Assembly (NCBI RefSeq): GCF_022482365.1
Contig: NZ_JAKVPE010000001.1
Coordinates: 1,798,001 to 1,862,000 of the forward strand
DNA from: Limosilactobacillus sp.
Lineage (GTDB): Bacteria; Bacillota; Bacilli; Lactobacillales; Lactobacillaceae
Reading direction: 5' to 3'
Length of the DNA: 64,000 nt
Shown here: positions 1 through 64,000 of the stretch, in pieces
Position numbering within the stretch: position 1 is the first letter of the stretch
Layout of the letters: each line of letters starts with the position of its first letter
Made by a program: the position numbers and the translations under genes
The notes under the pieces: generated by a model
What the model saw: only the letters and a program-made list of their open reading frames with translations
Told to the model about the DNA's origin: nothing
Database searches by the model: none

Positions 1-1
1 G

Positions 2-133
2 GCGGTCAATGAACAGAACCCGCAGGCCCGCGGCTTTTACGAGCACATGGGTTTTACCGTCGTTAAGCGGTCCCCGTTGGACGACCAGGGGAACCCGTAC
101 CCGATTTTGGAAATGAAGAGGAAAAACAACTAA
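2..133 (+). CDS. GNAT family N-acetyltransferase, C-terminal fragment
   Basis: Only the last 43 codons and the stop lie in the window; the gene starts upstream of it. The visible residues carry the end of a GNAT fold: NPQARGFYEHMGF is the usual acetyl-CoA-site helix and strand (N..A..FYe..GF), followed by a short tail ending KRKNN. Such enzymes transfer an acetyl group from acetyl-CoA to an amine, but the substrate cannot be told from this piece. A strong hairpin terminator follows at once, so this gene ends its transcription unit. Confidence 0.75.
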   Translation, partial: AVNEQNPQARGFYEHMGFTVVKRSPLDDQGNPYPILEMKRKNN

Positions 134-139
134 ACTCAT

Positions 140-182
140 AAAAGCACCAGCAAATCGGTGAGAAGATTTGCTGGTGCTTTTG
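140..182 (+). terminator. Rho-independent terminator after the GNAT gene
   Basis: AAAAGCACCAGCAAAT pairs with ATTTGCTGGTGCTTTT around a short loop and ends in a T-run. Confidence 0.85.
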
Positions 183-255
183 CATTTTTGATTGAAATTT
201 TGCAATCGTCCTTCTATTATTTACAGTGTGTAAATAATGATGAGGGGACAAAAAG

Positions 256-1584
256 ATGAGTACTTATTTCAAACAGCACAACCAATTGCTGCTCAACGTT
301 GGCGGCTTTGCGATTAATTTAATGCCATTCTTGCTGTACCTAATGCTGGTTTCTCGGCACGGGGACGTGGTGTCTGACGCCTTACCATTCGCGCTCTTCT
401 ATGCTTTTCGTCGGACGGCCCTCTTTGCCGTCCGGGGCGCGCACGACTCTGACAACCTGCTGGGGTGGATTGGCCTTATTGCAGCGCTTAGTGGCTTTGC
501 GATTGGAATGTTTGGTGAACTCAGTCCCATTTGGTGGGACCTTTCCGCGGCGGGTGCCGGGATCGGGGCGGCCTTTTTCCCGTCAGTCCAAAAACAGTTT
601 CGCCTGACCCATCGCCAGTCACCAGCGGACCAGCAAAAGGGTAATGCCTGGGTCATGTTGCTTTCCTTGATCGGGCTGATTGCACTGCTGGCCCTGACGG
701 AACGCCGCTGGCCGGCCCTGTCCTTTGCGGCTTTGCTCCTCTTTGCCCTGGTCGGGTTGATTGGCTTTTACTACGACCCGTTGCGCCATCCGGGGAAGAC
801 ACGTTTAACCATCAGTGTCCCCAACCTGGTGTTGGCGGTCCTACTGTTTTGTTCCGTTTTCCTAGTGCGGATCGGGCGCAGCCTTGGTACCGGCCAGCCA
901 GCAATGTGGGGGATCGGCCTGCTGGCGCTGATCGTCGTCGCAATTATCGCGGCTGCACTTTCTAACCGGCCCCACCCGACGGCGACGCCCTGGCCGCTAA
1001 AGCTGCGGCTGATGCTGTTTGGCCTCTGCGCCGATTTTTGCGCGATCTTCAGTGCGGTCTACATCGGCGTCACTTACGGGATCAAGACCTATGCCTGGAT
1101 GGCGGTCGCCTACCTGCTGGCCTTTATCATCGGTGGGCGGCTGGTGCGAGTGCTCTGTGCTCGTCTACCCTTTTCCACGCTGACGACCGAGCTGTTGGGG
1201 ATCGTCGCGGGGCTTTTACTGACCTTCAATTTCTATACCTACTTTGTCGGCATCTTCCTGATCCGGGCCTTTGCTTCCGTCCAAAATCAGGAGGCAATTC
1301 GAGAGTACGACCAGCAGAGCGCGGCCAACAATTCGTACATGGTTTCCTACCGGCTGATGTCCATCGCCGGGTTGACCACCCAGCTGATTCTCTGGCTAAG
1401 CCTGCTGGTGGCGACTCATTTAACCGGCTTTTCCGCAATCCTTGCCGACTTTACCTTTCATCAGCCAACCACCCGTTTTGCCCGGCCACTGCTGATTACC
1501 CAGGTGGTCCTGGCGGTTTGGATGCTGCTCTTTATTTTCTGGATTTACCGTGCCAACCAACCGAAGGAGGAAAACGATGACTAA
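256..1584 (+). CDS. Polytopic membrane protein, probable MFS-type transporter
   Basis: A 442-aa protein with about 12 hydrophobic membrane-spanning segments and short loops, rich in Leu, Ala and Gly. I see no signature that fixes the family; the size and segment count fit a major facilitator transporter. The start is ATG at 256 with GAGGGG upstream. It overlaps the following TetR gene by 8 nt, so the two are cotranscribed and translationally coupled. Regulator-transporter pairs of this kind are usually exporters of toxic or signalling compounds; the substrate is unknown. The function is inferred from topology and neighbour only. Confidence 0.6.
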   Translation: MSTYFKQHNQLLLNVGGFAINLMPFLLYLMLVSRHGDVVSDALPFALFYAFRRTALFAVRGAHDSDNLLGWIGLIAALSGFAIGMFGELSPIWWDLSAAGAGIGAAFFPSVQKQFRLTHRQSPADQQKGNAWVMLLSLIGLIALLALTERRWPALSFAALLLFALVGLIGFYYDPLRHPGKTRLTISVPNLVLAVLLFCSVFLVRIGRSLGTGQPAMWGIGLLALIVVAIIAAALSNRPHPTATPWPLKLRLMLFGLCADFCAIFSAVYIGVTYGIKTYAWMAVAYLLAFIIGGRLVRVLCARLPFSTLTTELLGIVAGLLLTFNFYTYFVGIFLIRAFASVQNQEAIREYDQQSAANNSYMVSYRLMSIAGLTTQLILWLSLLVATHLTGFSAILADFTFHQPTTRFARPLLITQVVLAVWMLLFIFWIYRANQPKEENDD

Positions 1585-2131
1585 ACTCAACCGCCAGCTG
1601 ATCATTCAGACCGGCAAAGAACTAATCAGGACTGACCAGCAGCCGACCTTTTCCACGATTGGCCGCTGCCTTGGAGTCCACTCCCAGGCGCTTTACCCAT
1701 ACTTTCAAAACCAGGCTGCCCTTAAGGCCGCGATTGTTAATGATCTCCTGGGACAGCTGATCTCCTTCTGCAAAAAGCAAGCAGAGGATACGGGGCTTCG
1801 TGTCCAGCTGTTGGCGGTACGCAGCCAGGCACTGGCTCATCCCCGCCTGACCCGGTTTGTCCTCAACCAGCTGCAAAACGCACCGGTGATGGTTGCCCAG
1901 GACAGGCTGAAAGAGCTGCGGGAATTGCTGCACGACCTGCTTGCGACAACCTACCGACATTCCCAGGTTCGCTTGCTGGCCAGTCGGACCCTGCGCAGTC
2001 TGTTGATCGGTGATATTTACAACAACATTAACGGCTGGTTTACGGACCGGCAGTTAACTGCCGATACGAGCTTTACAGCCGAGCTAGCCGGGACCTTGCA
2101 GTGGCTGGAACAATTGGACGGTGAAGAGTAG
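1577..2131 (+). CDS. TetR/AcrR family transcriptional regulator
   Basis: A 184-aa protein. Residues about 1-50 form the TetR helix-turn-helix; the recognition region reads FSTIGRCLGVHSQALYPYFQN, the typical TetR pattern ending in the Y.YF.. element. The C-terminal half is the variable helical ligand-binding domain. The start is set by AAGGAGG at 1564-1570, 6 nt before ATG 1577; an earlier in-frame ATG at 1550 has no such site. The gene overlaps the end of the membrane transporter gene and probably represses it in response to a transported compound. No operator could be assigned with confidence. Confidence 0.85.
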   Translation: MTKLNRQLIIQTGKELIRTDQQPTFSTIGRCLGVHSQALYPYFQNQAALKAAIVNDLLGQLISFCKKQAEDTGLRVQLLAVRSQALAHPRLTRFVLNQLQNAPVMVAQDRLKELRELLHDLLATTYRHSQVRLLASRTLRSLLIGDIYNNINGWFTDRQLTADTSFTAELAGTLQWLEQLDGEE

Positions 2132-2184
2132 GGGGTAAATGTCACAGTTGCCCCGGCGGTGTGCACGCTGTCCCTAAAAAGATT

Positions 2185-2241
2185 GCCCTCCTAAATGCCT
2201 CATCTTATTATAAATAGCACAAATGAGACATTTAGGAGGGC
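2185..2241 (+). promoter_or_regulatory. Long inverted repeat covering promoter and RBS of the HXXEE gene
   Basis: Two 19-nt arms, 2185-2203 (GCCCTCCTAAATGCCTCAT) and 2223-2241, are complementary with one mismatch and are separated by 19 AT-rich nt holding a TATTATAAA -10-like stretch. The right arm contains the ribosome binding site TAGGAGGG of the gene at 2247. In RNA transcribed from upstream, the left arm would mask that site. If transcription begins inside the loop, only the right arm is made and the site is free. Alternatively the repeat is a protein operator. No T-run follows, so it is not a simple terminator. Confidence 0.7.
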
Positions 2242-2246
2242 GAAAA

Positions 2247-2906
2247 ATGAAAGTGATCATTAAAAACTGGTACCGAATTGGTGGCGTGCTTTTGCTGTTA
2301 ATGGCGGGGTGGCTAGTATTTGCACAGCCCCAGATGAGCCGGGTGCAGTGGTTGCTGATCTTTAATTTCATGGCTCTGCTGGCACACCAGGTAGAGGAAT
2401 ATCAGCTGCCTGGCGGGGCACCAACGATTATCAACCGGGTGGTCTACAACGAAACGACCCTGGCCGATCGCTACCCGGGCAACGAATTATCGATCTGCCT
2501 GGTCAACACCAGCGCCTGGGTGCTCTATATTTTGTCGGTTTGCTTTAGCCGGGTCTACTGGTTCGGGCTGGGTATAATCTTCTTTAGCCTCTTTCAAATC
2601 CTCGGCCACGGCTTGGAGATGAATATTAAGCTGCGGACCTGGTATAACCCGGGGCTGGCAACAACCGTTTTCCTCTTCCTGCCGATTGGGATTGCCTATA
2701 TTGAAACCGTCACAGGCCAGCACCTGATCAGCGGTTGGGACTGGCTCTTCGCAGTGCTGACGCTGCTGGGCTGCATCGTTGTAACCATTATTCTGCCTGT
2801 GCAGTCACTCAAAGATAAAAATACCAAATACGTCATCAGCCCCTGGCAGGTTCAGCGCTGCCAGCAGATTATTCGCTTCGCTAGGGTTGGCGGTGCTAAG
2901 CAATGA
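2247..2906 (+). CDS. HXXEE domain-containing membrane protein
   Basis: A 219-aa membrane protein. The motif HQVEEY near residue 48 is the H-x-x-E-E signature that names this family. Further conserved polar residues (N in VVYNET, H and E in GHGLEMN) lie at segment ends, with about six hydrophobic segments. The biochemical role of the family is unknown; the conserved His/Glu set suggests a metal site (inference). The start is ATG 2247, six nt after GGAGGG; the in-frame ATG at 2223 lies inside the inverted repeat and lacks a site. It stands alone between a TetR gene and a bidirectional terminator. Confidence 0.8.
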   Translation: MKVIIKNWYRIGGVLLLLMAGWLVFAQPQMSRVQWLLIFNFMALLAHQVEEYQLPGGAPTIINRVVYNETTLADRYPGNELSICLVNTSAWVLYILSVCFSRVYWFGLGIIFFSLFQILGHGLEMNIKLRTWYNPGLATTVFLFLPIGIAYIETVTGQHLISGWDWLFAVLTLLGCIVVTIILPVQSLKDKNTKYVISPWQVQRCQQIIRFARVGGAKQ

Positions 2907-2954
2907 TGGGTGTCCAGAATGATTTGAGAAAAGACACTGCTTGGCTGCTGATAA

Positions 2955-2993
2955 GAAAAAACTGCGATTGGGCAATCTCAATCGCAGTTTTTG
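2955..2993. terminator. Bidirectional terminator
   Basis: AAAAACTGCGATTG and CAATCGCAGTTTTT pair. The stem has A-run and T-run on both sides and serves the HXXEE gene (+) and the SDR gene (-), which converge here. Confidence 0.85.
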
Positions 2994-2999
2994 TAAACG

Positions 3000-3755
3000 T
3001 TATAGTGGAATGAAGAAACCACCATTAATGTCAATGGTAATCCCAGTAATAAAGCCGGCACCTTCAGAGGCGAGGAAGGCGAAGGCCGGTGCGTCGTCTG
3101 CTGGCACCGCGACCCGACCAAGAGGAGTTGCGTCGATGTATTCTTTTGGTGCTGGGTTCTCAAGCATCGGTGTCTTGGTCCAGCCTGGCGCAATCAGGTT
3201 CGCGGTAATGCCATAACGACCGTACTGGGAAGCTACCGTCCGGGTCAGCGCGGAGACGCCACCCTTCGATGCTGGGTAGGAAGCACCGGCGAAGTAGGTA
3301 GTGTGCCGTGCGGTTTGTGACATGACACTGATGATCCGTCCCCACTTGTTCTTCATCATGTAAGGCAGTGCCGCCCGGGTAACAAGAAAAGTACCGGTCA
3401 GGTTAACGTCGATGACTTTTTTCCATTCGTCCAATGGTGTCTGGTCCGTTAGATAAGCCATCCCGTTGGGGCCATTGTTTGGTGCAATGGCCGCGATGTT
3501 GCCGAGGATATCCAACCGGCCAATTTTCTTGACGACTTCAAAGCCCTTCTTGACGGATTCTTCATCGGAAATGTCTACGCCAACCCCGATGAATTCGGCC
3601 CCTTCGGCTTCAACCAGTTGCTTGACGTGGTCCTGGTTAACACCGGGATATTCGAAACCGATGATCGTTTTGCATGTTTTAGCCATTTCCTGACAAATTG
3701 CCGTGGCAATGCCACCGCTGCTTCCTGTGATTAAACAAACCCGTTCCTTAGCCAT
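3000..3755 (-). CDS. SDR family NAD(P)-dependent oxidoreductase (FabG-like)
   Basis: A 251-aa short-chain dehydrogenase. The N-terminal cofactor loop TGSSGGIA fits TGxxxGxG loosely, with Ala in place of the last Gly. The catalytic Ser is in SVMSQTARH and the YxxxK pair in ASYPASKGG; the C-terminal FITGITIDINGG is typical of FabG-like reductases. It reduces or oxidises an unknown carbonyl/alcohol substrate in the cytoplasm. The gene stands alone with its own terminator and a TTGTCA/TATGAT promoter followed by a near-perfect cre site, so it is probably under CcpA catabolite control. The same promoter-cre block precedes the otherwise distinct SDR gene ending at 10207. Confidence 0.85.
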   Translation of the reverse strand: MAKERVCLITGSSGGIATAICQEMAKTCKTIIGFEYPGVNQDHVKQLVEAEGAEFIGVGVDISDEESVKKGFEVVKKIGRLDILGNIAAIAPNNGPNGMAYLTDQTPLDEWKKVIDVNLTGTFLVTRAALPYMMKNKWGRIISVMSQTARHTTYFAGASYPASKGGVSALTRTVASQYGRYGITANLIAPGWTKTPMLENPAPKEYIDATPLGRVAVPADDAPAFAFLASEGAGFITGITIDINGGFFIPL

Positions 3756-3784
3756 AATGACAGATCCCTTCTTAAGTTAAATTG

Positions 3785-3836
3785 ATCACATAAGCGCTTA
3801 CAAGTGCATCATATGCTAGGAACGAATTGATGACAA
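3785..3836 (-). promoter_or_regulatory. Promoter with cre-like palindrome for the SDR gene
   Basis: On the minus strand, TTGTCA (3831-3836), a 17-nt spacer and TATGAT (3808-3813) form a good sigma-A promoter. Just downstream, TGTAAGCGCTTATG (about 3789-3802) matches the cre consensus TGWAARCGYTWNCA except at its end and centres on the perfect palindrome TAAGCGCTTA. A cre downstream of the start site normally means CcpA repression. Positions 3785-3815 match 10237-10267 at all but about one or two bases. Confidence 0.75.
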
Positions 3837-3958
3837 GAAAATTTATGAGACAATTATTCTCATTTTGTTTCGCTTTTTGGCTGGATTGCTGGTTAAGCAA
3901 AAAAATGAAAACCTGCGAAGACTAAACCCTAAGGCCAATTTAGCTTTTGCATCAGGTG

Positions 3959-4408
3959 CTATTTCTTTTTGATTTTTTGGTTAATTGCATGGATTTCTTT
4001 GCGCGCCCGATAAGAACTGTATAGCCAGATTGTGACGTAAATTGCGACAAAAATCAGGGTGAAGACGGCAAAGTTTACGCCGTTAAGTGGAAACCAACCA
4101 GCGAGAATCGCTAAGACACTCAGACCAAGGTAATAGGTTACAAAATTGATGACCGTTCGCTTACGCAGCGACCACTGCTCAATCGAAAAGATGAAACTGC
4201 CAAAGCCAAAGAGTTCGCCGATAGTTGCCCAGAGAAGGGCCGAAATGGAGACGGCGTTGAGAGCGTGCTCAAAATGATCGACAAAGTTGGGGGCAGAAGG
4301 GTAATATGAGGAAGTCCCGTACGCGTAGTTAAAAGCCAGTGAAATTATCAGGCCAAATAAGACCCCGGTTGCGGCGAAATTGAAAATATATTTGAGATAC
4401 TTGCTCAT
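3959..4408 (-). CDS. DUF3021 family membrane protein
   Basis: A 149-aa protein with four hydrophobic segments and a basic C-terminus (KIKKK), the layout of DUF3021 proteins. Its start overlaps the stop of the upstream LytTR gene by 4 nt (ATGA), so the pair is translated together. In streptococci comparable LytTR regulator/membrane protein pairs act as sensory switches in which the membrane partner restrains the regulator (established for HdrRM and BrsRM); applying that here is inference. The signal and target genes are unknown. Confidence 0.8.
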   Translation of the reverse strand: MSKYLKYIFNFAATGVLFGLIISLAFNYAYGTSSYYPSAPNFVDHFEHALNAVSISALLWATIGELFGFGSFIFSIEQWSLRKRTVINFVTYYLGLSVLAILAGWFPLNGVNFAVFTLIFVAIYVTIWLYSSYRARKEIHAINQKIKKK

Positions 4409-4839
4409 ATTCCGAGCCTCCTTTTGAGTGTTTGAATATTCCGACGTGAAATTTGGACTCGTCGCTGATTGGTTAAGACGACGTCAATTAGCCCATTATC
4501 AAGCAGCTCTAGATGATCGATGTGGCGGTAGTTGAAAATTGCGCTTCGGGAAGCGGTGATAAAATCGTTTGGCAACTCCTCTTTCAGCCGGGAGAGCCGG
4601 TCATGATAGAACAATTGCTGGTCGGCGGTGTAGACGGTGATTCCCCGGTTCGCTGCTTCCAAGCAGAAAACGTCCTGGTAGTTTACCGGGATGATTTGGG
4701 CATCAGAGTGGCACCAGAGGACTTGGCTGTCGGCGCCAATCTGCTGGATTAGTCGGTTGACTTCCGGTGTCATTTTATGCAGCCAGAGATCGATATGCTC
4801 GGCTTCGAGATTTGGGTCAATGTGGAAGTTAATCTTCAT
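4405..4839 (-). CDS. LytTR DNA-binding domain transcriptional regulator
   Basis: A 144-aa regulator consisting mainly of a C-terminal LytTR domain. The pattern ..FITASRSAIFNYRHIDHLELLDNG.. followed by RRVQISRRNIQTLKRRL is the standard LytTR DNA-recognition region. There is no receiver domain, so it is not a two-component response regulator. ATG 4839 is chosen because GGGAGGC sits just upstream; a longer frame to 4893 has no site. A TATACT -10 (minus strand, 4871-4876) without a good -35 suggests activator-dependent, perhaps self-activated, transcription. It is co-operonic with the DUF3021 gene. Confidence 0.85.
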   Translation of the reverse strand: MKINFHIDPNLEAEHIDLWLHKMTPEVNRLIQQIGADSQVLWCHSDAQIIPVNYQDVFCLEAANRGITVYTADQQLFYHDRLSRLKEELPNDFITASRSAIFNYRHIDHLELLDNGLIDVVLTNQRRVQISRRNIQTLKRRLGI

Positions 4840-4967
4840 AATTTGCCTCCCTTCTGTACTCGCTGTTTTGAGTATAGCAAAGCTTTTAAGCATTAATCGG
4901 GTTGGTAGCTAACTGGTTGTCCTGGAGATCTAAACGGTCGAATAATTAACTTTTGGTTCTAGAACGC

Positions 4968-4997
4968 TTGTTCCCACCGGATGACATCTGATATGAT
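4968..4997 (+). promoter_or_regulatory. Promoter of the pentapeptide repeat gene
   Basis: TTGTTC, 18-nt spacer, TATGAT, about 30 nt before the start codon at 5030. Confidence 0.6.
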
Positions 4998-5029
4998 AAA
5001 GAGCGACTAATCAATTAGGAGCGAAAAAA

Positions 5030-5605
5030 ATGAAAACCTATGAAGATCAAACTTTCACCGATCTCACAGAAAGCGAGCTGGAGCTTACGGACACCGACTT
5101 TATCGACTGCCAGTTCAGTAACTGTCAAATCGAGGGTGCCCAGTTGCAGAACGTGCGCTTCATGGAATGCAGCTTCGACCACTGTACAATCGTCAATCCG
5201 GTTCTGACTTTCTCGGTGGCGCGCAACCTGCGGATCACTGACTGCAGCCTGATTGGGATCAGCTGGGCCGACCTGGTGATCAATAAGTATTCGCTGGTGA
5301 TCGATCGGCTCACCAACAGTCTCCTGAAGTACAACAATTTCATCGGTCTGGACCTCCCACACTTCAGCTTTGCCGGCAACGAGATCCTCAACTCCAATTT
5401 TGAGGAATGCGACCTGAACGGGGCGTCCTTTGCCGGCTGCGAACTGGTGGACACTCAGTTTTTGAACAATAACCTCAAGCGCGCCGACTTCAGCAATGCC
5501 CACGGTTACTTCATCGATCTCCATACCAATCAGCTGCAGAAGGCCAGCTTTACCTATCCAGACGCGATGAGCCTGCTGGACTCGCTGGACATTAAACTTA
5601 ATTAG
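5030..5605 (+). CDS. Pentapeptide repeat protein
   Basis: A 191-aa protein built of A(D/N)LxX-like five-residue repeats, for example TDFIDCQFSNC, AQLQNVRFMEC, SNFEECDLNGASFAGCEL and ADFSNA. Such repeats fold into a right-handed quadrilateral beta helix. Some relatives (Qnr, McbG, MfpA) mimic DNA and protect gyrase from quinolones or microcins; whether this one does so is unknown. It is monocistronic, with a good ribosome site TTAGGAGCG and a shared convergent terminator behind it. Confidence 0.85.
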   Translation: MKTYEDQTFTDLTESELELTDTDFIDCQFSNCQIEGAQLQNVRFMECSFDHCTIVNPVLTFSVARNLRITDCSLIGISWADLVINKYSLVIDRLTNSLLKYNNFIGLDLPHFSFAGNEILNSNFEECDLNGASFAGCELVDTQFLNNNLKRADFSNAHGYFIDLHTNQLQKASFTYPDAMSLLDSLDIKLN

Positions 5606-5613
5606 ACAACGAC

Positions 5614-5647
5614 AGCCCCATTTTGGATTCTGGTCCAGAATGGGGCT
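5614..5647. terminator. Bidirectional terminator
   Basis: AGCCCCATTTTGGA pairs with TCCAGAATGGGGCT between the converging pentapeptide gene (+) and TetR gene (-). Confidence 0.7.
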
Positions 5648-5656
5648 GCTATTAGT

Positions 5657-6205
5657 TTAGCGGTGAAGCCACGAAGCATTGGCAATCTTGCCCAGGGCCG
5701 TGCTCAACTCTTGGGGAGTAGCCTTGATTTTGCCCCGCACCCAGTCGGTAAAGATCCCAAAGATTCCCGAAACGCTGTAAAGGTACTGAATGTTTTCGGT
5801 CAGGTCGTCCTTGCTGCTGCACTTGGTTGCCTCGCGCTTAAAGGCCTCCTGGAGATGACTGACAGCCGGTACACCGTTTTCGTCATTGGCAAAGAAAGTG
5901 AACAGCTCCTTGTTCGCCGTGACGTAGTTAGCCAGGCCCTCAAACAAGGGGATAAAATTACCGTTCTGCACTCCTTTAGCACTTTCTCGCCGGTAGATTG
6001 TCAGCAGGTCGGCAGTAATTTTTTCGATTAATGCGTCGTACAGGTCGTAGATATCCTGGTAATGGGTGTAGAAGGTTCCGCGGCCAATATCCGCCAGGTC
6101 GGTAATTTCGGCAATCGTGATTTTGGATAGCTTCTTTTGGGTTAGCAAGGTGGTAAAGGCCCGCTTGATCTCACGTTCAGTGCGGCGAATTCGTCGATCA
6201 GTCAT
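5657..6205 (-). CDS. TetR/AcrR family regulator, divergent from the MMPL exporter
   Basis: A 182-aa protein. The N-terminal TetR helix-turn-helix reads ITIAEITDLADIGRGTFYTHYQD; the C-terminal part with a WVRGKIKATPQEL stretch resembles the TetR_C type found beside lactic acid bacterial exporters. ATG 6205 is chosen because AAAGGAGCG lies just upstream; an in-frame ATG 21 codons earlier is less well placed. It is divergent from the MMPL gene, and the shared 151-nt gap carries AATGTT/AACATT inverted repeats. It most likely represses the exporter and itself. Confidence 0.85.
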   Translation of the reverse strand: MTDRRIRRTEREIKRAFTTLLTQKKLSKITIAEITDLADIGRGTFYTHYQDIYDLYDALIEKITADLLTIYRRESAKGVQNGNFIPLFEGLANYVTANKELFTFFANDENGVPAVSHLQEAFKREATKCSSKDDLTENIQYLYSVSGIFGIFTDWVRGKIKATPQELSTALGKIANASWLHR

Positions 6206-6268
6206 CTTTTCGCTCCTTTTCATGACAATTGCGATCGCAGTGTTTAAAAACGGACATTCCGGTGGCAA

Positions 6269-6328
6269 TTGAACATTGCTCTATTTTCCTTTCCCAATGT
6301 AATATACAAATGTTCAATAATCAACATT
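6269..6328. promoter_or_regulatory. Divergent promoters with repeated inverted-repeat operator
   Basis: TTGAACATT (6269-6277) is inverted as AATGTTCAA (6309-6317), and AATGTT (6309-6314) is again inverted as AACATT (6323-6328). These sites overlap TTGCTC/TAATAT (plus strand, 18-nt spacer, toward the MMPL gene) and TTGATT/TACATT (minus strand, 17-nt spacer, toward tetR). The layout suits a TetR dimer blocking both promoters. Confidence 0.6.
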
Positions 6329-6356
6329 TTTTCAATAAACGGGAAAGGAGTCACAG

Positions 6357-9308
6357 ATGAACTGGTTAAGAAAGAAGCATGGTGCTGCACTGATTGTATG
6401 GTTGGTACTGACGATTGTGGCCGTCGTTTGCCTGCCAAACACTTCACGTCTGGTACGGGAAAAGGGACAGATCAACCTTCCGGCCAGTAGCGAGAGCACG
6501 CGGGCCAATCGCCTTGCCCAAAAAATTGGTGACAAGAAGGGGACTGATTCGGTTGCCATCGTTTATCATAAGTCATCAAAAATCACCAAGGCCGATCAAA
6601 GACAGATCAACAAAAAGGTCAGCAAGCTGGAAAAGCACAAGGCCCGCTACCACGTGACAACTGTTACCAGTGCCAAGGATGGAGAGGCGGTTGCCAAACA
6701 GGTGATTTCCAAAAACGGGCGAACCGAGCTGGTTAACGTCGCCCTCAAAAAGGGAGCCGGCTTTGACCAGCGAGCCCAGCAGGTCAAAAACCAGCTCGCG
6801 GTCAGCGGCATCAAGACCTACGTGACTAGTGACCAGCTGCTCGACGACGAGTTTTCTAACGTTGCCGAAGAGGGAATCAAGAAAACGGAAGTGGTCGCGG
6901 TCGTCTTTATCCTGATTGTTTTGATCCTGGTCTTTCGCTCCGTGATTGTTCCACTGGTATCGCTACTGAGCGTGGGAATCGCCATGTTTATCTCGCTTAG
7001 CCTGGTCATGAACATGGCCAAATACTTTAACTTTCCCATCTCCGACTTTACCCAGGTCTTTTTAGTGATCATTCTCTTTGGAATTGGGACGGACTACAAC
7101 ATCCTGCTGTACGACAAGTTCAAGGAAGCGCTGGGCGACCACGATCGCTACCAGGCAATTGACATCGTCAAAAAGACGGCCGCCCACACGGTTCTGTACA
7201 GTGGCTTGTCGGTCTTCATCGGCTTTGCGGCCCTAGCGTTAGCGAAGTTTTCTTTCTATCGCTCGGCGGTGAGCTGCTCAGTGGGGATTATTGTCCTGCT
7301 GCTCGTCTTGTTAACGTTGAATTATTTCTTCATGGCAACTTTGGGACGCAGGCTTTTCTGGCCCTCTAAGAAATTCAATGGCGAACAAAAAAGTATGGTG
7401 TGGTCCTTCCTGGCTCGACAGGGAGTGCAGCGGCCACTCCTTTATTTAGGTGTGTTCGTGGCAATTGCCGGAATCGCCATTGCCAAGGCACCGCAACTGC
7501 TGAACTATAATTCTGCCGATGAGATTCCCAACAGCAATCCGATCAAGCGGGGGTACTTGATTGCCCAGCGGGACTTCTCCAAGGGGAAGATTTCGCCGGT
7601 GACGATCAACATTCAGTCTGCACATGCGCTGGATAACCAAACCGATCTGGCGGCAATCGACAGCCTGACCAACGCCTTAAAGAAGGAGACTGGGGTCAAG
7701 CAGGTCATGTCGGTGACCCAACCGACGGGGCGGCCAATCAAGCAGCTTTATGTTGGCAACCAGCTGGCAACCCTGCTTAAGGGGATGCAGCAAGCACAGA
7801 CCGGCCTGGGAACCATCAAGGCGGGGCTGCAGTCGGCCGACAGTCAGCTGTCATCGGCCAACCTGCAGCAGGGCCTAGCGCAGGTCCAGCGTCTGGCGGA
7901 TGGCAGCCAGCAATTGGCCAGTGCCAGCAATCAGCTGACAAGCGGTCTCAGCCAATACGTTCAGGGCACCAGTCAGTACGTGAACGGTGCGAGTCAGCTG
8001 ACTGGCGGTCTTGGCCAGCTCAATGCGAAAGTGACGCCATTTGCCAATGGAATCAGTAACGTGACCGCGGCCAGTCAGGAGTTAAATCAGCAGGTTACGG
8101 CCGCTAATCGCCAGATTCAGCAGTTGGCTGCTATTTCTGGGAGCAATCCTTCCGCTCAACAAATTGCCCAGTTGAACCAAGGCACCAGCCAGCTAGCGGG
8201 TGCTTTGACGACGATTAACCGGCAGCTGCCGAACCTGACCAACGGGATTAGTCAGCTCGCTAATGGGGGGCAGAGCTTAGCTAACGGTGGTTCGCAATTA
8301 ATCAGCGGTGGCAGCCAATTAATGGCCGGCAGCCAAAGTTTGAACAGTGGAATTAGCCAGGTTAACGCGGGCGTACAGCAACTGAACCAGCAGTTGCAGG
8401 AGCTGTCCGGGCAGGTCAGCCAGCTGCAAAGCGGTTTAGACCAGGCCGTTACCGGGATTGCCAAGGTTCAGGCGGGGATCTCGACGGCCAGCTCATACCT
8501 GACCGATCTACGAAAGTCGCCGACCGGGAAGCAGTTCAACATCCCGAAGAGCCAACTCCAGGCCAGTGCCCTGCACGATTCTTACCAAACCTACATGTCC
8601 AACGATCGAAAAGTTACGCAAATTTCGGTGGTTCTCAAGGAGGATCCGAGTGGCCACACTTCCGCCAAGGACGTTGCCCGGTTGACCCGTGATATTAAGG
8701 CCCAAACGAAAGCGACGGCACTCGATGGGGCCACGGTTGCCGTTGGTGGTCAGAGTTCTCAGATTGTGGATCTCGAACAACTGGCCCAGAACGATTTTAA
8801 GCGGACGGCACTGATTATGATTGCTGGAATCAGTATCGCTCTACTCTTCGTCACCCGGTCGGTAATGGAAACCGGCGTAATCGTCGGGACCTTGATTGGT
8901 ACCTACTATGCCGCAATTGACTTAACGGCCCAGATTACCGGCCACTTTTTCAGCAACAGCCAATTAACCTGGAATGCGCCATTCTTTGCCTTTATCATGC
9001 TGTTTGCGCTCGGGGTCGATTACAGCATCTTCTTAATGATGCGATATCGCAATCGGGAACTGGTTGAGCCGCAAAAGCAGGTTGACCACATTCTCTCATC
9101 CGCAACGACGATTGGGGCGGTGGTCATTTCGGCGATTATTATTTTGAGTGGGACCTTTGCCGCCTTGCTGCCATCCGGCGTTCTCACTCTGATTCAGGTG
9201 GCCGTCATTGTCATCATTGGGCTGATGATTCTAATGGTTGCCCTGCCGGTAGTTATTTCGGCATACATCAAATTGGCGTACAGCAACTCTGCCGATCAAC
9301 AATCTTAA
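6357..9308 (+). CDS. MMPL family transporter with Pip/YhgE-like repeat loop
   Basis: A 983-aa RND-superfamily exporter. It has one N-terminal membrane helix, a first extracytoplasmic loop, a first block of helices containing GIGTDYNILL, a very large second loop, and a C-terminal block with ALGVDYSIFL; these Asp-Tyr motifs are the proton-relay elements of MMPL proteins. Roughly residues 470-710 of the second loop are Gln/Ser/Gly-rich, with many short repeats of the form sQLxxGxxQL, like the extended coiled region of Pip/YhgE phage-receptor proteins. Substrates of such exporters in Gram-positives are lipids or amphiphiles; here it is unknown. Probably repressed by the divergent TetR. Confidence 0.88.
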   Translation: MNWLRKKHGAALIVWLVLTIVAVVCLPNTSRLVREKGQINLPASSESTRANRLAQKIGDKKGTDSVAIVYHKSSKITKADQRQINKKVSKLEKHKARYHVTTVTSAKDGEAVAKQVISKNGRTELVNVALKKGAGFDQRAQQVKNQLAVSGIKTYVTSDQLLDDEFSNVAEEGIKKTEVVAVVFILIVLILVFRSVIVPLVSLLSVGIAMFISLSLVMNMAKYFNFPISDFTQVFLVIILFGIGTDYNILLYDKFKEALGDHDRYQAIDIVKKTAAHTVLYSGLSVFIGFAALALAKFSFYRSAVSCSVGIIVLLLVLLTLNYFFMATLGRRLFWPSKKFNGEQKSMVWSFLARQGVQRPLLYLGVFVAIAGIAIAKAPQLLNYNSADEIPNSNPIKRGYLIAQRDFSKGKISPVTINIQSAHALDNQTDLAAIDSLTNALKKETGVKQVMSVTQPTGRPIKQLYVGNQLATLLKGMQQAQTGLGTIKAGLQSADSQLSSANLQQGLAQVQRLADGSQQLASASNQLTSGLSQYVQGTSQYVNGASQLTGGLGQLNAKVTPFANGISNVTAASQELNQQVTAANRQIQQLAAISGSNPSAQQIAQLNQGTSQLAGALTTINRQLPNLTNGISQLANGGQSLANGGSQLISGGSQLMAGSQSLNSGISQVNAGVQQLNQQLQELSGQVSQLQSGLDQAVTGIAKVQAGISTASSYLTDLRKSPTGKQFNIPKSQLQASALHDSYQTYMSNDRKVTQISVVLKEDPSGHTSAKDVARLTRDIKAQTKATALDGATVAVGGQSSQIVDLEQLAQNDFKRTALIMIAGISIALLFVTRSVMETGVIVGTLIGTYYAAIDLTAQITGHFFSNSQLTWNAPFFAFIMLFALGVDYSIFLMMRYRNRELVEPQKQVDHILSSATTIGAVVISAIIILSGTFAALLPSGVLTLIQVAVIVIIGLMILMVALPVVISAYIKLAYSNSADQQS

Positions 9309-9316
9309 AAAATTTG

Positions 9317-9354
9317 ACAGCCTGATCTCAGGAAAATTTCCCGGATCAGGCTGT
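9317..9354 (+). terminator. Terminator of the MMPL gene
   Basis: ACAGCCTGATC pairs with GATCAGGCTGT and is followed by a short T-rich stretch. Confidence 0.75.
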
Positions 9355-9389
9355 TTGCTTTTGCTTACCGGCACGGCCAGAAATGAAAA

Positions 9390-9432
9390 CTCCCCCGCGC
9401 GTAGATTGATTTCGTATCTACGCGCAGGGGAG
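9390..9432 (-). terminator. Terminator of the SDR gene
   Basis: CTCCCC plus a CGCGTAGAT arm at 9390-9405 is mirrored by ATCTACGCG...GGGGAG. Read on the minus strand, the stem ends in TTTTCATTTC, which suits the oxidoreductase gene upstream of it on that strand. Confidence 0.7.
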
Positions 9433-9466
9433 CATGTCAGTAAGAAGGCGATCCCAAATTTAACTT

Positions 9467-10207
9467 TTATTGTGCAGTGTAGCCACCATCAACAAGGAAC
9501 TCTGAGCCGGTGCTGAATGAGGACTTGTCCGAAGCAAGGAAGACGGCGAGGTTGGCAATTTCCTCTGGACGAGCTAAGCGGCCCATTGGGTGCTGGGCCT
9601 CAATGGCGGAACTCCGCATGTCTGGATAAATGTCGATCATTGGCGTATGTGCGTACCCGGGGTGAATCGAGTTGATCCGGATCGGGTAGTGGTTGTTGCA
9701 GCAGTGCAGGGCCGCCGCCTTGGTAATTACCCGAACGGCCCCCTTAGAGGCAGCGTAGGAGAAGACCTTTGGTACCCCGATGATGCCGGCAATGGAGCTC
9801 ATGTTGACAATTGAGCCCCCGGTCTTCTTCATGTTGATGATTCCGTACTTTTCACCGAGAACGACACCGTCGAGGTTGACCGAAAGGGTCTTGTGAAGGT
9901 CGTCCAGCGTCACGGTTTCAGCATTGTCAAAGACCAAGATCCCGGCGTTGTTAACCATTGCATTCACCGGACCAAAAGTCTCCTTGGCCTTGTCAAACAC
10001 TTTCTGCCATTCTTCTTCCTTTGAAACGTCCTGCTTGACAAAAATGGCATTGTCGCCAAGGGCCGTGGCCTGCTTTTGACCTTCTTCTTCGTTGAGGTCC
10101 GTCATTACAACCTTGGCACCCTCCTTAACGAAGGCCTTGGCGTCTGCTAACCCGAATCCACTGGCGGCACCAGTAATAATAGCAACCTTTCCATCTAATT
10201 GACCCAT
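9467..10207 (-). CDS. SDR family alcohol dehydrogenase related to Lactobacillus R-specific ADH
   Basis: A 246-aa classical SDR. The cofactor loop is TGAASGFG, the catalytic Ser is in NMSSIAG, and the YxxxK is in FSYAASKGA. The C-terminus TGSEFLVDGGYTAQ closely matches the L. brevis R-specific alcohol dehydrogenase, whose C-terminal Gln helps bind Mg2+ (established). It therefore probably reduces small ketones or aldehydes with NAD(P)H; the cofactor choice cannot be read by eye. Expression is likely catabolite-controlled through the cre-like site in its promoter. A TetR gene lies upstream on the same strand and may regulate it. Confidence 0.85.
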   Translation of the reverse strand: MGQLDGKVAIITGAASGFGLADAKAFVKEGAKVVMTDLNEEEGQKQATALGDNAIFVKQDVSKEEEWQKVFDKAKETFGPVNAMVNNAGILVFDNAETVTLDDLHKTLSVNLDGVVLGEKYGIINMKKTGGSIVNMSSIAGIIGVPKVFSYAASKGAVRVITKAAALHCCNNHYPIRINSIHPGYAHTPMIDIYPDMRSSAIEAQHPMGRLARPEEIANLAVFLASDKSSFSTGSEFLVDGGYTAQ

Positions 10208-10236
10208 AATGATCTTCCTTTCTGTTTGTTGAATTA

Positions 10237-10288
10237 ATCACATAAGCGCTTACAAGTGCATGATATGGCAGAAAGGTGGTGGAAACAA
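10237..10288 (-). promoter_or_regulatory. Promoter with cre-like palindrome, copy of the 3785 module
   Basis: On the minus strand, TTGTTT (10283-10288), a 17-nt spacer and TATCAT (10260-10265) precede TGTAAGCGCTTATG, a near-perfect cre. The 31-nt core 10237-10267 repeats 3785-3815, while the flanks differ. The conservation covers the -10 and the initiation region, so it is regulatory rather than coding. Confidence 0.75.
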
Positions 10289-10311
10289 GCTAACTTATGA
10301 TACACGCATCG

Positions 10312-10845
10312 CTATTTTGTCTCGCTTTCTGGGGTGAAATTTGCGAACTGCAGGAAGGCCAAAGCCATTTCGTGCGGCGACTCCTTGGCGCCGCTCTCCA
10401 GCCAGTGGATCATCATGTTGTCGAGCGCCCCGGCATAGTAGTAGAGCCGGTAGCGCAGAATGGAGTTGACGGGCATTGTGCCGTAGGAAAGGGCCATGCT
10501 TTCGGTGATGATTTCTAAAACCGTGGTTGAGGTGCCGGCGTGATGAAAGGAGAGAATCAAGTTTCGATTTTGGTAGTAAAAGGAGAAGGTGTATTCCAAC
10601 ATTGCCGGTTCCACGAAGCTCCCGTTATTTTGCGGGACATTCTTCCAATATTCTTCCCGGAGCTGGTTGACACCGTAGTCGATGAGGTCGGCAATTCCCT
10701 TGAAGTTCCGGTAGAAGCTGGCCCGGGCGACCCCGGACTCCGTAACGAGGTCGGTGACGGTCACCTGGTCGAGACTTTTGTTGGTAGTAATGGTCCGCAA
10801 TGCCTGCAGGAGGCGTTCCTTAACCTGTTTTTTGCGCTTATCCAT
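10312..10845 (-). CDS. TetR/AcrR family transcriptional regulator
   Basis: A 177-aa regulator. The helix-turn-helix region reads VTVTDLVTESGVARASFYRNFKG, the usual TetR pattern. The C-terminal part is a variable helical domain rich in Tyr and Leu, with no recognised ligand. ATG 10845 is used; AAAGGAGC lies 9 nt upstream, whereas a TTG two codons earlier would be too close. It is transcribed in the same direction as the SDR gene ending at 9467, with about 100 nt between them that holds the SDR's own promoter. Regulation of that SDR is a plausible guess only. Confidence 0.82.
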   Translation of the reverse strand: MDKRKKQVKERLLQALRTITTNKSLDQVTVTDLVTESGVARASFYRNFKGIADLIDYGVNQLREEYWKNVPQNNGSFVEPAMLEYTFSFYYQNRNLILSFHHAGTSTTVLEIITESMALSYGTMPVNSILRYRLYYYAGALDNMMIHWLESGAKESPHEMALAFLQFANFTPESETK

Positions 10846-10951
10846 GATCAAAATGCTCCTTTATTGATGTTTTCCTTTACGTTTCCAAATAAAGGATACA
10901 AGTTGTCTCACAAAATACAAGCAAAAAGTGGCGCGATTTCCTGATTTGGGT

Positions 10952-10979
10952 TTGAAAATCCGGCCCAGTATGTTATATT
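10952..10979 (+). promoter_or_regulatory. Promoter of the hydroxyacid dehydrogenase gene
   Basis: TTGAAA, 16-nt spacer, TATATT; the start codon follows 34 nt later. Confidence 0.6.
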
Positions 10980-11012
10980 AAAATCCAATTAAAATACAAG
11001 GAGGATTTTATC

Positions 11013-11948
11013 ATGACACGAAAAGTTGCCGTAATTGGAATGGGGCACGTTGGTTCAACAGTGGCCCACTATATTGTTGCCAACGGTTTTGCGGACGACC
11101 TGGTCCTGATCGATACTAACGAGGCCAAGGCCCAGGCGGACGCCCTGGACTTCCGGGACGCGATGGCCAACCTGCCCTTTCACACTAACATCGTGGTCAA
11201 CGACTATGCGGAATTAAAGGATGCCGACGTGATCGTGTCCGCCCTGGGGAACATCAAGCTGCAGGACAACCCCAACGCGGATCGTTTCGCCGAACTGCCA
11301 TTCACCCGGAAGGCCGTTGCTGGCGTGGCCCAGCAGATCAAGGACAGCGGCTTTAACGGCAAACTGGTCGTCATCACCAACCCGGTTGACGTGATTACCT
11401 CCCTGTATCAAGAAATTACCGGCTTACCAAAGGGCCACGTGATTGGGACCGGGACCCTGCTCGATTCCGCCCGGATGAAGCGCGCCGTGGCCGAGCGTCT
11501 CCACGTGGATCCACGCTCCGTGGCGGGTTACAACCTCGGCGAACACGGGAACTCTCAGTTCACCGCCTGGTCGACGGTCAAGGTTCTCGACCAGCCGATC
11601 ACCAAGCTAGCAGCCGACAAGGGGCTGAACTTAGACGAGCTGGATAAGGAGGCCAAGATGGGTGGCTGGACCGTCTTCAAGGGCAAGAAGTACACCAGTT
11701 ACGGAGTCGCCACCGCCGCGGTTCGCCTGGTCAACGTCATCCTGTCCAACTCCCTGACCGAGCTGCCGGTCTCTAACTACCGCGCGGAATACGGAGTTTA
11801 CCTGTCATACCCAGCCGTGGTCGGGCGTGACGGGATCGTGGCCCAGGCCCAGCTGGACCTGACCGAAGAAGAGCTGCAGAAACTGCAGACCTCCGCCGAT
11901 TTCATCAAGCAAAAATACACGGAAAGTTTGGCCGCCACTAAGGATTAG
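11013..11948 (+). CDS. L-2-hydroxyisocaproate dehydrogenase
   Basis: A 311-aa NAD-dependent L-2-hydroxyacid dehydrogenase of the lactate/malate dehydrogenase fold. GMGHVGSTVA is the NAD-binding loop, ITNPVDVIT and IGTGTLLDSARM are family signatures, and GEHGNSQF holds the catalytic His. Along its length it resembles the Weissella (Lactobacillus) confusa enzyme, including the ALGNIKLQ and SYGVAT segments, more than ordinary lactate dehydrogenase. It interconverts branched 2-keto acids such as 2-ketoisocaproate and their hydroxy acids, a sink for NADH in amino acid breakdown. Ribosome site AAGGAGGA. Monocistronic with a strong shared terminator. Confidence 0.9.
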   Translation: MTRKVAVIGMGHVGSTVAHYIVANGFADDLVLIDTNEAKAQADALDFRDAMANLPFHTNIVVNDYAELKDADVIVSALGNIKLQDNPNADRFAELPFTRKAVAGVAQQIKDSGFNGKLVVITNPVDVITSLYQEITGLPKGHVIGTGTLLDSARMKRAVAERLHVDPRSVAGYNLGEHGNSQFTAWSTVKVLDQPITKLAADKGLNLDELDKEAKMGGWTVFKGKKYTSYGVATAAVRLVNVILSNSLTELPVSNYRAEYGVYLSYPAVVGRDGIVAQAQLDLTEEELQKLQTSADFIKQKYTESLAATKD

Positions 11949-11963
11949 GCCAAAGTGAGATAA

Positions 11964-12003
11964 GCAAAGGCCCCGGAGATTCGCTTCTCCGGGGCCTTTG
12001 CTA
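11964..12003. terminator. Bidirectional terminator
   Basis: GCAAAGGCCCCGGAGA pairs with TCTCCGGGGCCTTTGC. It lies between the converging dehydrogenase (+) and MATE (-) genes. Confidence 0.9.
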
Positions 12004-12015
12004 TTTTAAATATCT

Positions 12016-13356
12016 TTAGTCGGAATCTTTTAGCCGGTGCTTCCAGTCTAGGCTGGCCCGGTACAGGCCGTAGCCAATCAGGCAGGTGACAATGTCGCTG
12101 GCCGCCTGGGCCCAGACGATTCCGTGGTAGCCAAAGCTGTGCTTGAGCAGCTCCAGGGCGATCCAGTAGATGATTCCCTGGCGTGAGATCGACATGATGA
12201 AGGCGCCTAGGGCGTTGCCGATCGATTGGAAAACGGTGGTGTAGACCAGGATGAGGCCCACCAGCGGGGTCGTGACCAGGGTCGCTAACAGCATGTAGCT
12301 GCCGGCGTTGACGATCGCCGGCTGGTTCATGAAGAGGGCGGTCAGCGGCCGGGCAAAGATCAGCAGGACGCTGCCGACCACCAGTGCGTAGCAGACCTGG
12401 ACTAAAAAGTCGAAGCGCAGGATCTCTCGCAGCCGCTTCCACTGCCGCGCCCCGTAGTTGTAGCCGACGAGCGGTTGGGAGCCAAAGGCAAAGCCGACGA
12501 TCACCATGGTGACAATCCCGTAGATCTTCTGGGTGATCCCCATCGCGGCTACCATGTCGGTCCCGTAGATTGCCAGCGACGAGTTGAGCAGGGCCATGCC
12601 AAAGGTCTGGGCAAAGTTGGTGATGGAGCCGGGGATCCCGATGGCGATGACGTCCCGGGGTGTCCGGCCGTCGATGCGGGCCCGGTGAATGTCCATGTTA
12701 ATAACGCGGGCCCGTTTGGCAACAAAGTAGACGAGCAGGAGATCGGTGAGAACATAGCCGATGACATTGGCCAGGCCGACTCCCGCCGCACCCCATTTGA
12801 AAACGAAGAGGAAGATCGGATCCAGGATGATCGCCAAAATGGTGCCGGCCATCGACGCAATCATCGCCTGGCTGGCCAGCCCCTCGGTTCGGATCAGGTT
12901 CTGGGGGATGATTGAAAAGACAATGAAGACGGCTCCCAGGCTGAGGACACGGTAAAAGGCAGCGGCCGCGTCGTAGGTTGCCGGCTTGGCCCCCAGCAGA
13001 TTAAGAATCGGGTGCTCAAATGTCAGCAGGATCACCGTCAGTAAAAGTCCTGCAATGATTCCGCCATACATGCAGAAGCTGCTGACCCGCTTGGCCAGGT
13101 CCGGTTTCTTTTCACCGAGCAGGCGGGAAACGACGGAACTGCCACCGAGGCCGAAGATGTCCGAAACCGCCAGCATGAACATGAAGAGCGGGGCCCCGAG
13201 CGTCACTCCGGCCACCAGCCGCGGGTCGCCGGTCTTGGCCACGAACATCGTGTCGGCAAGGTTGTAGATCATCGTTGTAATCATGCCCAGGACCACCGGC
13301 AGGGCGAGCTTGAAGTAGACCCGTTTCACCGGTGCCGTGGAAAATAGTTCATCCAT
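12016..13356 (-). CDS. MATE family efflux transporter
   Basis: A 446-aa protein with 12 membrane segments in two homologous halves. The N-terminal segment with LALPVVLGMITTMIYNLADT and the internal copy around GIPGSITNFAQTFGMALLN are typical of MATE exporters, which expel cationic drugs or metabolites using Na+ or H+ gradients. The substrate is not known. ATG 13356 is taken because GAGGAG lies 8 nt upstream; a longer frame would run into the leader hairpin. An intrinsic-terminator hairpin stands between its promoter and the ribosome site, so expression is probably controlled by attenuation. Confidence 0.88.
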   Translation of the reverse strand: MDELFSTAPVKRVYFKLALPVVLGMITTMIYNLADTMFVAKTGDPRLVAGVTLGAPLFMFMLAVSDIFGLGGSSVVSRLLGEKKPDLAKRVSSFCMYGGIIAGLLLTVILLTFEHPILNLLGAKPATYDAAAAFYRVLSLGAVFIVFSIIPQNLIRTEGLASQAMIASMAGTILAIILDPIFLFVFKWGAAGVGLANVIGYVLTDLLLVYFVAKRARVINMDIHRARIDGRTPRDVIAIGIPGSITNFAQTFGMALLNSSLAIYGTDMVAAMGITQKIYGIVTMVIVGFAFGSQPLVGYNYGARQWKRLREILRFDFLVQVCYALVVGSVLLIFARPLTALFMNQPAIVNAGSYMLLATLVTTPLVGLILVYTTVFQSIGNALGAFIMSISRQGIIYWIALELLKHSFGYHGIVWAQAASDIVTCLIGYGLYRASLDWKHRLKDSD

Positions 13357-13370
13357 CGAAAAAACTCCTC

Positions 13371-13425
13371 TAAAAAAGCGGTCAGAGCATGGTGGAGGAA
13401 TCATTCCTCGCGACTGCTGACCGCT
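13371..13425 (-). promoter_or_regulatory. Attenuator-like leader hairpin upstream of the MATE gene
   Basis: Read on the minus strand, AGCGGTCAG (13417-13425) pairs with CTGACCGCT (13377-13385), followed by six Ts and then, within about 5 nt, the GAGGAG ribosome site. Inside, GAGGAAT-ATTCCTC forms a second stem (13395-13409). Between the two stems lies an asymmetric internal loop, CAGTCGC opposite CACCATGCT. A promoter lies only about 25 nt upstream of it. This is the arrangement of a small ligand-responsive RNA or transcription attenuator. I do not recognise it as a named riboswitch class. Confidence 0.65.
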
Positions 13426-13449
13426 ATCGTAATTAATCTTATTGTGAAT

Positions 13450-13478
13450 ATTCTAAGGGATCCGGAATCAAAATGCAA
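13450..13478 (-). promoter_or_regulatory. Promoter of the MATE leader
   Basis: Minus strand TTGCAT (13473-13478), 17-nt spacer, TAGAAT (13450-13455). It sits just past the nth stop codon. Confidence 0.7.
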
Positions 13479-13482
13479 TTGC

Positions 13483-14124
13483 CTACATTACATTGTCTTG
13501 GCCGTACTTGCACATTGCCAGCAGGGGGCAGTGGTCGCACTTGGGATTGCGGGCCGTGCACTGGTAACGGCCCCAGAAAATCATGCTGTGGTGGGCGTCC
13601 AGCCATTTGTCTTCTGGGATGGCGGCCATCAGGCGTTTCTCAATCTGCAACAGGGTGGCCTTAGGGGCGACCATTGCCAGACGGCGGGAGACCCGGCTGA
13701 CGTGGGTGTCGACCGGGAAGGCGGGGATGTTGAAGCATTCGGCCAGGACCACGTCGGCGACCTTGCGCCCGACGCCGGGCAGGGTCATCAGTTCCTTGCG
13801 TGTCTTCGGAACCTGGCCGTTAAAATCGGTGAGGATCGCTCGGGAGCAGTTGACGAGGTACTTGGCCTTGTTGCGGTAGAGACCGAGCTGCTTGATGTAG
13901 GGCTCCACCGCCTCGGGTTCAACCGCGGCCAGGTCTTTGGGCTCCGGGAAGCGCTGGAAGAGTGCCGGGGTGGTGAGGTTGACGGACTTGTCGGTGGCCT
14001 GGGCGCTGAGGATGGTGGCGAGCAGAAAATGGAAGGTGGTGTCGGCCTTTAAGGTGGTGCCGGCATCCGGAAAGGCCCGGCGCATGGTTTGGATGGCCTG
14101 GCGGATTTCTTGATCGGTAAGCAT
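13483..14124 (-). CDS. nth: Endonuclease III (DNA glycosylase/AP lyase)
   Basis: A 213-aa base-excision repair enzyme that removes oxidised pyrimidines and nicks the abasic site. It carries the helix-hairpin-helix LPGVGRKVADVV with the catalytic Lys, the catalytic Asp in FPVDTHVSRVSRR, and the C-terminal iron-sulfur loop C-x6-C-x2-C-x5-C in CTARNPKCDHCPLLAMC. Full length for the family. It starts at ATG 14124. The MATE promoter lies directly downstream of its stop codon, so the two genes need not be cotranscribed. Confidence 0.95.
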   Translation of the reverse strand: MLTDQEIRQAIQTMRRAFPDAGTTLKADTTFHFLLATILSAQATDKSVNLTTPALFQRFPEPKDLAAVEPEAVEPYIKQLGLYRNKAKYLVNCSRAILTDFNGQVPKTRKELMTLPGVGRKVADVVLAECFNIPAFPVDTHVSRVSRRLAMVAPKATLLQIEKRLMAAIPEDKWLDAHHSMIFWGRYQCTARNPKCDHCPLLAMCKYGQDNVM

Positions 14125-14272
14125 GAGTGAGCACTTCTTTCTGTAATCGGTCTGTTAGCTTGATTTTCGCGACTTGCGGGATGGAAGTCAAGCTGCACAA
14201 ATTGTAAAATTAAAGAATTTTAATTTTAATCTCAGATCCACCGACAAATGACAAATGCCGCAAGCTAAGAAA

Positions 14273-14286
14273 TGAAAACGCTTATT
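14273..14286 (+). promoter_or_regulatory. Candidate cre site upstream of the permease operon
   Basis: TGAAAACGCTTATT matches TGWAARCGYTWNCA except for the last two bases. It lies about 48 nt upstream of the -35 box, a position more usual for activation than for repression. Confidence 0.45.
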
Positions 14287-14333
14287 GTTGATGTTTGAAC
14301 AAACTAGGGCCGCCAAATTAATTAAATTAACGT

Positions 14334-14362
14334 TTGACCTTGGCAGGACTGCTTGGTAGAAT
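14334..14362 (+). promoter_or_regulatory. Promoter of the permease-epimerase operon
   Basis: TTGACC, 17-nt spacer, TAGAAT. The rest of the 292-nt gap behind nth is AT-rich and shows no ORF. Confidence 0.75.
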
Positions 14363-14416
14363 AAATTAAAGTTTTTCTTATGATTCTAATAAATATCTAA
14401 TAAAGGAGGAAGAGTT

Positions 14417-15868
14417 ATGAGTTTTTGGAAAACGATCACGCGTAAAGAAGATCCGCGTGTTTATGCAAACAAAGACGGCCACTTGGTCCGATCACTGCGG
14501 GTGCGTGACTTTCTAGCACTGGGTGTCGGAACCATTGTGTCGACCTCAATTTTCACTCTTCCCGGTGAAGTTGCGGCAATGCATACCGGACCAGCGGTTT
14601 CAATTTCGTTCCTGGTCGCGGCCATTGTTGCCGGTCTGGTGGCCTTTGCCTACGCCGAGATGGCGGCGGCAATGCCCTTTGCTGGTTCGGCTTATTCCTG
14701 GATTAACGTTGTCTTTGGTGAATTCTTCGGTTGGGTGGCCGGCTGGGCCCTCTTGGCCGAGTACTTTATCGCCCTGGCCTTCGTTGGCTCCGGGCTCTCG
14801 GCCAACTTTCGGGCATTGATCGCCCCGCTCGGCTGGAAGCTGCCGGCTTCACTTTCCAACGCCTTTGGGACCGACGGCGGGGTAGTTGACCTGATCTCCG
14901 TGGTCGTCATTGCCGCGGTCGCCCTCCTGATTTCCTTCGGGGTGTCCCGGGCGGCCCGGGTGGAAAACATCCTGGTGGTCTTGAAGGTCTTCGCCGTCCT
15001 GCTCTTCATCGTGGTCGGCCTTTTCGCCCTGCACGCCGCTAACTACGTGCCGTTTATTCCAAAATACCGTCAAACAGCTAACGGGGCCTTTGGTGGCTGG
15101 CAGGGGATCTACGCCGGTGTCTCAATGATTTTCTTATCATACATCGGTTTTGACTCCATCGCTGCCAACTCAGCCGAAGCGATCAACCCGCAAAAGACGA
15201 TGCCACGGGGAATCCTGGGTTCTCTGGCCATCGCCGTGGTTCTCTTCGTCGCCGTTAGCCTCGTCCTCGTCGGCATGCTGCCATACCAAAAGTACGCCAA
15301 CAGCGCCGAACCAGTCGGCCTGGCACTGCGGGCAGCCGGTCACGGTGGCGTGGCAACCGTCGTTCAGAGCATCGCCGTCGTGGGGATGTTTACCGCTTTG
15401 ATCGGGATGAGCATGGCCGGTTCCCGGCTGATCTACTCCTTCGGTCGTGACGGGATGCTGCCGAAGTGGCTCGGTGGCCTGGACAAGAACCAGCGGCCAA
15501 ACCGCGCACTGTGGACCCTGACGCTTGGGGGGATCCTCATCGGGGCCTTCTTCCCATTCTCCTTCCTGTCCCAGCTGATTTCTGCCGGGACCCTGATCGC
15601 CTTCATGTTTGTTTCCCTCGGTATTTACGCCCTGCGGAAGCGTGAAGGTAAGGACATTCCGGACCCGGCCTTTAAGGTGCCGTTCTACCCGGTTCTGCCT
15701 GCCTTAGGCTTCTTGGCTTCCTTATTCGTCTTCCTCGGATTGGATTACGAGGCCAAGCTCTACGCCGGGATCTGGTTCTTAGTCGGTCTGGTAATTTACT
15801 TTGCATACGGTATGAAGCACTCCTACTTAAGTAAAAAGGAAGCGAATGAGGATGGACAAACCAAGTAA
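14417..15868 (+). CDS. APC family amino acid permease (cationic/branched-chain type)
   Basis: A 483-aa APC-superfamily transporter with 12 membrane segments. GVGTIVSTSIFTLPGEVA near residue 36 is the helix-1 substrate-binding Gly-rich motif, and FLSYIGFDSIAANSAEAINP is the helix-6 motif of the CAT/YfnA group. It should import amino acids by proton symport. Its stop lies inside the following isoleucine 2-epimerase gene, so the pair is tightly coupled, which points to branched-chain or related amino acids as substrate (inference from context). Good ribosome site AAAGGAGGA. An excellent sigma-A promoter lies upstream. Confidence 0.85.
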   Translation: MSFWKTITRKEDPRVYANKDGHLVRSLRVRDFLALGVGTIVSTSIFTLPGEVAAMHTGPAVSISFLVAAIVAGLVAFAYAEMAAAMPFAGSAYSWINVVFGEFFGWVAGWALLAEYFIALAFVGSGLSANFRALIAPLGWKLPASLSNAFGTDGGVVDLISVVVIAAVALLISFGVSRAARVENILVVLKVFAVLLFIVVGLFALHAANYVPFIPKYRQTANGAFGGWQGIYAGVSMIFLSYIGFDSIAANSAEAINPQKTMPRGILGSLAIAVVLFVAVSLVLVGMLPYQKYANSAEPVGLALRAAGHGGVATVVQSIAVVGMFTALIGMSMAGSRLIYSFGRDGMLPKWLGGLDKNQRPNRALWTLTLGGILIGAFFPFSFLSQLISAGTLIAFMFVSLGIYALRKREGKDIPDPAFKVPFYPVLPALGFLASLFVFLGLDYEAKLYAGIWFLVGLVIYFAYGMKHSYLSKKEANEDGQTK

Positions 15869-17198
15869 TCGCGAAATCTTAAGAAAAGAGCAGGCGGCCT
15901 TTTCCAGTGCCGCACGGATTAAATACTACGACATCGTGATCGACCACGGGCACGGGGCGATCATCACCGATGTTGAGGGCAACGACTACATTGATCTCTT
16001 GGCCAGCGCCAGTTCGACCAACACCGGTCACGCCCACCCACGGATTGTCAAGGCGATTGCCGACCAGGCGGCCAAGATTATCCAGTACACGCCGGCCTAC
16101 TTTGCCAACTCTCAGGCAGCCCGGCTGGCACCACGTTTAGCAGAATTGGCACCAATGTCTGGCCCGGTTGAAATCGCCTGGGGAAACTCGGGCTCCGACG
16201 CCAACGACGCCATCATCAAATTTGCCCGGGCCTACACTGGGCGGCCGTACATGGTCTCCTTCACTGGGGCCTACCACGGCTCCACCTATGGTTCCATGAC
16301 CCTTTCGTCCGTCACCTTAAACATGAGTCGCAAGATGTCACCGCTCTTGCCGGACGTGGTCAAGGTGCCGTTCCCGTCGCCGTGGGACCGGTTACCGGAC
16401 GAAACCGAGGACCAGTTCGTCGACCGGATGTTTAAGGCCTTCAAGCAGCCGTTTGAAACCTATCTGCCGGCCGAGGAAACGGCGGCGATCATCATCGAGC
16501 CGATCCAGGGCGACGGCGGGATCGTCAAGACGCCACCGGCATACATGCAGAAAATCTATGATTTCGCCAAGGAGCACGGCATCCTCTTCGCCATCGACGA
16601 GGTTAACCAGGGAATGGGGCGGACCGGAAAATGGTGGTCCATCCAGAACTTCTCGGGGATCGAACCAGACTTGATGTCCGTCGGCAAGTCCCTGGCTTCC
16701 GGGATGCCGCTCAGCGCAATTATCGGCCGCAAGGAAATCATGGAGTCCCTCGGATCCGCCGCCAACGTCTACACGACGGCCGGGAACCCGGTCACGACAG
16801 CGGCCGCCAACGCCACTTTGGACGTTATCCAAGACGAGCACCTGCTGGAACGTTCAACCCGGTTGGGCAAGAAGGCCGCGGACTTCTTCAACCAGGAGAA
16901 GGCCAAGTTTGACTTCATCGGGGGCGTGCGGATGTACGGCCTTGACGGCGGAATTGACATCGTTGATCCAGCTACCGGCAAGGGTGACGTAGAGGCCACC
17001 ACCAAGCTGATGTACCGAATCTTTGAGCTCGGTGCCATTATCATTAGCCTGCGGGGCAACATCCTGCGCTTCCAGCCACCATTGGTCATCACCGAAGAGC
17101 AGTTGGACCAGGCCTTTGCCATGATCGACCAGGCCTTCAGCGAGCTGGCAGCGGGGAAGCTGTCGCTGCCGCAGAACGCCGACGAGTTAGGTTGGTAA
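15852..17198 (+). CDS. Isoleucine 2-epimerase (class III PLP aminotransferase family)
   Basis: A 448-aa class III aminotransferase-fold enzyme. The PLP Lys is about residue 279 in MSVGKSLASGMPLSA; GNSGSDAND binds the phosphate and AIDEVNQGMGRTGK carries the PLP-ring Asp. From memory it is close along its whole length to the characterised L. buchneri isoleucine 2-epimerase, which racemises nonpolar amino acids such as Ile, Val and Leu. ATG 15852 is chosen over ATG 15846 because the AAGGAAG site is then 9 nt away. It overlaps the permease gene by 17 nt. GABA or other omega-aminotransferase activity is the alternative. Confidence 0.82.
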   Translation: MDKPSNREILRKEQAAFSSAARIKYYDIVIDHGHGAIITDVEGNDYIDLLASASSTNTGHAHPRIVKAIADQAAKIIQYTPAYFANSQAARLAPRLAELAPMSGPVEIAWGNSGSDANDAIIKFARAYTGRPYMVSFTGAYHGSTYGSMTLSSVTLNMSRKMSPLLPDVVKVPFPSPWDRLPDETEDQFVDRMFKAFKQPFETYLPAEETAAIIIEPIQGDGGIVKTPPAYMQKIYDFAKEHGILFAIDEVNQGMGRTGKWWSIQNFSGIEPDLMSVGKSLASGMPLSAIIGRKEIMESLGSAANVYTTAGNPVTTAAANATLDVIQDEHLLERSTRLGKKAADFFNQEKAKFDFIGGVRMYGLDGGIDIVDPATGKGDVEATTKLMYRIFELGAIIISLRGNILRFQPPLVITEEQLDQAFAMIDQAFSELAAGKLSLPQNADELGW

Positions 17199-17212
17199 GA
17201 GAGAAATTAAGC

Positions 17213-17256
17213 AAATAGCACCCGATAAACCTGCAGATTTATCGGGTGCTATTTTT
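17213..17256 (+). terminator. Terminator of the permease-epimerase operon
   Basis: AAATAGCACCCGATAAA pairs with TTTATCGGGTGCTATTT and ends in a T-run. Confidence 0.9.
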
Positions 17257-17261
17257 GCAAT

Positions 17262-17291
17262 TTGCCTTGGATGGCGCCTTTCGGTTATACT
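17262..17291 (+). promoter_or_regulatory. Promoter of tRNA-Thr
   Basis: TTGCCT, 18-nt spacer, TATACT; the tRNA begins 7 nt after the -10 box. Confidence 0.7.
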
Positions 17292-17297
17292 TTAAAC

Positions 17298-17370
17298 GCC
17301 GTCTTAGCTCAGATAGGTAGAGCACATCCATGGTAAGGGTGACACGGCAGTTCAACTCTGCCAGACGGCT
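17298..17370 (+). tRNA. tRNA-Thr (anticodon GGT)
   Basis: A 73-nt cloverleaf. Acceptor GCCGTCT/AGACGGC with discriminator T; D arm GCTC/GAGC; anticodon stem CATCC/GGGTG (one G-T pair) with loop ATGGTAA, anticodon GGT; variable loop ACAC; T arm GGCAG-TTCAACT-CTGCC. CCA is not encoded. It reads ACC/ACT threonine codons. It is a single tRNA with its own promoter. Confidence 0.93.
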
Positions 17371-17375
17371 TTTAA

Positions 17376-18032
17376 CTATTTCCACTGTTGATTGGCGTAG
17401 GCCATTTGCCAAAATTGCAGCTCATAGTACGAACTGCGGACAAATGCCTGCGCCATCGCTGTTTTCTCTGCCGGGTCAGCCTGGGCGGCCAGCTGGTCCA
17501 TCAGCTCAATCATCGGGACCGTACTCTTGTCATGGGCCGCCTCCTCATAGGTTTGGAAAAAGTCATCGTAGACTTCAACCGGGCTGGTGGCGTGCTGCCA
17601 ATGGGTCGCCAGCTCGACGTACAGCCAGGGGCAGGGGAGAAACGAGGCCAGGCCCACGGCGGGCGAGGTTGCCAGGCTATGGCGCATGTGGTTGAGGTAG
17701 TTATAGTTTGCCGGGGCCAGCGGGGTCTGCGCCCACTCGTCCTGACTGATGCCGAGCTTTTGGAAGGTGTGGTTGCGGGCCTCGAGCTCGTCGACGGTCA
17801 GATTCTGCACGTAGTCCTTGACGACCTGGCGTTGGGGGCCAGGCAAGAGCTGGGCGAGCTTCAGGTGCAGCTGATCGAAGACCTTGAGATAGTGGTAGTC
17901 CTGGATTACGTAGAACTTAAACTTGTCTTCTGGCAGCTCACCGGTGACCATTTCCCTGATGAAGGGATGGTCGAAGCTTTTTTGCCACAGCTCCTTAGTG
18001 TCGTGGTGGACCTGTTCTGAAAATTTAACCAT
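17376..18032 (-). CDS. tenA: Thiaminase II / aminopyrimidine aminohydrolase, TenA family
   Basis: A 218-aa TenA protein. The conserved Cys is in LPCPWLYVE and the C-terminal Glu in SSYYELQFW, both catalytic in B. subtilis TenA. TenA hydrolyses 4-amino-5-aminomethyl pyrimidine to HMP, salvaging broken thiamine. ATG 18032 is set by AAAGGAG 9 nt upstream; the frame continues upstream to 18149, but that part lies in the riboswitch. It is preceded by a TPP riboswitch, so it is switched off when thiamine pyrophosphate is plentiful. No other thi gene is beside it. Confidence 0.92.
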   Translation of the reverse strand: MVKFSEQVHHDTKELWQKSFDHPFIREMVTGELPEDKFKFYVIQDYHYLKVFDQLHLKLAQLLPGPQRQVVKDYVQNLTVDELEARNHTFQKLGISQDEWAQTPLAPANYNYLNHMRHSLATSPAVGLASFLPCPWLYVELATHWQHATSPVEVYDDFFQTYEEAAHDKSTVPMIELMDQLAAQADPAEKTAMAQAFVRSSYYELQFWQMAYANQQWK

Positions 18033-18036
18033 ATAA

Positions 18037-18078
18037 AAGGGCTCCTTTCGTTTTCGTGATAAAACAAAGGGAGCCTTT
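18037..18078 (-). promoter_or_regulatory. Sequester hairpin over the tenA ribosome site
   Basis: On the minus strand GGCTCCCTTTGTTTT can pair with AAAACGAAAGGAGCC, which contains the tenA Shine-Dalgarno AAAGGAG. There is no T-run after the stem, so the expression platform most likely blocks translation rather than transcription. Confidence 0.7.
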
Positions 18079-18092
18079 AGATCTATTTCAGA

Positions 18093-18167
18093 CACGTTTC
18101 CTCGCGCAGGAATTATCCTGTTCAGGTTCAAGGGTATAATCTCAGCCAAAAAGGCACCCCTAGTGAA
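18093..18167 (-). ncRNA. TPP riboswitch (thi box)
   Basis: Minus strand holds the conserved thi-box parts in order: ACTAGGGGTGCC, GGCTGAGAT, ACCCTTGAACCTGA, then CAGGATAATTCCTGCGCGAGGAA split over the P4/P5 arms. These bind thiamine pyrophosphate. It sits directly upstream of tenA and its Shine-Dalgarno-masking hairpin. Confidence 0.95.
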
Positions 18168-18196
18168 TTATCAGTTAATTTCATTATAGTCCTAAA

Positions 18197-19537
18197 CTAA
18201 GCCCCTTCAAAGACCATTTCCTCACGCAGGGCCGCATGGATTGGCCGTCCGCCCAGCACGTTGCAGGTCAGGTAGGCGATGAAGGTGAGCAGGACCATCG
18301 GCAGGATTTGTTCGACCGAGCCCACCATCTCCGTTAAAAGCGTCAGGGCGGTGAAGGGGGTCCCCTCAACCGCGCCGAAGTAGGCGGCCATCGTGATGAC
18401 GATCAGGTTCAAAAAGCAGGTGGCCGGAATCAGGTGATGGTTGATCATGACGATGCCGATGATTCCACCGATCAAGGCACCGAGAACCAGCAGGGGCATG
18501 AAGATCCCGCCCGGTACGGTGGACCCGTAGCTAATCATTGAGAAAACAAAGCGCAGTGCGAGGAAGACAAGAAAGATAATGAGCAGGCTGCTCAGGGGAA
18601 CGCTGGCGGGCAGCTTGGTGAGGTAGAGGATGAAGCCGTGACTGCCGCCGAGTACCCGGGCATTCCACAGGCCGATCGGGATGACCAGCAGGAGCGGGAT
18701 CGCCTTGTGGTATTTCTGGGGCAGGGGCAGCTTGCTAAACCACCAGTGCAGGTTGAGCAGGGTGTACTGGTAGCCAAACGCCAGCACCCCGATGACGACT
18801 CCGACCAGGATCAGCCAGCTGTAAGCAGACGCTGGCAAGTCGGCTTGCAGCGGCAGGTAGAGGCAAGGGTGGACGCCGAAGAAAGCCACCGTCACTAGGT
18901 CGGCGCTGATGGCCGCGGCGAGGGCGGCCATGCACTTACGCGGCTGAAACTTAAAGGTGATTTCCTCCACCAGGAAGATCACGCCGGCCAGGGGTGCAGA
19001 GAAGGCCGCCGATAAGCCGGCCGCGATGCCGCTCTCCATCAAAAAGCGCTTCTGTTGAGCACTCAGCCGGAAGCGCTCACCGAGAATTTGGCCGACACAG
19101 GCGCCCATCTGAATGCAGGGACCCTCGCGACCGAGGAAGAGCCCGGGACAGATTGCCAGGAGGCCACCAACGAAGCGTCGCCACAGAACGTCCTGGGCAT
19201 TCATCCGGTGCTGTCCGTGGAGGATCTCCTGAATCTGGGGAACCCCGGAACCGACCAGATCAATTGGCTCCGCCTGCATGACGTTGTTGAGCAGCCAAAC
19301 GATCCCCAGCGTAAGGATGACGTATGGGATCAGGTAGAGGGGATGCTGGGCCATCTGAGGATAGATGACCATCAGGGCCTTCATTGCGTGGTCGATGATC
19401 CACCGAAAGACACTGACGATCAGGCCAGTGATTGCCCCGACCACGATGCCACTGACAACCTCACTGAAGAATGAGGTGACGGGTGCGGTTCTCAAAACGT
19501 CGCGGGATCGTTTGATGCTGTGCTGGTTAGTAGCCAA
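18197..19537 (-). CDS. ClC family chloride transporter (H+/Cl- antiporter type)
   Basis: A 446-aa ClC protein. The three chloride-filter signatures are present: GSGVPQ, GREGPCIQMGA with the gating Glu, and GSTVPGGIFMP. A Glu pair in LVEEITFKF matches the internal proton Glu of exchanger-type ClCs, suggesting 2Cl-/H+ antiport rather than a channel. Such proteins help acid tolerance by supplying charge balance for proton-consuming decarboxylation or deiminase pathways; the agmatine cluster is 2.5 kb away, but the link is inference. Monocistronic; no cytoplasmic CBS domains. Confidence 0.9.
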   Translation of the reverse strand: MATNQHSIKRSRDVLRTAPVTSFFSEVVSGIVVGAITGLIVSVFRWIIDHAMKALMVIYPQMAQHPLYLIPYVILTLGIVWLLNNVMQAEPIDLVGSGVPQIQEILHGQHRMNAQDVLWRRFVGGLLAICPGLFLGREGPCIQMGACVGQILGERFRLSAQQKRFLMESGIAAGLSAAFSAPLAGVIFLVEEITFKFQPRKCMAALAAAISADLVTVAFFGVHPCLYLPLQADLPASAYSWLILVGVVIGVLAFGYQYTLLNLHWWFSKLPLPQKYHKAIPLLLVIPIGLWNARVLGGSHGFILYLTKLPASVPLSSLLIIFLVFLALRFVFSMISYGSTVPGGIFMPLLVLGALIGGIIGIVMINHHLIPATCFLNLIVITMAAYFGAVEGTPFTALTLLTEMVGSVEQILPMVLLTFIAYLTCNVLGGRPIHAALREEMVFEGA

Positions 19538-19660
19538 AACCAGGCCTCCTTAAAACAAAGTTACGCCTTGATCATAGCATTTTAGCCCGGGCCCTAGCTA
19601 TGGTAAAATTAGGACAATCTTAGTTTTTTGTGTACGCGAACCAAATATTGGAGGAATTTC

Positions 19661-20818
19661 ATGGAGTTTATTGCGGAGCTCGCCGGACTGTTGCTGGCAA
19701 CCCAAATCGTGGCCAACTTTTGCCGCCGGGTCGAAATCCCCGAGGTGATCGGTCAGATCCTGGTGGGAATTATCGTGGGCCCGGCGCTGCTGAATTGGGT
19801 CCACTTAGACAGCATGATGAACGAGTTTCAGGAGATTGGGGTCGTCATCCTAATGTTCATCGCCGGACTCGAGAGTGACCTGTCGCTTTTGAAAAAATAC
19901 CTGCGGCCGGCCGTGATCGTTGCCGTGATCGGGGTCATCGTGCCGGTGCTGGTGATGGGTGGCACCAGCTACCTCTTTGGCTTCACCAAGCTGGAGGCCC
20001 TCTTCATTGGGGTGATCTTCTCGGCCACCTCGGTCAGCATCTCCGTGGCGGTCCTGCGGGAGTTCAAACGCCTGGATAGTCGCGAGGGGGCGACCATCCT
20101 CGGGGCCGCCGTGGCCGATGACATCATCGGCGTCATCATGCTGAGCATCATGATCAGCATGATCAACGGCAGCAAGGGTGGCCACACCAGCATGCCGTTG
20201 GGGATGGCCCTCCTTTTGCAGGTGCTCTTCTTCGGGGGCACCTACCTGGTTGTCCGCTGGCTGGCACCGTACCTGATGCACCTGAGTGAGCACCTGCTGA
20301 CGGTGGCGGCACCGTCCGTGATGGCAATGATTATCTGTCTAGGAATGGCCGCCCTGGCAGATTACGTGGGACTGAGCGGGGCCGTGGGTTCCTTCTTTGC
20401 CGGGATCGCGGTCGCTAACACCCACCGTAAAGAGACGGTTGACCGGAGCTTCATCCCGATCGGCTACGCGCTTTTCATTCCGCTCTTCTTCGTCAGTGTC
20501 GGCTTAAACATGCGCTTTGATCACATCCAGCGTTCACTGGTCTTCGTGATCGTGATGACGCTGCTGGCCTGCCTGACGAAGCTGCTGGGCTGCGGGGCCG
20601 GAGCCAAGCTTTCCAGCTTCAGCATGCCAAGTTCCTACGTCGTCGGCAGCGGGATGGTGGCCCGGGGGGAGATGGCCCTGATCACCGCCCAGATTGGTTA
20701 CGAGGCCCATCTGATGTCGGAGATGTATTACTCCGACGTGATCACGGTCATCATCTTGGCAACGGTGATCGCGCCGTTTATGCTTAAGCACGCCCTGAAG
20801 GTGGCCCATGAAGAATAA
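19661..20818 (+). CDS. CPA2 family cation:proton antiporter (NapA-like)
   Basis: A 385-aa antiporter with about 12-13 membrane helices. GAAVADDIIGVIM near residue 150 contains the paired Asp residues of the ion site in electrogenic Na+/H+ antiporters of the NapA/KefB group. There is no C-terminal TrkA-N domain, so it is not KefB/C. It would exchange Na+ (or K+) for protons across the membrane. The ATG at 19661 follows TTGGAGGA; the frame extends 11 codons upstream without a site. It is divergent from the ClC gene and ends in a strong terminator. Confidence 0.88.
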   Translation: MEFIAELAGLLLATQIVANFCRRVEIPEVIGQILVGIIVGPALLNWVHLDSMMNEFQEIGVVILMFIAGLESDLSLLKKYLRPAVIVAVIGVIVPVLVMGGTSYLFGFTKLEALFIGVIFSATSVSISVAVLREFKRLDSREGATILGAAVADDIIGVIMLSIMISMINGSKGGHTSMPLGMALLLQVLFFGGTYLVVRWLAPYLMHLSEHLLTVAAPSVMAMIICLGMAALADYVGLSGAVGSFFAGIAVANTHRKETVDRSFIPIGYALFIPLFFVSVGLNMRFDHIQRSLVFVIVMTLLACLTKLLGCGAGAKLSSFSMPSSYVVGSGMVARGEMALITAQIGYEAHLMSEMYYSDVITVIILATVIAPFMLKHALKVAHEE

Positions 20819-20819
20819 G

Positions 20820-20856
20820 AAAAAGGCAGCGAGTCGATTGTGGTCGCTGCCTTTTT
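20820..20856. terminator. Bidirectional terminator
   Basis: AAAAAGGCAGCGA pairs with TCGCTGCCTTTTT between the converging antiporter and Rpn-type nuclease genes. Confidence 0.85.
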
Positions 20857-20862
20857 ACGTTC

Positions 20863-21765
20863 TTATGAATGTTTGGCGGCCTGGTAGAGGTCCTTGGCCG
20901 CATGCGGTGACATCCCCTGTAGCTGCGTTAGGAAGGTGATGACCTGTTCTTGGGTTTGGCCATTTTTGATCAGGTTTTTGACCATGATCAGCTGCTGGCT
21001 TTGCTGTCCTTGCTCAATTCCCTGTTCAATTCCTTGTTTGATTCCCTGCTCACGGCCCTCCTTAACTGCAACTGCCCGGTCGTGTTCCAGGTCCATTTCG
21101 TAGAGTGATTTAAGCATGTAGTCCGCCCTCCATTTCCGATTTTGTTTTACAAACTGAATTCGTTGCCTTAATTGTATGATAAGTGCGTCGCTTTCATCAA
21201 CTGATCGGCCCGCCATTAGGTCGAAGAGGTTTTGGAGCCCCGGGCCGACCGTGTGCTGCAGACTATTAATGTCGAAATAAGTGGTTGATTCGCCGTCACG
21301 ATAGGGATAGGTCGGAAAATTGACCAGTGAACGCGGTGAGTCGTATCGCTGTGCCCCAATCCCAAATGGGTCAAAGCAACAGAAGAAAACGACGTTGGCG
21401 TTGTCCGCCTGATTATAATCCTCGCCCTTGAGGTAACAGTCATTGGCGAGTGTCGATTGGTAGTAGCGGTTGCGATAGGGGAGATTGTGGCGGTCGAGCT
21501 GCTGCATCTCCAGGTCATAGCGGCTGCCGTGGTCGTCGATTGCGTAAATGTCAAAGCGGACACTCTTGGCATCGTAAGTGGCTCCCATTTCCTGTTGCGG
21601 GTTCAGCAACTGGATATTGTTGATTCGTCGGGCGGGAAAGACGCGTTTGATGATCTGCAGACTGATCTGTGGGTCCAGCAGGGCCTTGCTGAAAACAAAA
21701 TCGTCGGTCAGACTTGCCGCTTCCCAGCGCTTGGCGATTAATTGCTTGTCGGTTGTTAAAGACAT
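20863..21765 (-). CDS. Rpn family PD-(D/E)XK nuclease (recombination-promoting type)
   Basis: A 300-aa protein of the Rpn / PDDEXK nuclease-transposase family. The N-terminal LTDDFVFSKALLDPQISLQIIKRVFP is the family signature. The active-site pattern is Asp in RFDIYAIDD and ExQ in YDLEMQQ around residues 70-90. The C-terminal region has the usual tandem repeat REQGIKQGIEQGIEQGQQ, predicted helical. E. coli RpnA is a Ca2+-stimulated DNA endonuclease that raises RecA-independent recombination; the role here is unknown. The gene has no partner, and its spread in lactobacilli suggests mobility. Confidence 0.85.
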   Translation of the reverse strand: MSLTTDKQLIAKRWEAASLTDDFVFSKALLDPQISLQIIKRVFPARRINNIQLLNPQQEMGATYDAKSVRFDIYAIDDHGSRYDLEMQQLDRHNLPYRNRYYQSTLANDCYLKGEDYNQADNANVVFFCCFDPFGIGAQRYDSPRSLVNFPTYPYRDGESTTYFDINSLQHTVGPGLQNLFDLMAGRSVDESDALIIQLRQRIQFVKQNRKWRADYMLKSLYEMDLEHDRAVAVKEGREQGIKQGIEQGIEQGQQSQQLIMVKNLIKNGQTQEQVITFLTQLQGMSPHAAKDLYQAAKHS

Positions 21766-21905
21766 CAGGACACCTTCCTAACTTTGAGATGGGAGCAAAA
21801 CTCCCTCACTTATAAATAGACGTAAAAAATGAGTAATTATCAGAAACAACATTTCGACGCCTTTAGATTGTGAAAAACCAGTCTGCCATTTCAGACGAGA
21901 CTTGG

Positions 21906-21938
21906 TGAAACATGTTTCATCAAATGAAACGTGTTTAC
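21906..21938 (+). promoter_or_regulatory. Two tandem palindromes upstream of ptcA
   Basis: TGAAACATGTTTCA (21906-21919, perfect) and TGAAACGTGTTTAC (21925-21938, imperfect) are spaced 19 nt centre to centre, about two helical turns, so a protein could bind both on one face. They lie about 110-145 nt before the ptcA start. The RpiR-family regulator of the cluster is a candidate binder, as RpiR sites are often TGAAA-type palindromes; CcpA is less likely since the CG core is missing in the first copy. Confidence 0.5.
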
Positions 21939-21993
21939 AGCTCTTAAACCTCGTGGCAACGGCGTTGAAAACGGTTCCTTATTTTGGCGGGGT

Positions 21994-22011
21994 ACGGTAT
22001 TATAAAACCGT
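21994..22011 (+). promoter_or_regulatory. Probable -10 region of the agmatine operon inside a short inverted repeat
   Basis: TATTAT/TATAAA lies between ACGGT and ACCGT arms. I find no good -35 box at 16-18 nt, consistent with activator dependence. The rest of 21766-22049 holds no ORF. Confidence 0.4.
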
Positions 22012-22049
22012 CAAGAGAATAACAAATCAAAATTAAGGAGTTGTTTCAC

Positions 22050-23099
22050 ATGCCAAAGCGTGATTTTATTGATACTTATACATACAGTAAGGAAGAGCTG
22101 CAATTCATGGTTGACCTTGGCCTGAAGATCAAGGCAGCAATCAAGGATGGCTACTACCCGCCGCTGCTCAAGAACAAGTCGCTGGGGATGATCTTTGAAC
22201 AGACCTCCACGCGGACTCGGAACTCAGCTGAGGCCGCAATGACTGAACTGGGTGGCCACGCTTTGTACCTGGCACCAGGTCAAATCCAACTCGGTGAGGG
22301 TGGCCATGAAACCTTGGATGACACCGGTCACGTTCTGGGCCGTCTGCTCGACATCATCGGCGCCCGGGTAAACCGTCACTCCGAGATTACCGACCTTGGT
22401 AAGTATTCCAAGGTGCCGGTTGTCAACTTCATGAGTGACCAAAGCCACCCAACCCAAGCCCTGGGTGACCTGACCACCATTGAGGAACACATGCCAGCGG
22501 GCAAGCAGGTTGAAGACTTGAAGATCGTCTTTGTTGGTGATGCTACCCAGGTTTGTGTATCCACCCTCTACTTCGCCGTTCAGATGGGGATGGACTTCGC
22601 CCAGTTTGGCCCAAAGGATCACCAAATTCCAGCCGACGACCTGAAGCGGGCACAGAAAATTGCCAAGGAGACGGGAGCAACCATCACCCTTTCCGAAGAC
22701 GAAAGCGTTCTGGAGGATGCCGACTTCGTTTACACCGATGTTTGGTACGGCCTGTACGACAAGGAACTGCAGAAGGACGAATACATGAAGATCTTCTACC
22801 CAAAGTACCAGGTCAACGACGAGCTGCTTGCCAAGACCAACAACCCGGACGTGAAGGTAATGCACTGCCTGCCAGCTAGCCGGGGTGAGGAAATCACCGA
22901 TTCCGTTCTTGATGGTGAGCACTCCATCGTTTGGGACGAAGCAGAAAACCGGAAGACGGCCATGCGGGCAATCTTTACCTACCTGCTGAATCCTAACATG
23001 AAGATCGCTACTAAGGCCTTAGCCGATAAGTACCAAGGTGAATTGGACCACATGTTGGCACACGAACCATACCGTACTAACGAAGAATTAAACAAGTAA
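22050..23099 (+). CDS. ptcA: Putrescine carbamoyltransferase
   Basis: A 349-aa transcarbamylase. The carbamoyl-phosphate site is STRTR (residues about 53-57), the second is HPTQALGD, and HCLPA is the ornithine/putrescine-side motif. The YGLYDKE stretch and the C-terminal helix with [10 protein letters not shown] are as in putrescine- rather than ornithine-specific enzymes. It phosphorolyses N-carbamoylputrescine to putrescine and carbamoyl phosphate. ATG 22050 follows AAGGAG at 9 nt. It is the first gene of ptcA-aguD-aguA; carbamate kinase, needed to make ATP from the carbamoyl phosphate, is not in the cluster. Confidence 0.93.
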
Positions 23100-23139
23100 T
23101 AGTCTGCACGAGTTAAATTGAAATGGATGGGTGATACAA

Positions 23140-24498
23140 ATGGATGCAAAACCAAAGAAACAATTCCGTTTGTTTGACGCCGTCTTGATGTCCGTAGTTG
23201 TTATTATGACGGTCGAGTCAGTCGCACCCGCAGCCGCCATTGGTCCATCACAGTTCTTCTGGTGGATCTTTCTCCTGATCTTCTTCTTTCTGCCGTATGG
23301 ATTGGTTTCCTCAGAATTGGGGACCGCCTATACCGGTGAAGGGGGCATCTATGACTGGGTTAAACAAGCATTCGGCGACCGCTGGGGTGGCCGCTTAGCC
23401 TACCTCTACTGGATTAACTATCCACTCTGGATGGCGAGTCTAGCCGTACTGTTTACGCAAATTGCCGACCAAGCTTTCCAAATCCACATGGGAATCTGGG
23501 TGACGATGATTATCCAGCTTATCTTTGTCTGGGCCGTCACCTTGATCGGTAATAAGCCGGTATCCGAAAGTAAATGGCTGACCAACGTTTCTGCCATTTT
23601 CAAGATCATTATTATTCTCTCCCTGGCTGGCCTGGGAATTTACGTTGCAGTTACCAAAGGGGTCGCAAATGATTACAGCGGTACTAACTTGTTGCCAAAG
23701 GCTAATCTGAGTAGCCTGAGCAACCTGTCAGTGATCATCTTTAACTTCCTGGGCTTTGAAGTTGTTGCTACCATGGCTGACAACATGGATGATCCAAAGC
23801 ACCAGATCCCGAAGGCCACCATTTATGGTGGGATCCTAATTGCAATCTTCTACCTGTTAGCAGCGTTTGCGGTCGGCGTTGCAATTCCAACGTCGAAGCT
23901 CTCTGCCTCCAGCGGCCTGCTTGACAGTTTCCTCCTTCTGATGGGCAAGATGAACTGGTTTATCGTCATGGTCGGGATCATGTTTATGTTCATCCTGGTC
24001 TCGGAGATGATCTCCTGGGCGTTAGGGATCAACTACGTGGCCGACTATGCCGCAAAGAACCATGACCTTCCCGCAGTTTTTGCCAAGGAAGACAAGAACG
24101 GGATGCCGATCGGTGCCGGAATCGTTAATGGCATCATTGCTTCCATTCTCTGCATTGCCGCCCCATTCATTCCAAACCAGGACATTTTCTGGGCCTTCTT
24201 CTCCCTGAACGTCGTGACCCTGATTCTTTCCTACGCCTTGATGTTCCCAGCATTCTGGAAACTGCGTAAGATTGACCCAGATCACGAGCGGCCGTTCAAG
24301 GTCCCTGGTGGAAAGGTGATGATCAACCTCTTCACCTGGATTCCAGAAATCCTGATTATTCTGAGTGTTCTCTTAACCATTTTGCCAACCGGTAAGGCTG
24401 ACTTTAACAGTAAGATGCCGGTCCTAATCGGGACAATCGTTGCCCTGATTTTAGGTGAGATTATCGTTCGTGTTGCACAAAAGGGAAAAATTAAGTAA
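23140..24498 (+). CDS. aguD: Agmatine:putrescine antiporter (APC family)
   Basis: A 452-aa APC-superfamily exchanger with 12 membrane helices. The N-terminal [20 protein letters not shown] and [20 protein letters not shown] are the substrate-site helices 1 and 6. Its place between ptcA and aguA identifies it as the agmatine/putrescine exchanger, which imports agmatine in exchange for putrescine and so helps raise pH. ATG 23140 is preferred, with GGGTGAT a few nt upstream; GTG 23131 is the alternative. It is 40 nt downstream of ptcA. Confidence 0.88.
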
Positions 24499-24515
24499 CA
24501 GAAAGGATCTTAATC

Positions 24516-25610
24516 ATGAAAACTTTAAAAAGCAGTCCTAAAAAAGATGGTTTCCGCATGCCAGGAGAATTTGAACCACACAAAGGTGTATACATTCTGT
24601 GGCCACAACGTCCTGACAACTGGCGTAACGGAGGAAAGCCGGCTCAAAAGACCTTCGTTGAGGTCGCCAAGGCCATCTCACAATTTGAACATGTGACGGT
24701 TGGGGTTAATGATGACCAGTACGAAAACGCTCTGACAATGCTGCCTGATAATGTGGAAGTGGTCGAAATTTCAAACGACGACTCCTGGGTTCGTGACTGT
24801 GGTGCCACCTTCGTCAAGAACGACAAGGGCGACATGCGGGCCGTTGATTGGCACTTCAATGCCTGGGGTGGCTTGGTTGATGGCCTTTACTTCCCGTGGG
24901 ACAAGGACGACCGGGTAGCCTCCAAGATGGCGGAACTGGAAGGCGTCGATCGCTACCGCCTGAATGACTTTACCCTAGAAGGGGGCTCCATCCACGTCGA
25001 CGGCGAAGGTACCCTGGTAACCACCGAAGAATGTCTGCTTTCCGAGGGTCGGAACCCACAATTGTCCAAGGAACAGATTGGTGAAGTCTTAAAAGAATAC
25101 TTGAACCTTGATAAGATCATCTGGCTGCACAAGGGGATTTACAACGATGAAACCAACGGGCACGTTGACAACATCTGTAACTTCGTTGAACCGGGTCACG
25201 TTGTCCTGGCTTGGACCGATGACCAGTCCGACCCACAATACGAGATTTCTCGTGAAAACCTTGAGATTCTCGAAAACTCAACCGATGCCAAGGGTCGGAA
25301 GATTAAGGTTACCAAGCTCTACGTTCCAAAGCCGGTGCTGATCACGAAGGAAGAGTCCGAAGGCGTGGACGCGGTTGATGGTACCCTGCCACGTCAAGAA
25401 GGCGACCGGCTTGCCGCTTCATACGTAAACTACTACACCGCAAACGGCGGGATTGTCTTCCCAACGTTTGGTGACCCAAACGATGAAAAGGCAAAGGAAA
25501 CCCTGCAGGCCTGCTACCCAGACCGAAAGATTGTTGGTGTGCCAGCGCGTGAAATCTTGTTAGGTGGTGGGAACATCCACTGCATCACCCAGCAGGTTCC
25601 GAAGGCATAA
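24516..25610 (+). CDS. aguA: Agmatine deiminase
   Basis: A 364-aa enzyme of the guanidino-group-modifying (peptidylarginine deiminase-like) family. It hydrolyses agmatine to N-carbamoylputrescine and ammonia. The catalytic set is intact: WVRD (R93, D94), LEGG (E155), NGHVD (H216) and the nucleophile C356 in [11 protein letters not shown]. It starts 17 nt after aguD, with AGAAAGGATC upstream, and ends the ptcA-aguD-aguA operon at a bidirectional terminator. The converging gene pair behind it includes a paralogue lacking C and H, which makes this the only visible active deiminase. Confidence 0.96.
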
Positions 25611-25637
25611 ATTAACTTCATAAGGACTTTGCATTAC

Positions 25638-25687
25638 AAAAGCCAGCGACGAAGAGAAATTCAATTCTCCTCGTCGCTGGCTTTTTC
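25638..25687. terminator. Bidirectional terminator between the two agmatine operons
   Basis: AAAAGCCAGCGACGA pairs with TCGTCGCTGGCTTTT; T-runs occur on both strands. Confidence 0.9.
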
Positions 25688-26492
25688 AATGCTGCGAATT
25701 CTTTTTGAGGTTAAAGTCGTGGCCACCGTACGACTCAATGTATTGGTACAGGATCAGTTCCATAATGGCGATAACCGAGATTCGAGACCCGATATCGGTT
25801 TCATTGATCGTGATTTTGTCAGTGAAAATATAGAAATTCACGTCGCTGAGATTTTGGATGGTGTTGTTGTCCGCTTCGGTAATGGAAACGATCATGGGCG
25901 AGATTCCCTGGCGGATCAGGCCATTAATCAGTTTAACGAATTCGGCATTTTCGCCGTTGAAACTCATGATGAAGACGAGCGAGTTATCCGTGATCTGCTG
26001 CTCGGCCAGTCGCCGATAGTCCTTGTCGGGCGGGAAGGAGACGTTGAAACCGGACATCGAAAAAAGATACTTGATATATTCGGTGAGGTGCTTGGTGGTG
26101 TCCTTGGCAAAGAGAAAGATGTGGGGATGCTCGGCCAATTTGTCGGCGATCCGTTTCAGCTGATCAGCCTTTAATACCCGGATGCTTTCCTCGATGTTTT
26201 TGGTGTATTCGTTTCGATAATCTGTTTGTGGGACTGTAAAGGGATTTTCTTGTTCTTCCTGATGGTTCATCAGTGTAAACTTGATCACGGTGGTGAACTC
26301 ACTAAAGCCAGAAAAGCCTAGCTTGCGGACAAAACGCAGGAAGGTTGCGGTGGAAACGTAGCACAGCGACGCAACTTCCCGGATGCTTTTCCCATTTATT
26401 TCATCCATGTTCTTGACGACAAAGTCAAACAGCTTGTGTTCGTTGTCAGATAGATCTTTGAGACGCGGGCCAACGATGTCAAAAAAATTCAT
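25686..26492 (-). CDS. RpiR/MurR family transcriptional regulator
   Basis: A 268-aa regulator. Residues 1-77 form the RpiR helix-turn-helix (REVASLCYVSTATFLRFVRKLGF); residues about 110-260 form an SIS sugar-isomerase-like domain (HIFLFAKDTTKHL, LVFIMSFNGENAEFVKLI). SIS domains normally bind phosphosugars, but in this place the ligand could be tied to agmatine metabolism. It begins 12 nt after the aguA-like pseudoenzyme gene, with GAGGTGAT as ribosome site, so the two are one operon. As I recall, Listeria has a similar order (second aguA followed by an RpiR-type gene). Regulation of the ptcA operon is inferred from position. Confidence 0.88.
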   Translation of the reverse strand: MNFFDIVGPRLKDLSDNEHKLFDFVVKNMDEINGKSIREVASLCYVSTATFLRFVRKLGFSGFSEFTTVIKFTLMNHQEEQENPFTVPQTDYRNEYTKNIEESIRVLKADQLKRIADKLAEHPHIFLFAKDTTKHLTEYIKYLFSMSGFNVSFPPDKDYRRLAEQQITDNSLVFIMSFNGENAEFVKLINGLIRQGISPMIVSITEADNNTIQNLSDVNFYIFTDKITINETDIGSRISVIAIMELILYQYIESYGGHDFNLKKNSQH

Positions 26493-26504
26493 AGAATCAC
26501 CTCG

Positions 26505-27593
26505 TTAGAATTTTGGCAAGGTATTTACGATTGTATGCAGTCCACCACCGCCGATCAGAATCTCACGAACAGGGAAGCCGATAATTTGCCGCTGGGGGAA
26601 GAGTTTTTCTAGTTGCTTTTGCACCACTTGATCTTGGGGATCATTAAATAAGGGGAAGATGATTGCGCCATTGATTGTAATGTAGTTGACGTAGGTTGCC
26701 GTTAACCGCTGTCCCACCGCCCGGGGCATGAGGCCGTTAACAAGGTCAATCCCCTCGGATTCGGCTTTGGTTAGGCACTGGGTAGCTGGCACGACTAATT
26801 TATGAATGGTAAATGAGCGTCCCTTGGCATCCGTTGCCGTGCTGAGAATCTGGAACGCTTCGTGGCATGCGGCGTATAGCGGATCGGTTTGGTCGTTGGT
26901 CCAGGTTAGGACGATTTCTCCGGGACGGACGAAGTTGATCATGTTATCGATATCGCCGCCAGTTTCGTCGAGGAAGTAGCCGTGTTTGAGCCAGATGATC
27001 TTTTTGGCGCCCAGGTATTGCCTGAGGACCGTTTCCATAAATTTCTTCGACATATTGGCGTTGCGATCCTCGGCCAGCAACACATCCTCAGTAGTCACGA
27101 TGGTTCCTTCGCCGTCCGTCATGATCGAGCATCCTTCAAGAACGATGTCACTGGAATAGTAATCGAGCTTTTCCAGTTCGGCCGTCTTGATTGCCAGCTG
27201 ATCATCCTTGTCCCAAGGGAAAAACAGGCCGTCCAGGAGCCCACCCCAGGCGTTGAAGCTAAAACTGACGGCTCGGACCCGTTGGTTGTTGTCCACATAG
27301 TAGGGAAGGGTGTCCTTTGCCCATGCGTCATCGCTGCTCATTTCGACAACCTGGGCGATCCCATCGAGTTTATCCTTAGCATTGATGTACTGGTCTTCAT
27401 TGACCAGCATCGTGACCGGTTCGAAATTGCTAATCAACTTGGCCAGCTCGGCGAAGGCCTTTTGGGCAGGCTTTCCCCCGTTGCGCCAATTATCTGGTCG
27501 CTCCGGCCAAATCATAAAGGCCTTTTTCTGGGTGTTAAATTCGGCCGTCATCTTAAAGTGATCGCGTAGTGGTGTTGAATCTTTGATTTGCAT
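26505..27593 (-). CDS. Agmatine deiminase paralogue, probably catalytically inactive
   Basis: A 362-aa homologue of the active AguA at 24516, alignable end to end with almost no gaps (shared [35 protein letters not shown]). Three catalytic positions are changed: the nucleophile Cys is T354 (GGGGLHTIV), the catalytic His is D214 (GGDIDNM), and Arg of WVRD is Lys (WAKD). The general-base-type Glu (E153) and Asp94 remain. It should not hydrolyse agmatine but may still bind it. The frame is long and uninterrupted, so it is maintained, not a decaying pseudogene. It is in an operon with RpiR, which suggests a regulatory or sensor role. Confidence 0.9.
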   Translation of the reverse strand: MQIKDSTPLRDHFKMTAEFNTQKKAFMIWPERPDNWRNGGKPAQKAFAELAKLISNFEPVTMLVNEDQYINAKDKLDGIAQVVEMSSDDAWAKDTLPYYVDNNQRVRAVSFSFNAWGGLLDGLFFPWDKDDQLAIKTAELEKLDYYSSDIVLEGCSIMTDGEGTIVTTEDVLLAEDRNANMSKKFMETVLRQYLGAKKIIWLKHGYFLDETGGDIDNMINFVRPGEIVLTWTNDQTDPLYAACHEAFQILSTATDAKGRSFTIHKLVVPATQCLTKAESEGIDLVNGLMPRAVGQRLTATYVNYITINGAIIFPLFNDPQDQVVQKQLEKLFPQRQIIGFPVREILIGGGGLHTIVNTLPKF

Positions 27594-27631
27594 CGTTCCA
27601 ATTGCTCCTTGCTAACTTTGCTGGTGCCTCT

Positions 27632-27637
27632 ATTATA
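27632..27637 (-). promoter_or_regulatory. -10 box of the aguA-like/rpiR operon
   Basis: Minus strand TATAAT, about 40 nt before the start codon; no clear -35 at the right distance. The remaining gap up to helD (27768) shows no ORF. Confidence 0.5.
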
Positions 27638-27767
27638 TCAGTAATTGGCTCTGCCCAGTATTCGACACGCTCCGCCATTAGAAGGATTTCTCCAGGTTGT
27701 CATCAGCGACGCCGCAACCATAAAATGCTACAATACTATAATGCAATTATGAGAAAAGAGGGTAAGC

Positions 27768-30092
27768 ATGGGAGAACGAGCGGAAAAAGAACAGGAACAA
27801 GCACGGGTCGACCAGGTCACCACGGAGATCAAACGTCAGATTGAGGAGACTAAGCAGGCGGTGGCCGCGGCCCACAAGGAAACCCGGGCGGTGGAACGCA
27901 ACTACAGTGAAAACGCCTCGATTAACCGCTACGAAGTCGATGACATTGCCGAATCGCGGGCAATGATCGAACAGCAGCGGCAACTGGTTTCTCGGGCGGC
28001 CGAGAGTGAAACGATTCTCAAACACCAGCTGAAGACACTCCAGAATCTCCAGGGTTCGCCCTACTTCGGCCGGATCGATATCGTCGACCCCGGCGAGCAG
28101 GGGCCGGAATCGCTCTATATCGGGACCGCCTCGCTGATGAACGCTGACCGGACGGACTTCCTGGTCTACGACTGGCGGGCCCCGATCGCTGGGGTTTACT
28201 ACAACGGGACCCTTGGCAATGTCAGTTACGAGACGCCGGCGGGGATCCAGCATACCAAGCTGGTCAAGAAGCGCCAATTTACGATCAAGGACGGCCAAAT
28301 CACCAACATGTTCGACACCAACGAGACGGTCGGTGACGAGCTGCTCCAGGCGGCTCTTGGTGAGCAGAACGACCAGTACATGCACAACATCGTCGCCACG
28401 ATCCAAAAGGAACAAAACGACATCATTCGGGACACCCGGAGCGATCTCCTGCTGGTGCAAGGGGTGGCCGGATCGGGGAAGACCTCGGCAATTTTGCAGC
28501 GAATTGCCTATTTGCTTTACCACAGCCGGGCCGAGCTAAATGCCGACCAGATCGTCCTCTTCAGTCCCAACAACCTTTTCAGCCACTACATCTCAGAGGT
28601 CCTGCCAAGCCTGGGGGAGCGGAACATGCGCCAGGTAACCCTGGCCGGCTTTATCCGGCGGCGCTTCGAGGGCTTAAAGGTCGAGAGCCTCTTTGATCGC
28701 TACGAGAGTCGGCAGAATCAGCCGGCCCTGAAGCACCCTCTGGCCGATTTTATGGAGGGGACCGCGGTGATGAGCCAGGTTCGCGACTATGTTGACCACC
28801 TGAGTGACGCGGACCTGCAATTTGCGGACCTTCGTTTTAACGGCCAAGTCTTCTTTAGCGCGGCCCACATCAAGCGGCTCTACCAGGCAACCCCGGCGGC
28901 CATGGCCCCGGCCGATCGCCTTGTCCACTTGAAGAATAAGCTGATTCGGGAACTCCAGCACCGGGTTCGCGAGGAGGCCAAGAAGGATTGGGTTGCTAAG
29001 GAACTGAGCGACCTCGACGTCCAGCAGCTCCACAGCCTGTATGGCAAGAAGACGGTCGACGACTTCAAGGACGAGGACGCCCAGTTTGCCTACCTTGCCC
29101 GCCGCTACACCAAGCGGCGACTGCGGATCATCGCCGATGCTATTTACAACAATTACTTCATCGACTTTTACAACCAGTACGACCGCTTTCTTAGTCAGGT
29201 GCACCTGCCCAAGGCGCTCAGTCAGCGCGACTGGCGGACGATGATCCTGACCTACCGCGACGAGATCGAATTTCATCGCCTAGAGCTAATGCACGCGGCC
29301 CCGCTGATGTACCTGCGGGATTTGATTACCGGCGGCGGCCAGAATCAGGCCTTCCAGTACGTCTTCATCGATGAAATGCAGGACTACTCGCTGGCGATGA
29401 TGATCTACCTGCGCCACGCCTTCCCACGGGCCAAGTTTACGGTCCTGGGTGACAGTGAGCAGGCACTCTTTAAGCCACTGCAGCTGCCGGAGGAGATGCT
29501 GGAAGAGCTCAGCACGGTCCTGGCGGCCAAGCGCCCCAACCTGATTGCCCTGCGGCGAAGCTACCGATCGACCAAGGAGATTACCGACTTTGCCAAGTCC
29601 CTCTTGCCGGATAGCGACCGGGTGATTTCCTTTACCCGTCATGGTGACCGCCCGAAGCTGGTGATTGCCGCGGACGATGCCGGCATGCAGGAGGCGCTGC
29701 TGAACGCGGTCGCCAAGCTGCGCAAGGTCAATGAGACGGTGGCGGTGCTGACCAAGAACAAGCAGCAGGCTCAGGAGATCTACCAAAACCTCCACCGGGC
29801 GAAGGTGAGTGACCTGCACCTGCTGGACGAGGGGGACAGCGCCCTGCCGACCGGGGTGTTGGTCCTGCCGATCTACCTGGCCAAGGGACTGGAGTTTGAT
29901 GCCGTGGTGGCCGGCGACATCTCGGCCGCCAACCTGGCCCACACCGATGCCGTTGGGATGATCTACACAATGGCCACGCGGGCGATGCACCACCTGGTTC
30001 TGCTCAGCCAGGGACCGGTCAGCCCGGTCGTTACCGAGCGAGCACGCCAAGAGCTGGTAATTGAACGTAAAATTGTTAAACAAAGTCGTTGA
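27768..30092 (+). CDS. helD: RNA polymerase recycling motor ATPase HelD
   Basis: A 774-aa UvrD/Rep-like superfamily 1 ATPase. An N-terminal helical coiled coil (residues 1-95) is followed by the HelD-specific DWRAPIAGVYYN, Walker A GVAGSGKTS near residue 230, Walker B VFIDEMQDYS near 540, GDSEQALF, and a C-terminal YLAKGLEFDAVV with an MATRAMHHL end. HelD binds stalled or post-termination RNA polymerase and releases it from nucleic acid. Full length and intact. It is divergent from the aguA-like gene and monocistronic. Confidence 0.9.
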   Translation: MGERAEKEQEQARVDQVTTEIKRQIEETKQAVAAAHKETRAVERNYSENASINRYEVDDIAESRAMIEQQRQLVSRAAESETILKHQLKTLQNLQGSPYFGRIDIVDPGEQGPESLYIGTASLMNADRTDFLVYDWRAPIAGVYYNGTLGNVSYETPAGIQHTKLVKKRQFTIKDGQITNMFDTNETVGDELLQAALGEQNDQYMHNIVATIQKEQNDIIRDTRSDLLLVQGVAGSGKTSAILQRIAYLLYHSRAELNADQIVLFSPNNLFSHYISEVLPSLGERNMRQVTLAGFIRRRFEGLKVESLFDRYESRQNQPALKHPLADFMEGTAVMSQVRDYVDHLSDADLQFADLRFNGQVFFSAAHIKRLYQATPAAMAPADRLVHLKNKLIRELQHRVREEAKKDWVAKELSDLDVQQLHSLYGKKTVDDFKDEDAQFAYLARRYTKRRLRIIADAIYNNYFIDFYNQYDRFLSQVHLPKALSQRDWRTMILTYRDEIEFHRLELMHAAPLMYLRDLITGGGQNQAFQYVFIDEMQDYSLAMMIYLRHAFPRAKFTVLGDSEQALFKPLQLPEEMLEELSTVLAAKRPNLIALRRSYRSTKEITDFAKSLLPDSDRVISFTRHGDRPKLVIAADDAGMQEALLNAVAKLRKVNETVAVLTKNKQQAQEIYQNLHRAKVSDLHLLDEGDSALPTGVLVLPIYLAKGLEFDAVVAGDISAANLAHTDAVGMIYTMATRAMHHLVLLSQGPVSPVVTERARQELVIERKIVKQSR

Positions 30093-30159
30093 AAGTGCTT
30101 TCATTCGCAAGGGGGATATGATAATCTAGAACTAGTGATTTGTAAAGGAGACATTCGTT

Positions 30160-30606
30160 ATGGTTAGAGACGAATACACATTAGTTTTAGTAAAGCCAGA
30201 TGGGGTCAAGACCCGTCACATTGGTGAAATCATCACCCGGATTGAACGCAAGGGCTACAAGATCGAAGCCCTGAAGATGATTCAGCCAACCGAGGAACTA
30301 CTGCGTCAACACTACGCCGACAAGGTTGACAAGCCGTTCTTCCCGGACCTGCTGGAGTACATGACTGAAGGCCCGATCGTGGGAATCGTGGTCTCCGGGA
30401 CTAACGTTATCAAGGCCATCCACAACATGGCCGGTGCTACCAACCCGGTTGAAGCCGAATGGGGAACGATTCGTGGTGACTATGGTCGTGAATGGCCAGA
30501 TGGCAACCTGCGGAACATCGTCCACACTTCCGACGAACCGGCCAGTGCCACCAAGGAAATTCACATCTGGTTCCCAGAATTCAAGTTCGACCAACCAGAC
30601 GCCTAA
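30160..30606 (+). CDS. ndk: Nucleoside diphosphate kinase
   Basis: A 148-aa kinase that moves the gamma phosphate of ATP to NDPs through a phospho-His. LVLVKPDGV is the N-terminal signature and the active His is in NIVHTSDEPASA. Full length for bacterial Ndk. Ribosome site AAAGGAGA. Many lactobacilli lack ndk, so its presence is mildly notable. Monocistronic with a strong terminator. Confidence 0.95.
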   Translation: MVRDEYTLVLVKPDGVKTRHIGEIITRIERKGYKIEALKMIQPTEELLRQHYADKVDKPFFPDLLEYMTEGPIVGIVVSGTNVIKAIHNMAGATNPVEAEWGTIRGDYGREWPDGNLRNIVHTSDEPASATKEIHIWFPEFKFDQPDA

Positions 30607-30635
30607 TAATTCAACCTTAGGAAAAACAGCAAATA

Positions 30636-30677
30636 GAGGCTGAGAGAAAACTATTTTCTCTCAGCCTCATTTGTTTT
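30636..30677 (+). terminator. Terminator of ndk
   Basis: GAGGCTGAGAGAAAA pairs with TTTTCTCTCAGCCTC and is followed by a T-run. Confidence 0.92.
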
Positions 30678-30696
30678 TGAACATTGGAAAGATAAC

Positions 30697-30830
30697 GTGG
30701 AAAACAACCGTGGGGCTAGTGTCTAACTACGGACGAAAGCCGACGCCTTCAGCGCCGACTCCCGTCCTAGGTTAGCCATACCTAATAGGCTAGCTTTGCG
30801 TCGCGCCCCACTCTTGCGGTTGTTTCCCAC
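30697..30830. repeat. 134-nt structured intergenic element with terminal inverted repeats
   Basis: The ends GTGGAAAACAACCG (30697-30710) and CGGTTGTTTCCCAC (30817-30830) pair at 13 of 14 positions. Inside them TGGGGC (30711-30716) pairs with GCCCCA (30805-30810), and CTAAC-ACGGACG pairs with CGTCC-GTTAG near 30723-30775. No ORF fits. The right end abuts the araC stop codon. It could be a miniature inverted-repeat element or a small structured RNA; no target-site duplication is evident and the strand is undetermined. Confidence 0.6.
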
Positions 30831-31661
30831 TCACTTTTTGTTTTGGCGAAAGGCCGAGGGACTGAAGCCACTGTAACGTTTGAAGGCCTTGGAAAAGGTG
30901 AATTCGTCGCGGTAGCCGACCTGCCGAGCAATCTCCTGGACCGTTTTGTCGGTGGCCTTGAGGAGCTGGATCGCCCCTTCCATTCGCAGGTGGGTGAGGT
31001 AGCCCTGCGCGGAAACGTTCATGTTTTTCTTGAAGAGGGTGTAGAGGTAGCTCCGTGACAGCCCGAGGTGGTGACAGAGACCTTCAACGTTGCACTTGCT
31101 GTCATGATAGTTTTCTTGTAGGTAGTAAACTGCCAGTTTTAGCCGGTCGGCAGCCCTGCCGCTTGACTTGGCAACCTTGGCTGGGTATTCCGTCACCAGG
31201 TGGTAAAACATTTGGTAGGTCAGGGACTCGACCAGGATGTCGTTGGCCAGCGAGCTCTGATTTTTAAGGGCGGCAAAGAGCTGGGTGAGGCTGGCATAGA
31301 ATTGACTGCCCTGGACTTGCCGCAGGTAGCGCCTGTCCAGCAGCTGCGATCCTTCAAGCATTGTCTTGATCTTGGTGCCGGACAGGCCGATCCAGAAATA
31401 CTTCCAGGGATTCGTCCCGTCGGCCTGATAAAAGCAGGGAACGCCCTTGGGGAGCAGGAAAATGTCGCCCTTCTTCAGGGTAACGGCCGACCGGTTGGCG
31501 GAGGAAAAGGTTCCCTGGCCGTCCAAAATATAGTGGATCACGTAGTTGTCGCGGACGTTATTGCCACGAAAGAAGTAGTTCGGCGGGCAGTTCTCCTGGC
31601 CGATGAAAAGAATCTTGCTTTCAAAGCTGGTGCCCGTTAGGCTTCGATATTCACCATCCAT
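30831..31661 (-). CDS. AraC family regulator (MsmR/RafR-like) of alpha-galactosidase
   Basis: A 276-aa activator as called here. The N-terminal cupin (GDIFLLPKGVPCFYQAD) binds sugar, and the C-terminal double helix-turn-helix includes VEGLCHHLGLSRSYLYTLFKKN and VQEIARQVGYRDEFTFSKAFKRYSG. An in-frame extension of 71 residues to 31874 exists, but I prefer ATG 31661, where GGAGG lies upstream, because the extension covers an excellent extended -10 promoter (TGGTATAAT) and its ATG has GAGG only 1 nt away. It is divergent from melA, which lacks a -35 box, so it most likely activates melA on alpha-galactosides. Confidence 0.82.
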   Translation of the reverse strand: MDGEYRSLTGTSFESKILFIGQENCPPNYFFRGNNVRDNYVIHYILDGQGTFSSANRSAVTLKKGDIFLLPKGVPCFYQADGTNPWKYFWIGLSGTKIKTMLEGSQLLDRRYLRQVQGSQFYASLTQLFAALKNQSSLANDILVESLTYQMFYHLVTEYPAKVAKSSGRAADRLKLAVYYLQENYHDSKCNVEGLCHHLGLSRSYLYTLFKKNMNVSAQGYLTHLRMEGAIQLLKATDKTVQEIARQVGYRDEFTFSKAFKRYSGFSPSAFRQNKK

Positions 31662-31724
31662 AAAAATGTCGACCTCCAGTCCCTTGATGGTTATTTGTTT
31701 ACTCTTAATGTTGTTGCTTTGCTG

Positions 31725-31756
31725 ATTATACCATTGCTTTGTCCGTGAGATGTCAA
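31725..31756 (-). promoter_or_regulatory. Promoter of the araC-type gene
   Basis: Minus strand TTGACA (31751-31756), 20-nt spacer, TATAAT (31725-31730) preceded by TGG, an extended -10 that can work despite the long spacer. Confidence 0.6.
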
Positions 31757-31887
31757 TTTGTTCAACTAGCGATCTGGCATGTTCCGAGCGCAAACTGCCA
31801 TGGAAGAAACGGGCTTCGTTCAATATAATGAAGTTAAGAAACTTGTAAGCGGATACAGGTAGACTAGTAGTCATGCCTCATCAGTAA

Positions 31888-31912
31888 TATAATTAAAATG
31901 TAAATGCTTACA
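31888..31912 (+). promoter_or_regulatory. melA -10 box with adjacent cre-like palindrome
   Basis: TATAAT (31888-31893) has only TAGTAG at the -35 position, fitting activator control. TGTAAATGCTTACA (31899-31912) is a palindrome differing from the cre consensus at one core base and sits at the start site, suggesting CcpA repression. Confidence 0.6.
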
Positions 31913-31935
31913 AAATGACAAAGGGGTTATTCAAA

Positions 31936-34155
31936 ATGGGTATTCATGTCAATGAAGAACAGCAGCTTTTTCATCTCCAGACGGCCAAGACCAGCTACAT
32001 TTTCAAGATCTTGGAAAACGGTCAGGCCGGGCAACTCTACTACGGCCCAAAGATTCCGGTCAAAAAGGACTACCAGAACCTGGCCAGCCGTGAGGAACAC
32101 GACTGTACCAACACCCTGACCGTGGACCAGGGCGATTTCCAACTGGAACTGATTAAGCAGGAATACGCCGGCCTGGGCAAGGGCGACTACCGCTACCCGG
32201 CTTACCAGATTACCTACCCAAACGGTTCCCGGATCAGTGAGTTTGCCTACGCGGGTTACAAGCTGGCAAAGGGGAAGAAGCGTCTCGGTGACCTGCCGTC
32301 CACCTTCGATGACCAGGGCGACGATGCCCAGACACTGACGGTACGGTTCAAGGACGAGCTTGCTAACGTCCGGCTCGACCTGCACTACACCGTCTTTGAA
32401 AAGGAAGACGTGATCGTCCGCAGCGCCACCTTCACCAACCACGGTGAACCAATCACCTTGAACCGGGCCCTGAGCGCCCAACTGGACCTGCCGGACAGTG
32501 ACTACGACATGCTGCAGTTCTCGGGGACCTGGGCCCGGGAGCGGCACCTGATTCGCACCCACCTACGTTCCGGCGTCCAAAGCATCAGTAGCCTGCGGGA
32601 CGCCTCCAGCCACCAGCAGAACCCGTTCTTCATTCTGGCCCGTCCCCACACCGATAATAACCAGGGAGCGGCATTCGGCTTCAACTTCGTCTATTCCGGC
32701 AACTTCCTGGATTCAGTCGAGGTCGACCAGTTCGACACCACCCGGGTCCTGGTGGGGATCAACCCGGACGAGTTTGGCTGGCACTTAGACGATGGCGATA
32801 GCTTCCAGACGCCGGAAGCCGTAATGACCTACACGGACCAGGGGCTCAACCAGCTTAGTCAGCAGCTCGGCAGCTTTTACGCCGACCACCTGATCAACCC
32901 GCACTTTGCCCACGAGGAGCGGCCAATCCTGATTAACAACTGGGAGGCCACCTTCATGGACTTCAACGAGGCCAAACTGATGCCAATCGTCAAGAAGGCG
33001 CACGAACTCGGCATCGAAATGTTTGTCCTGGATGATGGCTGGTTCGGCCACCGGGACAACGACCGGTCCAGCCTCGGCGACTGGTTCGTCGATCAAAAGA
33101 AGTTCACCAACGGGATCAGTGGCTTTGCCAAGAAGGTCCACGAACAGGGACTGAAGTTTGGCCTCTGGTTTGAGCCGGAAATGATCTCCATCGACAGCAA
33201 GCTCTACGAAAAGCACCCCGACTGGATGATCGCCACGCCGGGTCGGCAGAGCACGCCGGCACGGAACCAGTACGTTCTCGACATGACCCGGCCGGAAGTA
33301 GTGGACTACCTGGTGGACCACATCAGTGCAATCATCAAGCAGACCAAGCTCGACTACATCAAGTGGGACATGAACCGGAACATTACGGAGATGTACGGTA
33401 GCAAGCTGAGTGCGGACCGCCAGCTGGAATTTGCCCACCGTTACATTCTGGGCGTCTACCAGCTTTACAGTCGCCTGACCACTGCCTTCCCGAAGGTGCT
33501 CTTTGAATCCTGTGCCTCCGGTGGTGGTCGGTTCGACCTGGGGATGATGTACTATGCACCGCAGGCCTGGTGCAGTGACGACACCGATGCCGTGGAGCGG
33601 ATCAAGATCCAGGAGGGGACCTCCTACGGCTACACGCCATCGATGTGGGGTGCCCACGTTTCCGCCGTGCCGAATGACCAGGTGGGCCGGTTGACCTCGA
33701 TCGAGACCCGGGCGGCCGTGGCCTACTTCGGCGACTTCGGCTACGAGCTCGACATCACCAAGCTGCCGGCCGATCAGTTGGCAACGATTAAGAAGCAGGT
33801 GGCCTTCTACAAGCAGTACCGGCACCTCTTCCAGCAGGGGACCTTCTACCGGCTGGAGAATCCGGACACCGCTAGCCAGAATGTTTATGGCTGGCAGGTT
33901 GTCAGTGCCGACAAGAAGGAAGCCGTTGCGGCCCGTTTCCAGATCTTAAACGGTGCCAACCCGGCCTACATCCGCTTCTACTTCCAAGGCCTCGATCCGG
34001 ACAAGACCTACACCGTCAACGGCGGCAAGGAGAAGTTCTCGGGAGCCGAATTAATGCACGTCGGCTACTTTGTTCCGCGGATCATGGACCGGACCAAGCC
34101 GGAGAAGGATCCATCCGACTTCAGTGCCCGCCTCTTCGTGGTCAAGGAAGCTTAA
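31936..34155 (+). CDS. melA: Alpha-galactosidase, GH36
   Basis: A 739-aa cytoplasmic glycoside hydrolase that releases galactose from melibiose, raffinose and stachyose. It has an N-terminal beta-sandwich, then a TIM barrel with FVLDDGWFG, GLWFEPEMIS, the nucleophile Asp in YIKWDMNRN (about residue 478), ESCASGGGRFD, and the acid/base Asp in WCSDDTDA (about 548). No signal peptide. ATG 31936 follows AAGGGG at 9 nt; an ATG seven codons earlier lies in the leader. No transporter gene is beside it, so uptake must be encoded elsewhere. Regulated by the divergent AraC protein and probably CcpA. Confidence 0.95.
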   Translation: MGIHVNEEQQLFHLQTAKTSYIFKILENGQAGQLYYGPKIPVKKDYQNLASREEHDCTNTLTVDQGDFQLELIKQEYAGLGKGDYRYPAYQITYPNGSRISEFAYAGYKLAKGKKRLGDLPSTFDDQGDDAQTLTVRFKDELANVRLDLHYTVFEKEDVIVRSATFTNHGEPITLNRALSAQLDLPDSDYDMLQFSGTWARERHLIRTHLRSGVQSISSLRDASSHQQNPFFILARPHTDNNQGAAFGFNFVYSGNFLDSVEVDQFDTTRVLVGINPDEFGWHLDDGDSFQTPEAVMTYTDQGLNQLSQQLGSFYADHLINPHFAHEERPILINNWEATFMDFNEAKLMPIVKKAHELGIEMFVLDDGWFGHRDNDRSSLGDWFVDQKKFTNGISGFAKKVHEQGLKFGLWFEPEMISIDSKLYEKHPDWMIATPGRQSTPARNQYVLDMTRPEVVDYLVDHISAIIKQTKLDYIKWDMNRNITEMYGSKLSADRQLEFAHRYILGVYQLYSRLTTAFPKVLFESCASGGGRFDLGMMYYAPQAWCSDDTDAVERIKIQEGTSYGYTPSMWGAHVSAVPNDQVGRLTSIETRAAVAYFGDFGYELDITKLPADQLATIKKQVAFYKQYRHLFQQGTFYRLENPDTASQNVYGWQVVSADKKEAVAARFQILNGANPAYIRFYFQGLDPDKTYTVNGGKEKFSGAELMHVGYFVPRIMDRTKPEKDPSDFSARLFVVKEA

Positions 34156-34176
34156 ACTAATTTCATCGCACATATT

Positions 34177-34213
34177 AAAAGCCCTGCTCGAGAAAAATCG
34201 AGCAGGGCTTTCT
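34177..34213. terminator. Bidirectional terminator
   Basis: AAAAGCCCTGCTCGA pairs with TCGAGCAGGGCTTT between melA (+) and the SOS-type operon (-). Confidence 0.9.
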
Positions 34214-34215
34214 CT

Positions 34216-34578
34216 TTAACGATAGCGGCGGACGATATCATCCCGGATGATCCGGCTGCCGTATTTGCGGCGCAAATTGTTGAGCTTTTGGCGGGGAAAG
34301 GCGTGGCAGAGCACCGGCACGTCCCAGTGCTGCTGCAGGCCCATCAAAACCTGAACGTAGTCGTCATAATCAAAATGAGCAAAGGGGAGGTGGCAGATGA
34401 TCGCGGTGGTGATCCCGGTGCCAACCCGCTTCTGGGCCTCGGCAGTGATCACGTAGTTCTGGCTGAGGTCGACGATTGACGTCCAGAGGTTCAGCCGCCC
34501 TGTTGAGTGCTCTTGGAAGTCGGCGACGACCTCATTGCCATTCTTAATCGCTGCCTGAATTTCCGGTTTGGTTGCCAT
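34216..34578 (-). CDS. Conserved hypothetical protein, last gene of the Y-polymerase operon
   Basis: A 120-aa basic protein that I do not recognise. It is soluble, with no membrane segment; the C-terminus is strongly basic (KLNNLRRKYGSRIIRDDIVRRYR), which might contact nucleic acid. ATG 34578 follows GGAGGAGC and lies 35 nt inside the end of the upstream YolD-like gene, so it is translationally coupled to it. As the third gene behind a Y-family polymerase with a LexA-box candidate, it is presumably SOS-induced. No enzyme motif is visible. Confidence 0.7.
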   Translation of the reverse strand: MATKPEIQAAIKNGNEVVADFQEHSTGRLNLWTSIVDLSQNYVITAEAQKRVGTGITTAIICHLPFAHFDYDDYVQVLMGLQQHWDVPVLCHAFPRQKLNNLRRKYGSRIIRDDIVRRYR

Positions 34579-35005
34579 TTTGCTCCTCCCTTCCTGCTTC
34601 CCGAATGTTGAGCAACGGAATGTGGTGCCCATCTTTGAAAAAGGCCTCCTGCTTATTCCAATTAACGTGGTCTAGCTGGCCCTGGTACTGGTCGTAGTAG
34701 CCGCTTTGTCCGTTGAAGTAGGTCAGGCTGATCCGCTCGCCGGTCGAGCATGAGTGGAAAAAGTCGAAGACCGACTGAACCTGCTCTTCGGTCGGGTAAA
34801 CCTTGTTGGCATAACGGGCGGCTGTCTTGGCCAACAGCTCGTGGTAGCCGGTCAGGGCCGCAAAGGGCGCGAATTGGCCGGCCCGGTCCCGCCCGGTCAT
34901 CGGCAGGTGAGCGCGTGAGACGTGGCGGGGGGCGTCCACGATGTCATTGTAGCGGGAAGTATCATTAAACTGGGCTTGTTCGGCCTGCCATTGCTTCTTG
35001 TCCAT
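34544..35005 (-). CDS. YolD-like protein
   Basis: A 153-aa protein. The stretch MTGRDRAGQFAPFAALTGYHELL is the signature of YolD-like proteins, which are found next to UmuC/UvrX-type polymerases in Firmicutes (YqjX beside YqjW in B. subtilis). They are thought to play the part of UmuD-like partners, but this is not proven. Its ATG shares one base with the stop of the polymerase gene (TAATG), and its end overlaps the next gene. The C-terminal tail is polar and low in complexity (GREEQNGNQTGNSGSD). Confidence 0.8.
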   Translation of the reverse strand: MDKKQWQAEQAQFNDTSRYNDIVDAPRHVSRAHLPMTGRDRAGQFAPFAALTGYHELLAKTAARYANKVYPTEEQVQSVFDFFHSCSTGERISLTYFNGQSGYYDQYQGQLDHVNWNKQEAFFKDGHHIPLLNIREAGREEQNGNQTGNSGSD

Positions 35006-36516
35006 TATGCCTTGTGGCCCCCAATCTCTTTGTTGCGTTTCTTGGCGACGGCCCCGTCCTTGAGATCGGCCGCGCGAATGATTGAATTCTTTCCGAAGTC
35101 CTGGTGCATCTTGAGGATTAGCTTTTGCAGCCGGTAGTCTTGGTCGCGGATTGCCTGCTTTTCTCGGGCCTCCTTGACAACCTGGTGCGGGTCGCTGAAG
35201 AGGTCGAGCTGCTCGGCGTAGGTCTGTTCCTGGGCCTTCTGGCGGGTGAGCAGGTGGTTGGCGGTCACCGTCACCCGGCGGCTCAGGAGTTGACGATTAA
35301 AGTGCTGGTCGTAGGCCTCCAGGAAGTGCTTGGTCAGTTCGGTCGTCGAAGCGGTCGGCACCGCAAAGGAAAAGGCCCGGTGCTCCGGGTGGGGGACGTC
35401 CCGGCCGTAGAAGTCCTTGGTGATTGCGCCGTGGTAGTTGTTGCCAGTGTGCAGAGACTCAACGTCATAGTCGACGGCCAGGGAAAAGTCGGTGGCGACC
35501 AGATCCCGCTTAACCATTTGCAGGCAGAGCATGTTGACCATTTCCGAAACCACGATGCGGCCCTCGTTAAACCGGTAGGGGCGGGGGAGGACGATGCTGG
35601 AATAGATCCCGTGGTTGTTGGACCGGTAATTCTTGATGTCGTCGATCGTGGCGGATTCGTAGCCCCAGGCATGGTCGATCAGGAGCTCGGCGTTCTTGCC
35701 AAATTCTTGGTAGAGGGTCTCCTCGTTTTGGGGATCGGACAACTTACCGAGGGAGCAGCGGGCGATGTCGCCCATCGTGTGCAAGCCAAGTTTTGCCAAT
35801 CTTTTGGCATAGCCCCGGCCGACCCGCCAGAAGTCGGTGAGCGGTTCGTGGGCCCACAGGTAATGCCGGTACTTTTGTTCGTCCATTTCGGCGATCCGGA
35901 CACCGTCTTCATCGGCCGGGATCCGTTTGGCCACGATGTCCATCGCCACCTTGGCCAGGTAGAGGTTGTCGCCGATGCCGGCGGTGGCCGTGATGTGGGT
36001 CTCAGCCTGGATCACCTGGATGATCTCCTTGGCGAGGTCATGGGCGGTGACGTGATGGGTCTGGAGGTAGTCGGTGACGTCCATCATCACCTCGTCGATT
36101 GAATAGGGGTGAATCTTGGCTGGCGGGAGGTAACGGAGGTAGATCTCGTAAACCTCAGCGCTGCGCTGCAGGTAAAAGGCCATCCGTGGGGCCACCACTT
36201 TGTATTCGATCTTGAAGGTCGGATTGGCCAGGAGATCGTCCCGGTAGATCGATCCCCAGGGGGCCAGTCGGTGATCGGGAGCTTGCTTGGCCCGCTCCCG
36301 ATTGAGCTCGGCCACCCGCTGCTCGACCTCGAATAATCGCGGCCGGCCGGGCAACCCGAAGCGCTTGAGGGCCGGCGAGACAGCGAGGCAGATCGTCTTG
36401 CTGGTGCGGGTGGCGTCGGCAACCACCAGGTTCACGTTGAGCGGGTCGAAACCGAGGTCGGCACACTCGGCCGAAGCGTAGAAGGATTTGAGGTCAATTG
36501 CCAGGTAGGTTGCCAT
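35005..36516 (-). CDS. Y-family DNA polymerase (UmuC/UvrX type)
   Basis: A 503-aa translesion polymerase, longer than DinB. The first metal-binding motif is AIDLKSFYASAE with FY as steric gate; the second acidic motif is YSIDEVMMDVTDY near residue 142; helix-hairpin-helix elements follow in the thumb. AEQLDLFSD near the C-terminus is a consensus sliding-clamp-binding peptide. It copies damaged DNA at the cost of mutation. A LexA-type box overlaps the -35 of its TATAAT promoter, so it is SOS-controlled. It is the first gene of a three-gene operon with the YolD-like and unknown proteins. Confidence 0.9.
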   Translation of the reverse strand: MATYLAIDLKSFYASAECADLGFDPLNVNLVVADATRTSKTICLAVSPALKRFGLPGRPRLFEVEQRVAELNRERAKQAPDHRLAPWGSIYRDDLLANPTFKIEYKVVAPRMAFYLQRSAEVYEIYLRYLPPAKIHPYSIDEVMMDVTDYLQTHHVTAHDLAKEIIQVIQAETHITATAGIGDNLYLAKVAMDIVAKRIPADEDGVRIAEMDEQKYRHYLWAHEPLTDFWRVGRGYAKRLAKLGLHTMGDIARCSLGKLSDPQNEETLYQEFGKNAELLIDHAWGYESATIDDIKNYRSNNHGIYSSIVLPRPYRFNEGRIVVSEMVNMLCLQMVKRDLVATDFSLAVDYDVESLHTGNNYHGAITKDFYGRDVPHPEHRAFSFAVPTASTTELTKHFLEAYDQHFNRQLLSRRVTVTANHLLTRQKAQEQTYAEQLDLFSDPHQVVKEAREKQAIRDQDYRLQKLILKMHQDFGKNSIIRAADLKDGAVAKKRNKEIGGHKA

Positions 36517-36550
36517 TGGGCGCGGACTCCTTTCGAAAAAAACTATTACT

Positions 36551-36586
36551 ATTATAACTGATCGGGTGTGTCCAGAACAAGCGTTT
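36551..36586 (-). promoter_or_regulatory. SOS promoter with LexA-box candidate
   Basis: GAACAAGCGTTT (36575-36586) fits the Firmicutes LexA core GAACNNNNGTTC except at the last base. On the minus strand it overlaps the -35 TTGTTC, 18 nt before TATAAT (36551-36556), so LexA bound there would block RNA polymerase. Confidence 0.7.
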
Positions 36587-36606
36587 GCTTTTGGCCGGTG
36601 CGGGTC

Positions 36607-36635
36607 TTGCCAATACGGTTAAAAGGGCTTAAAAT
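36607..36635 (+). promoter_or_regulatory. Promoter of the trpS T-box transcript
   Basis: TTGCCA, 17-nt spacer, TAAAAT; transcription would start near 36642. Confidence 0.7.
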
Positions 36636-36641
36636 ATAGGC

Positions 36642-37854
<1,213 letters not shown>

Positions 37855-37875
37855 AAAATAAGCTTATTCAAGCTA

Positions 37876-37922
37876 CCAAATGGGAGACCGGACCGGCAAA
37901 CATGCTGGCGGGTCTCCTTTGG
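37876..37922 (+). terminator. Probable terminator of trpS
   Basis: CCAAATGGGAGACC pairs with GGTCTCCTTTGG around a long loop. The T-run is poor, so efficiency is uncertain. Confidence 0.5.
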
Positions 37923-38036
37923 CGTTTAAAAATCATTTTGCTAAAACAGTTATTAGTGTTTCACGGGGCGGAACATGGTAACATTAAAGAGAATGTTTTT
38001 AATGATAATAAATTAATCAAGCGGAGGTGAGAAATA

Positions 38037-38975
38037 GTGGAAAACCTCGCGATTGTTGACCTGGGCTCGAATTCGGCCCGGATGGCCATTACGGAGATTG
38101 CCCCGGATGGCCGTTTTCGGGAAATCAAACGGGTAAAGGAAAACACCCGTCTGTCCGAGGGCATGGGCCGGGAAAAAATGCTCCAGGAAGGGGCGATGGA
38201 CCGGACAATTGCCGCCCTCAAGCGCTTCAAGAAGATCTATGAGGGGATGCCCAACACCCAGGTCCGCGCCATCACGACGGCGGCGGTCCGTCAGGCGCAT
38301 AACCGGCAGGAGTTCTTGGACCGGGTCCAAAAGGAAGTTGGCATTAATCTTCAAGTCCTGTCGGGCAAGAAGGAAGCCTACTACGACTACCTAGGTGTGA
38401 TCCGCACCATGAAGTTGAACCACTGTTTAATTTTGGATGTTGGTGGCGCGAGCTGTGAGCTGGTCCTGGTTCAGCAGCGGCGCGCCCGGGACCTGATTTC
38501 CATTCCGGTCGGGGCAGTGACCCTGTCGGAGCAGTTTCACCTGAATGGCTACGTTCGCTCGGCCGACCTCTTTCGGGCCCAGGTAGCGATGAACGAACGG
38601 TTGACGAAGATTCCCTGGCTGCGCTATGCAACCCGGGTGCCGATCGTCCTGCTTGGCGGTGCCAACCGGACCCTGGCCCGGATGACCTGGGCCTATCATC
38701 ACCGGCACCGGCGTCAGCACTCCATCCACGGCTACCAGATTTCGTCCCGGGTCGTCTTTGCGACCTACCGGGAGCTCTTGAACCGCAACCTCGCCCAGCG
38801 TAAGCGGATGGTGGGCCTGGAAGCCGACCGGGCCGACATCATCGTCGGTGGGATGCTGCCGCTGGTGAGCCTTTTGCAACGCAACAGCGACGGCCGGGTG
38901 ATCTTTTCCGAAAGCGGCGTGCGGGAAGGAATCATCACGGAATACGTGAACCAAAGGAAGCGACAGCATGACTGA
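38037..38975 (+). CDS. ppx: Ppx/GppA family exopolyphosphatase
   Basis: A 312-aa actin-fold phosphatase. The N-terminal IVDLGSNSARMAI is the phosphate-1 loop, and LILDVGGASCELV is the second ATPase-like motif of Ppx/GppA proteins. It removes terminal phosphates from polyphosphate and may also act on pppGpp. It starts with GTG 38037, preceded by GGAGGTGA at 6 nt. No polyphosphate kinase gene is adjacent. Its end overlaps mvaA by 8 nt, starting an operon ppx-mvaA-unknown-sirtuin. Confidence 0.88.
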   Translation: MENLAIVDLGSNSARMAITEIAPDGRFREIKRVKENTRLSEGMGREKMLQEGAMDRTIAALKRFKKIYEGMPNTQVRAITTAAVRQAHNRQEFLDRVQKEVGINLQVLSGKKEAYYDYLGVIRTMKLNHCLILDVGGASCELVLVQQRRARDLISIPVGAVTLSEQFHLNGYVRSADLFRAQVAMNERLTKIPWLRYATRVPIVLLGGANRTLARMTWAYHHRHRRQHSIHGYQISSRVVFATYRELLNRNLAQRKRMVGLEADRADIIVGGMLPLVSLLQRNSDGRVIFSESGVREGIITEYVNQRKRQHD

Positions 38976-40224
38976 TTGGCAGCACGGCTTTTACAAGCTC
39001 GATCCCCAGACGCGGCGGGAACGCCTGGTGCACGGCCTTAAACTGCCGGCCAGCGTCGTCGAGCAGCTAGCCTCGGGGGCCTCGCCCTTGGGCAACGAGC
39101 TGGTGGAAAACTACCTGACCGACTATTCACTGCCCGAGGGAGTGGGTCTCAACCTGGTCGTTAACGGGCAACAATACGTGGTTCCAATGGTGGTTGAGGA
39201 GCCGTCGGTAATTGCGGCGGCTTCCAACGGCGCTCAGCGGGTAGCCCGGTCAGGTGGCTTTCATGCCTCCAAACAATCCCGTGAGCTGGTCGGCCAGGTC
39301 GTCCTGACCGACGTTGACGATGTTGCGGCCACTAAAGAAAAAATCCTTGGCCAGGCCGCCCACCTGCTGGCGGTTGCCAATGCCGCCCACCCGTCGATGC
39401 AGCGCCGGGGTGGCGGGGCCAAGCACCTGACCGTTCGCACCCCAGGCGATTTCGTCAGTGTCGACCTCGGCATTGATGTTTGCCAGGCGATGGGGGCCAA
39501 CAGCGTCAATACGATGGCCGAGGCGGTGGCCCGCGAGCTGACCGCTCAGGGCTACCACGTGCTGGTGGCGATCCTCAGCAACTTTGCCACGAATAGTCTC
39601 CAGACAGTGGCCTGCGACGTTGACTTTGCTCAGTTGGCAACGGCCAAGATGAACGGGCGGACGGTGGCCGAGCGGATCGCCCGGTTAAGCGACCTTGCCC
39701 AGGTAGATCCATACCGGGCCGCCACCCATAACAAGGGGATCATGAACGGTATCGACGCCGTCATGATCGCCAGCGGCAATGATTGGCGGGCCATCGAGAG
39801 CGGTGCCCACGCCTACGCCGCCCGTGACGGTCACTATCGGGGCCTGTCTACCTGGCGGGTTAAAGCAACTGGCCTGCACGGCGAGCTGACCCTGCCGTTG
39901 CCGGTCGGGGTGGTTGGCGGTTCGATCGGCCTCAATCCCCAAACCAAGCTTAATTTTCAAATCAGCGCAATTCAGACGGCCGAGGAACTGGCGGCGGTAA
40001 CCGCCAGCATCGGCCTCGCCCAGAACCTGGCCGCCCTGCGCGCCCTGGCGACGACCGGTATTCAGGCCGGCCACATGAAACTGCAGTACCGTTCGCTGGC
40101 GGCCAGCGTCGGTGCCACCCCGGCCGAGGTTTCACAGGTCGCGGCCAAATTGGCCGAGAGCGACCACGTCGACCAGGAACGGGCGCGTCAAGTTCTCCAA
40201 GCGATTAGAAAGGAACAAAAATGA
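38968..40224 (+). CDS. mvaA: Hydroxymethylglutaryl-CoA reductase, class II
   Basis: A 418-aa class II HMG-CoA reductase of the mevalonate pathway, making mevalonate for isoprenoid synthesis. The signatures are EEPSVIAAAS with the catalytic Glu, MGANSVNTM, HNKGIMNGIDAV with the catalytic Lys and Asp, and the C-terminal catalytic His in IQAGHMKL. The usual Asp in the DAMG turn is replaced (CQAMGAN). Class II enzymes are classed as degradative in pseudomonads but work biosynthetically in lactic acid bacteria. It overlaps ppx upstream, and the next gene by 4 nt (ATGA). Confidence 0.93.
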   Translation: MTDWQHGFYKLDPQTRRERLVHGLKLPASVVEQLASGASPLGNELVENYLTDYSLPEGVGLNLVVNGQQYVVPMVVEEPSVIAAASNGAQRVARSGGFHASKQSRELVGQVVLTDVDDVAATKEKILGQAAHLLAVANAAHPSMQRRGGGAKHLTVRTPGDFVSVDLGIDVCQAMGANSVNTMAEAVARELTAQGYHVLVAILSNFATNSLQTVACDVDFAQLATAKMNGRTVAERIARLSDLAQVDPYRAATHNKGIMNGIDAVMIASGNDWRAIESGAHAYAARDGHYRGLSTWRVKATGLHGELTLPLPVGVVGGSIGLNPQTKLNFQISAIQTAEELAAVTASIGLAQNLAALRALATTGIQAGHMKLQYRSLAASVGATPAEVSQVAAKLAESDHVDQERARQVLQAIRKEQK

Positions 40225-41183
40225 CCGAAGAAAAGATTGAATTAAACGATACCAACAAGGCACTGCTGGAAGAGATCAATTCCCTCTACCCGGACGGGAC
40301 GGTCTTTGTTCAGTTTCATGGTGAAAAGGCCGGCTATGTCCGTCACGACCAGGCAACGCAGAAGACCCTGCCCGGCGGCCTCTTCATCATTGTGACCGAC
40401 CTGACGGCACCGAACTACACGGCCAGTCACGAGCTGCTGCACCTCTTGATGCTGCTCCAGGGCTTCCCGCAGATCTTCTTCCAGCTTTCCCTTGGCGACA
40501 AGGAACTCGACGAGCAGATGATGATCATGTCGACCGACCTCTACAACGTGGCCATGCACCGGGTGGTCGTGGCCGAGCAGCGCAAGCACGGCTTGATCAA
40601 TGACCAGATCGAGGAGCTCTACTTCAAGGGAATCGAGCACACCCTGACCAAGGAAGGGGCAAAGGACGATGACGAACGGGCCCTGCGCCTGCTGACTCTC
40701 CTGGACGCCCTGGTCTTCTATGGAGAGGACCTGCCGAAGTTTGAGACGCGGCTTCAGGAAAACTACCCACTGGCTTTGGCAGCCGCAAAGAAGATCTATC
40801 AGAAGATCGCGGCCAAGCCGATCAAGTCTCCGTTTGACATGCGGCGGACGATCGTGCGGCTTTACGGTCTCTTTGATGAACAAATGCAGGAATGGGGGAT
40901 GCCGGCCCTGCACAACAACGAGTACACCACCGTTTCACCGGTGCTGAGTGCCCGCCAATTGCGCCTGGAGATGCGCCAGGTCTTCGAAATTTTCCATTCC
41001 GACATGAAGGAGCGGGGGACCAACCGGCGGGCCTACGTTGGGCTGCGGCGCAACGATCACCAGAATTCGTTTACGATGGCCGCTCCACAGCCGGAGACGC
41101 CGGAAGCCTTCAAGAAGATTTACGGCATGCCGGTCCAAAAGTTCTTAGAAGAGCACAGCATTCCATACATTGTAAGGAAGTAA
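40221..41183 (+). CDS. Uncharacterised protein with HExxH motif (IpaB/EvcA-annotated type)
   Basis: A 320-aa soluble protein with no signal peptide. The stretch YTASHELLHLLMLL near residue 70 contains HELLH, the zinc-binding HExxH of metallopeptidases. A likely third ligand could be one of the later Glu or His residues, but I cannot assign it. I recall similar lactobacillus proteins being labelled 'IpaB/EvcA family', a name without known function. The gene sits inside the ppx-mvaA-sirtuin operon with an ATGA overlap to mvaA, so it is made together with a metabolic enzyme and a deacylase. Peptidase activity is untested. Confidence 0.65.
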   Translation: MTEEKIELNDTNKALLEEINSLYPDGTVFVQFHGEKAGYVRHDQATQKTLPGGLFIIVTDLTAPNYTASHELLHLLMLLQGFPQIFFQLSLGDKELDEQMMIMSTDLYNVAMHRVVVAEQRKHGLINDQIEELYFKGIEHTLTKEGAKDDDERALRLLTLLDALVFYGEDLPKFETRLQENYPLALAAAKKIYQKIAAKPIKSPFDMRRTIVRLYGLFDEQMQEWGMPALHNNEYTTVSPVLSARQLRLEMRQVFEIFHSDMKERGTNRRAYVGLRRNDHQNSFTMAAPQPETPEAFKKIYGMPVQKFLEEHSIPYIVRK

Positions 41184-41187
41184 GATT

Positions 41188-41886
41188 ATGGAACAGGAAA
41201 TTCAACACTTATTTGATCAGGCCAAGCACATCGTCTTCTTGACCGGGGCCGGGGTTTCTACGGCCTCCGGGATTCCAGACTTTCGCTCGGCTAACGGACT
41301 CTACACCCAGGACAAGAACGCGGAATACTACCTCAGTCACCGCTATTTTGCGACCGATCCCGACGGCTTTTACAACTTCTGCAAGAAGAACCTCTACTTC
41401 CCGGATGCCAAGCCGAACGTGATCCACGAAAAGCAGGCGGCCCTGACCCAGCAGGACCGGGCGACGGTAATCACCCAGAACATCGACAACCTCTACGAAG
41501 AGGCGGGGGCAACCCACCTGATCGACTTCCACGGCAACCTCTACCACGTCTACTGTGAAAAGTGCAAGGAGAGCGTGCCGGTGGCCGATTACCTGAAGAG
41601 CCGGATCCATGCCAAGGACGGCGGTCCGCTGCGTCCCGACATCGTCCTCTACGACGAGGGAATCAAGCAGGACGACGTGATCAATTCCGTCCGGGCGATG
41701 CAGGCGGCCGATCTGATCGTGATTGTGGGAACCTCGATGAAGGTCTACCCGTTTGCGGGGCTCCTGCAGTACGGCAACCCGGCGGCCCAGGTGCTGGCTA
41801 TCAACCAGCAAAAGCTCGACCTGCCAGTTAAATTCACGATGGTTCAGACCGACGCCACCAAGTTCTTCGCAGAATTGAACGTATAA
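41188..41886 (+). CDS. cobB: Sir2 family NAD-dependent protein deacylase
   Basis: A 232-aa sirtuin. GAGVSTASGIPDFRS (about residues 20-34) and TQNIDNLYEEAG bind NAD, and DFHGN holds the catalytic His. It removes acyl groups from lysines using NAD. Only one half of the zinc site is present: YCEKC is intact, but the second Cys pair is replaced by HAKDGGPLRPD. It also lacks the Tyr/Arg pair I would expect of a desuccinylase, as far as I can judge. It is the last gene of the operon, before a clear terminator. Confidence 0.9.
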   Translation: MEQEIQHLFDQAKHIVFLTGAGVSTASGIPDFRSANGLYTQDKNAEYYLSHRYFATDPDGFYNFCKKNLYFPDAKPNVIHEKQAALTQQDRATVITQNIDNLYEEAGATHLIDFHGNLYHVYCEKCKESVPVADYLKSRIHAKDGGPLRPDIVLYDEGIKQDDVINSVRAMQAADLIVIVGTSMKVYPFAGLLQYGNPAAQVLAINQQKLDLPVKFTMVQTDATKFFAELNV

Positions 41887-41887
41887 C

Positions 41888-41924
41888 AAAAGAACGATTG
41901 CTTTTGTGGGCAACCGTTCTTTTT
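41888..41924 (+). terminator. Terminator of the ppx-sirtuin operon
   Basis: AAAAGAACG pairs with CGTTCTTTTT; T-run present. Confidence 0.8.
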
Positions 41925-41950
41925 AAGCTGTAGTATTTAATTGACGTCAC

Positions 41951-42073
41951 TTAGTTAAAGAAGACGACCTTTCCGTCGACCTTGAAGGGGAATGCCGCCG
42001 CACCTTTCGCGTGGCCTGCGCCCTTCTTAAAACTGGATTTGACGTTAGACATTAACTTAGTGTTTAGCAGCAT
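41951..42073 (-). CDS. Small basic protein, 40 aa, unknown
   Basis: A 40-residue ORF, positively charged and Gly/Ala-rich (SSFKKGAGHAKGAAAFPFKVDGKVVFFN), with a good ribosome site AAAGGGGCG 6 nt before ATG 42073. The upstream part of a longer frame (to 42262) shows no such site and lies over a probable promoter (TGTCAA, 17 nt, TATCTT). There is no signal peptide and no bacteriocin leader that I can recognise. It is supported by the ribosome site and promoter only, so it may be missed by gene callers. Function unknown. Confidence 0.5.
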   Translation of the reverse strand: MLLNTKLMSNVKSSFKKGAGHAKGAAAFPFKVDGKVVFFN

Positions 42074-42332
42074 CGTAATCGCCCCTTTCAAATTGTTCAA
42101 CCGTAAGATAACATCTTTTTGGCGACATTGACAGGAAAAAATCCCATTCTGAGAAGTGCTCTCATCTTTGTTCGCCCATTTTTTGCATAATCTGCGCGAG
42201 CCTAAGGACGGCAATGCATAAACGGGACCAGGGCGGCCCTGCGCGCCAGCTAAATAATGCATATAGATTTATTTTGCCCAGAATAAGAATTTGCTAAGCA
42301 TGGGCAACACTTTGAGAAGGGAGGCAAGCAAA

Positions 42333-43181
42333 ATGAAAATCACGATTGGCTTGACCACCTGGACCGAGCACCCGGCCCTGATCCATAACCAAGAGCGGCC
42401 GGTCACCTTAAACGAATACGCCCAGCACTTGCCGACGGTCGAGGTGGATACTTTTTTCTACGCCCTGCCGCAGATGACGACCATTCAGAATTGGCTGGTG
42501 GAGGTGCCAGCAAGCTTTCAATTTGTCATCAAGGCCCACCGGGGGATGACCCTGCACGAGCGCGGGCAGGACAAGGGGGCTCTGGCGGAGCTATTTGAAC
42601 GCTACAAGCAAACCGTGGCGCCGTTGGTGGCGAGCGGGCAATTGAAGACGGTCCTCTTTCAATTTCCGCCTTACTTCGCCGCCTCGCCTGAGGATATTGA
42701 GTATCTGAGGTTGGTGCGAACCTGGATGGGCAAGCTGCCGGTGGCAATTGAGCTGCGCAACCAGACCTGGTACCGCCCCGGCACCTTGAAATCCCTGGTG
42801 GCCTTTTGCCGGGACCTGAAATTTACCCTGGTGGCGGCGGACGAACCGCACGGCATCATCGCCTCGGTGCCCTTTTACCTGGCGACGACCAATCCCGAGC
42901 TGGCGATGCTGCGGCTGCATGGCCAAAACACCAGCGGCTGGCTCAACCAGGACAAGAGCTGGCGTAAGACCCGCACGCTGTATCGCTATTCGGACGCCGA
43001 ACTGCACCGGTTTCAAACGGCGATTGAGAATTTGACGCCTCCGCCACGGGAGGTTTGTGTGATCTTCAACAACAACTCCGGCAAGGATGCCGCCCCCAAC
43101 GCACTGAAATTGCAGAAGATGATGGGCGTCCATTTCACCGGCCTGGCATCGCGTTCCCCCGAGCAGCTCGACCTGTTTTAG
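42333..43181 (+). CDS. DUF72 domain-containing protein
   Basis: A 282-aa TIM-barrel protein of the DUF72 family. IGLTTWTEH, YAQHLPTVEVDTFFYALP, FQFVIKAHRGMT, VLFQFPPYF, AIELRNQTWY and MLRLHGQNTSGW are its usual landmarks. The biochemical role is unknown. The last five residues are QLDLF, an exact sliding-clamp-binding consensus, hinting at a role at the replication fork or in repair. ATG 42333 follows GGGAGG; an in-frame extension upstream has no site. The 259-nt gap before it shows only the 40-aa gene's control region. Confidence 0.85.
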   Translation: MKITIGLTTWTEHPALIHNQERPVTLNEYAQHLPTVEVDTFFYALPQMTTIQNWLVEVPASFQFVIKAHRGMTLHERGQDKGALAELFERYKQTVAPLVASGQLKTVLFQFPPYFAASPEDIEYLRLVRTWMGKLPVAIELRNQTWYRPGTLKSLVAFCRDLKFTLVAADEPHGIIASVPFYLATTNPELAMLRLHGQNTSGWLNQDKSWRKTRTLYRYSDAELHRFQTAIENLTPPPREVCVIFNNNSGKDAAPNALKLQKMMGVHFTGLASRSPEQLDLF

Positions 43182-43244
43182 GCCGTCAGACGCCGGGGGA
43201 ATATGCTATACTAAACTGTAAAACTAATCTTAGAAAATCATTAG

Positions 43245-45290
<2,046 letters not shown>

Positions 45291-45292
45291 TC

Positions 45293-46102
45293 GTGGCAAA
45301 GCACAAACCGTGGCGAAAGGTCTACGATTCCCACACCCACCTCAACGACACGCCGTTCTTTGACGACGTCCCGGCCTTCATTGCCCGGGCAAATCACTAC
45401 GGGGTGGTTGAGATGAACATCGTGGGCTCCAACCGCCTGCTCAATGACCGGGCGGTGGAGTTGGGACATTGCTACCCTAACCTCCATCCAGTCATTGGCT
45501 GGCATCCCGAGGACCTGGCGACCTTTAACGTCGAAGAGGAGGCTCACCTCCTAACTCAGTTGAGGGATCCGCTGGTGGTTGGCGTGGGCGAGATTGGCCT
45601 GGATTATTATAACGACGAGCACTCGCCGCACAAGCTTCAGTGGGCGCTTTTCGAAAAGCAGCTCGCCTGGGCGCGTCAGCTGCACCTGCCGGTTTCCATT
45701 CACTGCCGCGATGCCCTGGCCGACGCCTACGCAATCTTAAAGGATGCCCACGTCGCCGAATTCGGTGGGGTGATGCACAGTTTTAACGGTTCGCCGGCGT
45801 GGGCCGAAAAGTTCATGGACCTGGGGATGGCGATCTCCTTTAGCGGGGTGGCCAGCTTCAAGAACGCCACGGACGTTCACGCGGCGGTGCAGGCCGTGCC
45901 ACTGGAAAGGATGATGGTCGAAACCGACGCACCATACCTGACCCCCAAGCCGTTCCGTGGCAAGCAAAACGAGCCCGCTTTCACCAAGTTTGTGGTGGAC
46001 GCGGTGGCCGAATTAAAGCAGGTGGACGCCGAAAAGGTAGCCTACCAGACCTACCACAACGCCAGGAGCTTATTTCTGAAGAAGGACGAACAGGATGACT
46101 AA
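45293..46102 (+). CDS. tatD: TatD family metal-dependent hydrolase (DNase)
   Basis: A 269-aa TIM-barrel metallohydrolase. The metal and catalytic residues are in YDSHTHLND, GEIGLDYY, SIHCRDAL, MHSFNG and ETDAPYLTP, all intact. Relatives are 3'-5' exonucleases acting in DNA repair or turnover. It starts with GTG two nt after the metG stop and has no clear ribosome site, so translation is probably coupled to metG. Its end overlaps rnmV by 8 nt. Confidence 0.93.
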   Translation: MAKHKPWRKVYDSHTHLNDTPFFDDVPAFIARANHYGVVEMNIVGSNRLLNDRAVELGHCYPNLHPVIGWHPEDLATFNVEEEAHLLTQLRDPLVVGVGEIGLDYYNDEHSPHKLQWALFEKQLAWARQLHLPVSIHCRDALADAYAILKDAHVAEFGGVMHSFNGSPAWAEKFMDLGMAISFSGVASFKNATDVHAAVQAVPLERMMVETDAPYLTPKPFRGKQNEPAFTKFVVDAVAELKQVDAEKVAYQTYHNARSLFLKKDEQDD

Positions 46103-46658
46103 GATCAAAGAAGTGATCGTCGTCGAGGGTAAGGACGACACCAAACAAATTCATAAGGCGGTGGCTGCCGACACCTATGAGACGAATGGTTCGGCCCTCT
46201 CGGCCACCGACCTGGAGCGCCTAAAGAAGCTCCAGAAAACACGGGGGTTGATTGTCTTCACCGATCCCGATTTCAACGGGGAACGGCTGCGCAAGATGAT
46301 CAGTGCCGCCGTGCCGGGAGTCAAGCACGCCTTCATCCGTCGTGATCAGGGCGTTCCCGACGTTGCCCACGGCAGTCTCGGCGTTGAGCATGCCGACCCG
46401 GCAACGATCAAGGCGGCCCTGGCCCACCTCTATACCCAAGAAGAGGAGCCCGCGGCGACCTTTACCGTCCAAAGCCTGCAGGCTGCCGGCCTAACGGGCA
46501 ACCCGCACGCTCGCCAGCGCCGGGAACGGCTTGGCCAGCTTTTGGGCATCGGCTACGGCAACGGCAAGCAGCTGGCCCACCGGCTGAACATGTTTCAGAT
46601 CAGCCCGGCCCAGTTTAAAGAGGCAATGACACAGATCAAGCAGGAGGAGAACGAATGA
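46095..46658 (+). CDS. rnmV: Ribonuclease M5
   Basis: A 187-aa Toprim-domain nuclease that finishes 5S rRNA maturation in low-GC Gram-positives. [11 protein letters not shown] holds the Toprim Glu and [13 protein letters not shown] the DxD-type motif. The C-terminal domain with [21 protein letters not shown] is typical of RNase M5. It overlaps tatD upstream and rsmA downstream (ATGA), fully within the conserved cluster. Confidence 0.95.
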
Positions 46659-47548
46659 GTCAGTCACCAGAAATTGGCAGTCGCACCCGGACCCGGGCGA
46701 TCATGGAAAAGTACGGGATTCGCACCAAGAAGAGCTTTGGCCAGAACTTCTTGACCGACCTCAACGTCTTGAAAAATATTGTTGAGGCGGCCCAGATCAC
46801 GAAGGACGACAACGTGATCGAGATTGGTCCCGGGATCGGGGCCCTGACCGAGCAGCTGGCCCAGGCGGCGGGAGGGGTCGTGGCGCTGGAAATTGATTCC
46901 GATCTGATTCCGGTCCTAAAGGAAGTGCTCGCCCCGTACGACAACGTGATGGTGCTGAACCAGGACGTCCTCAGGGCCAACCTGCCGGAGTTAATCCAGC
47001 AGCAGTTCACCGACCCGACCCGGCCGATCAAGGTCGTGGCCAACCTGCCGTATTACATCACCAGCCCGATCCTGATGGGTTTGCTCGCTAGTCCGGTTGA
47101 TTGGGACGCCATCTGCGTCATGATGCAGAAGGAGGTTGCCCAGCGCCTGACGGCCAAGCCGGGAACCAAGCAGTATGGGGCCCTGACCCTGGCGATTGAG
47201 TACCAGATGGATGCCCGGATTGCCTTTGACGTTTCCCGGCGGGTCTTCGTGCCGGCGCCGAATGTTGACTCCGCCATTGTGGTTCTGACGCCCCGGCAGG
47301 AAAAACTGGCGGTGCAGCCCTTTGATAAGCAGAAGCTCTTTGGCTTTATTCGGGGCTGCTTTGCCCACCGCCGGAAGAGCCTGTGGAACAATCTCCAGGG
47401 GGTCGTCGGCAAGGATCCGGCGACTAAGTCCCAATTGGAAGAAGTCTTGGCTCAGCTGGACCTTCCCAAGCAGGTTCGCCCCGAACGGCTGGACCTCACC
47501 CAATTCATTGAGCTGGCCAATGCCCTTCATGCGGCGGAACTACTCTAA
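46655..47548 (+). CDS. rsmA: 16S rRNA dimethyladenosine methyltransferase
   Basis: A 297-aa KsgA enzyme that dimethylates the two adjacent adenosines near the 3' end of 16S r[12 protein letters not shown] is the N-terminal signature, [14 protein letters not shown] the SAM motif [12 protein letters not shown] motif II, and [11 protein letters not shown] the catalytic motif IV. Loss of this gene normally confers kasugamycin resistance. The start codon overlaps the rnmV stop. Full length. Confidence 0.96.
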
Positions 47549-47618
47549 TTTAATAGACACTGTTTTGAAATCTGCTCACTAACCTCGTATACTGGAAGTA
47601 ACAGTGAGGTGAGGGCGG

Positions 47619-47852
47619 GTGCCAGAGACGATTGACGAAATTAGAGAATGGCTGCAAGAACGAATCGGTCAACCGGTGAGAATCGATGCCCAGGCAGGTC
47701 GCAAACGGGTCAATACCCTGCACGGGACGCTGGGGAAGACTTACCCGGCGATCTTCATCGTTCACCTGAGCGACGATGAAAAGGCGGTTCAACGGGTTTC
47801 GTATAGCTATACTGATTTATTGACCCACAACGTTGCATTGACATTTGAATAG
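47619..47852 (+). CDS. veg: Veg family protein
   Basis: A 77-aa protein with the Veg pattern: GRKRVNTLHGTLGKTYPAIFIVHL and RVSYSYTDLLTHNVALTF. In B. subtilis Veg stimulates biofilm formation by interfering with SinR; lactobacilli lack SinR, so its role here is unknown. It starts with GTG 47619 behind GAGGTGAGGG. It keeps its syntenic place between rsmA and ispE. Confidence 0.9.
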   Translation: MPETIDEIREWLQERIGQPVRIDAQAGRKRVNTLHGTLGKTYPAIFIVHLSDDEKAVQRVSYSYTDLLTHNVALTFE

Positions 47853-47861
47853 TTGACGATT

Positions 47862-47903
47862 AAAGAATCCGCATTCGCCTTTAAGAGGCGAGGCGGATTC
47901 TTT
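47862..47903 (+). terminator. Terminator of veg
   Basis: AAAGAATCCGC pairs with GCGGATTCTTT; an inner CGCCT/AGGCG stem extends it. Confidence 0.85.
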
Positions 47904-47982
47904 GCCTTCCTAGGGACTTGCCAGCACGCCGGCCCGATTAGTATAATCGACGTAAGATGTTTCACGGGAAGGAGCGGTACAC

Positions 47983-48834
47983 ATGCTTGTTACGGAAAAG
48001 GCCCCCGCAAAGCTGAACTTGAGCCTCGATACGCCGATGCGCTACTTTGATGGCTCACCACGCTGGGACATGGTGATGATCTCGGCCGACCTGGCGGATT
48101 ACGTCACCGTCGAGACCCACCTGCGTCCGGGGACGATCAAGGTTTACACGGACAGTGGCTTTTTGCCCAATGATCAGCGCAACCTGGCCTACCAGGCGGC
48201 CCATATCTTACGCAATCGGTTCCACCAGCGCGAAGGCGTGACGATCAAGATCAGGAAGCACATCCCCGTGGCGGCTGGCTTGGGTGGTGGTTCCTCGGAC
48301 GCGGCGGCGGTGCTGCGGGCCCTGAATCGCATTTGGCGCCTCGGCCTGAGCCTGGAGGAGCTTGCCACCCTGGCCCTGTCGATTGATTCCGATGTTCCCT
48401 ACTGCGTTTACGGCAAGCTTGCCCACGTGACGGAGCACGGGGAGAAGATCGAGCTGCTGCCGCCCCAGCCTCACTACTGGGCGGTGATCGCCAAGCAGCA
48501 GACCAGCGTTTCGACCCCGCAAATTTTGCGCCAGATCAACTACGAGCAGCTGCACCACCTCAATAACCAGCAACTGATTGCCAGTCTGAAGGCCGGGGAC
48601 TGGGCGACGGCGGTCCAGTATATGGGCAACGTTCTGGAGCCGGTCACGATGCGGACCCACCCGGAGATTCGGCGCCTCAAGGACAAGATGATCAAGCTGG
48701 GGGCGGACGTGGCCCAGATGAGCGGGACGGGGCCGACCGTCTTTGCCATCTGTCATACCGAGTCCCGGGCTCGGCGAATTCAAAATAGCATCTGTGGCTT
48801 TTGCCGCGACGTGCACGTGGTAACGCTATTGTAA
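47983..48834 (+). CDS. ispE: 4-diphosphocytidyl-2-C-methyl-D-erythritol kinase (IspE-type GHMP kinase)
   Basis: A 283-aa GHMP kinase. The ATP loop is PVAAGLGGGSSDAAAVL, the catalytic Lys lies in KAPAKLNL, the catalytic Asp in SIDSDVPYCVYG, and the C-terminal Gly-rich motif is QMSGTGPTVFAI. IspE acts in the MEP route of isoprenoid synthesis, yet this window encodes the mevalonate enzyme MvaA. No other MEP gene is seen here, so the enzyme may be an orphan with another substrate. Ribosome site GGAAGGAG. Conserved position upstream of purR. Confidence 0.9.
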   Translation: MLVTEKAPAKLNLSLDTPMRYFDGSPRWDMVMISADLADYVTVETHLRPGTIKVYTDSGFLPNDQRNLAYQAAHILRNRFHQREGVTIKIRKHIPVAAGLGGGSSDAAAVLRALNRIWRLGLSLEELATLALSIDSDVPYCVYGKLAHVTEHGEKIELLPPQPHYWAVIAKQQTSVSTPQILRQINYEQLHHLNNQQLIASLKAGDWATAVQYMGNVLEPVTMRTHPEIRRLKDKMIKLGADVAQMSGTGPTVFAICHTESRARRIQNSICGFCRDVHVVTLL

Positions 48835-48844
48835 ATTGGGAGTT

Positions 48845-48900
48845 GGGGAGTGCGAAAGAGCTCGCTTGCGAGTTCTTTCCCACCGCCGCTCCTTTTTTTG
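48845..48900 (+). terminator. Terminator of ispE
   Basis: An inner AAAGAGCTCGC/GCGAGTTCTTT stem and an outer GGAG/CTCC pair are followed by seven Ts. Confidence 0.75.
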
Positions 48901-48909
48901 TGAAAAGAC

Positions 48910-48938
48910 TTGTGCTGGGGGCTGATCTTCGTTAAGAT
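48910..48938 (+). promoter_or_regulatory. Promoter of the zinc transporter operon
   Basis: TTGTGC, 17-nt spacer, TAAGAT; the Zur-type palindrome lies just downstream over the start site. Confidence 0.65.
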
Positions 48939-48949
48939 GGATTATGTTG

Positions 48950-48972
48950 TAAATAGTAATCATTACTATTTA
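48950..48972 (+). promoter_or_regulatory. Zur box
   Basis: A perfect palindrome of two 11-nt arms (TAAATAGTAAT) around one central C. It matches the Firmicutes Zur consensus AAATCGTAAT-type arms at nearly every base. Zinc-loaded Zur bound here would block the promoter immediately upstream. Confidence 0.85.
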
Positions 48973-48994
48973 AGAAAAGGGGTTGTTAGTTTTA

Positions 48995-49903
48995 ATGAAG
49001 AGATATCAAGCCGGGGTCACCGTCCTGGTCGCAATTTTACTGGTAATCCTGGGGATCTCCTTTGTCCCCTGGAAGACGCTGGGGCAGAACCAAAAGCCCA
49101 TCCGGGTGATCACCAGCCTGAATTTTTATGGTGAGGTGGCCAGTGAGGTTGCCGGAAAGTACGGCCAGGTCGATTCACTGATCAACAGTGCCTCGGTCGA
49201 CCCACACGATTACCAGCCGGGAACGGCCCAGGCGCAAAAGATGGAGCGAGCCAATGTGGTGATTGAGAACGGCCTGGGCTATGACCACTGGCTGACCAAG
49301 CTGGCACAGTCGACCAGCGACCATGACTACACCACGATTAATGTTGGCCGTCAGGTTGCCGGGAAACACAACGGCGACAACGAGCACGTTTGGTACGCAC
49401 CGACCACAATGAGCAAGCTTGCCAGTCGTCTAGCAACTGAATACGGACGAATCGATCCGGCCCATCGCACCTATTACCAGCGGCGGGCGCGGACTTATCA
49501 GCGTTCCCTGACCGACCTGAATCAAGAGATCGCCAAGGTCAAAAACCAGGTTGGCAGCAATAAAAACGTGGCGGTCAGTGAACCGGTCTTCGACTACGCC
49601 CTGCAATCCTTGGGCTACCGGGTGACCGACCGCCACTTTGAGAAGGCGATCGAGGACAGCAACGACCCGTCCCCGCAGGACATCAGTGACTTGCAGCAGG
49701 CGATTGTCAACCACCGGATCGCGTTCTTCGTGGAAAACAAGCAGACGAGCGATAAGGTGATCGATAACCTGGTCAAGCTGGCTCACCAGCACAACGTTCC
49801 GGTGCTGCAGGTGACGGAATCCAAGCCCAATGGTCTGACCTACCGGGAGTGGATGCTGCGCCAGTACCGGCAGCTCGCCAAGATTCAACGAGAGGGGGAA
49901 TGA
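48995..49903 (+). CDS. znuA: Zinc ABC transporter, substrate-binding protein
   Basis: A 302-aa cluster A-I metal-binding protein. Candidate metal ligands are H71 (DPHDY), H131 (EHVWY) and E196 (SEPVFDY), the last replacing the usual His. The N-terminus is a hydrophobic segment (residues 8-24) without a lipobox Cys, so it is anchored by that helix or secreted rather than lipidated, unlike most Gram-positive homologues. ATG 48995 is used, with AAAAGGGG about 12 nt upstream. Operon znuA-znuC-znuB behind a Zur box, inserted between ispE and purR. Confidence 0.88.
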   Translation: MKRYQAGVTVLVAILLVILGISFVPWKTLGQNQKPIRVITSLNFYGEVASEVAGKYGQVDSLINSASVDPHDYQPGTAQAQKMERANVVIENGLGYDHWLTKLAQSTSDHDYTTINVGRQVAGKHNGDNEHVWYAPTTMSKLASRLATEYGRIDPAHRTYYQRRARTYQRSLTDLNQEIAKVKNQVGSNKNVAVSEPVFDYALQSLGYRVTDRHFEKAIEDSNDPSPQDISDLQQAIVNHRIAFFVENKQTSDKVIDNLVKLAHQHNVPVLQVTESKPNGLTYREWMLRQYRQLAKIQREGE

Positions 49904-49905
49904 GC

Positions 49906-50580
49906 ATGGCAGTTGTCTCAGTAGAAGACCTAAACGTCGCCTATGGCAGTCACCAAGTGATTACCAACCTGAGCTTCACGGTCAACGAGGGTGACTTCCT
50001 GGTGGTCGTCGGTGAAAACGGGGTGGGGAAGACCACCCTGATTCGGGCCCTGCTCGGTCTGCTCAAGCCCCGCAGCGGTGAGATTAACATTCCAGCGCAG
50101 ACCAAGATCGGCTACGTTCCCCAGTTTCGCAACCTCGACGAGGAATACCCGCTGTCGGTGCGTGACTTTGTTTCACTGAACTGCCCGCCGCGCCTGATCC
50201 CCTGGCTGAGCAAGAAAGAACGGGCCAAGGTTGACCGCATCATTCGCTTGACTGACCTGACCGCGATCGCCGACCGGCCACTGGGGCTGGCCTCCGGCGG
50301 AGAAAAACAGCGGGCCTACCTAGCCCAGGCCCTGCTTCAGGATCCGGAGCTCCTAATCCTGGATGAATCAACGGCCAGCCTGGATAACGAGATGAAGTAC
50401 GAACTCCTGGATCTGGTGACTAAGTTCCAGGAGAACGGGCTGAGCGTGATGTTCATCACCCACGACTGGGACCTGGCCCGCCACTACGGGACTCGCTACC
50501 TGCACATGATGCCCAACGGCTATGAAGAGGGCTCGATTGACGAGCTGCCCGTTCAAGAAGATGAGGAGGGGACCGAATAA
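49906..50580 (+). CDS. znuC: Zinc ABC transporter, ATP-binding protein
   Basis: A 224-aa ABC ATPase. Walker A is GENGVGKTTL, the signature is LASGGEKQR, Walker B is LLILDESTASLD, and the switch His is in FITHDW. It powers uptake through ZnuB. ATG 49906 is chosen, with AGAGGGGG 7 nt upstream; an ATG two codons earlier is too near. It starts just after the znuA stop and overlaps znuB by one base. Confidence 0.92.
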   Translation: MAVVSVEDLNVAYGSHQVITNLSFTVNEGDFLVVVGENGVGKTTLIRALLGLLKPRSGEINIPAQTKIGYVPQFRNLDEEYPLSVRDFVSLNCPPRLIPWLSKKERAKVDRIIRLTDLTAIADRPLGLASGGEKQRAYLAQALLQDPELLILDESTASLDNEMKYELLDLVTKFQENGLSVMFITHDWDLARHYGTRYLHMMPNGYEEGSIDELPVQEDEEGTE

Positions 50581-51380
50581 TGCTAACCTTAGCCTTCATG
50601 CGTCACGCCTTCGTGGCCAGCACCTTCATCGCGATCGTCAGTGGGGTGATCGGGGTCTTCGTGGTGGCCCGTCAGCTGCCATTTCTGACCCACACCCTGT
50701 CCGAGATCGGCTTTGCCGGGGCCTCCTTTGCCGTCTTCGCGGGTTGGCCGGCCCTAGACGGGATGATCCTCTTCACGATGTTGAGCTCGGTTCTGGTTGG
50801 CCAGATGAGTGTCAAGGAGTCGCGCCGGGAAGCGGTGATCAGTGCCGTATCGGCACTCTTCATTGGTCTGGGGATCCTCTTCTTGTCGCTGAGCAGTCAA
50901 ACCGCCAGTTCGGCCACCAGCATCCTCTTCGGCAGCGTCGTCGGCATCAGCACGGGTGAGGTGGTCCAACTGATCGTCCTGTCAATTGTTGTGCTGCTGA
51001 TCACCCTGGCGATCTATCGTCAGCTGAAGTTTACCTCCTTTGACGCGATCGGAGCCCGGGTGCAGGGGATTAACGAAACCGTGATTTCGGTGATCTTCCT
51101 CTTGCTCCTGGCCCTGAGTGTCAGTGTGGCCGCCCAGATCGTCGGCTCGCTCTTGATCTTCATCCTGCTGACCCTGCCGGCCGCCAGCGCCAAGTACTTC
51201 ACCCACGGTGTCTTCAAGATGATCATCCTGGCAATCCTCTTCTCCCTGCTGGGAACCTGGCTGGGCCTGCTGCTCGGCTATCTGACCAACTGGCCGGTCA
51301 GCTTCTTCATTGCCGTGATCGAGGTGTTGATCTACGTGGCCGCACTGCTCTACCAAAATTACTTTGTAGAAGCCAATTAA
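50580..51380 (+). CDS. znuB: Zinc ABC transporter, permease
   Basis: A 266-aa membrane permease with about seven to eight helices of the ABC-3 family. FLTHTLSEIGFAGASF is the conserved coupling region, and AAQIVGSLLIFILLTLPAASA is the characteristic late helix pair. It forms the channel of the Zur-controlled zinc importer. It shares one base with znuC (TAATG) and ends the operon at a terminator. Confidence 0.92.
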   Translation: MLTLAFMRHAFVASTFIAIVSGVIGVFVVARQLPFLTHTLSEIGFAGASFAVFAGWPALDGMILFTMLSSVLVGQMSVKESRREAVISAVSALFIGLGILFLSLSSQTASSATSILFGSVVGISTGEVVQLIVLSIVVLLITLAIYRQLKFTSFDAIGARVQGINETVISVIFLLLLALSVSVAAQIVGSLLIFILLTLPAASAKYFTHGVFKMIILAILFSLLGTWLGLLLGYLTNWPVSFFIAVIEVLIYVAALLYQNYFVEAN

Positions 51381-51393
51381 AATATTTAAGTGG

Positions 51394-51424
51394 GACTGGC
51401 CAAATTTTGTTGCCAGTCTTTTTC
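51394..51424 (+). terminator. Terminator of the znu operon
   Basis: GACTGGC pairs with GCCAGTC and is followed by five Ts. Confidence 0.8.
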
Positions 51425-51437
51425 ATTTTGTTACGCA

Positions 51438-51450
51438 AAATCCGAACGTT
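51438..51450 (+). promoter_or_regulatory. PurBox upstream of purR
   Basis: AAATCCGAACGTT fits the PurBox AWWWCCGAACWWT at 12 of 13 positions and lies just before a TAGAAT -10 box, suggesting that PurR controls its own gene. Confidence 0.75.
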
Positions 51451-51501
51451 TTATGTTAGAATTAACGGGAAACAATCCATTTTGAAAGGCAGAGAAGAAT
51501 A

Positions 51502-52332
51502 ATGAAAGTACGTCGTAGTAATCGGCTGGTTGACATGACCCGCTACCTGATGGAACATCCCCGTACCTTGGTGTCCCTGAAGTTCTTCAGCGAACGCTTT
51601 GGTTCCGCCAAATCATCAATTAGTGAAGACCTCAGCATTGTTAAGCACACCTTTCATACCTGGGGGGAAGGTAGCCTGGAGACCATCCCCGGTGCTAGCG
51701 GCGGTGCCATCCTGACGCCGTTTTATTCCAAGGAAAATGCACAGCGGGCCATCGACAACCTGGTGGCGGAGGTCAATGACGACACCCGCCTCTTGCCCGG
51801 TGGCTACGTTTACCTGTCCGATTTAATCGGCCGTCCCGACATCCTGCGCCAGGTGGGCCGACTGATTGCGACCCAGTACGTTGACAAGGACGTCGACGTC
51901 ATCATGACGGTCGAGACGAAGGGCATTCCGATCGCGCAGAGCGTGGCCATGTACATGAATAAGCCGTTCGTGATCGTGCGGAACAGCTCCCACATCACGG
52001 AGGGGCCGACCGTCAGCGTGAACTACGTCTCCGGTTCCGTTCAGCGGATCAAGAAGATGGAATTGTCCCGGCGGACCCTGTCGGCCGGGGCTAACGTGGT
52101 CGTGGTTGATGACTTCATGAAGGGCGGCGGCACCCTGAATGGAATGCACTCCCTGATTAAGGAATTCGGGGCCAACCTGGTCGGCATGACTGTCCTGGCC
52201 GAGGGGAATGCCACCAACGGCAAGCGGCTGGTTGACAACTGCACGGCATTGATTAAAGTAGATGCAGAGGATGGCGAAGAAAAGTCCATCACGGCCCGTC
52301 CCGGGAACTTTATGGCGACGGTATTTGATTAG
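51502..52332 (+). CDS. purR: Pur operon regulator PurR
   Basis: A 276-aa regulator with an N-terminal winged helix (residues 1-75, [24 protein letters not shown]) and a phosphoribosyltransferase-like domain whose PRPP loop reads [13 protein letters not shown]. It represses (B. subtilis) or activates (lactococci) purine genes through PurBoxes, with PRPP as effector. A PurBox is in its own promoter. The order ispE...purR-glmU-prs is conserved in Firmicutes; prs makes the effector PRPP. Confidence 0.95.
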
Positions 52333-52348
52333 AAATGGAGAATTAGTA

Positions 52349-53716
52349 ATGGCAAAACGTAACGCAATTATTTTAGCTGCTGGCAAGGGGACGCGGATGC
52401 GCTCCAAGCTCTACAAGGTGCTGCACCAAGTCTGTGGCAAGACGATGGTTGACCACGTCCTGACTCAATTGGAGGACGCCCACATCGAAAACATCATCAC
52501 GGTTGTTGGCTTTGGTGCCAAGACGGTCGAGGAGCAGCTGGGCCACCGGACTCACTACGTCCTGCAAAAGCAGCAACTGGGGACCGGGGATGCGGTCATG
52601 CAGGCCAAGGATCTTCTGGCCAATGAGGATGGCGAAACCATCGTTGTCAGTGGGGACACGCCACTCTTTACGGCGGAAACCTTTGAAAAACTGTTCCAGT
52701 ACCACGAGCAGCGGCACGCGGCGGCCACCATTCTGACTTCCGTTGCCCCGGACCCGACTGGCTACGGCCGGATCGTTCGGAACGAAGTTGGCATCGTGGA
52801 GCGGATCGTGGAACAAAAGGACGCCAACGTCAAGGAACAGGCCATTCACGAGATCAACACTGGGGTTTACTGCTTCGACAACAAGAAGCTTTTTGCCGCC
52901 CTTGAAAAGATCAACAACGACAATGCCCAGGGCGAATACTACCTGACCGACGTCATTGGGATCCTGAAGAACGCCGGCGAAATCGTTACCGCCTACAAGA
53001 TGGATGACTTTGACGAATCGATGGGGGTTAATGACCGGATCGCCTTGGCCCGGGCCAACAAGATCATGCAGGCACGGATCAACCGGCACTGGATGCAGGA
53101 AGGGGTCTCTATGATCGACCCGGATACGACCTACATTGACGCCGACGTGCAGCTGGGTAAGGATACCGTCTTGGAGGGCAACGTGGTCATTAAGGGCCAC
53201 ACCGTCATCGGCAACGACTGCTACATCAGTGCCGGCTCCCGGATCATCGATTCCACGATTCACGACGCGGTCAAGATTACTTCCTCCACGCTGGAAGAAG
53301 CTGAAATGCACAACGGCTCCGATATCGGTCCGAACAGCCACCTGCGTCCAGCTGCTGAGATCGGCGAAAACGTCCACATTGGGAACTTCTGTGAGGTTAA
53401 GAAGGCCTACATCGGTGCCAATACCAAGGTCGGCCACCTGACCTACATTGGCAACGCCACCCTGGGCAAGGACATCAACGTTGGCTGTGGGGTCGTCTTC
53501 GTCAACTACGACGGGACCAACAAGCACCACACCAACGTCGGTGACCACGCCTTCATTGGCTCCAACTCCAACCTGGTTGCCCCAGTCAACATCGCCCAGG
53601 ACGCCTTCATTGCGGCCGGTTCGACCATTACCGACAGCGTCGATCAATACGACATGGCAATTGCCCGCGCCCGGCAAGTTAACAAAAAGGACTATGCCAA
53701 GAAGCTGCCATGGTAG
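52349..53716 (+). CDS. glmU: Bifunctional GlcN-1-P acetyltransferase/GlcNAc-1-P uridyltransferase
   Basis: A 455-aa two-domain enzyme making UDP-GlcNAc for the cell wall. The N-terminal pyrophosphorylase domain has [11 protein letters not shown]; the C-terminal half is a left-handed beta helix of hexapeptide repeats (for example [18 protein letters not shown]) with the acetyltransferase His in [21 protein letters not shown] 52349 follows ATGGAG; the frame extends into purR without a site. It lies 16 nt after purR. Confidence 0.96.
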
Positions 53717-53728
53717 ACCGAGTTTTGC

Positions 53729-53757
53729 TTGCTTTTTATTCGACTGGTCTATATGAT
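53729..53757 (+). promoter_or_regulatory. Promoter of prs
   Basis: TTGCTT, 17-nt spacer, TATGAT; the gene starts 80 nt downstream, leaving an untranslated leader with no clear structure. Confidence 0.65.
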
Positions 53758-53837
53758 AGAAAAGGATAGTAACATATTCTCTAGATGGCGCTTTTAGCCG
53801 TGTGATGACGACTATTTAATAATTTGCGGAGGATCTA

Positions 53838-54824
53838 ATGACACAGCATTATTCTGATTCTAATCTCAAAATTTTTTCCCTGAATTCCAACCGGCCCCTG
53901 GCGGAAAAGATCGCCGACCACGTTGGGGTGGAACTCGGGAAATTATCCGTTGATCGTTTTAGCGATGGCGAAATTCAAATTAACATTGAAGAGAGTGTGC
54001 GGGGGGACAACGTGTACGTTATCCAATCAACCTCTGCACCGGTCAATGACAACCTGATGGAGCTGCTGATTATGGTTGATGCTCTGCGTCGGGCCAGTGC
54101 CAAGACCATCAACGTGGTAATGCCGTACTACGGTTACGCACGTCAGGACCGGAAAGCCCGGAGTCGGGAACCAATCACGGCCAAGCTGGTGGCCAACATG
54201 CTGCAAAATTCCGGGGTTGACCGGGTGATCGCCCTCGACCTGCACGCTGCCCAAATCCAGGGCTTCTTCGATATCCCGGTGGATCACCTGATGGGCGCCC
54301 CACTGCTGGCCGAATACTTCATTAAGCAGGGAGTTGCCAAGGATGCCGTTGTCATTTCCCCAGACCACGGTGGGGTTACCCGTGCCCGTGCCCTGGCTGA
54401 ATTCCTGAAGTCGCCAATCGCCATCATTGACAAGCGGCGGCCGCGGGCCAATGTTGCCCAGATCATGAATATCATCGGGAACGTGAAGGGCAAGAAGTGC
54501 ATCATGATTGATGACATGATCGACACGGCCGGGACGATTACCCTGGGTGCCCAGGCACTGATCGATGCGGGAGCCGATGAGGTTTATGCTTCATGTACCC
54601 ACGCGGTGCTGTCCGGTCCAGCCATTGAGCGCCTGGCCAAGTCACCGTTGAAGGAAGTCGTTGTTACCGACTCCATCAAGCTGCCTGAAGAAAAGCAGAT
54701 TGACAAGATTAAGCAGGTTTCGGTTGCCCCACTGATTGCCGATGCGATCAAGCGGATTAACGAGAACCGGCCGGTTAGTCCGCTGTTCAAGCAGGTCTTC
54801 CAAAGCGCGGAAATAAATAAATAA
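53838..54824 (+). CDS. prs: Ribose-phosphate pyrophosphokinase
   Basis: A 328-aa class I PRPP synthase making PRPP from ribose 5-phosphate and [20 protein letters not shown] is the ATP flexible loop, [13 protein letters not shown] the metal/pyrophosphate site, and [12 protein letters not shown] the ribose-5-phosphate loop. Ribosome site GCGGAGGA. PRPP feeds purine, pyrimidine and His synthesis and is the PurR effector. Ordinary and complete. Confidence 0.96.
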
Positions 54825-54832
54825 TTTTAGTG

Positions 54833-54857
54833 AGCGGGTCCCAAATGCGGATCCGCT
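54833..54857 (+). terminator. Probable terminator of prs
   Basis: AGCGGGTCC pairs with GGATCCGCT (one G-T pair); the trailing T-run is interrupted. Confidence 0.5.
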
Positions 54858-54860
54858 TAT

Positions 54861-54887
54861 TTGCTAGCGATTGAATGATGGTATAAT
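54861..54887 (+). promoter_or_regulatory. Promoter of the lipoprotein gene
   Basis: Extended -10 TGGTATAAT (54879-54887) with TTGCTA 15 nt upstream. Confidence 0.6.
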
Positions 54888-54940
54888 ATAGGTGTGTTAA
54901 ACAACAATACTTTAAGGTTGAGATTAGGAGGGGCTGTGTT

Positions 54941-55660
54941 ATGAGCAGTAAATTCAAAAAGGTGATTGTCGGGACGGCAGCCCTGACGATGTCGGTCTTG
55001 CTGGCGGCGTGTGGCAGTCAGCAGAGCACGACCACCAAGTCAACTAGCAGCAGTTCTTCATCGGCACCCCAAACGGCGGAGAGTGAGTCCACCAAGGCTT
55101 ACCGGTCTGCCAACAAGATGATCCGCAATCACGATTACCAGGGGGCCTACGACCGGCTGAATGCAGTCAATAACGGTTCTACCCAGACGAAGAACCTGAG
55201 CACGGACCTGAAGAACTACCTGAATGCACAGGAAGCATACAACAACGGCGATTACGACGGCGCGGCGGGCAACTTGAAGGAGCTCAAGTCGACCAGTCCG
55301 GCGATGAAGAATGCCTACGCGGCACTGCAGGATAAGATTACCAGCGCCAAGAAGGGCAGTTCCAGTGCAACGAGCTCAAGCACGGGTGCAGTAAGCAGCA
55401 GTGCAGTTGCCAAGAGCAGTACCAGCACGCCGGCCGCTAATGCCGCTGTCAGCAGCGAGACGAGTGAGAGCGTTGTTAATAATTTTGCTAACAAGATGGG
55501 CTTTGACGGTGCCAAGGGCTACGAGATTATTCCGGTTGCCAAGAACGGCAGCGTTTACCAGTTCGAAGTTCGGCAAAATAACGAGGACAACACAGTGGCA
55601 AGCATGATCGGCATCTACCAGTACAACAGTCAGACGGGTGCCGTCAGCAAGCTGCAGTAA
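54941..55660 (+). CDS. Ser/Thr-rich lipoprotein, unknown function
   Basis: A 239-aa exported protein. The signal peptide ends in the lipobox LLAAC (Cys24), so it is lipidated and anchored outside the membrane. Then follow a Ser/Thr linker, a helical repeat-like region (SANKMIRNHDYQGAYDRLNAV.., about 50-135, TPR-like), a second Ser/Ala-rich linker and a C-terminal domain of about 60 residues (KMGFDGAKGYEIIPVAKNGSVYQFEVRQ) with a DUF4767-like look. Function unknown. Monocistronic with its own promoter and terminator. Confidence 0.8.
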   Translation: MSSKFKKVIVGTAALTMSVLLAACGSQQSTTTKSTSSSSSSAPQTAESESTKAYRSANKMIRNHDYQGAYDRLNAVNNGSTQTKNLSTDLKNYLNAQEAYNNGDYDGAAGNLKELKSTSPAMKNAYAALQDKITSAKKGSSSATSSSTGAVSSSAVAKSSTSTPAANAAVSSETSESVVNNFANKMGFDGAKGYEIIPVAKNGSVYQFEVRQNNEDNTVASMIGIYQYNSQTGAVSKLQ

Positions 55661-55686
55661 GATAAATCGCTAATTGAAAATGAAGA

Positions 55687-55727
55687 GGGAGCGTGGATTG
55701 CCAAACGGCAAACACGCTCCCTTTTTT
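55687..55727 (+). terminator. Terminator of the lipoprotein gene
   Basis: GGGAGCGTG pairs with CACGCTCCC and is followed by six Ts. Confidence 0.9.
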
Positions 55728-55748
55728 GAAAACGGGGGGTAATTGAAA

Positions 55749-56645
55749 ATGTGTACGGTAGTAACGCTCGGCGCTCAGCAGCTATTCGGTCGGACGATGG
55801 ATTTCCCACCGCGGACGCCCTGGCATTTGACCTACGTACCGCCGGAGTATACCTGGCGGGCGGCAGAGATGGCCGATGACATCTGCAACCGTCACGCCAT
55901 CCTGGGTGGGATGCGGGTGGTGGATGATCACTACCTGGTTGGTGACGGGCTGAACGACGCCGGGTTAGCCTGCGCTGAATTATTCTTCCCGGTCGCCGCT
56001 ACCTACCCGGACGCAGTACGCCCCGGGACTTTGGGCCTGACCCCACAGGACTTCATCATGTGGGTGCTGGGCCGGCACGGTTCAGTCGCGGAGGTGGCCG
56101 CTGAATTAAACCGGGTCACGGTCATTGATGCCCGCTGGTACGATCAGCAGCGCTACCCCTTTCACTGGCTCTTGATGGACCGGACGGGGACCTACATTAT
56201 CGAACCCCTCGGTGATCACCTGCAGGTGCGAGCCAATCCACTGGCCGTCTTTACCAACACGCCGGCATTAGATGACCAACTGGAACGTTTGGCCCGCTTC
56301 CTGCACCTTCCGGAAACGGCAACGGTGGCGACATTGACCAAGGCCATCGGGACCACGGAGCAAGCCGCTCCCCGTGGTGGCAATTCCGTTCAGCGCTTCA
56401 TTCAGGCGGCCCTTTGGCGGTGGCGACATCCACAGGCAACCAGTGACGAACTGCTGGGCTTCTTGAAGAGTGTGACGGTTCCCCAGGTGCCCGAGCACGC
56501 CCACAACTACACCCACTACCGAATGATCATGGATCTGAATGCTCAACGCTACGATTTCCATGACCTTCACAGCGGCCAGCTAGTGAGTCAGCGCCTGCCG
56601 GATCTGATGCGGCAGTTTCCCCACAGTCCTTATCGGTTTGAATAA
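55749..56645 (+). CDS. Choloylglycine hydrolase/penicillin V acylase family protein
   Basis: A 298-aa Ntn hydrolase. Translation from ATG 55749 puts Cys at position 2, the nucleophile exposed after Met removal; a TTG two codons earlier is therefore rejected. FGRTMDF carries the conserved Arg and Asp, NDAGLACAELFFP and FTNTPALDDQ the oxyanion/substrate loops, and RGGNSVQRF the late Arg. Such enzymes hydrolyse linear amide bonds in conjugated bile salts, penicillin V or acyl-homoserine lactones. Bile-salt activity cannot be claimed from sequence alone, as several loops are divergent. Confidence 0.82.
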   Translation: MCTVVTLGAQQLFGRTMDFPPRTPWHLTYVPPEYTWRAAEMADDICNRHAILGGMRVVDDHYLVGDGLNDAGLACAELFFPVAATYPDAVRPGTLGLTPQDFIMWVLGRHGSVAEVAAELNRVTVIDARWYDQQRYPFHWLLMDRTGTYIIEPLGDHLQVRANPLAVFTNTPALDDQLERLARFLHLPETATVATLTKAIGTTEQAAPRGGNSVQRFIQAALWRWRHPQATSDELLGFLKSVTVPQVPEHAHNYTHYRMIMDLNAQRYDFHDLHSGQLVSQRLPDLMRQFPHSPYRFE

Positions 56646-56684
56646 AAAAATCCCTGTGGCTACGGATCAGCCACGGGGATTTTA
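56646..56684. terminator. Bidirectional terminator
   Basis: AAAATCCC-GTGGCT pairs with AGCCAC-GGGATTTT between the converging hydrolase (+) and Cof-type gene (-). Confidence 0.85.
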
Positions 56685-56691
56685 GTGTCTC

Positions 56692-57516
56692 TTAAGCGTT
56701 AAAAACGTATTTTTCCACGGCCTCGGCGACCCCGTCGTGGTTGTTGTCGGCCACGGTGACGTCGGCGATCTTTAGGGTTTCGGGAACCGAATTGCCCATG
56801 GCGACCCCGAGCCCGGCATACTCAATCATTGAGTTGTCGTTTTGGGCGTTGCCGAGGGCCATGATCTCATCCTGCTTGATGTTCAGCTCTTTGCCAAGCT
56901 GCTCCAGCGTCTGGCCCTTGCTGGCGTTTTTGTGCATGAATTCCAGGTAGAAGTCCTCGCTGCGGACAATTGAGAAGCGGGTCTTGAAGTCGGCCGGCAT
57001 GAGGGTGATGGCGTGGTCGATCTTCTCCTTGCTGTCGACCATCATTGCCTTGGCCACGACGTAGTGATCGCGGTCGCGGGCCATTTGGTCCATCGTCCGG
57101 TAGCGGACGTCCATGGAGACCAGGGCGGACTCGTAGACGGTGTAGTGACTGATGTTTTGGTCGGTGGTGTAGATGAAGTCCCTGGTCTCAATCTGGGAAT
57201 GGACACCGGCCTTCAGGCAGAAGTTGACCCAGTCGGCATAGTCCGCAAAGCTCAGTGAGTAGTTGACCAGGACGTTGCCACTAGTGGATTGAGCTAGGGC
57301 ACCGTTAAAGCTGATCACGTACTCCTGATCCTGATCATCCAGGCCGAGCTGTTCCAGATAGGCCTCGACCCCGGTCATTGGCCGGCCGGTGCAGAGCACC
57401 ACTTTGACGCCCTCGGCGCTGGCCTTCTTGAGGGCCGCCACGGTCTTAGGCGTGATTTGCTGATGGTCATTGATCAGGGTGCCGTCGATGTCGATTGCGA
57501 TGAGTTTAATTGCCAT
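56692..57516 (-). CDS. Cof-type HAD-IIB family sugar/phosphate phosphatase
   Basis: A 274-aa HAD hydrolase close to YidA. Motif I is AIDIDGTLI, motif II CTGRP, motif III K in NASKGQTLEQL, motif IV MALGNAQNDNSMIEYA, and a C2-type cap lies between about 85 and 190. It dephosphorylates small phosphorylated metabolites. The start shares one base with the stop of the HD-domain gene, so it is the last gene of the lipL-HD-Cof operon. Confidence 0.9.
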   Translation of the reverse strand: MAIKLIAIDIDGTLINDHQQITPKTVAALKKASAEGVKVVLCTGRPMTGVEAYLEQLGLDDQDQEYVISFNGALAQSTSGNVLVNYSLSFADYADWVNFCLKAGVHSQIETRDFIYTTDQNISHYTVYESALVSMDVRYRTMDQMARDRDHYVVAKAMMVDSKEKIDHAITLMPADFKTRFSIVRSEDFYLEFMHKNASKGQTLEQLGKELNIKQDEIMALGNAQNDNSMIEYAGLGVAMGNSVPETLKIADVTVADNNHDGVAEAVEKYVFNA

Positions 57517-58883
57517 TACTGATTCTCCTTAGGATTGATGATGTGATTGTTTCGAATGTAGTTTTGGAATTCCTCGTAGATGGGTTCGAAGATTTCAATG
57601 TTATCGTGTTTGGCCAGCATTTCCTTAGGGAAGAAGAAGCGCTGGTCACCGGCCTCACGCCCCGAAACGCTGGCAACCAGGGTGCTGACCTGAGAAAGCT
57701 CGATGAAGTCACCGTTGGGCTGCACCAGCTCGATCTGGGTCTGTGGCTTGGAAGCCTTGGGGTTATAGGTATCGTAGGGAAGCTTGAAGCTGTCGTTAAC
57801 CGCGGTGTAGTAGCGTTCATCAAAGCCGGCCGTTCGGATGAGTTCCCGCAGCTTCGGCAAGAGGTCGACTGTCGTCTGGTCATAGACGGCCGATTTGAAG
57901 GGCCGCCGGTTGAGAAAACGGCTGGCGAGGTCGTTTAAGATGTCGTCGCGGGAGTGGGTCCAGTGGTTGAAGTAGGTCGTCAGCACCCCGTCGTCGAGCG
58001 CCAAGTAGTCGGCCAGGGTGAAGTGCTTGTTGAAAAACGGCATCAGCATGTGGGGTGTAAACTCGGGTTCAAATTCGCTGGGATGCTCGTAGATGTACTT
58101 GGCCCGCATCAACAGGTGGTCGAGAATGACCTCCATTGCTCGGGAAACCGGGTGAAAGTAGACCTGAAGGTACATTTGCAGCCGGCTGATGATGTAGTCC
58201 TCGACGGCGTGCATCCCCGAAATTTCAAAGGCGATCCCGTCTTTGACCGGTCGCATCACGTGGAGGACGCGGTCCAGGTCGAACTTGCCGTAGTTGGTGC
58301 CGGTGTAGTAGGAATCCCGCTGGAGGTAGTCCATCCGGTCGGCATCGACCTGGCTGGAAATCATCTGGACGACCTGGTGATTCGGGTAGGTGTGGTCGAT
58401 TACACTGGCTACTTTGTGGGGAAAGTCCGGGGAGACCCGCCGCAGGATCCGGTTGATGTTGGTCTCCGGGCTAGTGATGATCTGGCGGGTAATCTGTTCG
58501 TGATTGGTATGGAAAATGTGCTCGAAGGTGTGTGAATAGGGCCCGTGTCCTAGGTCGTGCAAGAGGGCCGCGCAGAGGGCGACGGGGCGTTCCCGATCGT
58601 CCCACAATCCGTCACCGGCTTGCTGGCTGGGGTAGTTGCGCTGAAAATTATTGCACATCTGGCGAGTGATCTCGTAGACCCCGAGGCAGTGGCCGAAGCG
58701 GGAGTGCTCGGCGCCGTGAAAGGTAAAGGATGTGGTACCGAGCTGCTTGATCCGGCGCAAGCGTTGGAACTCGGGGGTGTTGATCAGGTCCATGATGATC
58801 TGGTTGTCGACGATGATCTGTCCGTGGATCGGGTCGCGAAAGACCTTTTCACGGGGCAGCTTTTCTTCGTTGAAGTATTCCAC
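57516..58883 (-). CDS. HD domain nucleotide triphosphohydrolase (YwfO/SAMHD1-like)
   Basis: A 455-aa HD phosphohydrolase. The metal site is HSRFGHCLGVYEI, HDLGHGPYSHTFEHIF and SSQVDADRMDYLQRD, all intact. Relatives such as B. subtilis YwfO and E. faecalis EF1143 hydrolyse dNTPs, often activated by dGTP. It sits one nt after the octanoyltransferase gene and overlaps the phosphatase gene by one base; ywfO and the lipL gene ywfL are also close in B. subtilis. Confidence 0.88.
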   Translation of the reverse strand: MEYFNEEKLPREKVFRDPIHGQIIVDNQIIMDLINTPEFQRLRRIKQLGTTSFTFHGAEHSRFGHCLGVYEITRQMCNNFQRNYPSQQAGDGLWDDRERPVALCAALLHDLGHGPYSHTFEHIFHTNHEQITRQIITSPETNINRILRRVSPDFPHKVASVIDHTYPNHQVVQMISSQVDADRMDYLQRDSYYTGTNYGKFDLDRVLHVMRPVKDGIAFEISGMHAVEDYIISRLQMYLQVYFHPVSRAMEVILDHLLMRAKYIYEHPSEFEPEFTPHMLMPFFNKHFTLADYLALDDGVLTTYFNHWTHSRDDILNDLASRFLNRRPFKSAVYDQTTVDLLPKLRELIRTAGFDERYYTAVNDSFKLPYDTYNPKASKPQTQIELVQPNGDFIELSQVSTLVASVSGREAGDQRFFFPKEMLAKHDNIEIFEPIYEEFQNYIRNNHIINPKENQ

Positions 58884-58884
58884 C

Positions 58885-59709
58885 TTAGTCCTCCTTGTGC
58901 AGGCGCTCCTGCAGCCGGGTCATGGTGTCCATTTCGTCCTGGACCAGCCGAATGAAGTCCGGTGACCAGGTGAGCTGGGCAAAGTCGTCCTGGCCGTGAT
59001 CGGCGAAGACGTTGAGCAGGCGCTGTTTGGTATCTGCGATGCTTAACGGCTGGTGCAGCAGCTCCTCGATGTTGACCATCGAGGTCGGCCAGATGTCTGG
59101 GAAGTGCCACTTGTTTTCGGCACCCTGCAGGCCGCGGCTATAGAAATCACGAATTAATTCGCCCCGGCCCATTTGGTCGCCGTTGACGCTCAGGTAGAGC
59201 ATGACCACCACACCATCAGTGTTGCGCCGTTGGGAGATGCCGCCGATCTTTTGGCCGTTGACGCTCAGGTCGAAGGTGCCCGGGCAGTATGAATGGGTGA
59301 TCTCACCGGTCTCGATTGTCAGCTCCGGGAAGGCTTGACTGACGACAAACTCCATCCGCTGGTAGGCTTCGTCGATCTTTAATTCGTGATCTTCAAGGTG
59401 CCAGGGAAAGAAGAGCGAGAAGTTGAGGACGCCTGCGTCACTGACGACGGCCAGGCCGCCGGAGTTACGCATGAAGTAGTGGTAGCCCCGTTCGGTCAGA
59501 AAATGCAGGGCCCGGTCCAGGTAAGGAAGACGCTGATCCTTAAGTCCCAGGATCACGGAATCCTGCAGGGACCAGAAGTGCAAGAGTGGTGCATTCATCT
59601 TCTTGCTGGAACGCAGGAGGGCATTGGTGTAGGCAAAGGAGGTCAAGTTGTTGGCCGGCGCTAAGGGCTGGTCAAAGTATTCGATGTGTTGTTGGTTAAA
59701 GTTTTCCAT
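58885..59709 (-). CDS. lipL: Octanoyl-[GcvH]:protein N-octanoyltransferase (LipL-type)
   Basis: A 274-aa biotin/lipoate ligase-fold acyltransferase. RNSGGLAVVSDAGVLNFSLFFP is the lipoyl site and THSYCPGTFDLSVNGQKIGGISQRR contains the Cys that carries the octanoyl thioester in LipL/LipM, with Lys shortly after. LipL moves octanoyl or lipoyl groups from GcvH to 2-oxoacid dehydrogenase subunits. No dehydrogenase genes are nearby. It is the first gene of the operon. Confidence 0.82.
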   Translation of the reverse strand: MENFNQQHIEYFDQPLAPANNLTSFAYTNALLRSSKKMNAPLLHFWSLQDSVILGLKDQRLPYLDRALHFLTERGYHYFMRNSGGLAVVSDAGVLNFSLFFPWHLEDHELKIDEAYQRMEFVVSQAFPELTIETGEITHSYCPGTFDLSVNGQKIGGISQRRNTDGVVVMLYLSVNGDQMGRGELIRDFYSRGLQGAENKWHFPDIWPTSMVNIEELLHQPLSIADTKQRLLNVFADHGQDDFAQLTWSPDFIRLVQDEMDTMTRLQERLHKED

Positions 59710-59728
59710 TATTTTTGACTTCTTTTCT

Positions 59729-59758
59729 TTGAATATTGTACGTTTCTAATTGTATTAT
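59729..59758 (+). promoter_or_regulatory. Promoter of the DUF1934 gene
   Basis: TTGAAT, 18-nt spacer, TATTAT; transcription starting near 59765 excludes the in-frame start at 59736. Confidence 0.6.
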
Positions 59759-59783
59759 AAATAGGGTAAGAAATGAACTATCG

Positions 59784-60224
59784 ATGACGGGGGGGATTTC
59801 CATCAAAAAACGGGTACCGGTAAAAGTTCGCCTGCGGACCGTGATTAGCCAGGATGGTCAGCAGGAACAGTTCAATTTTCAAGAAGTTGGCGAATTCATC
59901 GAATTAAACGGTAAGCACTACCTGCGTTACCAGGAACATCAGAATGGGCAGGTGACCCCGGTGCAGTTCCGCCTCGATGAAGAAGAGGTCCATCTCCACC
60001 GGCAGGGAGCCACGGAGACCCGGCTGGTCTTTGATCGAGAGCGGCCGACGATTAGTCGCTACCAGACGGAATACGGGGCGCTGACGCTGCGGGTGGTGAC
60101 AAGCCAACTCGAACGCCAAGTTGATCCACTCGCACCAGCCGGCCGATTAGTAGCGGCCTACCAGCTGCGAGCAGGTGACCAGCTAATCGGCAGCTACCGA
60201 TTAGAATTGCAATTTACGGCTTGA
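59784..60224 (+). CDS. DUF1934 domain-containing protein (YwiB-like)
   Basis: A 146-aa beta-barrel protein of the calycin-like DUF1934/YwiB family. VPVKVRLRTVISQDGQQEQF, KHYLRYQEHQNGQVTPVQFR and the C-terminal RAGDQLIGSYRLELQF are family landmarks. Function unknown. The start is uncertain: ATG 59784 has only a weak site, and a run of seven Gs directly after it could serve a start a few codons inside. It lies upstream of rpoE, as ywiB does in many Firmicutes. Confidence 0.75.
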   Translation: MTGGISIKKRVPVKVRLRTVISQDGQQEQFNFQEVGEFIELNGKHYLRYQEHQNGQVTPVQFRLDEEEVHLHRQGATETRLVFDRERPTISRYQTEYGALTLRVVTSQLERQVDPLAPAGRLVAAYQLRAGDQLIGSYRLELQFTA

Positions 60225-60235
60225 TATTGTATGAT
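60207..60235 (+). promoter_or_regulatory. Promoter of rpoE
   Basis: TTGCAA, 17-nt spacer, TATGAT, overlapping the end of the DUF1934 gene. Confidence 0.7.
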
Positions 60236-60269
60236 GTAGTTTAGACTTTTTGAAGGGATGTGCACCAAT

Positions 60270-60830
60270 TTGGATTTAAAGGTTTTTGACGGCCAAGACA
60301 AATCAGAACTTTCAATGATTGAGGTCGCACACGCAATTTTAGCTGACCACGGGGAAGCAATGGCGTTTGTTGACTTGACCAATGAAATTCAGCAGTACTT
60401 GGGTAAAAGTGATGAGGAAATTCGTGAGCGGCTTGCCCAGTTCTACACTGATTTGAACATCGACGGCAGTTTTATTTCCCTTGGTGACAATACCTGGGGC
60501 CTGCGGGCATGGTACCCATACGAATCCATCGATGAAGCCACGGTTGGTGAAAACGAGGACGAAGAGGACCAGCCAAAGAAGAAGCGCCGTAAGGTTAACG
60601 CCTTCCTGGCAGACTCCAACGATGATGATGACGTGATCGACTACGATAACGATGATCCTGAAGACGAGGATCTCGATGACGATGACGACAACAATGACAA
60701 TGATGACGACTACGATGCAGACAACGACGATTTTGATGACGACGATGACGACTTGGATGACGGCATCGAAGGCCAATTGTCCGAACTGCAAGACGAAGAC
60801 GACGATGATGATGACGAGGACGATGAATAA
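60270..60830 (+). CDS. rpoE: DNA-directed RNA polymerase subunit delta
   Basis: A 186-aa protein as called. The N-terminal HARE-HTH domain ([22 protein letters not shown], about 1-85) binds RNA polymerase. The C-terminal 95 residues are almost all Asp, Glu and Asn, a polyanion that displaces RNA from polymerase. A TTG start at 60270 gives the usual family N-terminus (xLKVF) and lies 12 nt from GAAGGG; the in-frame ATG 60258 is only 1 nt from it. It precedes pyrG as in B. subtilis. Confidence 0.92.
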
Positions 60831-60845
60831 ATTCGGGCGGGCTGC

Positions 60846-60885
60846 TTGACTATTCATCGCTGACCCTGTATTATCTTTCTTGGGC
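60846..60885 (+). promoter_or_regulatory. pyrG promoter with GGGC initiation site
   Basis: TTGACT (60846-60851), 17-nt spacer, TATTAT (60869-60874), then GGGC at 60882-60885 as the likely first transcribed bases. In B. subtilis pyrG the transcript also starts with GGGC, and low CTP makes polymerase stutter, adding extra Gs. Confidence 0.75.
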
Positions 60886-60914
60886 GCCTGTATTACAGGC
60901 CAATAAGTTCGTAG

Positions 60915-62606
<1,692 letters not shown>

Positions 62607-62655
62607 TTAACAGGGACAATTTCCCGGGGAATTTGTTTTCCCGTCCATGAATAAA

Positions 62656-62704
62656 AGCTACCGTTCACTGAAAAGCGCTTTTTAGTGAACGTTGGCTTTT
62701 TATT
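62656..62704 (+). terminator. Terminator of pyrG
   Basis: AGC-CGTTCACT pairs with AGTGAACG-GGCT, with an inner AAAAGCGCTTTT stem, and is followed by Ts. Confidence 0.75.
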
Positions 62705-62727
62705 TCTTTAAGATTATTTAGAAAAGG

Positions 62728-62756
62728 TTGTAATTTAGTAAACATTTCATTATCAT
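62728..62756 (+). promoter_or_regulatory. Promoter of murA
   Basis: TTGTAA, 17-nt spacer, TATCAT in a very AT-rich stretch (62703-62865) that is otherwise empty. Confidence 0.6.
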
Positions 62757-62865
62757 TACAGTTGACTGTTTTTATAAGTAAAATGCTCACAAACAGTTTA
62801 AAAACTAAAATTAACAATTAATGAAATCAAAAAACTAAAAAACTTTTAAGCGAGGAACCGTAAAC

Positions 62866-64000
62866 ATGAAACGAATGATCATTCAAGGAGGAAACCGACT
62901 TTCGGGTGAAGTTACCATCGGTGGTGCTAAGAACAGTACCGTTGCCCTCATTCCAGCTGCAATTTTGGCTGACACGCCAGTATCATTTGATACCGTGCCA
63001 GATATCTTGGATGTTCACAATTTGATGATTATCCTGAAGTCAATGAACGTCCATTCCAAGTTCAGCCACGGTGTCTTGGAGATTGACCCAACGCAGATTG
63101 TGGAGGCGGAACTGCCGAGCAAGGCCATCAAGAGTCTGCGGGCATCCTACTACTTCATGGGAGCCCTTTTGGGGCGCTTTCACCGGGCGACTTTGACCTT
63201 CCCCGGTGGTGACAACATTGGTCCCCGGCCGATTGACCAACATCTGAAGGCCTTCAAGGCGATGGGGGCCGAGGTCAGTGAGGAACACGGCACGGTCCAC
63301 CTGGACGCCACGAAGAATGGCCTCCACGGTGCCCGGGTCTTTTTGGACATGGTTTCCGTTGGGGCCACGATTAATGCAGTCCTGGCGGCCGTCCGGGCAA
63401 AGGGCACGACGATCATCGAAAACGCCGCCCGGGAGCCAGAAATCATTGACCTGGCAACTTTCTTGAACAACATGGGTGCTAAGGTGCGGGGCGCCGGGAC
63501 CGGGACCATCCGGATTACCGGGGTCGACACCCTGCAGTCGATGAACACTCACACCATCATTGCCGACCGCATTGAGACCGGAACTTACCTGTCACTAGCG
63601 GCGGCCCTTGGTGATGGGATCATGATTCACAACGTCATTCCGGAACACCTGGAATCCTTCACCAGTAAGATGATTGAAATGGGCGTTGACCTACAAATCG
63701 ACAGCGATAAGATCTTTGTTCCAAAGACGACCCACTTGAAGGGTGTCAAGATCAAGACGATGCCATTCCCTGGCTTTGCCACCGACCTGCAGCAGCCACT
63801 GACGCCGCTGCTGTCAATGGCGGAGGGCGATAGCACGATCATTGACACGATCTACCCGAAGCGGACCAAGCACGTCTCCCAGCTGCAAAAGATGGGGATG
63901 GATATTGAAGCCCACGACGGCACGATCATCGTCAAGCATACTGATCACTTGCACGGCGCCAATGTTGAGGCTGGTGAAATTCGTGCCGGAGCGGCTCTGA
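62866..64000 (+). CDS. murA: UDP-N-acetylglucosamine 1-carboxyvinyltransferase, partial
   Basis: The first 378 residues of MurA; no stop codon before the window end. MurA adds enolpyruvate to UDP-GlcNAc, the first step of peptidoglycan synthesis. GGAKNSTVALIPAAIL is the N-terminal signature with Lys22, and RPIDQHLKAF and NAAREPEIIDL are further sites. The loop that normally reads GGCAIG reads FPGGDNIGPRPID here, so D116 replaces the Cys that fosfomycin alkylates. Cys-to-Asp MurA enzymes are active and resistant (established for E. coli C115D). Firmicutes have two copies; which one this is cannot be decided. Confidence 0.93.
   Translation, partial: MKRMIIQGGNRLSGEVTIGGAKNSTVALIPAAILADTPVSFDTVPDILDVHNLMIILKSMNVHSKFSHGVLEIDPTQIVEAELPSKAIKSLRASYYFMGALLGRFHRATLTFPGGDNIGPRPIDQHLKAFKAMGAEVSEEHGTVHLDATKNGLHGARVFLDMVSVGATINAVLAAVRAKGTTIIENAAREPEIIDLATFLNNMGAKVRGAGTGTIRITGVDTLQSMNTHTIIADRIETGTYLSLAAALGDGIMIHNVIPEHLESFTSKMIEMGVDLQIDSDKIFVPKTTHLKGVKIKTMPFPGFATDLQQPLTPLLSMAEGDSTIIDTIYPKRTKHVSQLQKMGMDIEAHDGTIIVKHTDHLHGANVEAGEIRAGAAL

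Follow-up and report, generated by a model that had tools for sequence, protein, structure and literature searches.

In Listeria, the agmatine deiminase gene lmo0040 and the RpiR-family gene lmo0041 are neighbours (PMC7698193), and the AguA2 of L. monocytogenes, which has RpiR as its neighbour, has been reported to be non-functional (PMC7698193, PMC2996996). RpiR genes are also mentioned, with no accompanying function data in the passages available, near the agmatine deiminase (AgDI) clusters of L. sakei, P. claussenii and L. monocytogenes, and a LuxR-type AguR is described as the activator of the agmatine pathway in E. faecalis (PMC3796520). An RpiR-like AguR regulon for agmatine utilisation has been predicted in Lactobacillaceae, with the regulator co-localised with agmatine genes (PMC3616900). 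As far as these excerpts go, the non-functional AguA2 of Listeria and the RpiR-type AguR regulon are already in print. The titles, abstract beginnings and few passages at hand contain no link between a dead AguA2 and RpiR function; the operator described below may stand in supplements or regulon databases. In yeast, the galactokinase paralogue Gal3 is catalytically dead and acts as the galactose sensor of Gal80/Gal4, and Gal1 is a protein with two functions. The accessible part of one account presents Gal3/Gal1 as a first-enzyme paralogue specialised as a co-inducer (PMC3048525).

Here we analyse an agmatine locus with two AguA genes in a 64-kb window (the whole stretch of DNA under study). 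In our assessment, the second protein, AguA2, is on balance a catalytically dead, Gal3-like pseudoenzyme that serves an RpiR activator as its agmatine sensor.

The agmatine locus and its second AguA

The window carries ptc, aguD and aguA1 on the plus strand and, convergent with them, aguA2 followed by rpiR on the minus strand. The putrescine carbamoyltransferase-like gene ptc (22050-23099) scores 496.7 bits against TIGR04384, whose cut-off is 500; its start is taken as the ATG at 22050, preceded by AAGGAG, in place of the TTG at 22041 at which the ORF list begins. The product of aguD (23131-24498) is an antiporter-family protein that reaches the cut-off of none of the NCBIfam models and is presumed from its position to be the agmatine/putrescine antiporter. 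ORF, profile match and alignment identify aguA1 (24516-25610) as an agmatine deiminase gene with intact catalytic residues. Between the convergent aguA1 and rpiR units lies a strong hairpin (25638-25685, assigned to no strand; -32.5 kcal/mol, z -9.5), likely a bidirectional terminator, which is absent from the list of a consensus terminator scan. The minus-strand genes are rpiR (25686-26492; AguR of the RpiR type), which by ORF and domains encodes a 268-aa HTH_6 and SIS regulator, and aguA2 (26505-27593), annotated from its ORF, profile match, alignment to AguA1 and fold model as a 362-aa agmatine-deiminase pseudoenzyme. The earlier note had described a second AguA frame open over 362 codons and followed 12 nt later by an rpiR facing the active operon; the ORF is intact, and coordinates and convergence with ptc-aguD-aguA1 are as claimed.

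The alignment of AguA2 with the intact AguA1 spans both proteins from end to end, at 53% identity (192 of 363 alignment columns). The substitutions noted earlier are all borne out by the alignment: Thr354 stands at the position of the nucleophile Cys356 (codon 26532-26534, minus strand) and Asp214 at that of the catalytic His216 (26952-26954, minus strand), Lys replaces Arg93, and Glu153 is retained. Three changes had been overlooked, namely Gly157 to Cys (Cys155 of AguA2; codon 27129-27131, minus strand), N214 to G and N353 to G; the three codon assignments rest on the alignment and the residue tally described below. AguA2 matches TIGR03380 (agmatine_aguA) at 510.7 bits, above the curated cut-off of 381.8, and PF04371 at 340.5 bits, and scores 470 bits against the narrower subfamily NF010070, below its cut-off of 483. 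A fold model built from 28 sequences (mean pLDDT 87.6, pTM 0.89; weakest at residues 37-40, 117-120 and 122-126) has E. faecalis AgDI (2jer_B) as its best PDB match, with a TM (query) of 0.94. AguA2 thus has the sequence of an agmatine deiminase (EC 3.5.3.12) and the pentein fold, but lacks the catalytic Cys and His, and judged by its residues is a homologue rather than a working member of the family. The putative agmatine-contacting carboxylates D89, D94, E210 and D216, invariant across the clade, are retained. The protein falls into the single AguA2 clade (the Listeria lmo0040 type), has Gly157 replaced and lies directly upstream of rpiR.

Linkage of AguA2 to RpiR and the operator upstream of ptc

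Relatives were collected at several taxonomic levels. The genus search covered 50 genomes, with two matches, both carrying the pair; the family search matched 65 of 397 genomes, one of them the window's own (56 other regions read, eight weak matches left out) and the class search 50 of 398, again including the window's (16 read). Among 105 Enterococcaceae genomes, assigned by identity with named records, 46 matched, 23 with the two-AguA pair layout and 23 others, and all of the former and 17 of the latter were read. Fourteen of 36 Listeriaceae genomes have AguA, nine with two copies and five with one. An order-level RpiR search of 395 genomes gave 48 matches at E up to 1e-40, and a named genome collection contributed 78 loci from the best 80 of 592 relatives. 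The family names of some surveyed genomes are inferred. A script extracted gene order and key residues, and loci carry labels of the form L034. The residue tally comprises 265 distinct AguA (81 AguA2, 83 AguA1 in rpiR-bearing loci and 101 other AguA), identical proteins being counted once and the groups being set by gene position, independently of residues. A gene was considered rpiR-adjacent when an rpiR (>40% identity) on the same strand began between a 250-nt overlap and 200 nt past its stop. The tally excludes pieces shorter than 230 aa and includes some broken copies (L052, L080, L086, L246).

In 80 of the 81 pairs the aguA2 stop and rpiR start overlap or are at most 17 nt apart; starts were set at the earliest candidate codon, which accounts for the long overlaps. 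The one pair outside this range is L052, where the copy is broken and the contig short. Among the loci read, no natural fusion of AguA2 to RpiR was noticed. The window, L034 and L035 are cases in which the pair has moved as a unit out of the usual operon order; they form one clade and therefore represent one or two relocation events. Across 58 loci the AguA2 and RpiR distances correlate at 0.885, and at 0.62 when ptc, aguD and aguA1 are held constant, while the nine other pairs reach a partial correlation of at most 0.37. In 32 non-redundant loci the AguA2-RpiR value is 0.55 and that of other pairs at most 0.36. None of 1000 permutations was as high as the AguA2-RpiR value in either set; some further pairs likewise exceeded every permutation, more weakly (e.g. 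ptc-aguD at 0.37 and RpiR-aguD at 0.19). Joint transfer of neighbouring genes could raise the AguA2-RpiR correlation, although the value for the adjacent aguD and aguA1 is just 0.15.

These distances bear on the possibility that AguA2 belongs to the AguA1 enzyme as a regulatory or structural subunit, with mixed oligomers tuning the deiminase and the adjacency to rpiR reflecting old operon order. Paralogous chains often co-assemble, and AguA1 is present in the same genome wherever AguA2 was read, mostly just upstream. Against such a role, the partial correlation of AguA1 with AguA2 is 0.08 (160 of 1000 permutations as high), compared with the 0.62 of AguA2 with RpiR, and in the window, L034 and L035 AguA2 has stayed with rpiR, not with aguA1. 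The distance test thus disfavours this reading, which we regard as unlikely, if the best placed of the alternatives.

Both PF01418 (HTH_6) and PF01380 (SIS) match the window RpiR above cut-off; by these domains it is a member of the RpiR/MurR family, and only its ligand is in doubt. SxSGxT is the sugar-phosphate loop motif of SIS domains. The loop reads SSSGST in 4IVN, SLSGST in 8TX9 and SFNGEN in the window RpiR. Five of the 71 RpiR linked to an AguA2 have the second Ser and none has the Thr, Asp being usual (60), which suggests that sugar-phosphate binding has been lost. The loop is also changed in RpiR proteins without AguA2 (TYGGHD in L. grayi; SYTGSN and SYSGEE in the distant RpiR of L090 and L171, near AgDI genes), so that its change is independent of AguA2.

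RpiR might sense a signal of its own through the SIS domain, with AguA2 serving another purpose, e.g. as a buffer or sink for agmatine. The SIS domain still scores above the Pfam cut-off, and a loop that is changed with and without AguA2 may hold another ligand. Moreover, five Listeriaceae (L150, which is L. grayi, and L343-L346; 5 of the 14 AguA-bearing genomes) carry AguA1 and RpiR and no AguA2, and a whole-genome search of L. grayi for a second AguA found one AguA only. An AguA2 partner is therefore not always needed, and AguA2 may be helpful rather than essential; the RpiR of these genomes must have another way of sensing, perhaps through active AguA, in the manner of the two-function Gal1. 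The base of the RpiR tree is compatible with one or with two losses of AguA2 in Listeriaceae. However, none of the 71 AguA2-linked RpiR has an unaltered sugar-phosphate loop, and an agmatine buffer would have no need to adjoin rpiR or to co-evolve with RpiR. We consider this second alternative improbable, placing it just behind the subunit role.

Upstream of ptc, the window contains a tandem palindromic operator (21905-21939, plus strand; core AACNNGTT-N11-AACNNGTT at 21909-21935), a predicted RpiR site, and, 62 nt past its core, the -10-like hexamer TATTAT (21998-22003, plus strand), a spacing conserved across families. In a count of dyads, palindromes 5' of ptc occurred in up to 15 of 53 regions versus at most four in shuffles, and they resolve to AACNNGTT-N11-AACNNGTT with flanks. 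When up to 2 of 12 mismatches are allowed, 41 of the 53 upstream regions of RpiR-type loci, a non-redundant set, carry the operator, among them that of L. grayi (two of the 41 matches, L129 and L056, look mis-registered), versus 4 of 57 lone-type control regions, taken without redundancy filtering, and 26 of 1060 shuffles; the remaining 12 of the 53 have it with three or four mismatches. The hexamer lies exactly 62 nt after the operator in 31 of the 41 and 63 nt after it in three, in 200 shuffles never exceeds four at any one offset, and is held by 18 of 23 loci whose spacers are less than 60% alike; the operator and -10 patterns were derived from the same sequences in which they were counted. 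The sequence TGAAACATGTTTCA occurs in one place in the 2.34-Mb genome at up to one mismatch, and at one site in the window at up to two mismatches (0.33 expected by chance). A shared operator upstream of the window aguA2 was considered and rejected, since the sole window site of TGAAACATGTTTCA at up to two mismatches is elsewhere. No consensus sigma-70 promoter was found 5' of ptc, which is little informative since shuffles average only 0.6.

The company that the operator keeps, i.e. RpiR-type loci, makes RpiR its predicted binder; two of 17 lone-type Enterococcaceae loci, checked for their regulator, have a LuxR-type gene (GerE domain), not RpiR. The rigid distance from operator to -10 suggests an activator. 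The operator is kept in two of the five AguA2-less Listeriaceae (L150, L346), which indicates that RpiR is able to work without AguA2; the other three have none at up to one mismatch, nor do L339 and L340, in which the pair is present.

Lesions and constraint in the rpiR-adjacent AguA

Position 157 separates the two kinds of AguA. It is Cys in 76 and Ser in 5 of the 81 rpiR-adjacent proteins and Gly in all 184 others; the 81 of 265 with Cys or Ser are exactly those adjoining rpiR, and none of the 184 found away from it has either residue. The pairing is thus conserved, as the earlier note had suspected, rather than a matter of chance. Residue 157 was reportedly discussed by Cheng et al. in 2013. 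At position 216, AguA2 has Asp (65), His (10), Ala (4) or Asn (2), so that 71 of 81 lack the His found in 184 of 184 others, and at position 356 it has Cys (37), Thr (27) or Ser (16), with one missing (43 of 80 without Cys), compared with Cys in 181 of the 182 other AguA that cover the position. Most homologues beside rpiR therefore do not keep both residues, in line with the catalytic loss claimed for the window protein. Trp91 is Phe in 19 of 80 AguA2, and 28 of 80 have a residue other than Asn at 353. By contrast, D89, D94, E155, D211, E212, D218, R293 and H355 are retained by every AguA2 covering them, and 37 of 59 positions near-invariant in other AguA stay at at least 97%. The near-invariant positions retained in fewer than half of AguA2 are 93, 112, 157, 196, 216, 356 and 358-360, which places the heaviest loss around the catalytic groups. 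In MtAIH, as far as the published excerpt goes and with residues mapped here by alignment, the amine of agmatine is held by the equivalents of Glu212 and, through water, Asp89, and its guanidine by those of Asp94 and Asp218, while the equivalent of Arg293, on the lid, bonds to the amine-binding carboxylate (PMC6447857). According to its entry title, crystal structure 6b2w is of a C. jejuni AgDI with Cys changed to Ser in complex with substrate, indicating that a dead pocket is able to hold substrate.

Gly157 to Cys or Ser is the only change common to all 81 AguA2. Of twelve scripted positions, 157 and the variable position 95 are the only two at which Listeriaceae AguA2 depart from active AguA; in most Enterococcaceae His216 has in addition become Asp (or, in a few, Asn), and the majority of Lactobacillaceae also have Ser or Thr for Cys356. 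In a midpoint-rooted tree of 74 chosen sequences, AguA2 forms one clade (25 rows, support 99/90) and AguA1 another (23 rows, 97/99), and three Listeria AguA2 branch first within the former. From this branching and the lesion series across families, we infer that Gly157 was lost first, followed by His216 and Cys356. With midpoint rooting, the tree fits both an origin of AguA2 from AguA1 and an older AguA2.

The mention in the earlier note of an inactive AguA near an RpiR gene in Listeria stands as regards the gene order lmo0040/lmo0041, but not as regards the lesion: nine distinct Listeriaceae AguA2 (three of named Listeria species, six other), together with L340, keep His216 and Cys356, and what they share with the window AguA2 is Gly157 to Cys. 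Judged by these relatives, the L. monocytogenes AguA2 itself should keep both residues. In the ten AguA2 with His and Cys, inactivity is thus not evident from the residues and is taken from the published L. monocytogenes result.

It is in such proteins above all that AguA2 might still catalyse a reaction of its own, with agmatine or some other guanidine as substrate; 10 of 81 AguA2 keep both groups, and 37 of 80 keep Cys356. On the other hand, L. monocytogenes aguA2 is reported, in the passage available, not to be a functional agmatine deiminase (PMC7698193), and His, Cys, Asn353 and Arg93 have been replaced differently by lineage in a clade under selection, a poor fit to one conserved new reaction. 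This third alternative also seems doubtful, marginally more so than a signal of RpiR's own.

For seven distinct pairs among 14 unsaturated ones, dN/dS is 0.028-0.124 for AguA2, 0-0.044 for AguA1 and 0.005-0.062 for RpiR; the window's own aguA2 is too distant from any relative for this measure. AguA2 is thus constrained, though less than AguA1, and evolves faster; the ratio is far from the value near 1 that the earlier note had set against its own reading, and indicates purifying selection. The open frame, the same class of lesion in relatives and dN/dS far below 1 argue against chance or decay. That AguA2 is a decaying, functionless duplicate, as its faster evolution compared with AguA1, the frameshift-split copy L080 and the broken copies L052 and L086 in incomplete assemblies might suggest, is rejected as highly improbable on dN/dS of 0.03-0.12, an invariant pocket and conservation as one clade across several families.

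Proposed mechanism and comparison with known systems

The earlier proposal of a pseudoenzyme that is a partner or sensor of RpiR is strengthened by the conserved pairing, the catalytic loss with the pocket retained, the purifying selection and the RpiR-specific co-evolution, and weakened by the five Listeriaceae that keep RpiR without AguA2. In the mechanism that we favour, AguA2 would hold agmatine via its kept carboxylates, and with the groups for turnover missing or blocked, would bind agmatine or the product N-carbamoylputrescine without consuming it. Ligand-bound AguA2 would then touch RpiR and switch it on, and RpiR, seated on the tandem operator that precedes the ptc-aguD-aguA1 promoter by a constant distance, would probably activate transcription. 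The fuller version of this proposal, to which we give slightly less than an even chance, holds that dead AguA2 is a bacterial counterpart of Gal3, that it was disabled by a single Gly to Cys step before His and Cys were lost one after the other, that it is the dedicated agmatine receptor of the RpiR activator across several Lactobacillales families, and that the SIS domain of RpiR has swapped its sugar-phosphate ligand for a protein partner.

If true, this would be a clear bacterial case of the dead twin of a metabolic enzyme serving as an inducer sensor, with the steps of inactivation visible between lineages. It would give the non-functional AguA2 of Listeria a use, and would answer how agmatine is sensed by RpiR-type AgDI operons, the putrescine makers of fermented-food bacteria. 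The usual assumption for SIS-domain regulators is that they respond to sugar phosphates; gating of such a regulator by a pseudoenzyme would be a novelty.

Among described systems, lmo0040/lmo0041 of Listeria resembles the window locus in that Listeriaceae relatives share its clade, Gly157 to Cys and gene order. It differs in that Listeriaceae AguA2 keep His216 and Cys356, both of which the window AguA2 lacks, and the published account, in its accessible part, proposes no regulatory role (PMC7698193). The predicted AguR regulon of Lactobacillaceae likewise has an RpiR-type regulator of agmatine genes, while the text available contains nothing on AguA2, the fixed -10 spacing, Enterococcaceae or Listeriaceae (PMC3616900). 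The LuxR-type AguR of E. faecalis regulates the same pathway, according to the passages seen (PMC3796520), but is an unrelated protein of single-AguA loci, whereas the window type combines RpiR with AguA2. Like yeast Gal3, AguA2 is a selected paralogue of the first enzyme of a pathway, dead as judged by its residues. Unlike AguA2, Gal3 is eukaryotic and acts through Gal80/Gal4, and the proteins are unrelated to AguA2 and RpiR; for AguA2, substrate binding is predicted from pocket retention, and ligand-dependent contact with the regulator from co-evolution.

A candidate CcpA-type site upstream of ptc

CcpA-type sites follow the consensus TGWAANCGNTWWCA. Upstream of ptc, a candidate site with no more than two departures from this consensus is found at window positions 21966-21979, where it is placed between the predicted RpiR operator (21905-21939) and the predicted -10-like hexamer (21998-22003). 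Matches with at most two mismatches to the consensus are present in 46 of the 53 non-redundant ptc upstream regions of RpiR-type loci, versus 138 of 1060 shuffled controls. A palindrome, TACTCGAGTA, also occurs upstream of ptc, with exact copies in ten of the 53 regions versus one of the 1060 shuffles. At L131 and L132, two loci read in other genomes, it lies 3' of the predicted -10.

Variation around aguA1

The distance from aguA1 to the next gene of the AgDI locus is only 23-187 nt in the window (25611-25685) and at four loci of other genomes (L034, L042, L055 and L126). In many relatives, aguA1 is followed by approximately 1 kb, which would leave room for a carbamate kinase gene. At three further loci (L249, L160 and L200), AguA is extended as a single open frame of 775-826 aa, and the long frame of L249 is apparently an in-frame join with aguD.

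RpiR genes in other settings

The AguA2-linked type of rpiR persists as broken or truncated copies at three loci devoid of AguA2 (L341, L342 and L072), the first two of which contain no AguA of any kind. In a Clostridiales locus (L194:9588 and the next ORF), an RpiR gene (36%) is located 9 nt before a gene whose AguA-like product is very remote in sequence (26%) but has all its catalytic residues in place. The RpiR gene comes first and the AguA-like gene second, the reverse of the aguA2-rpiR order.
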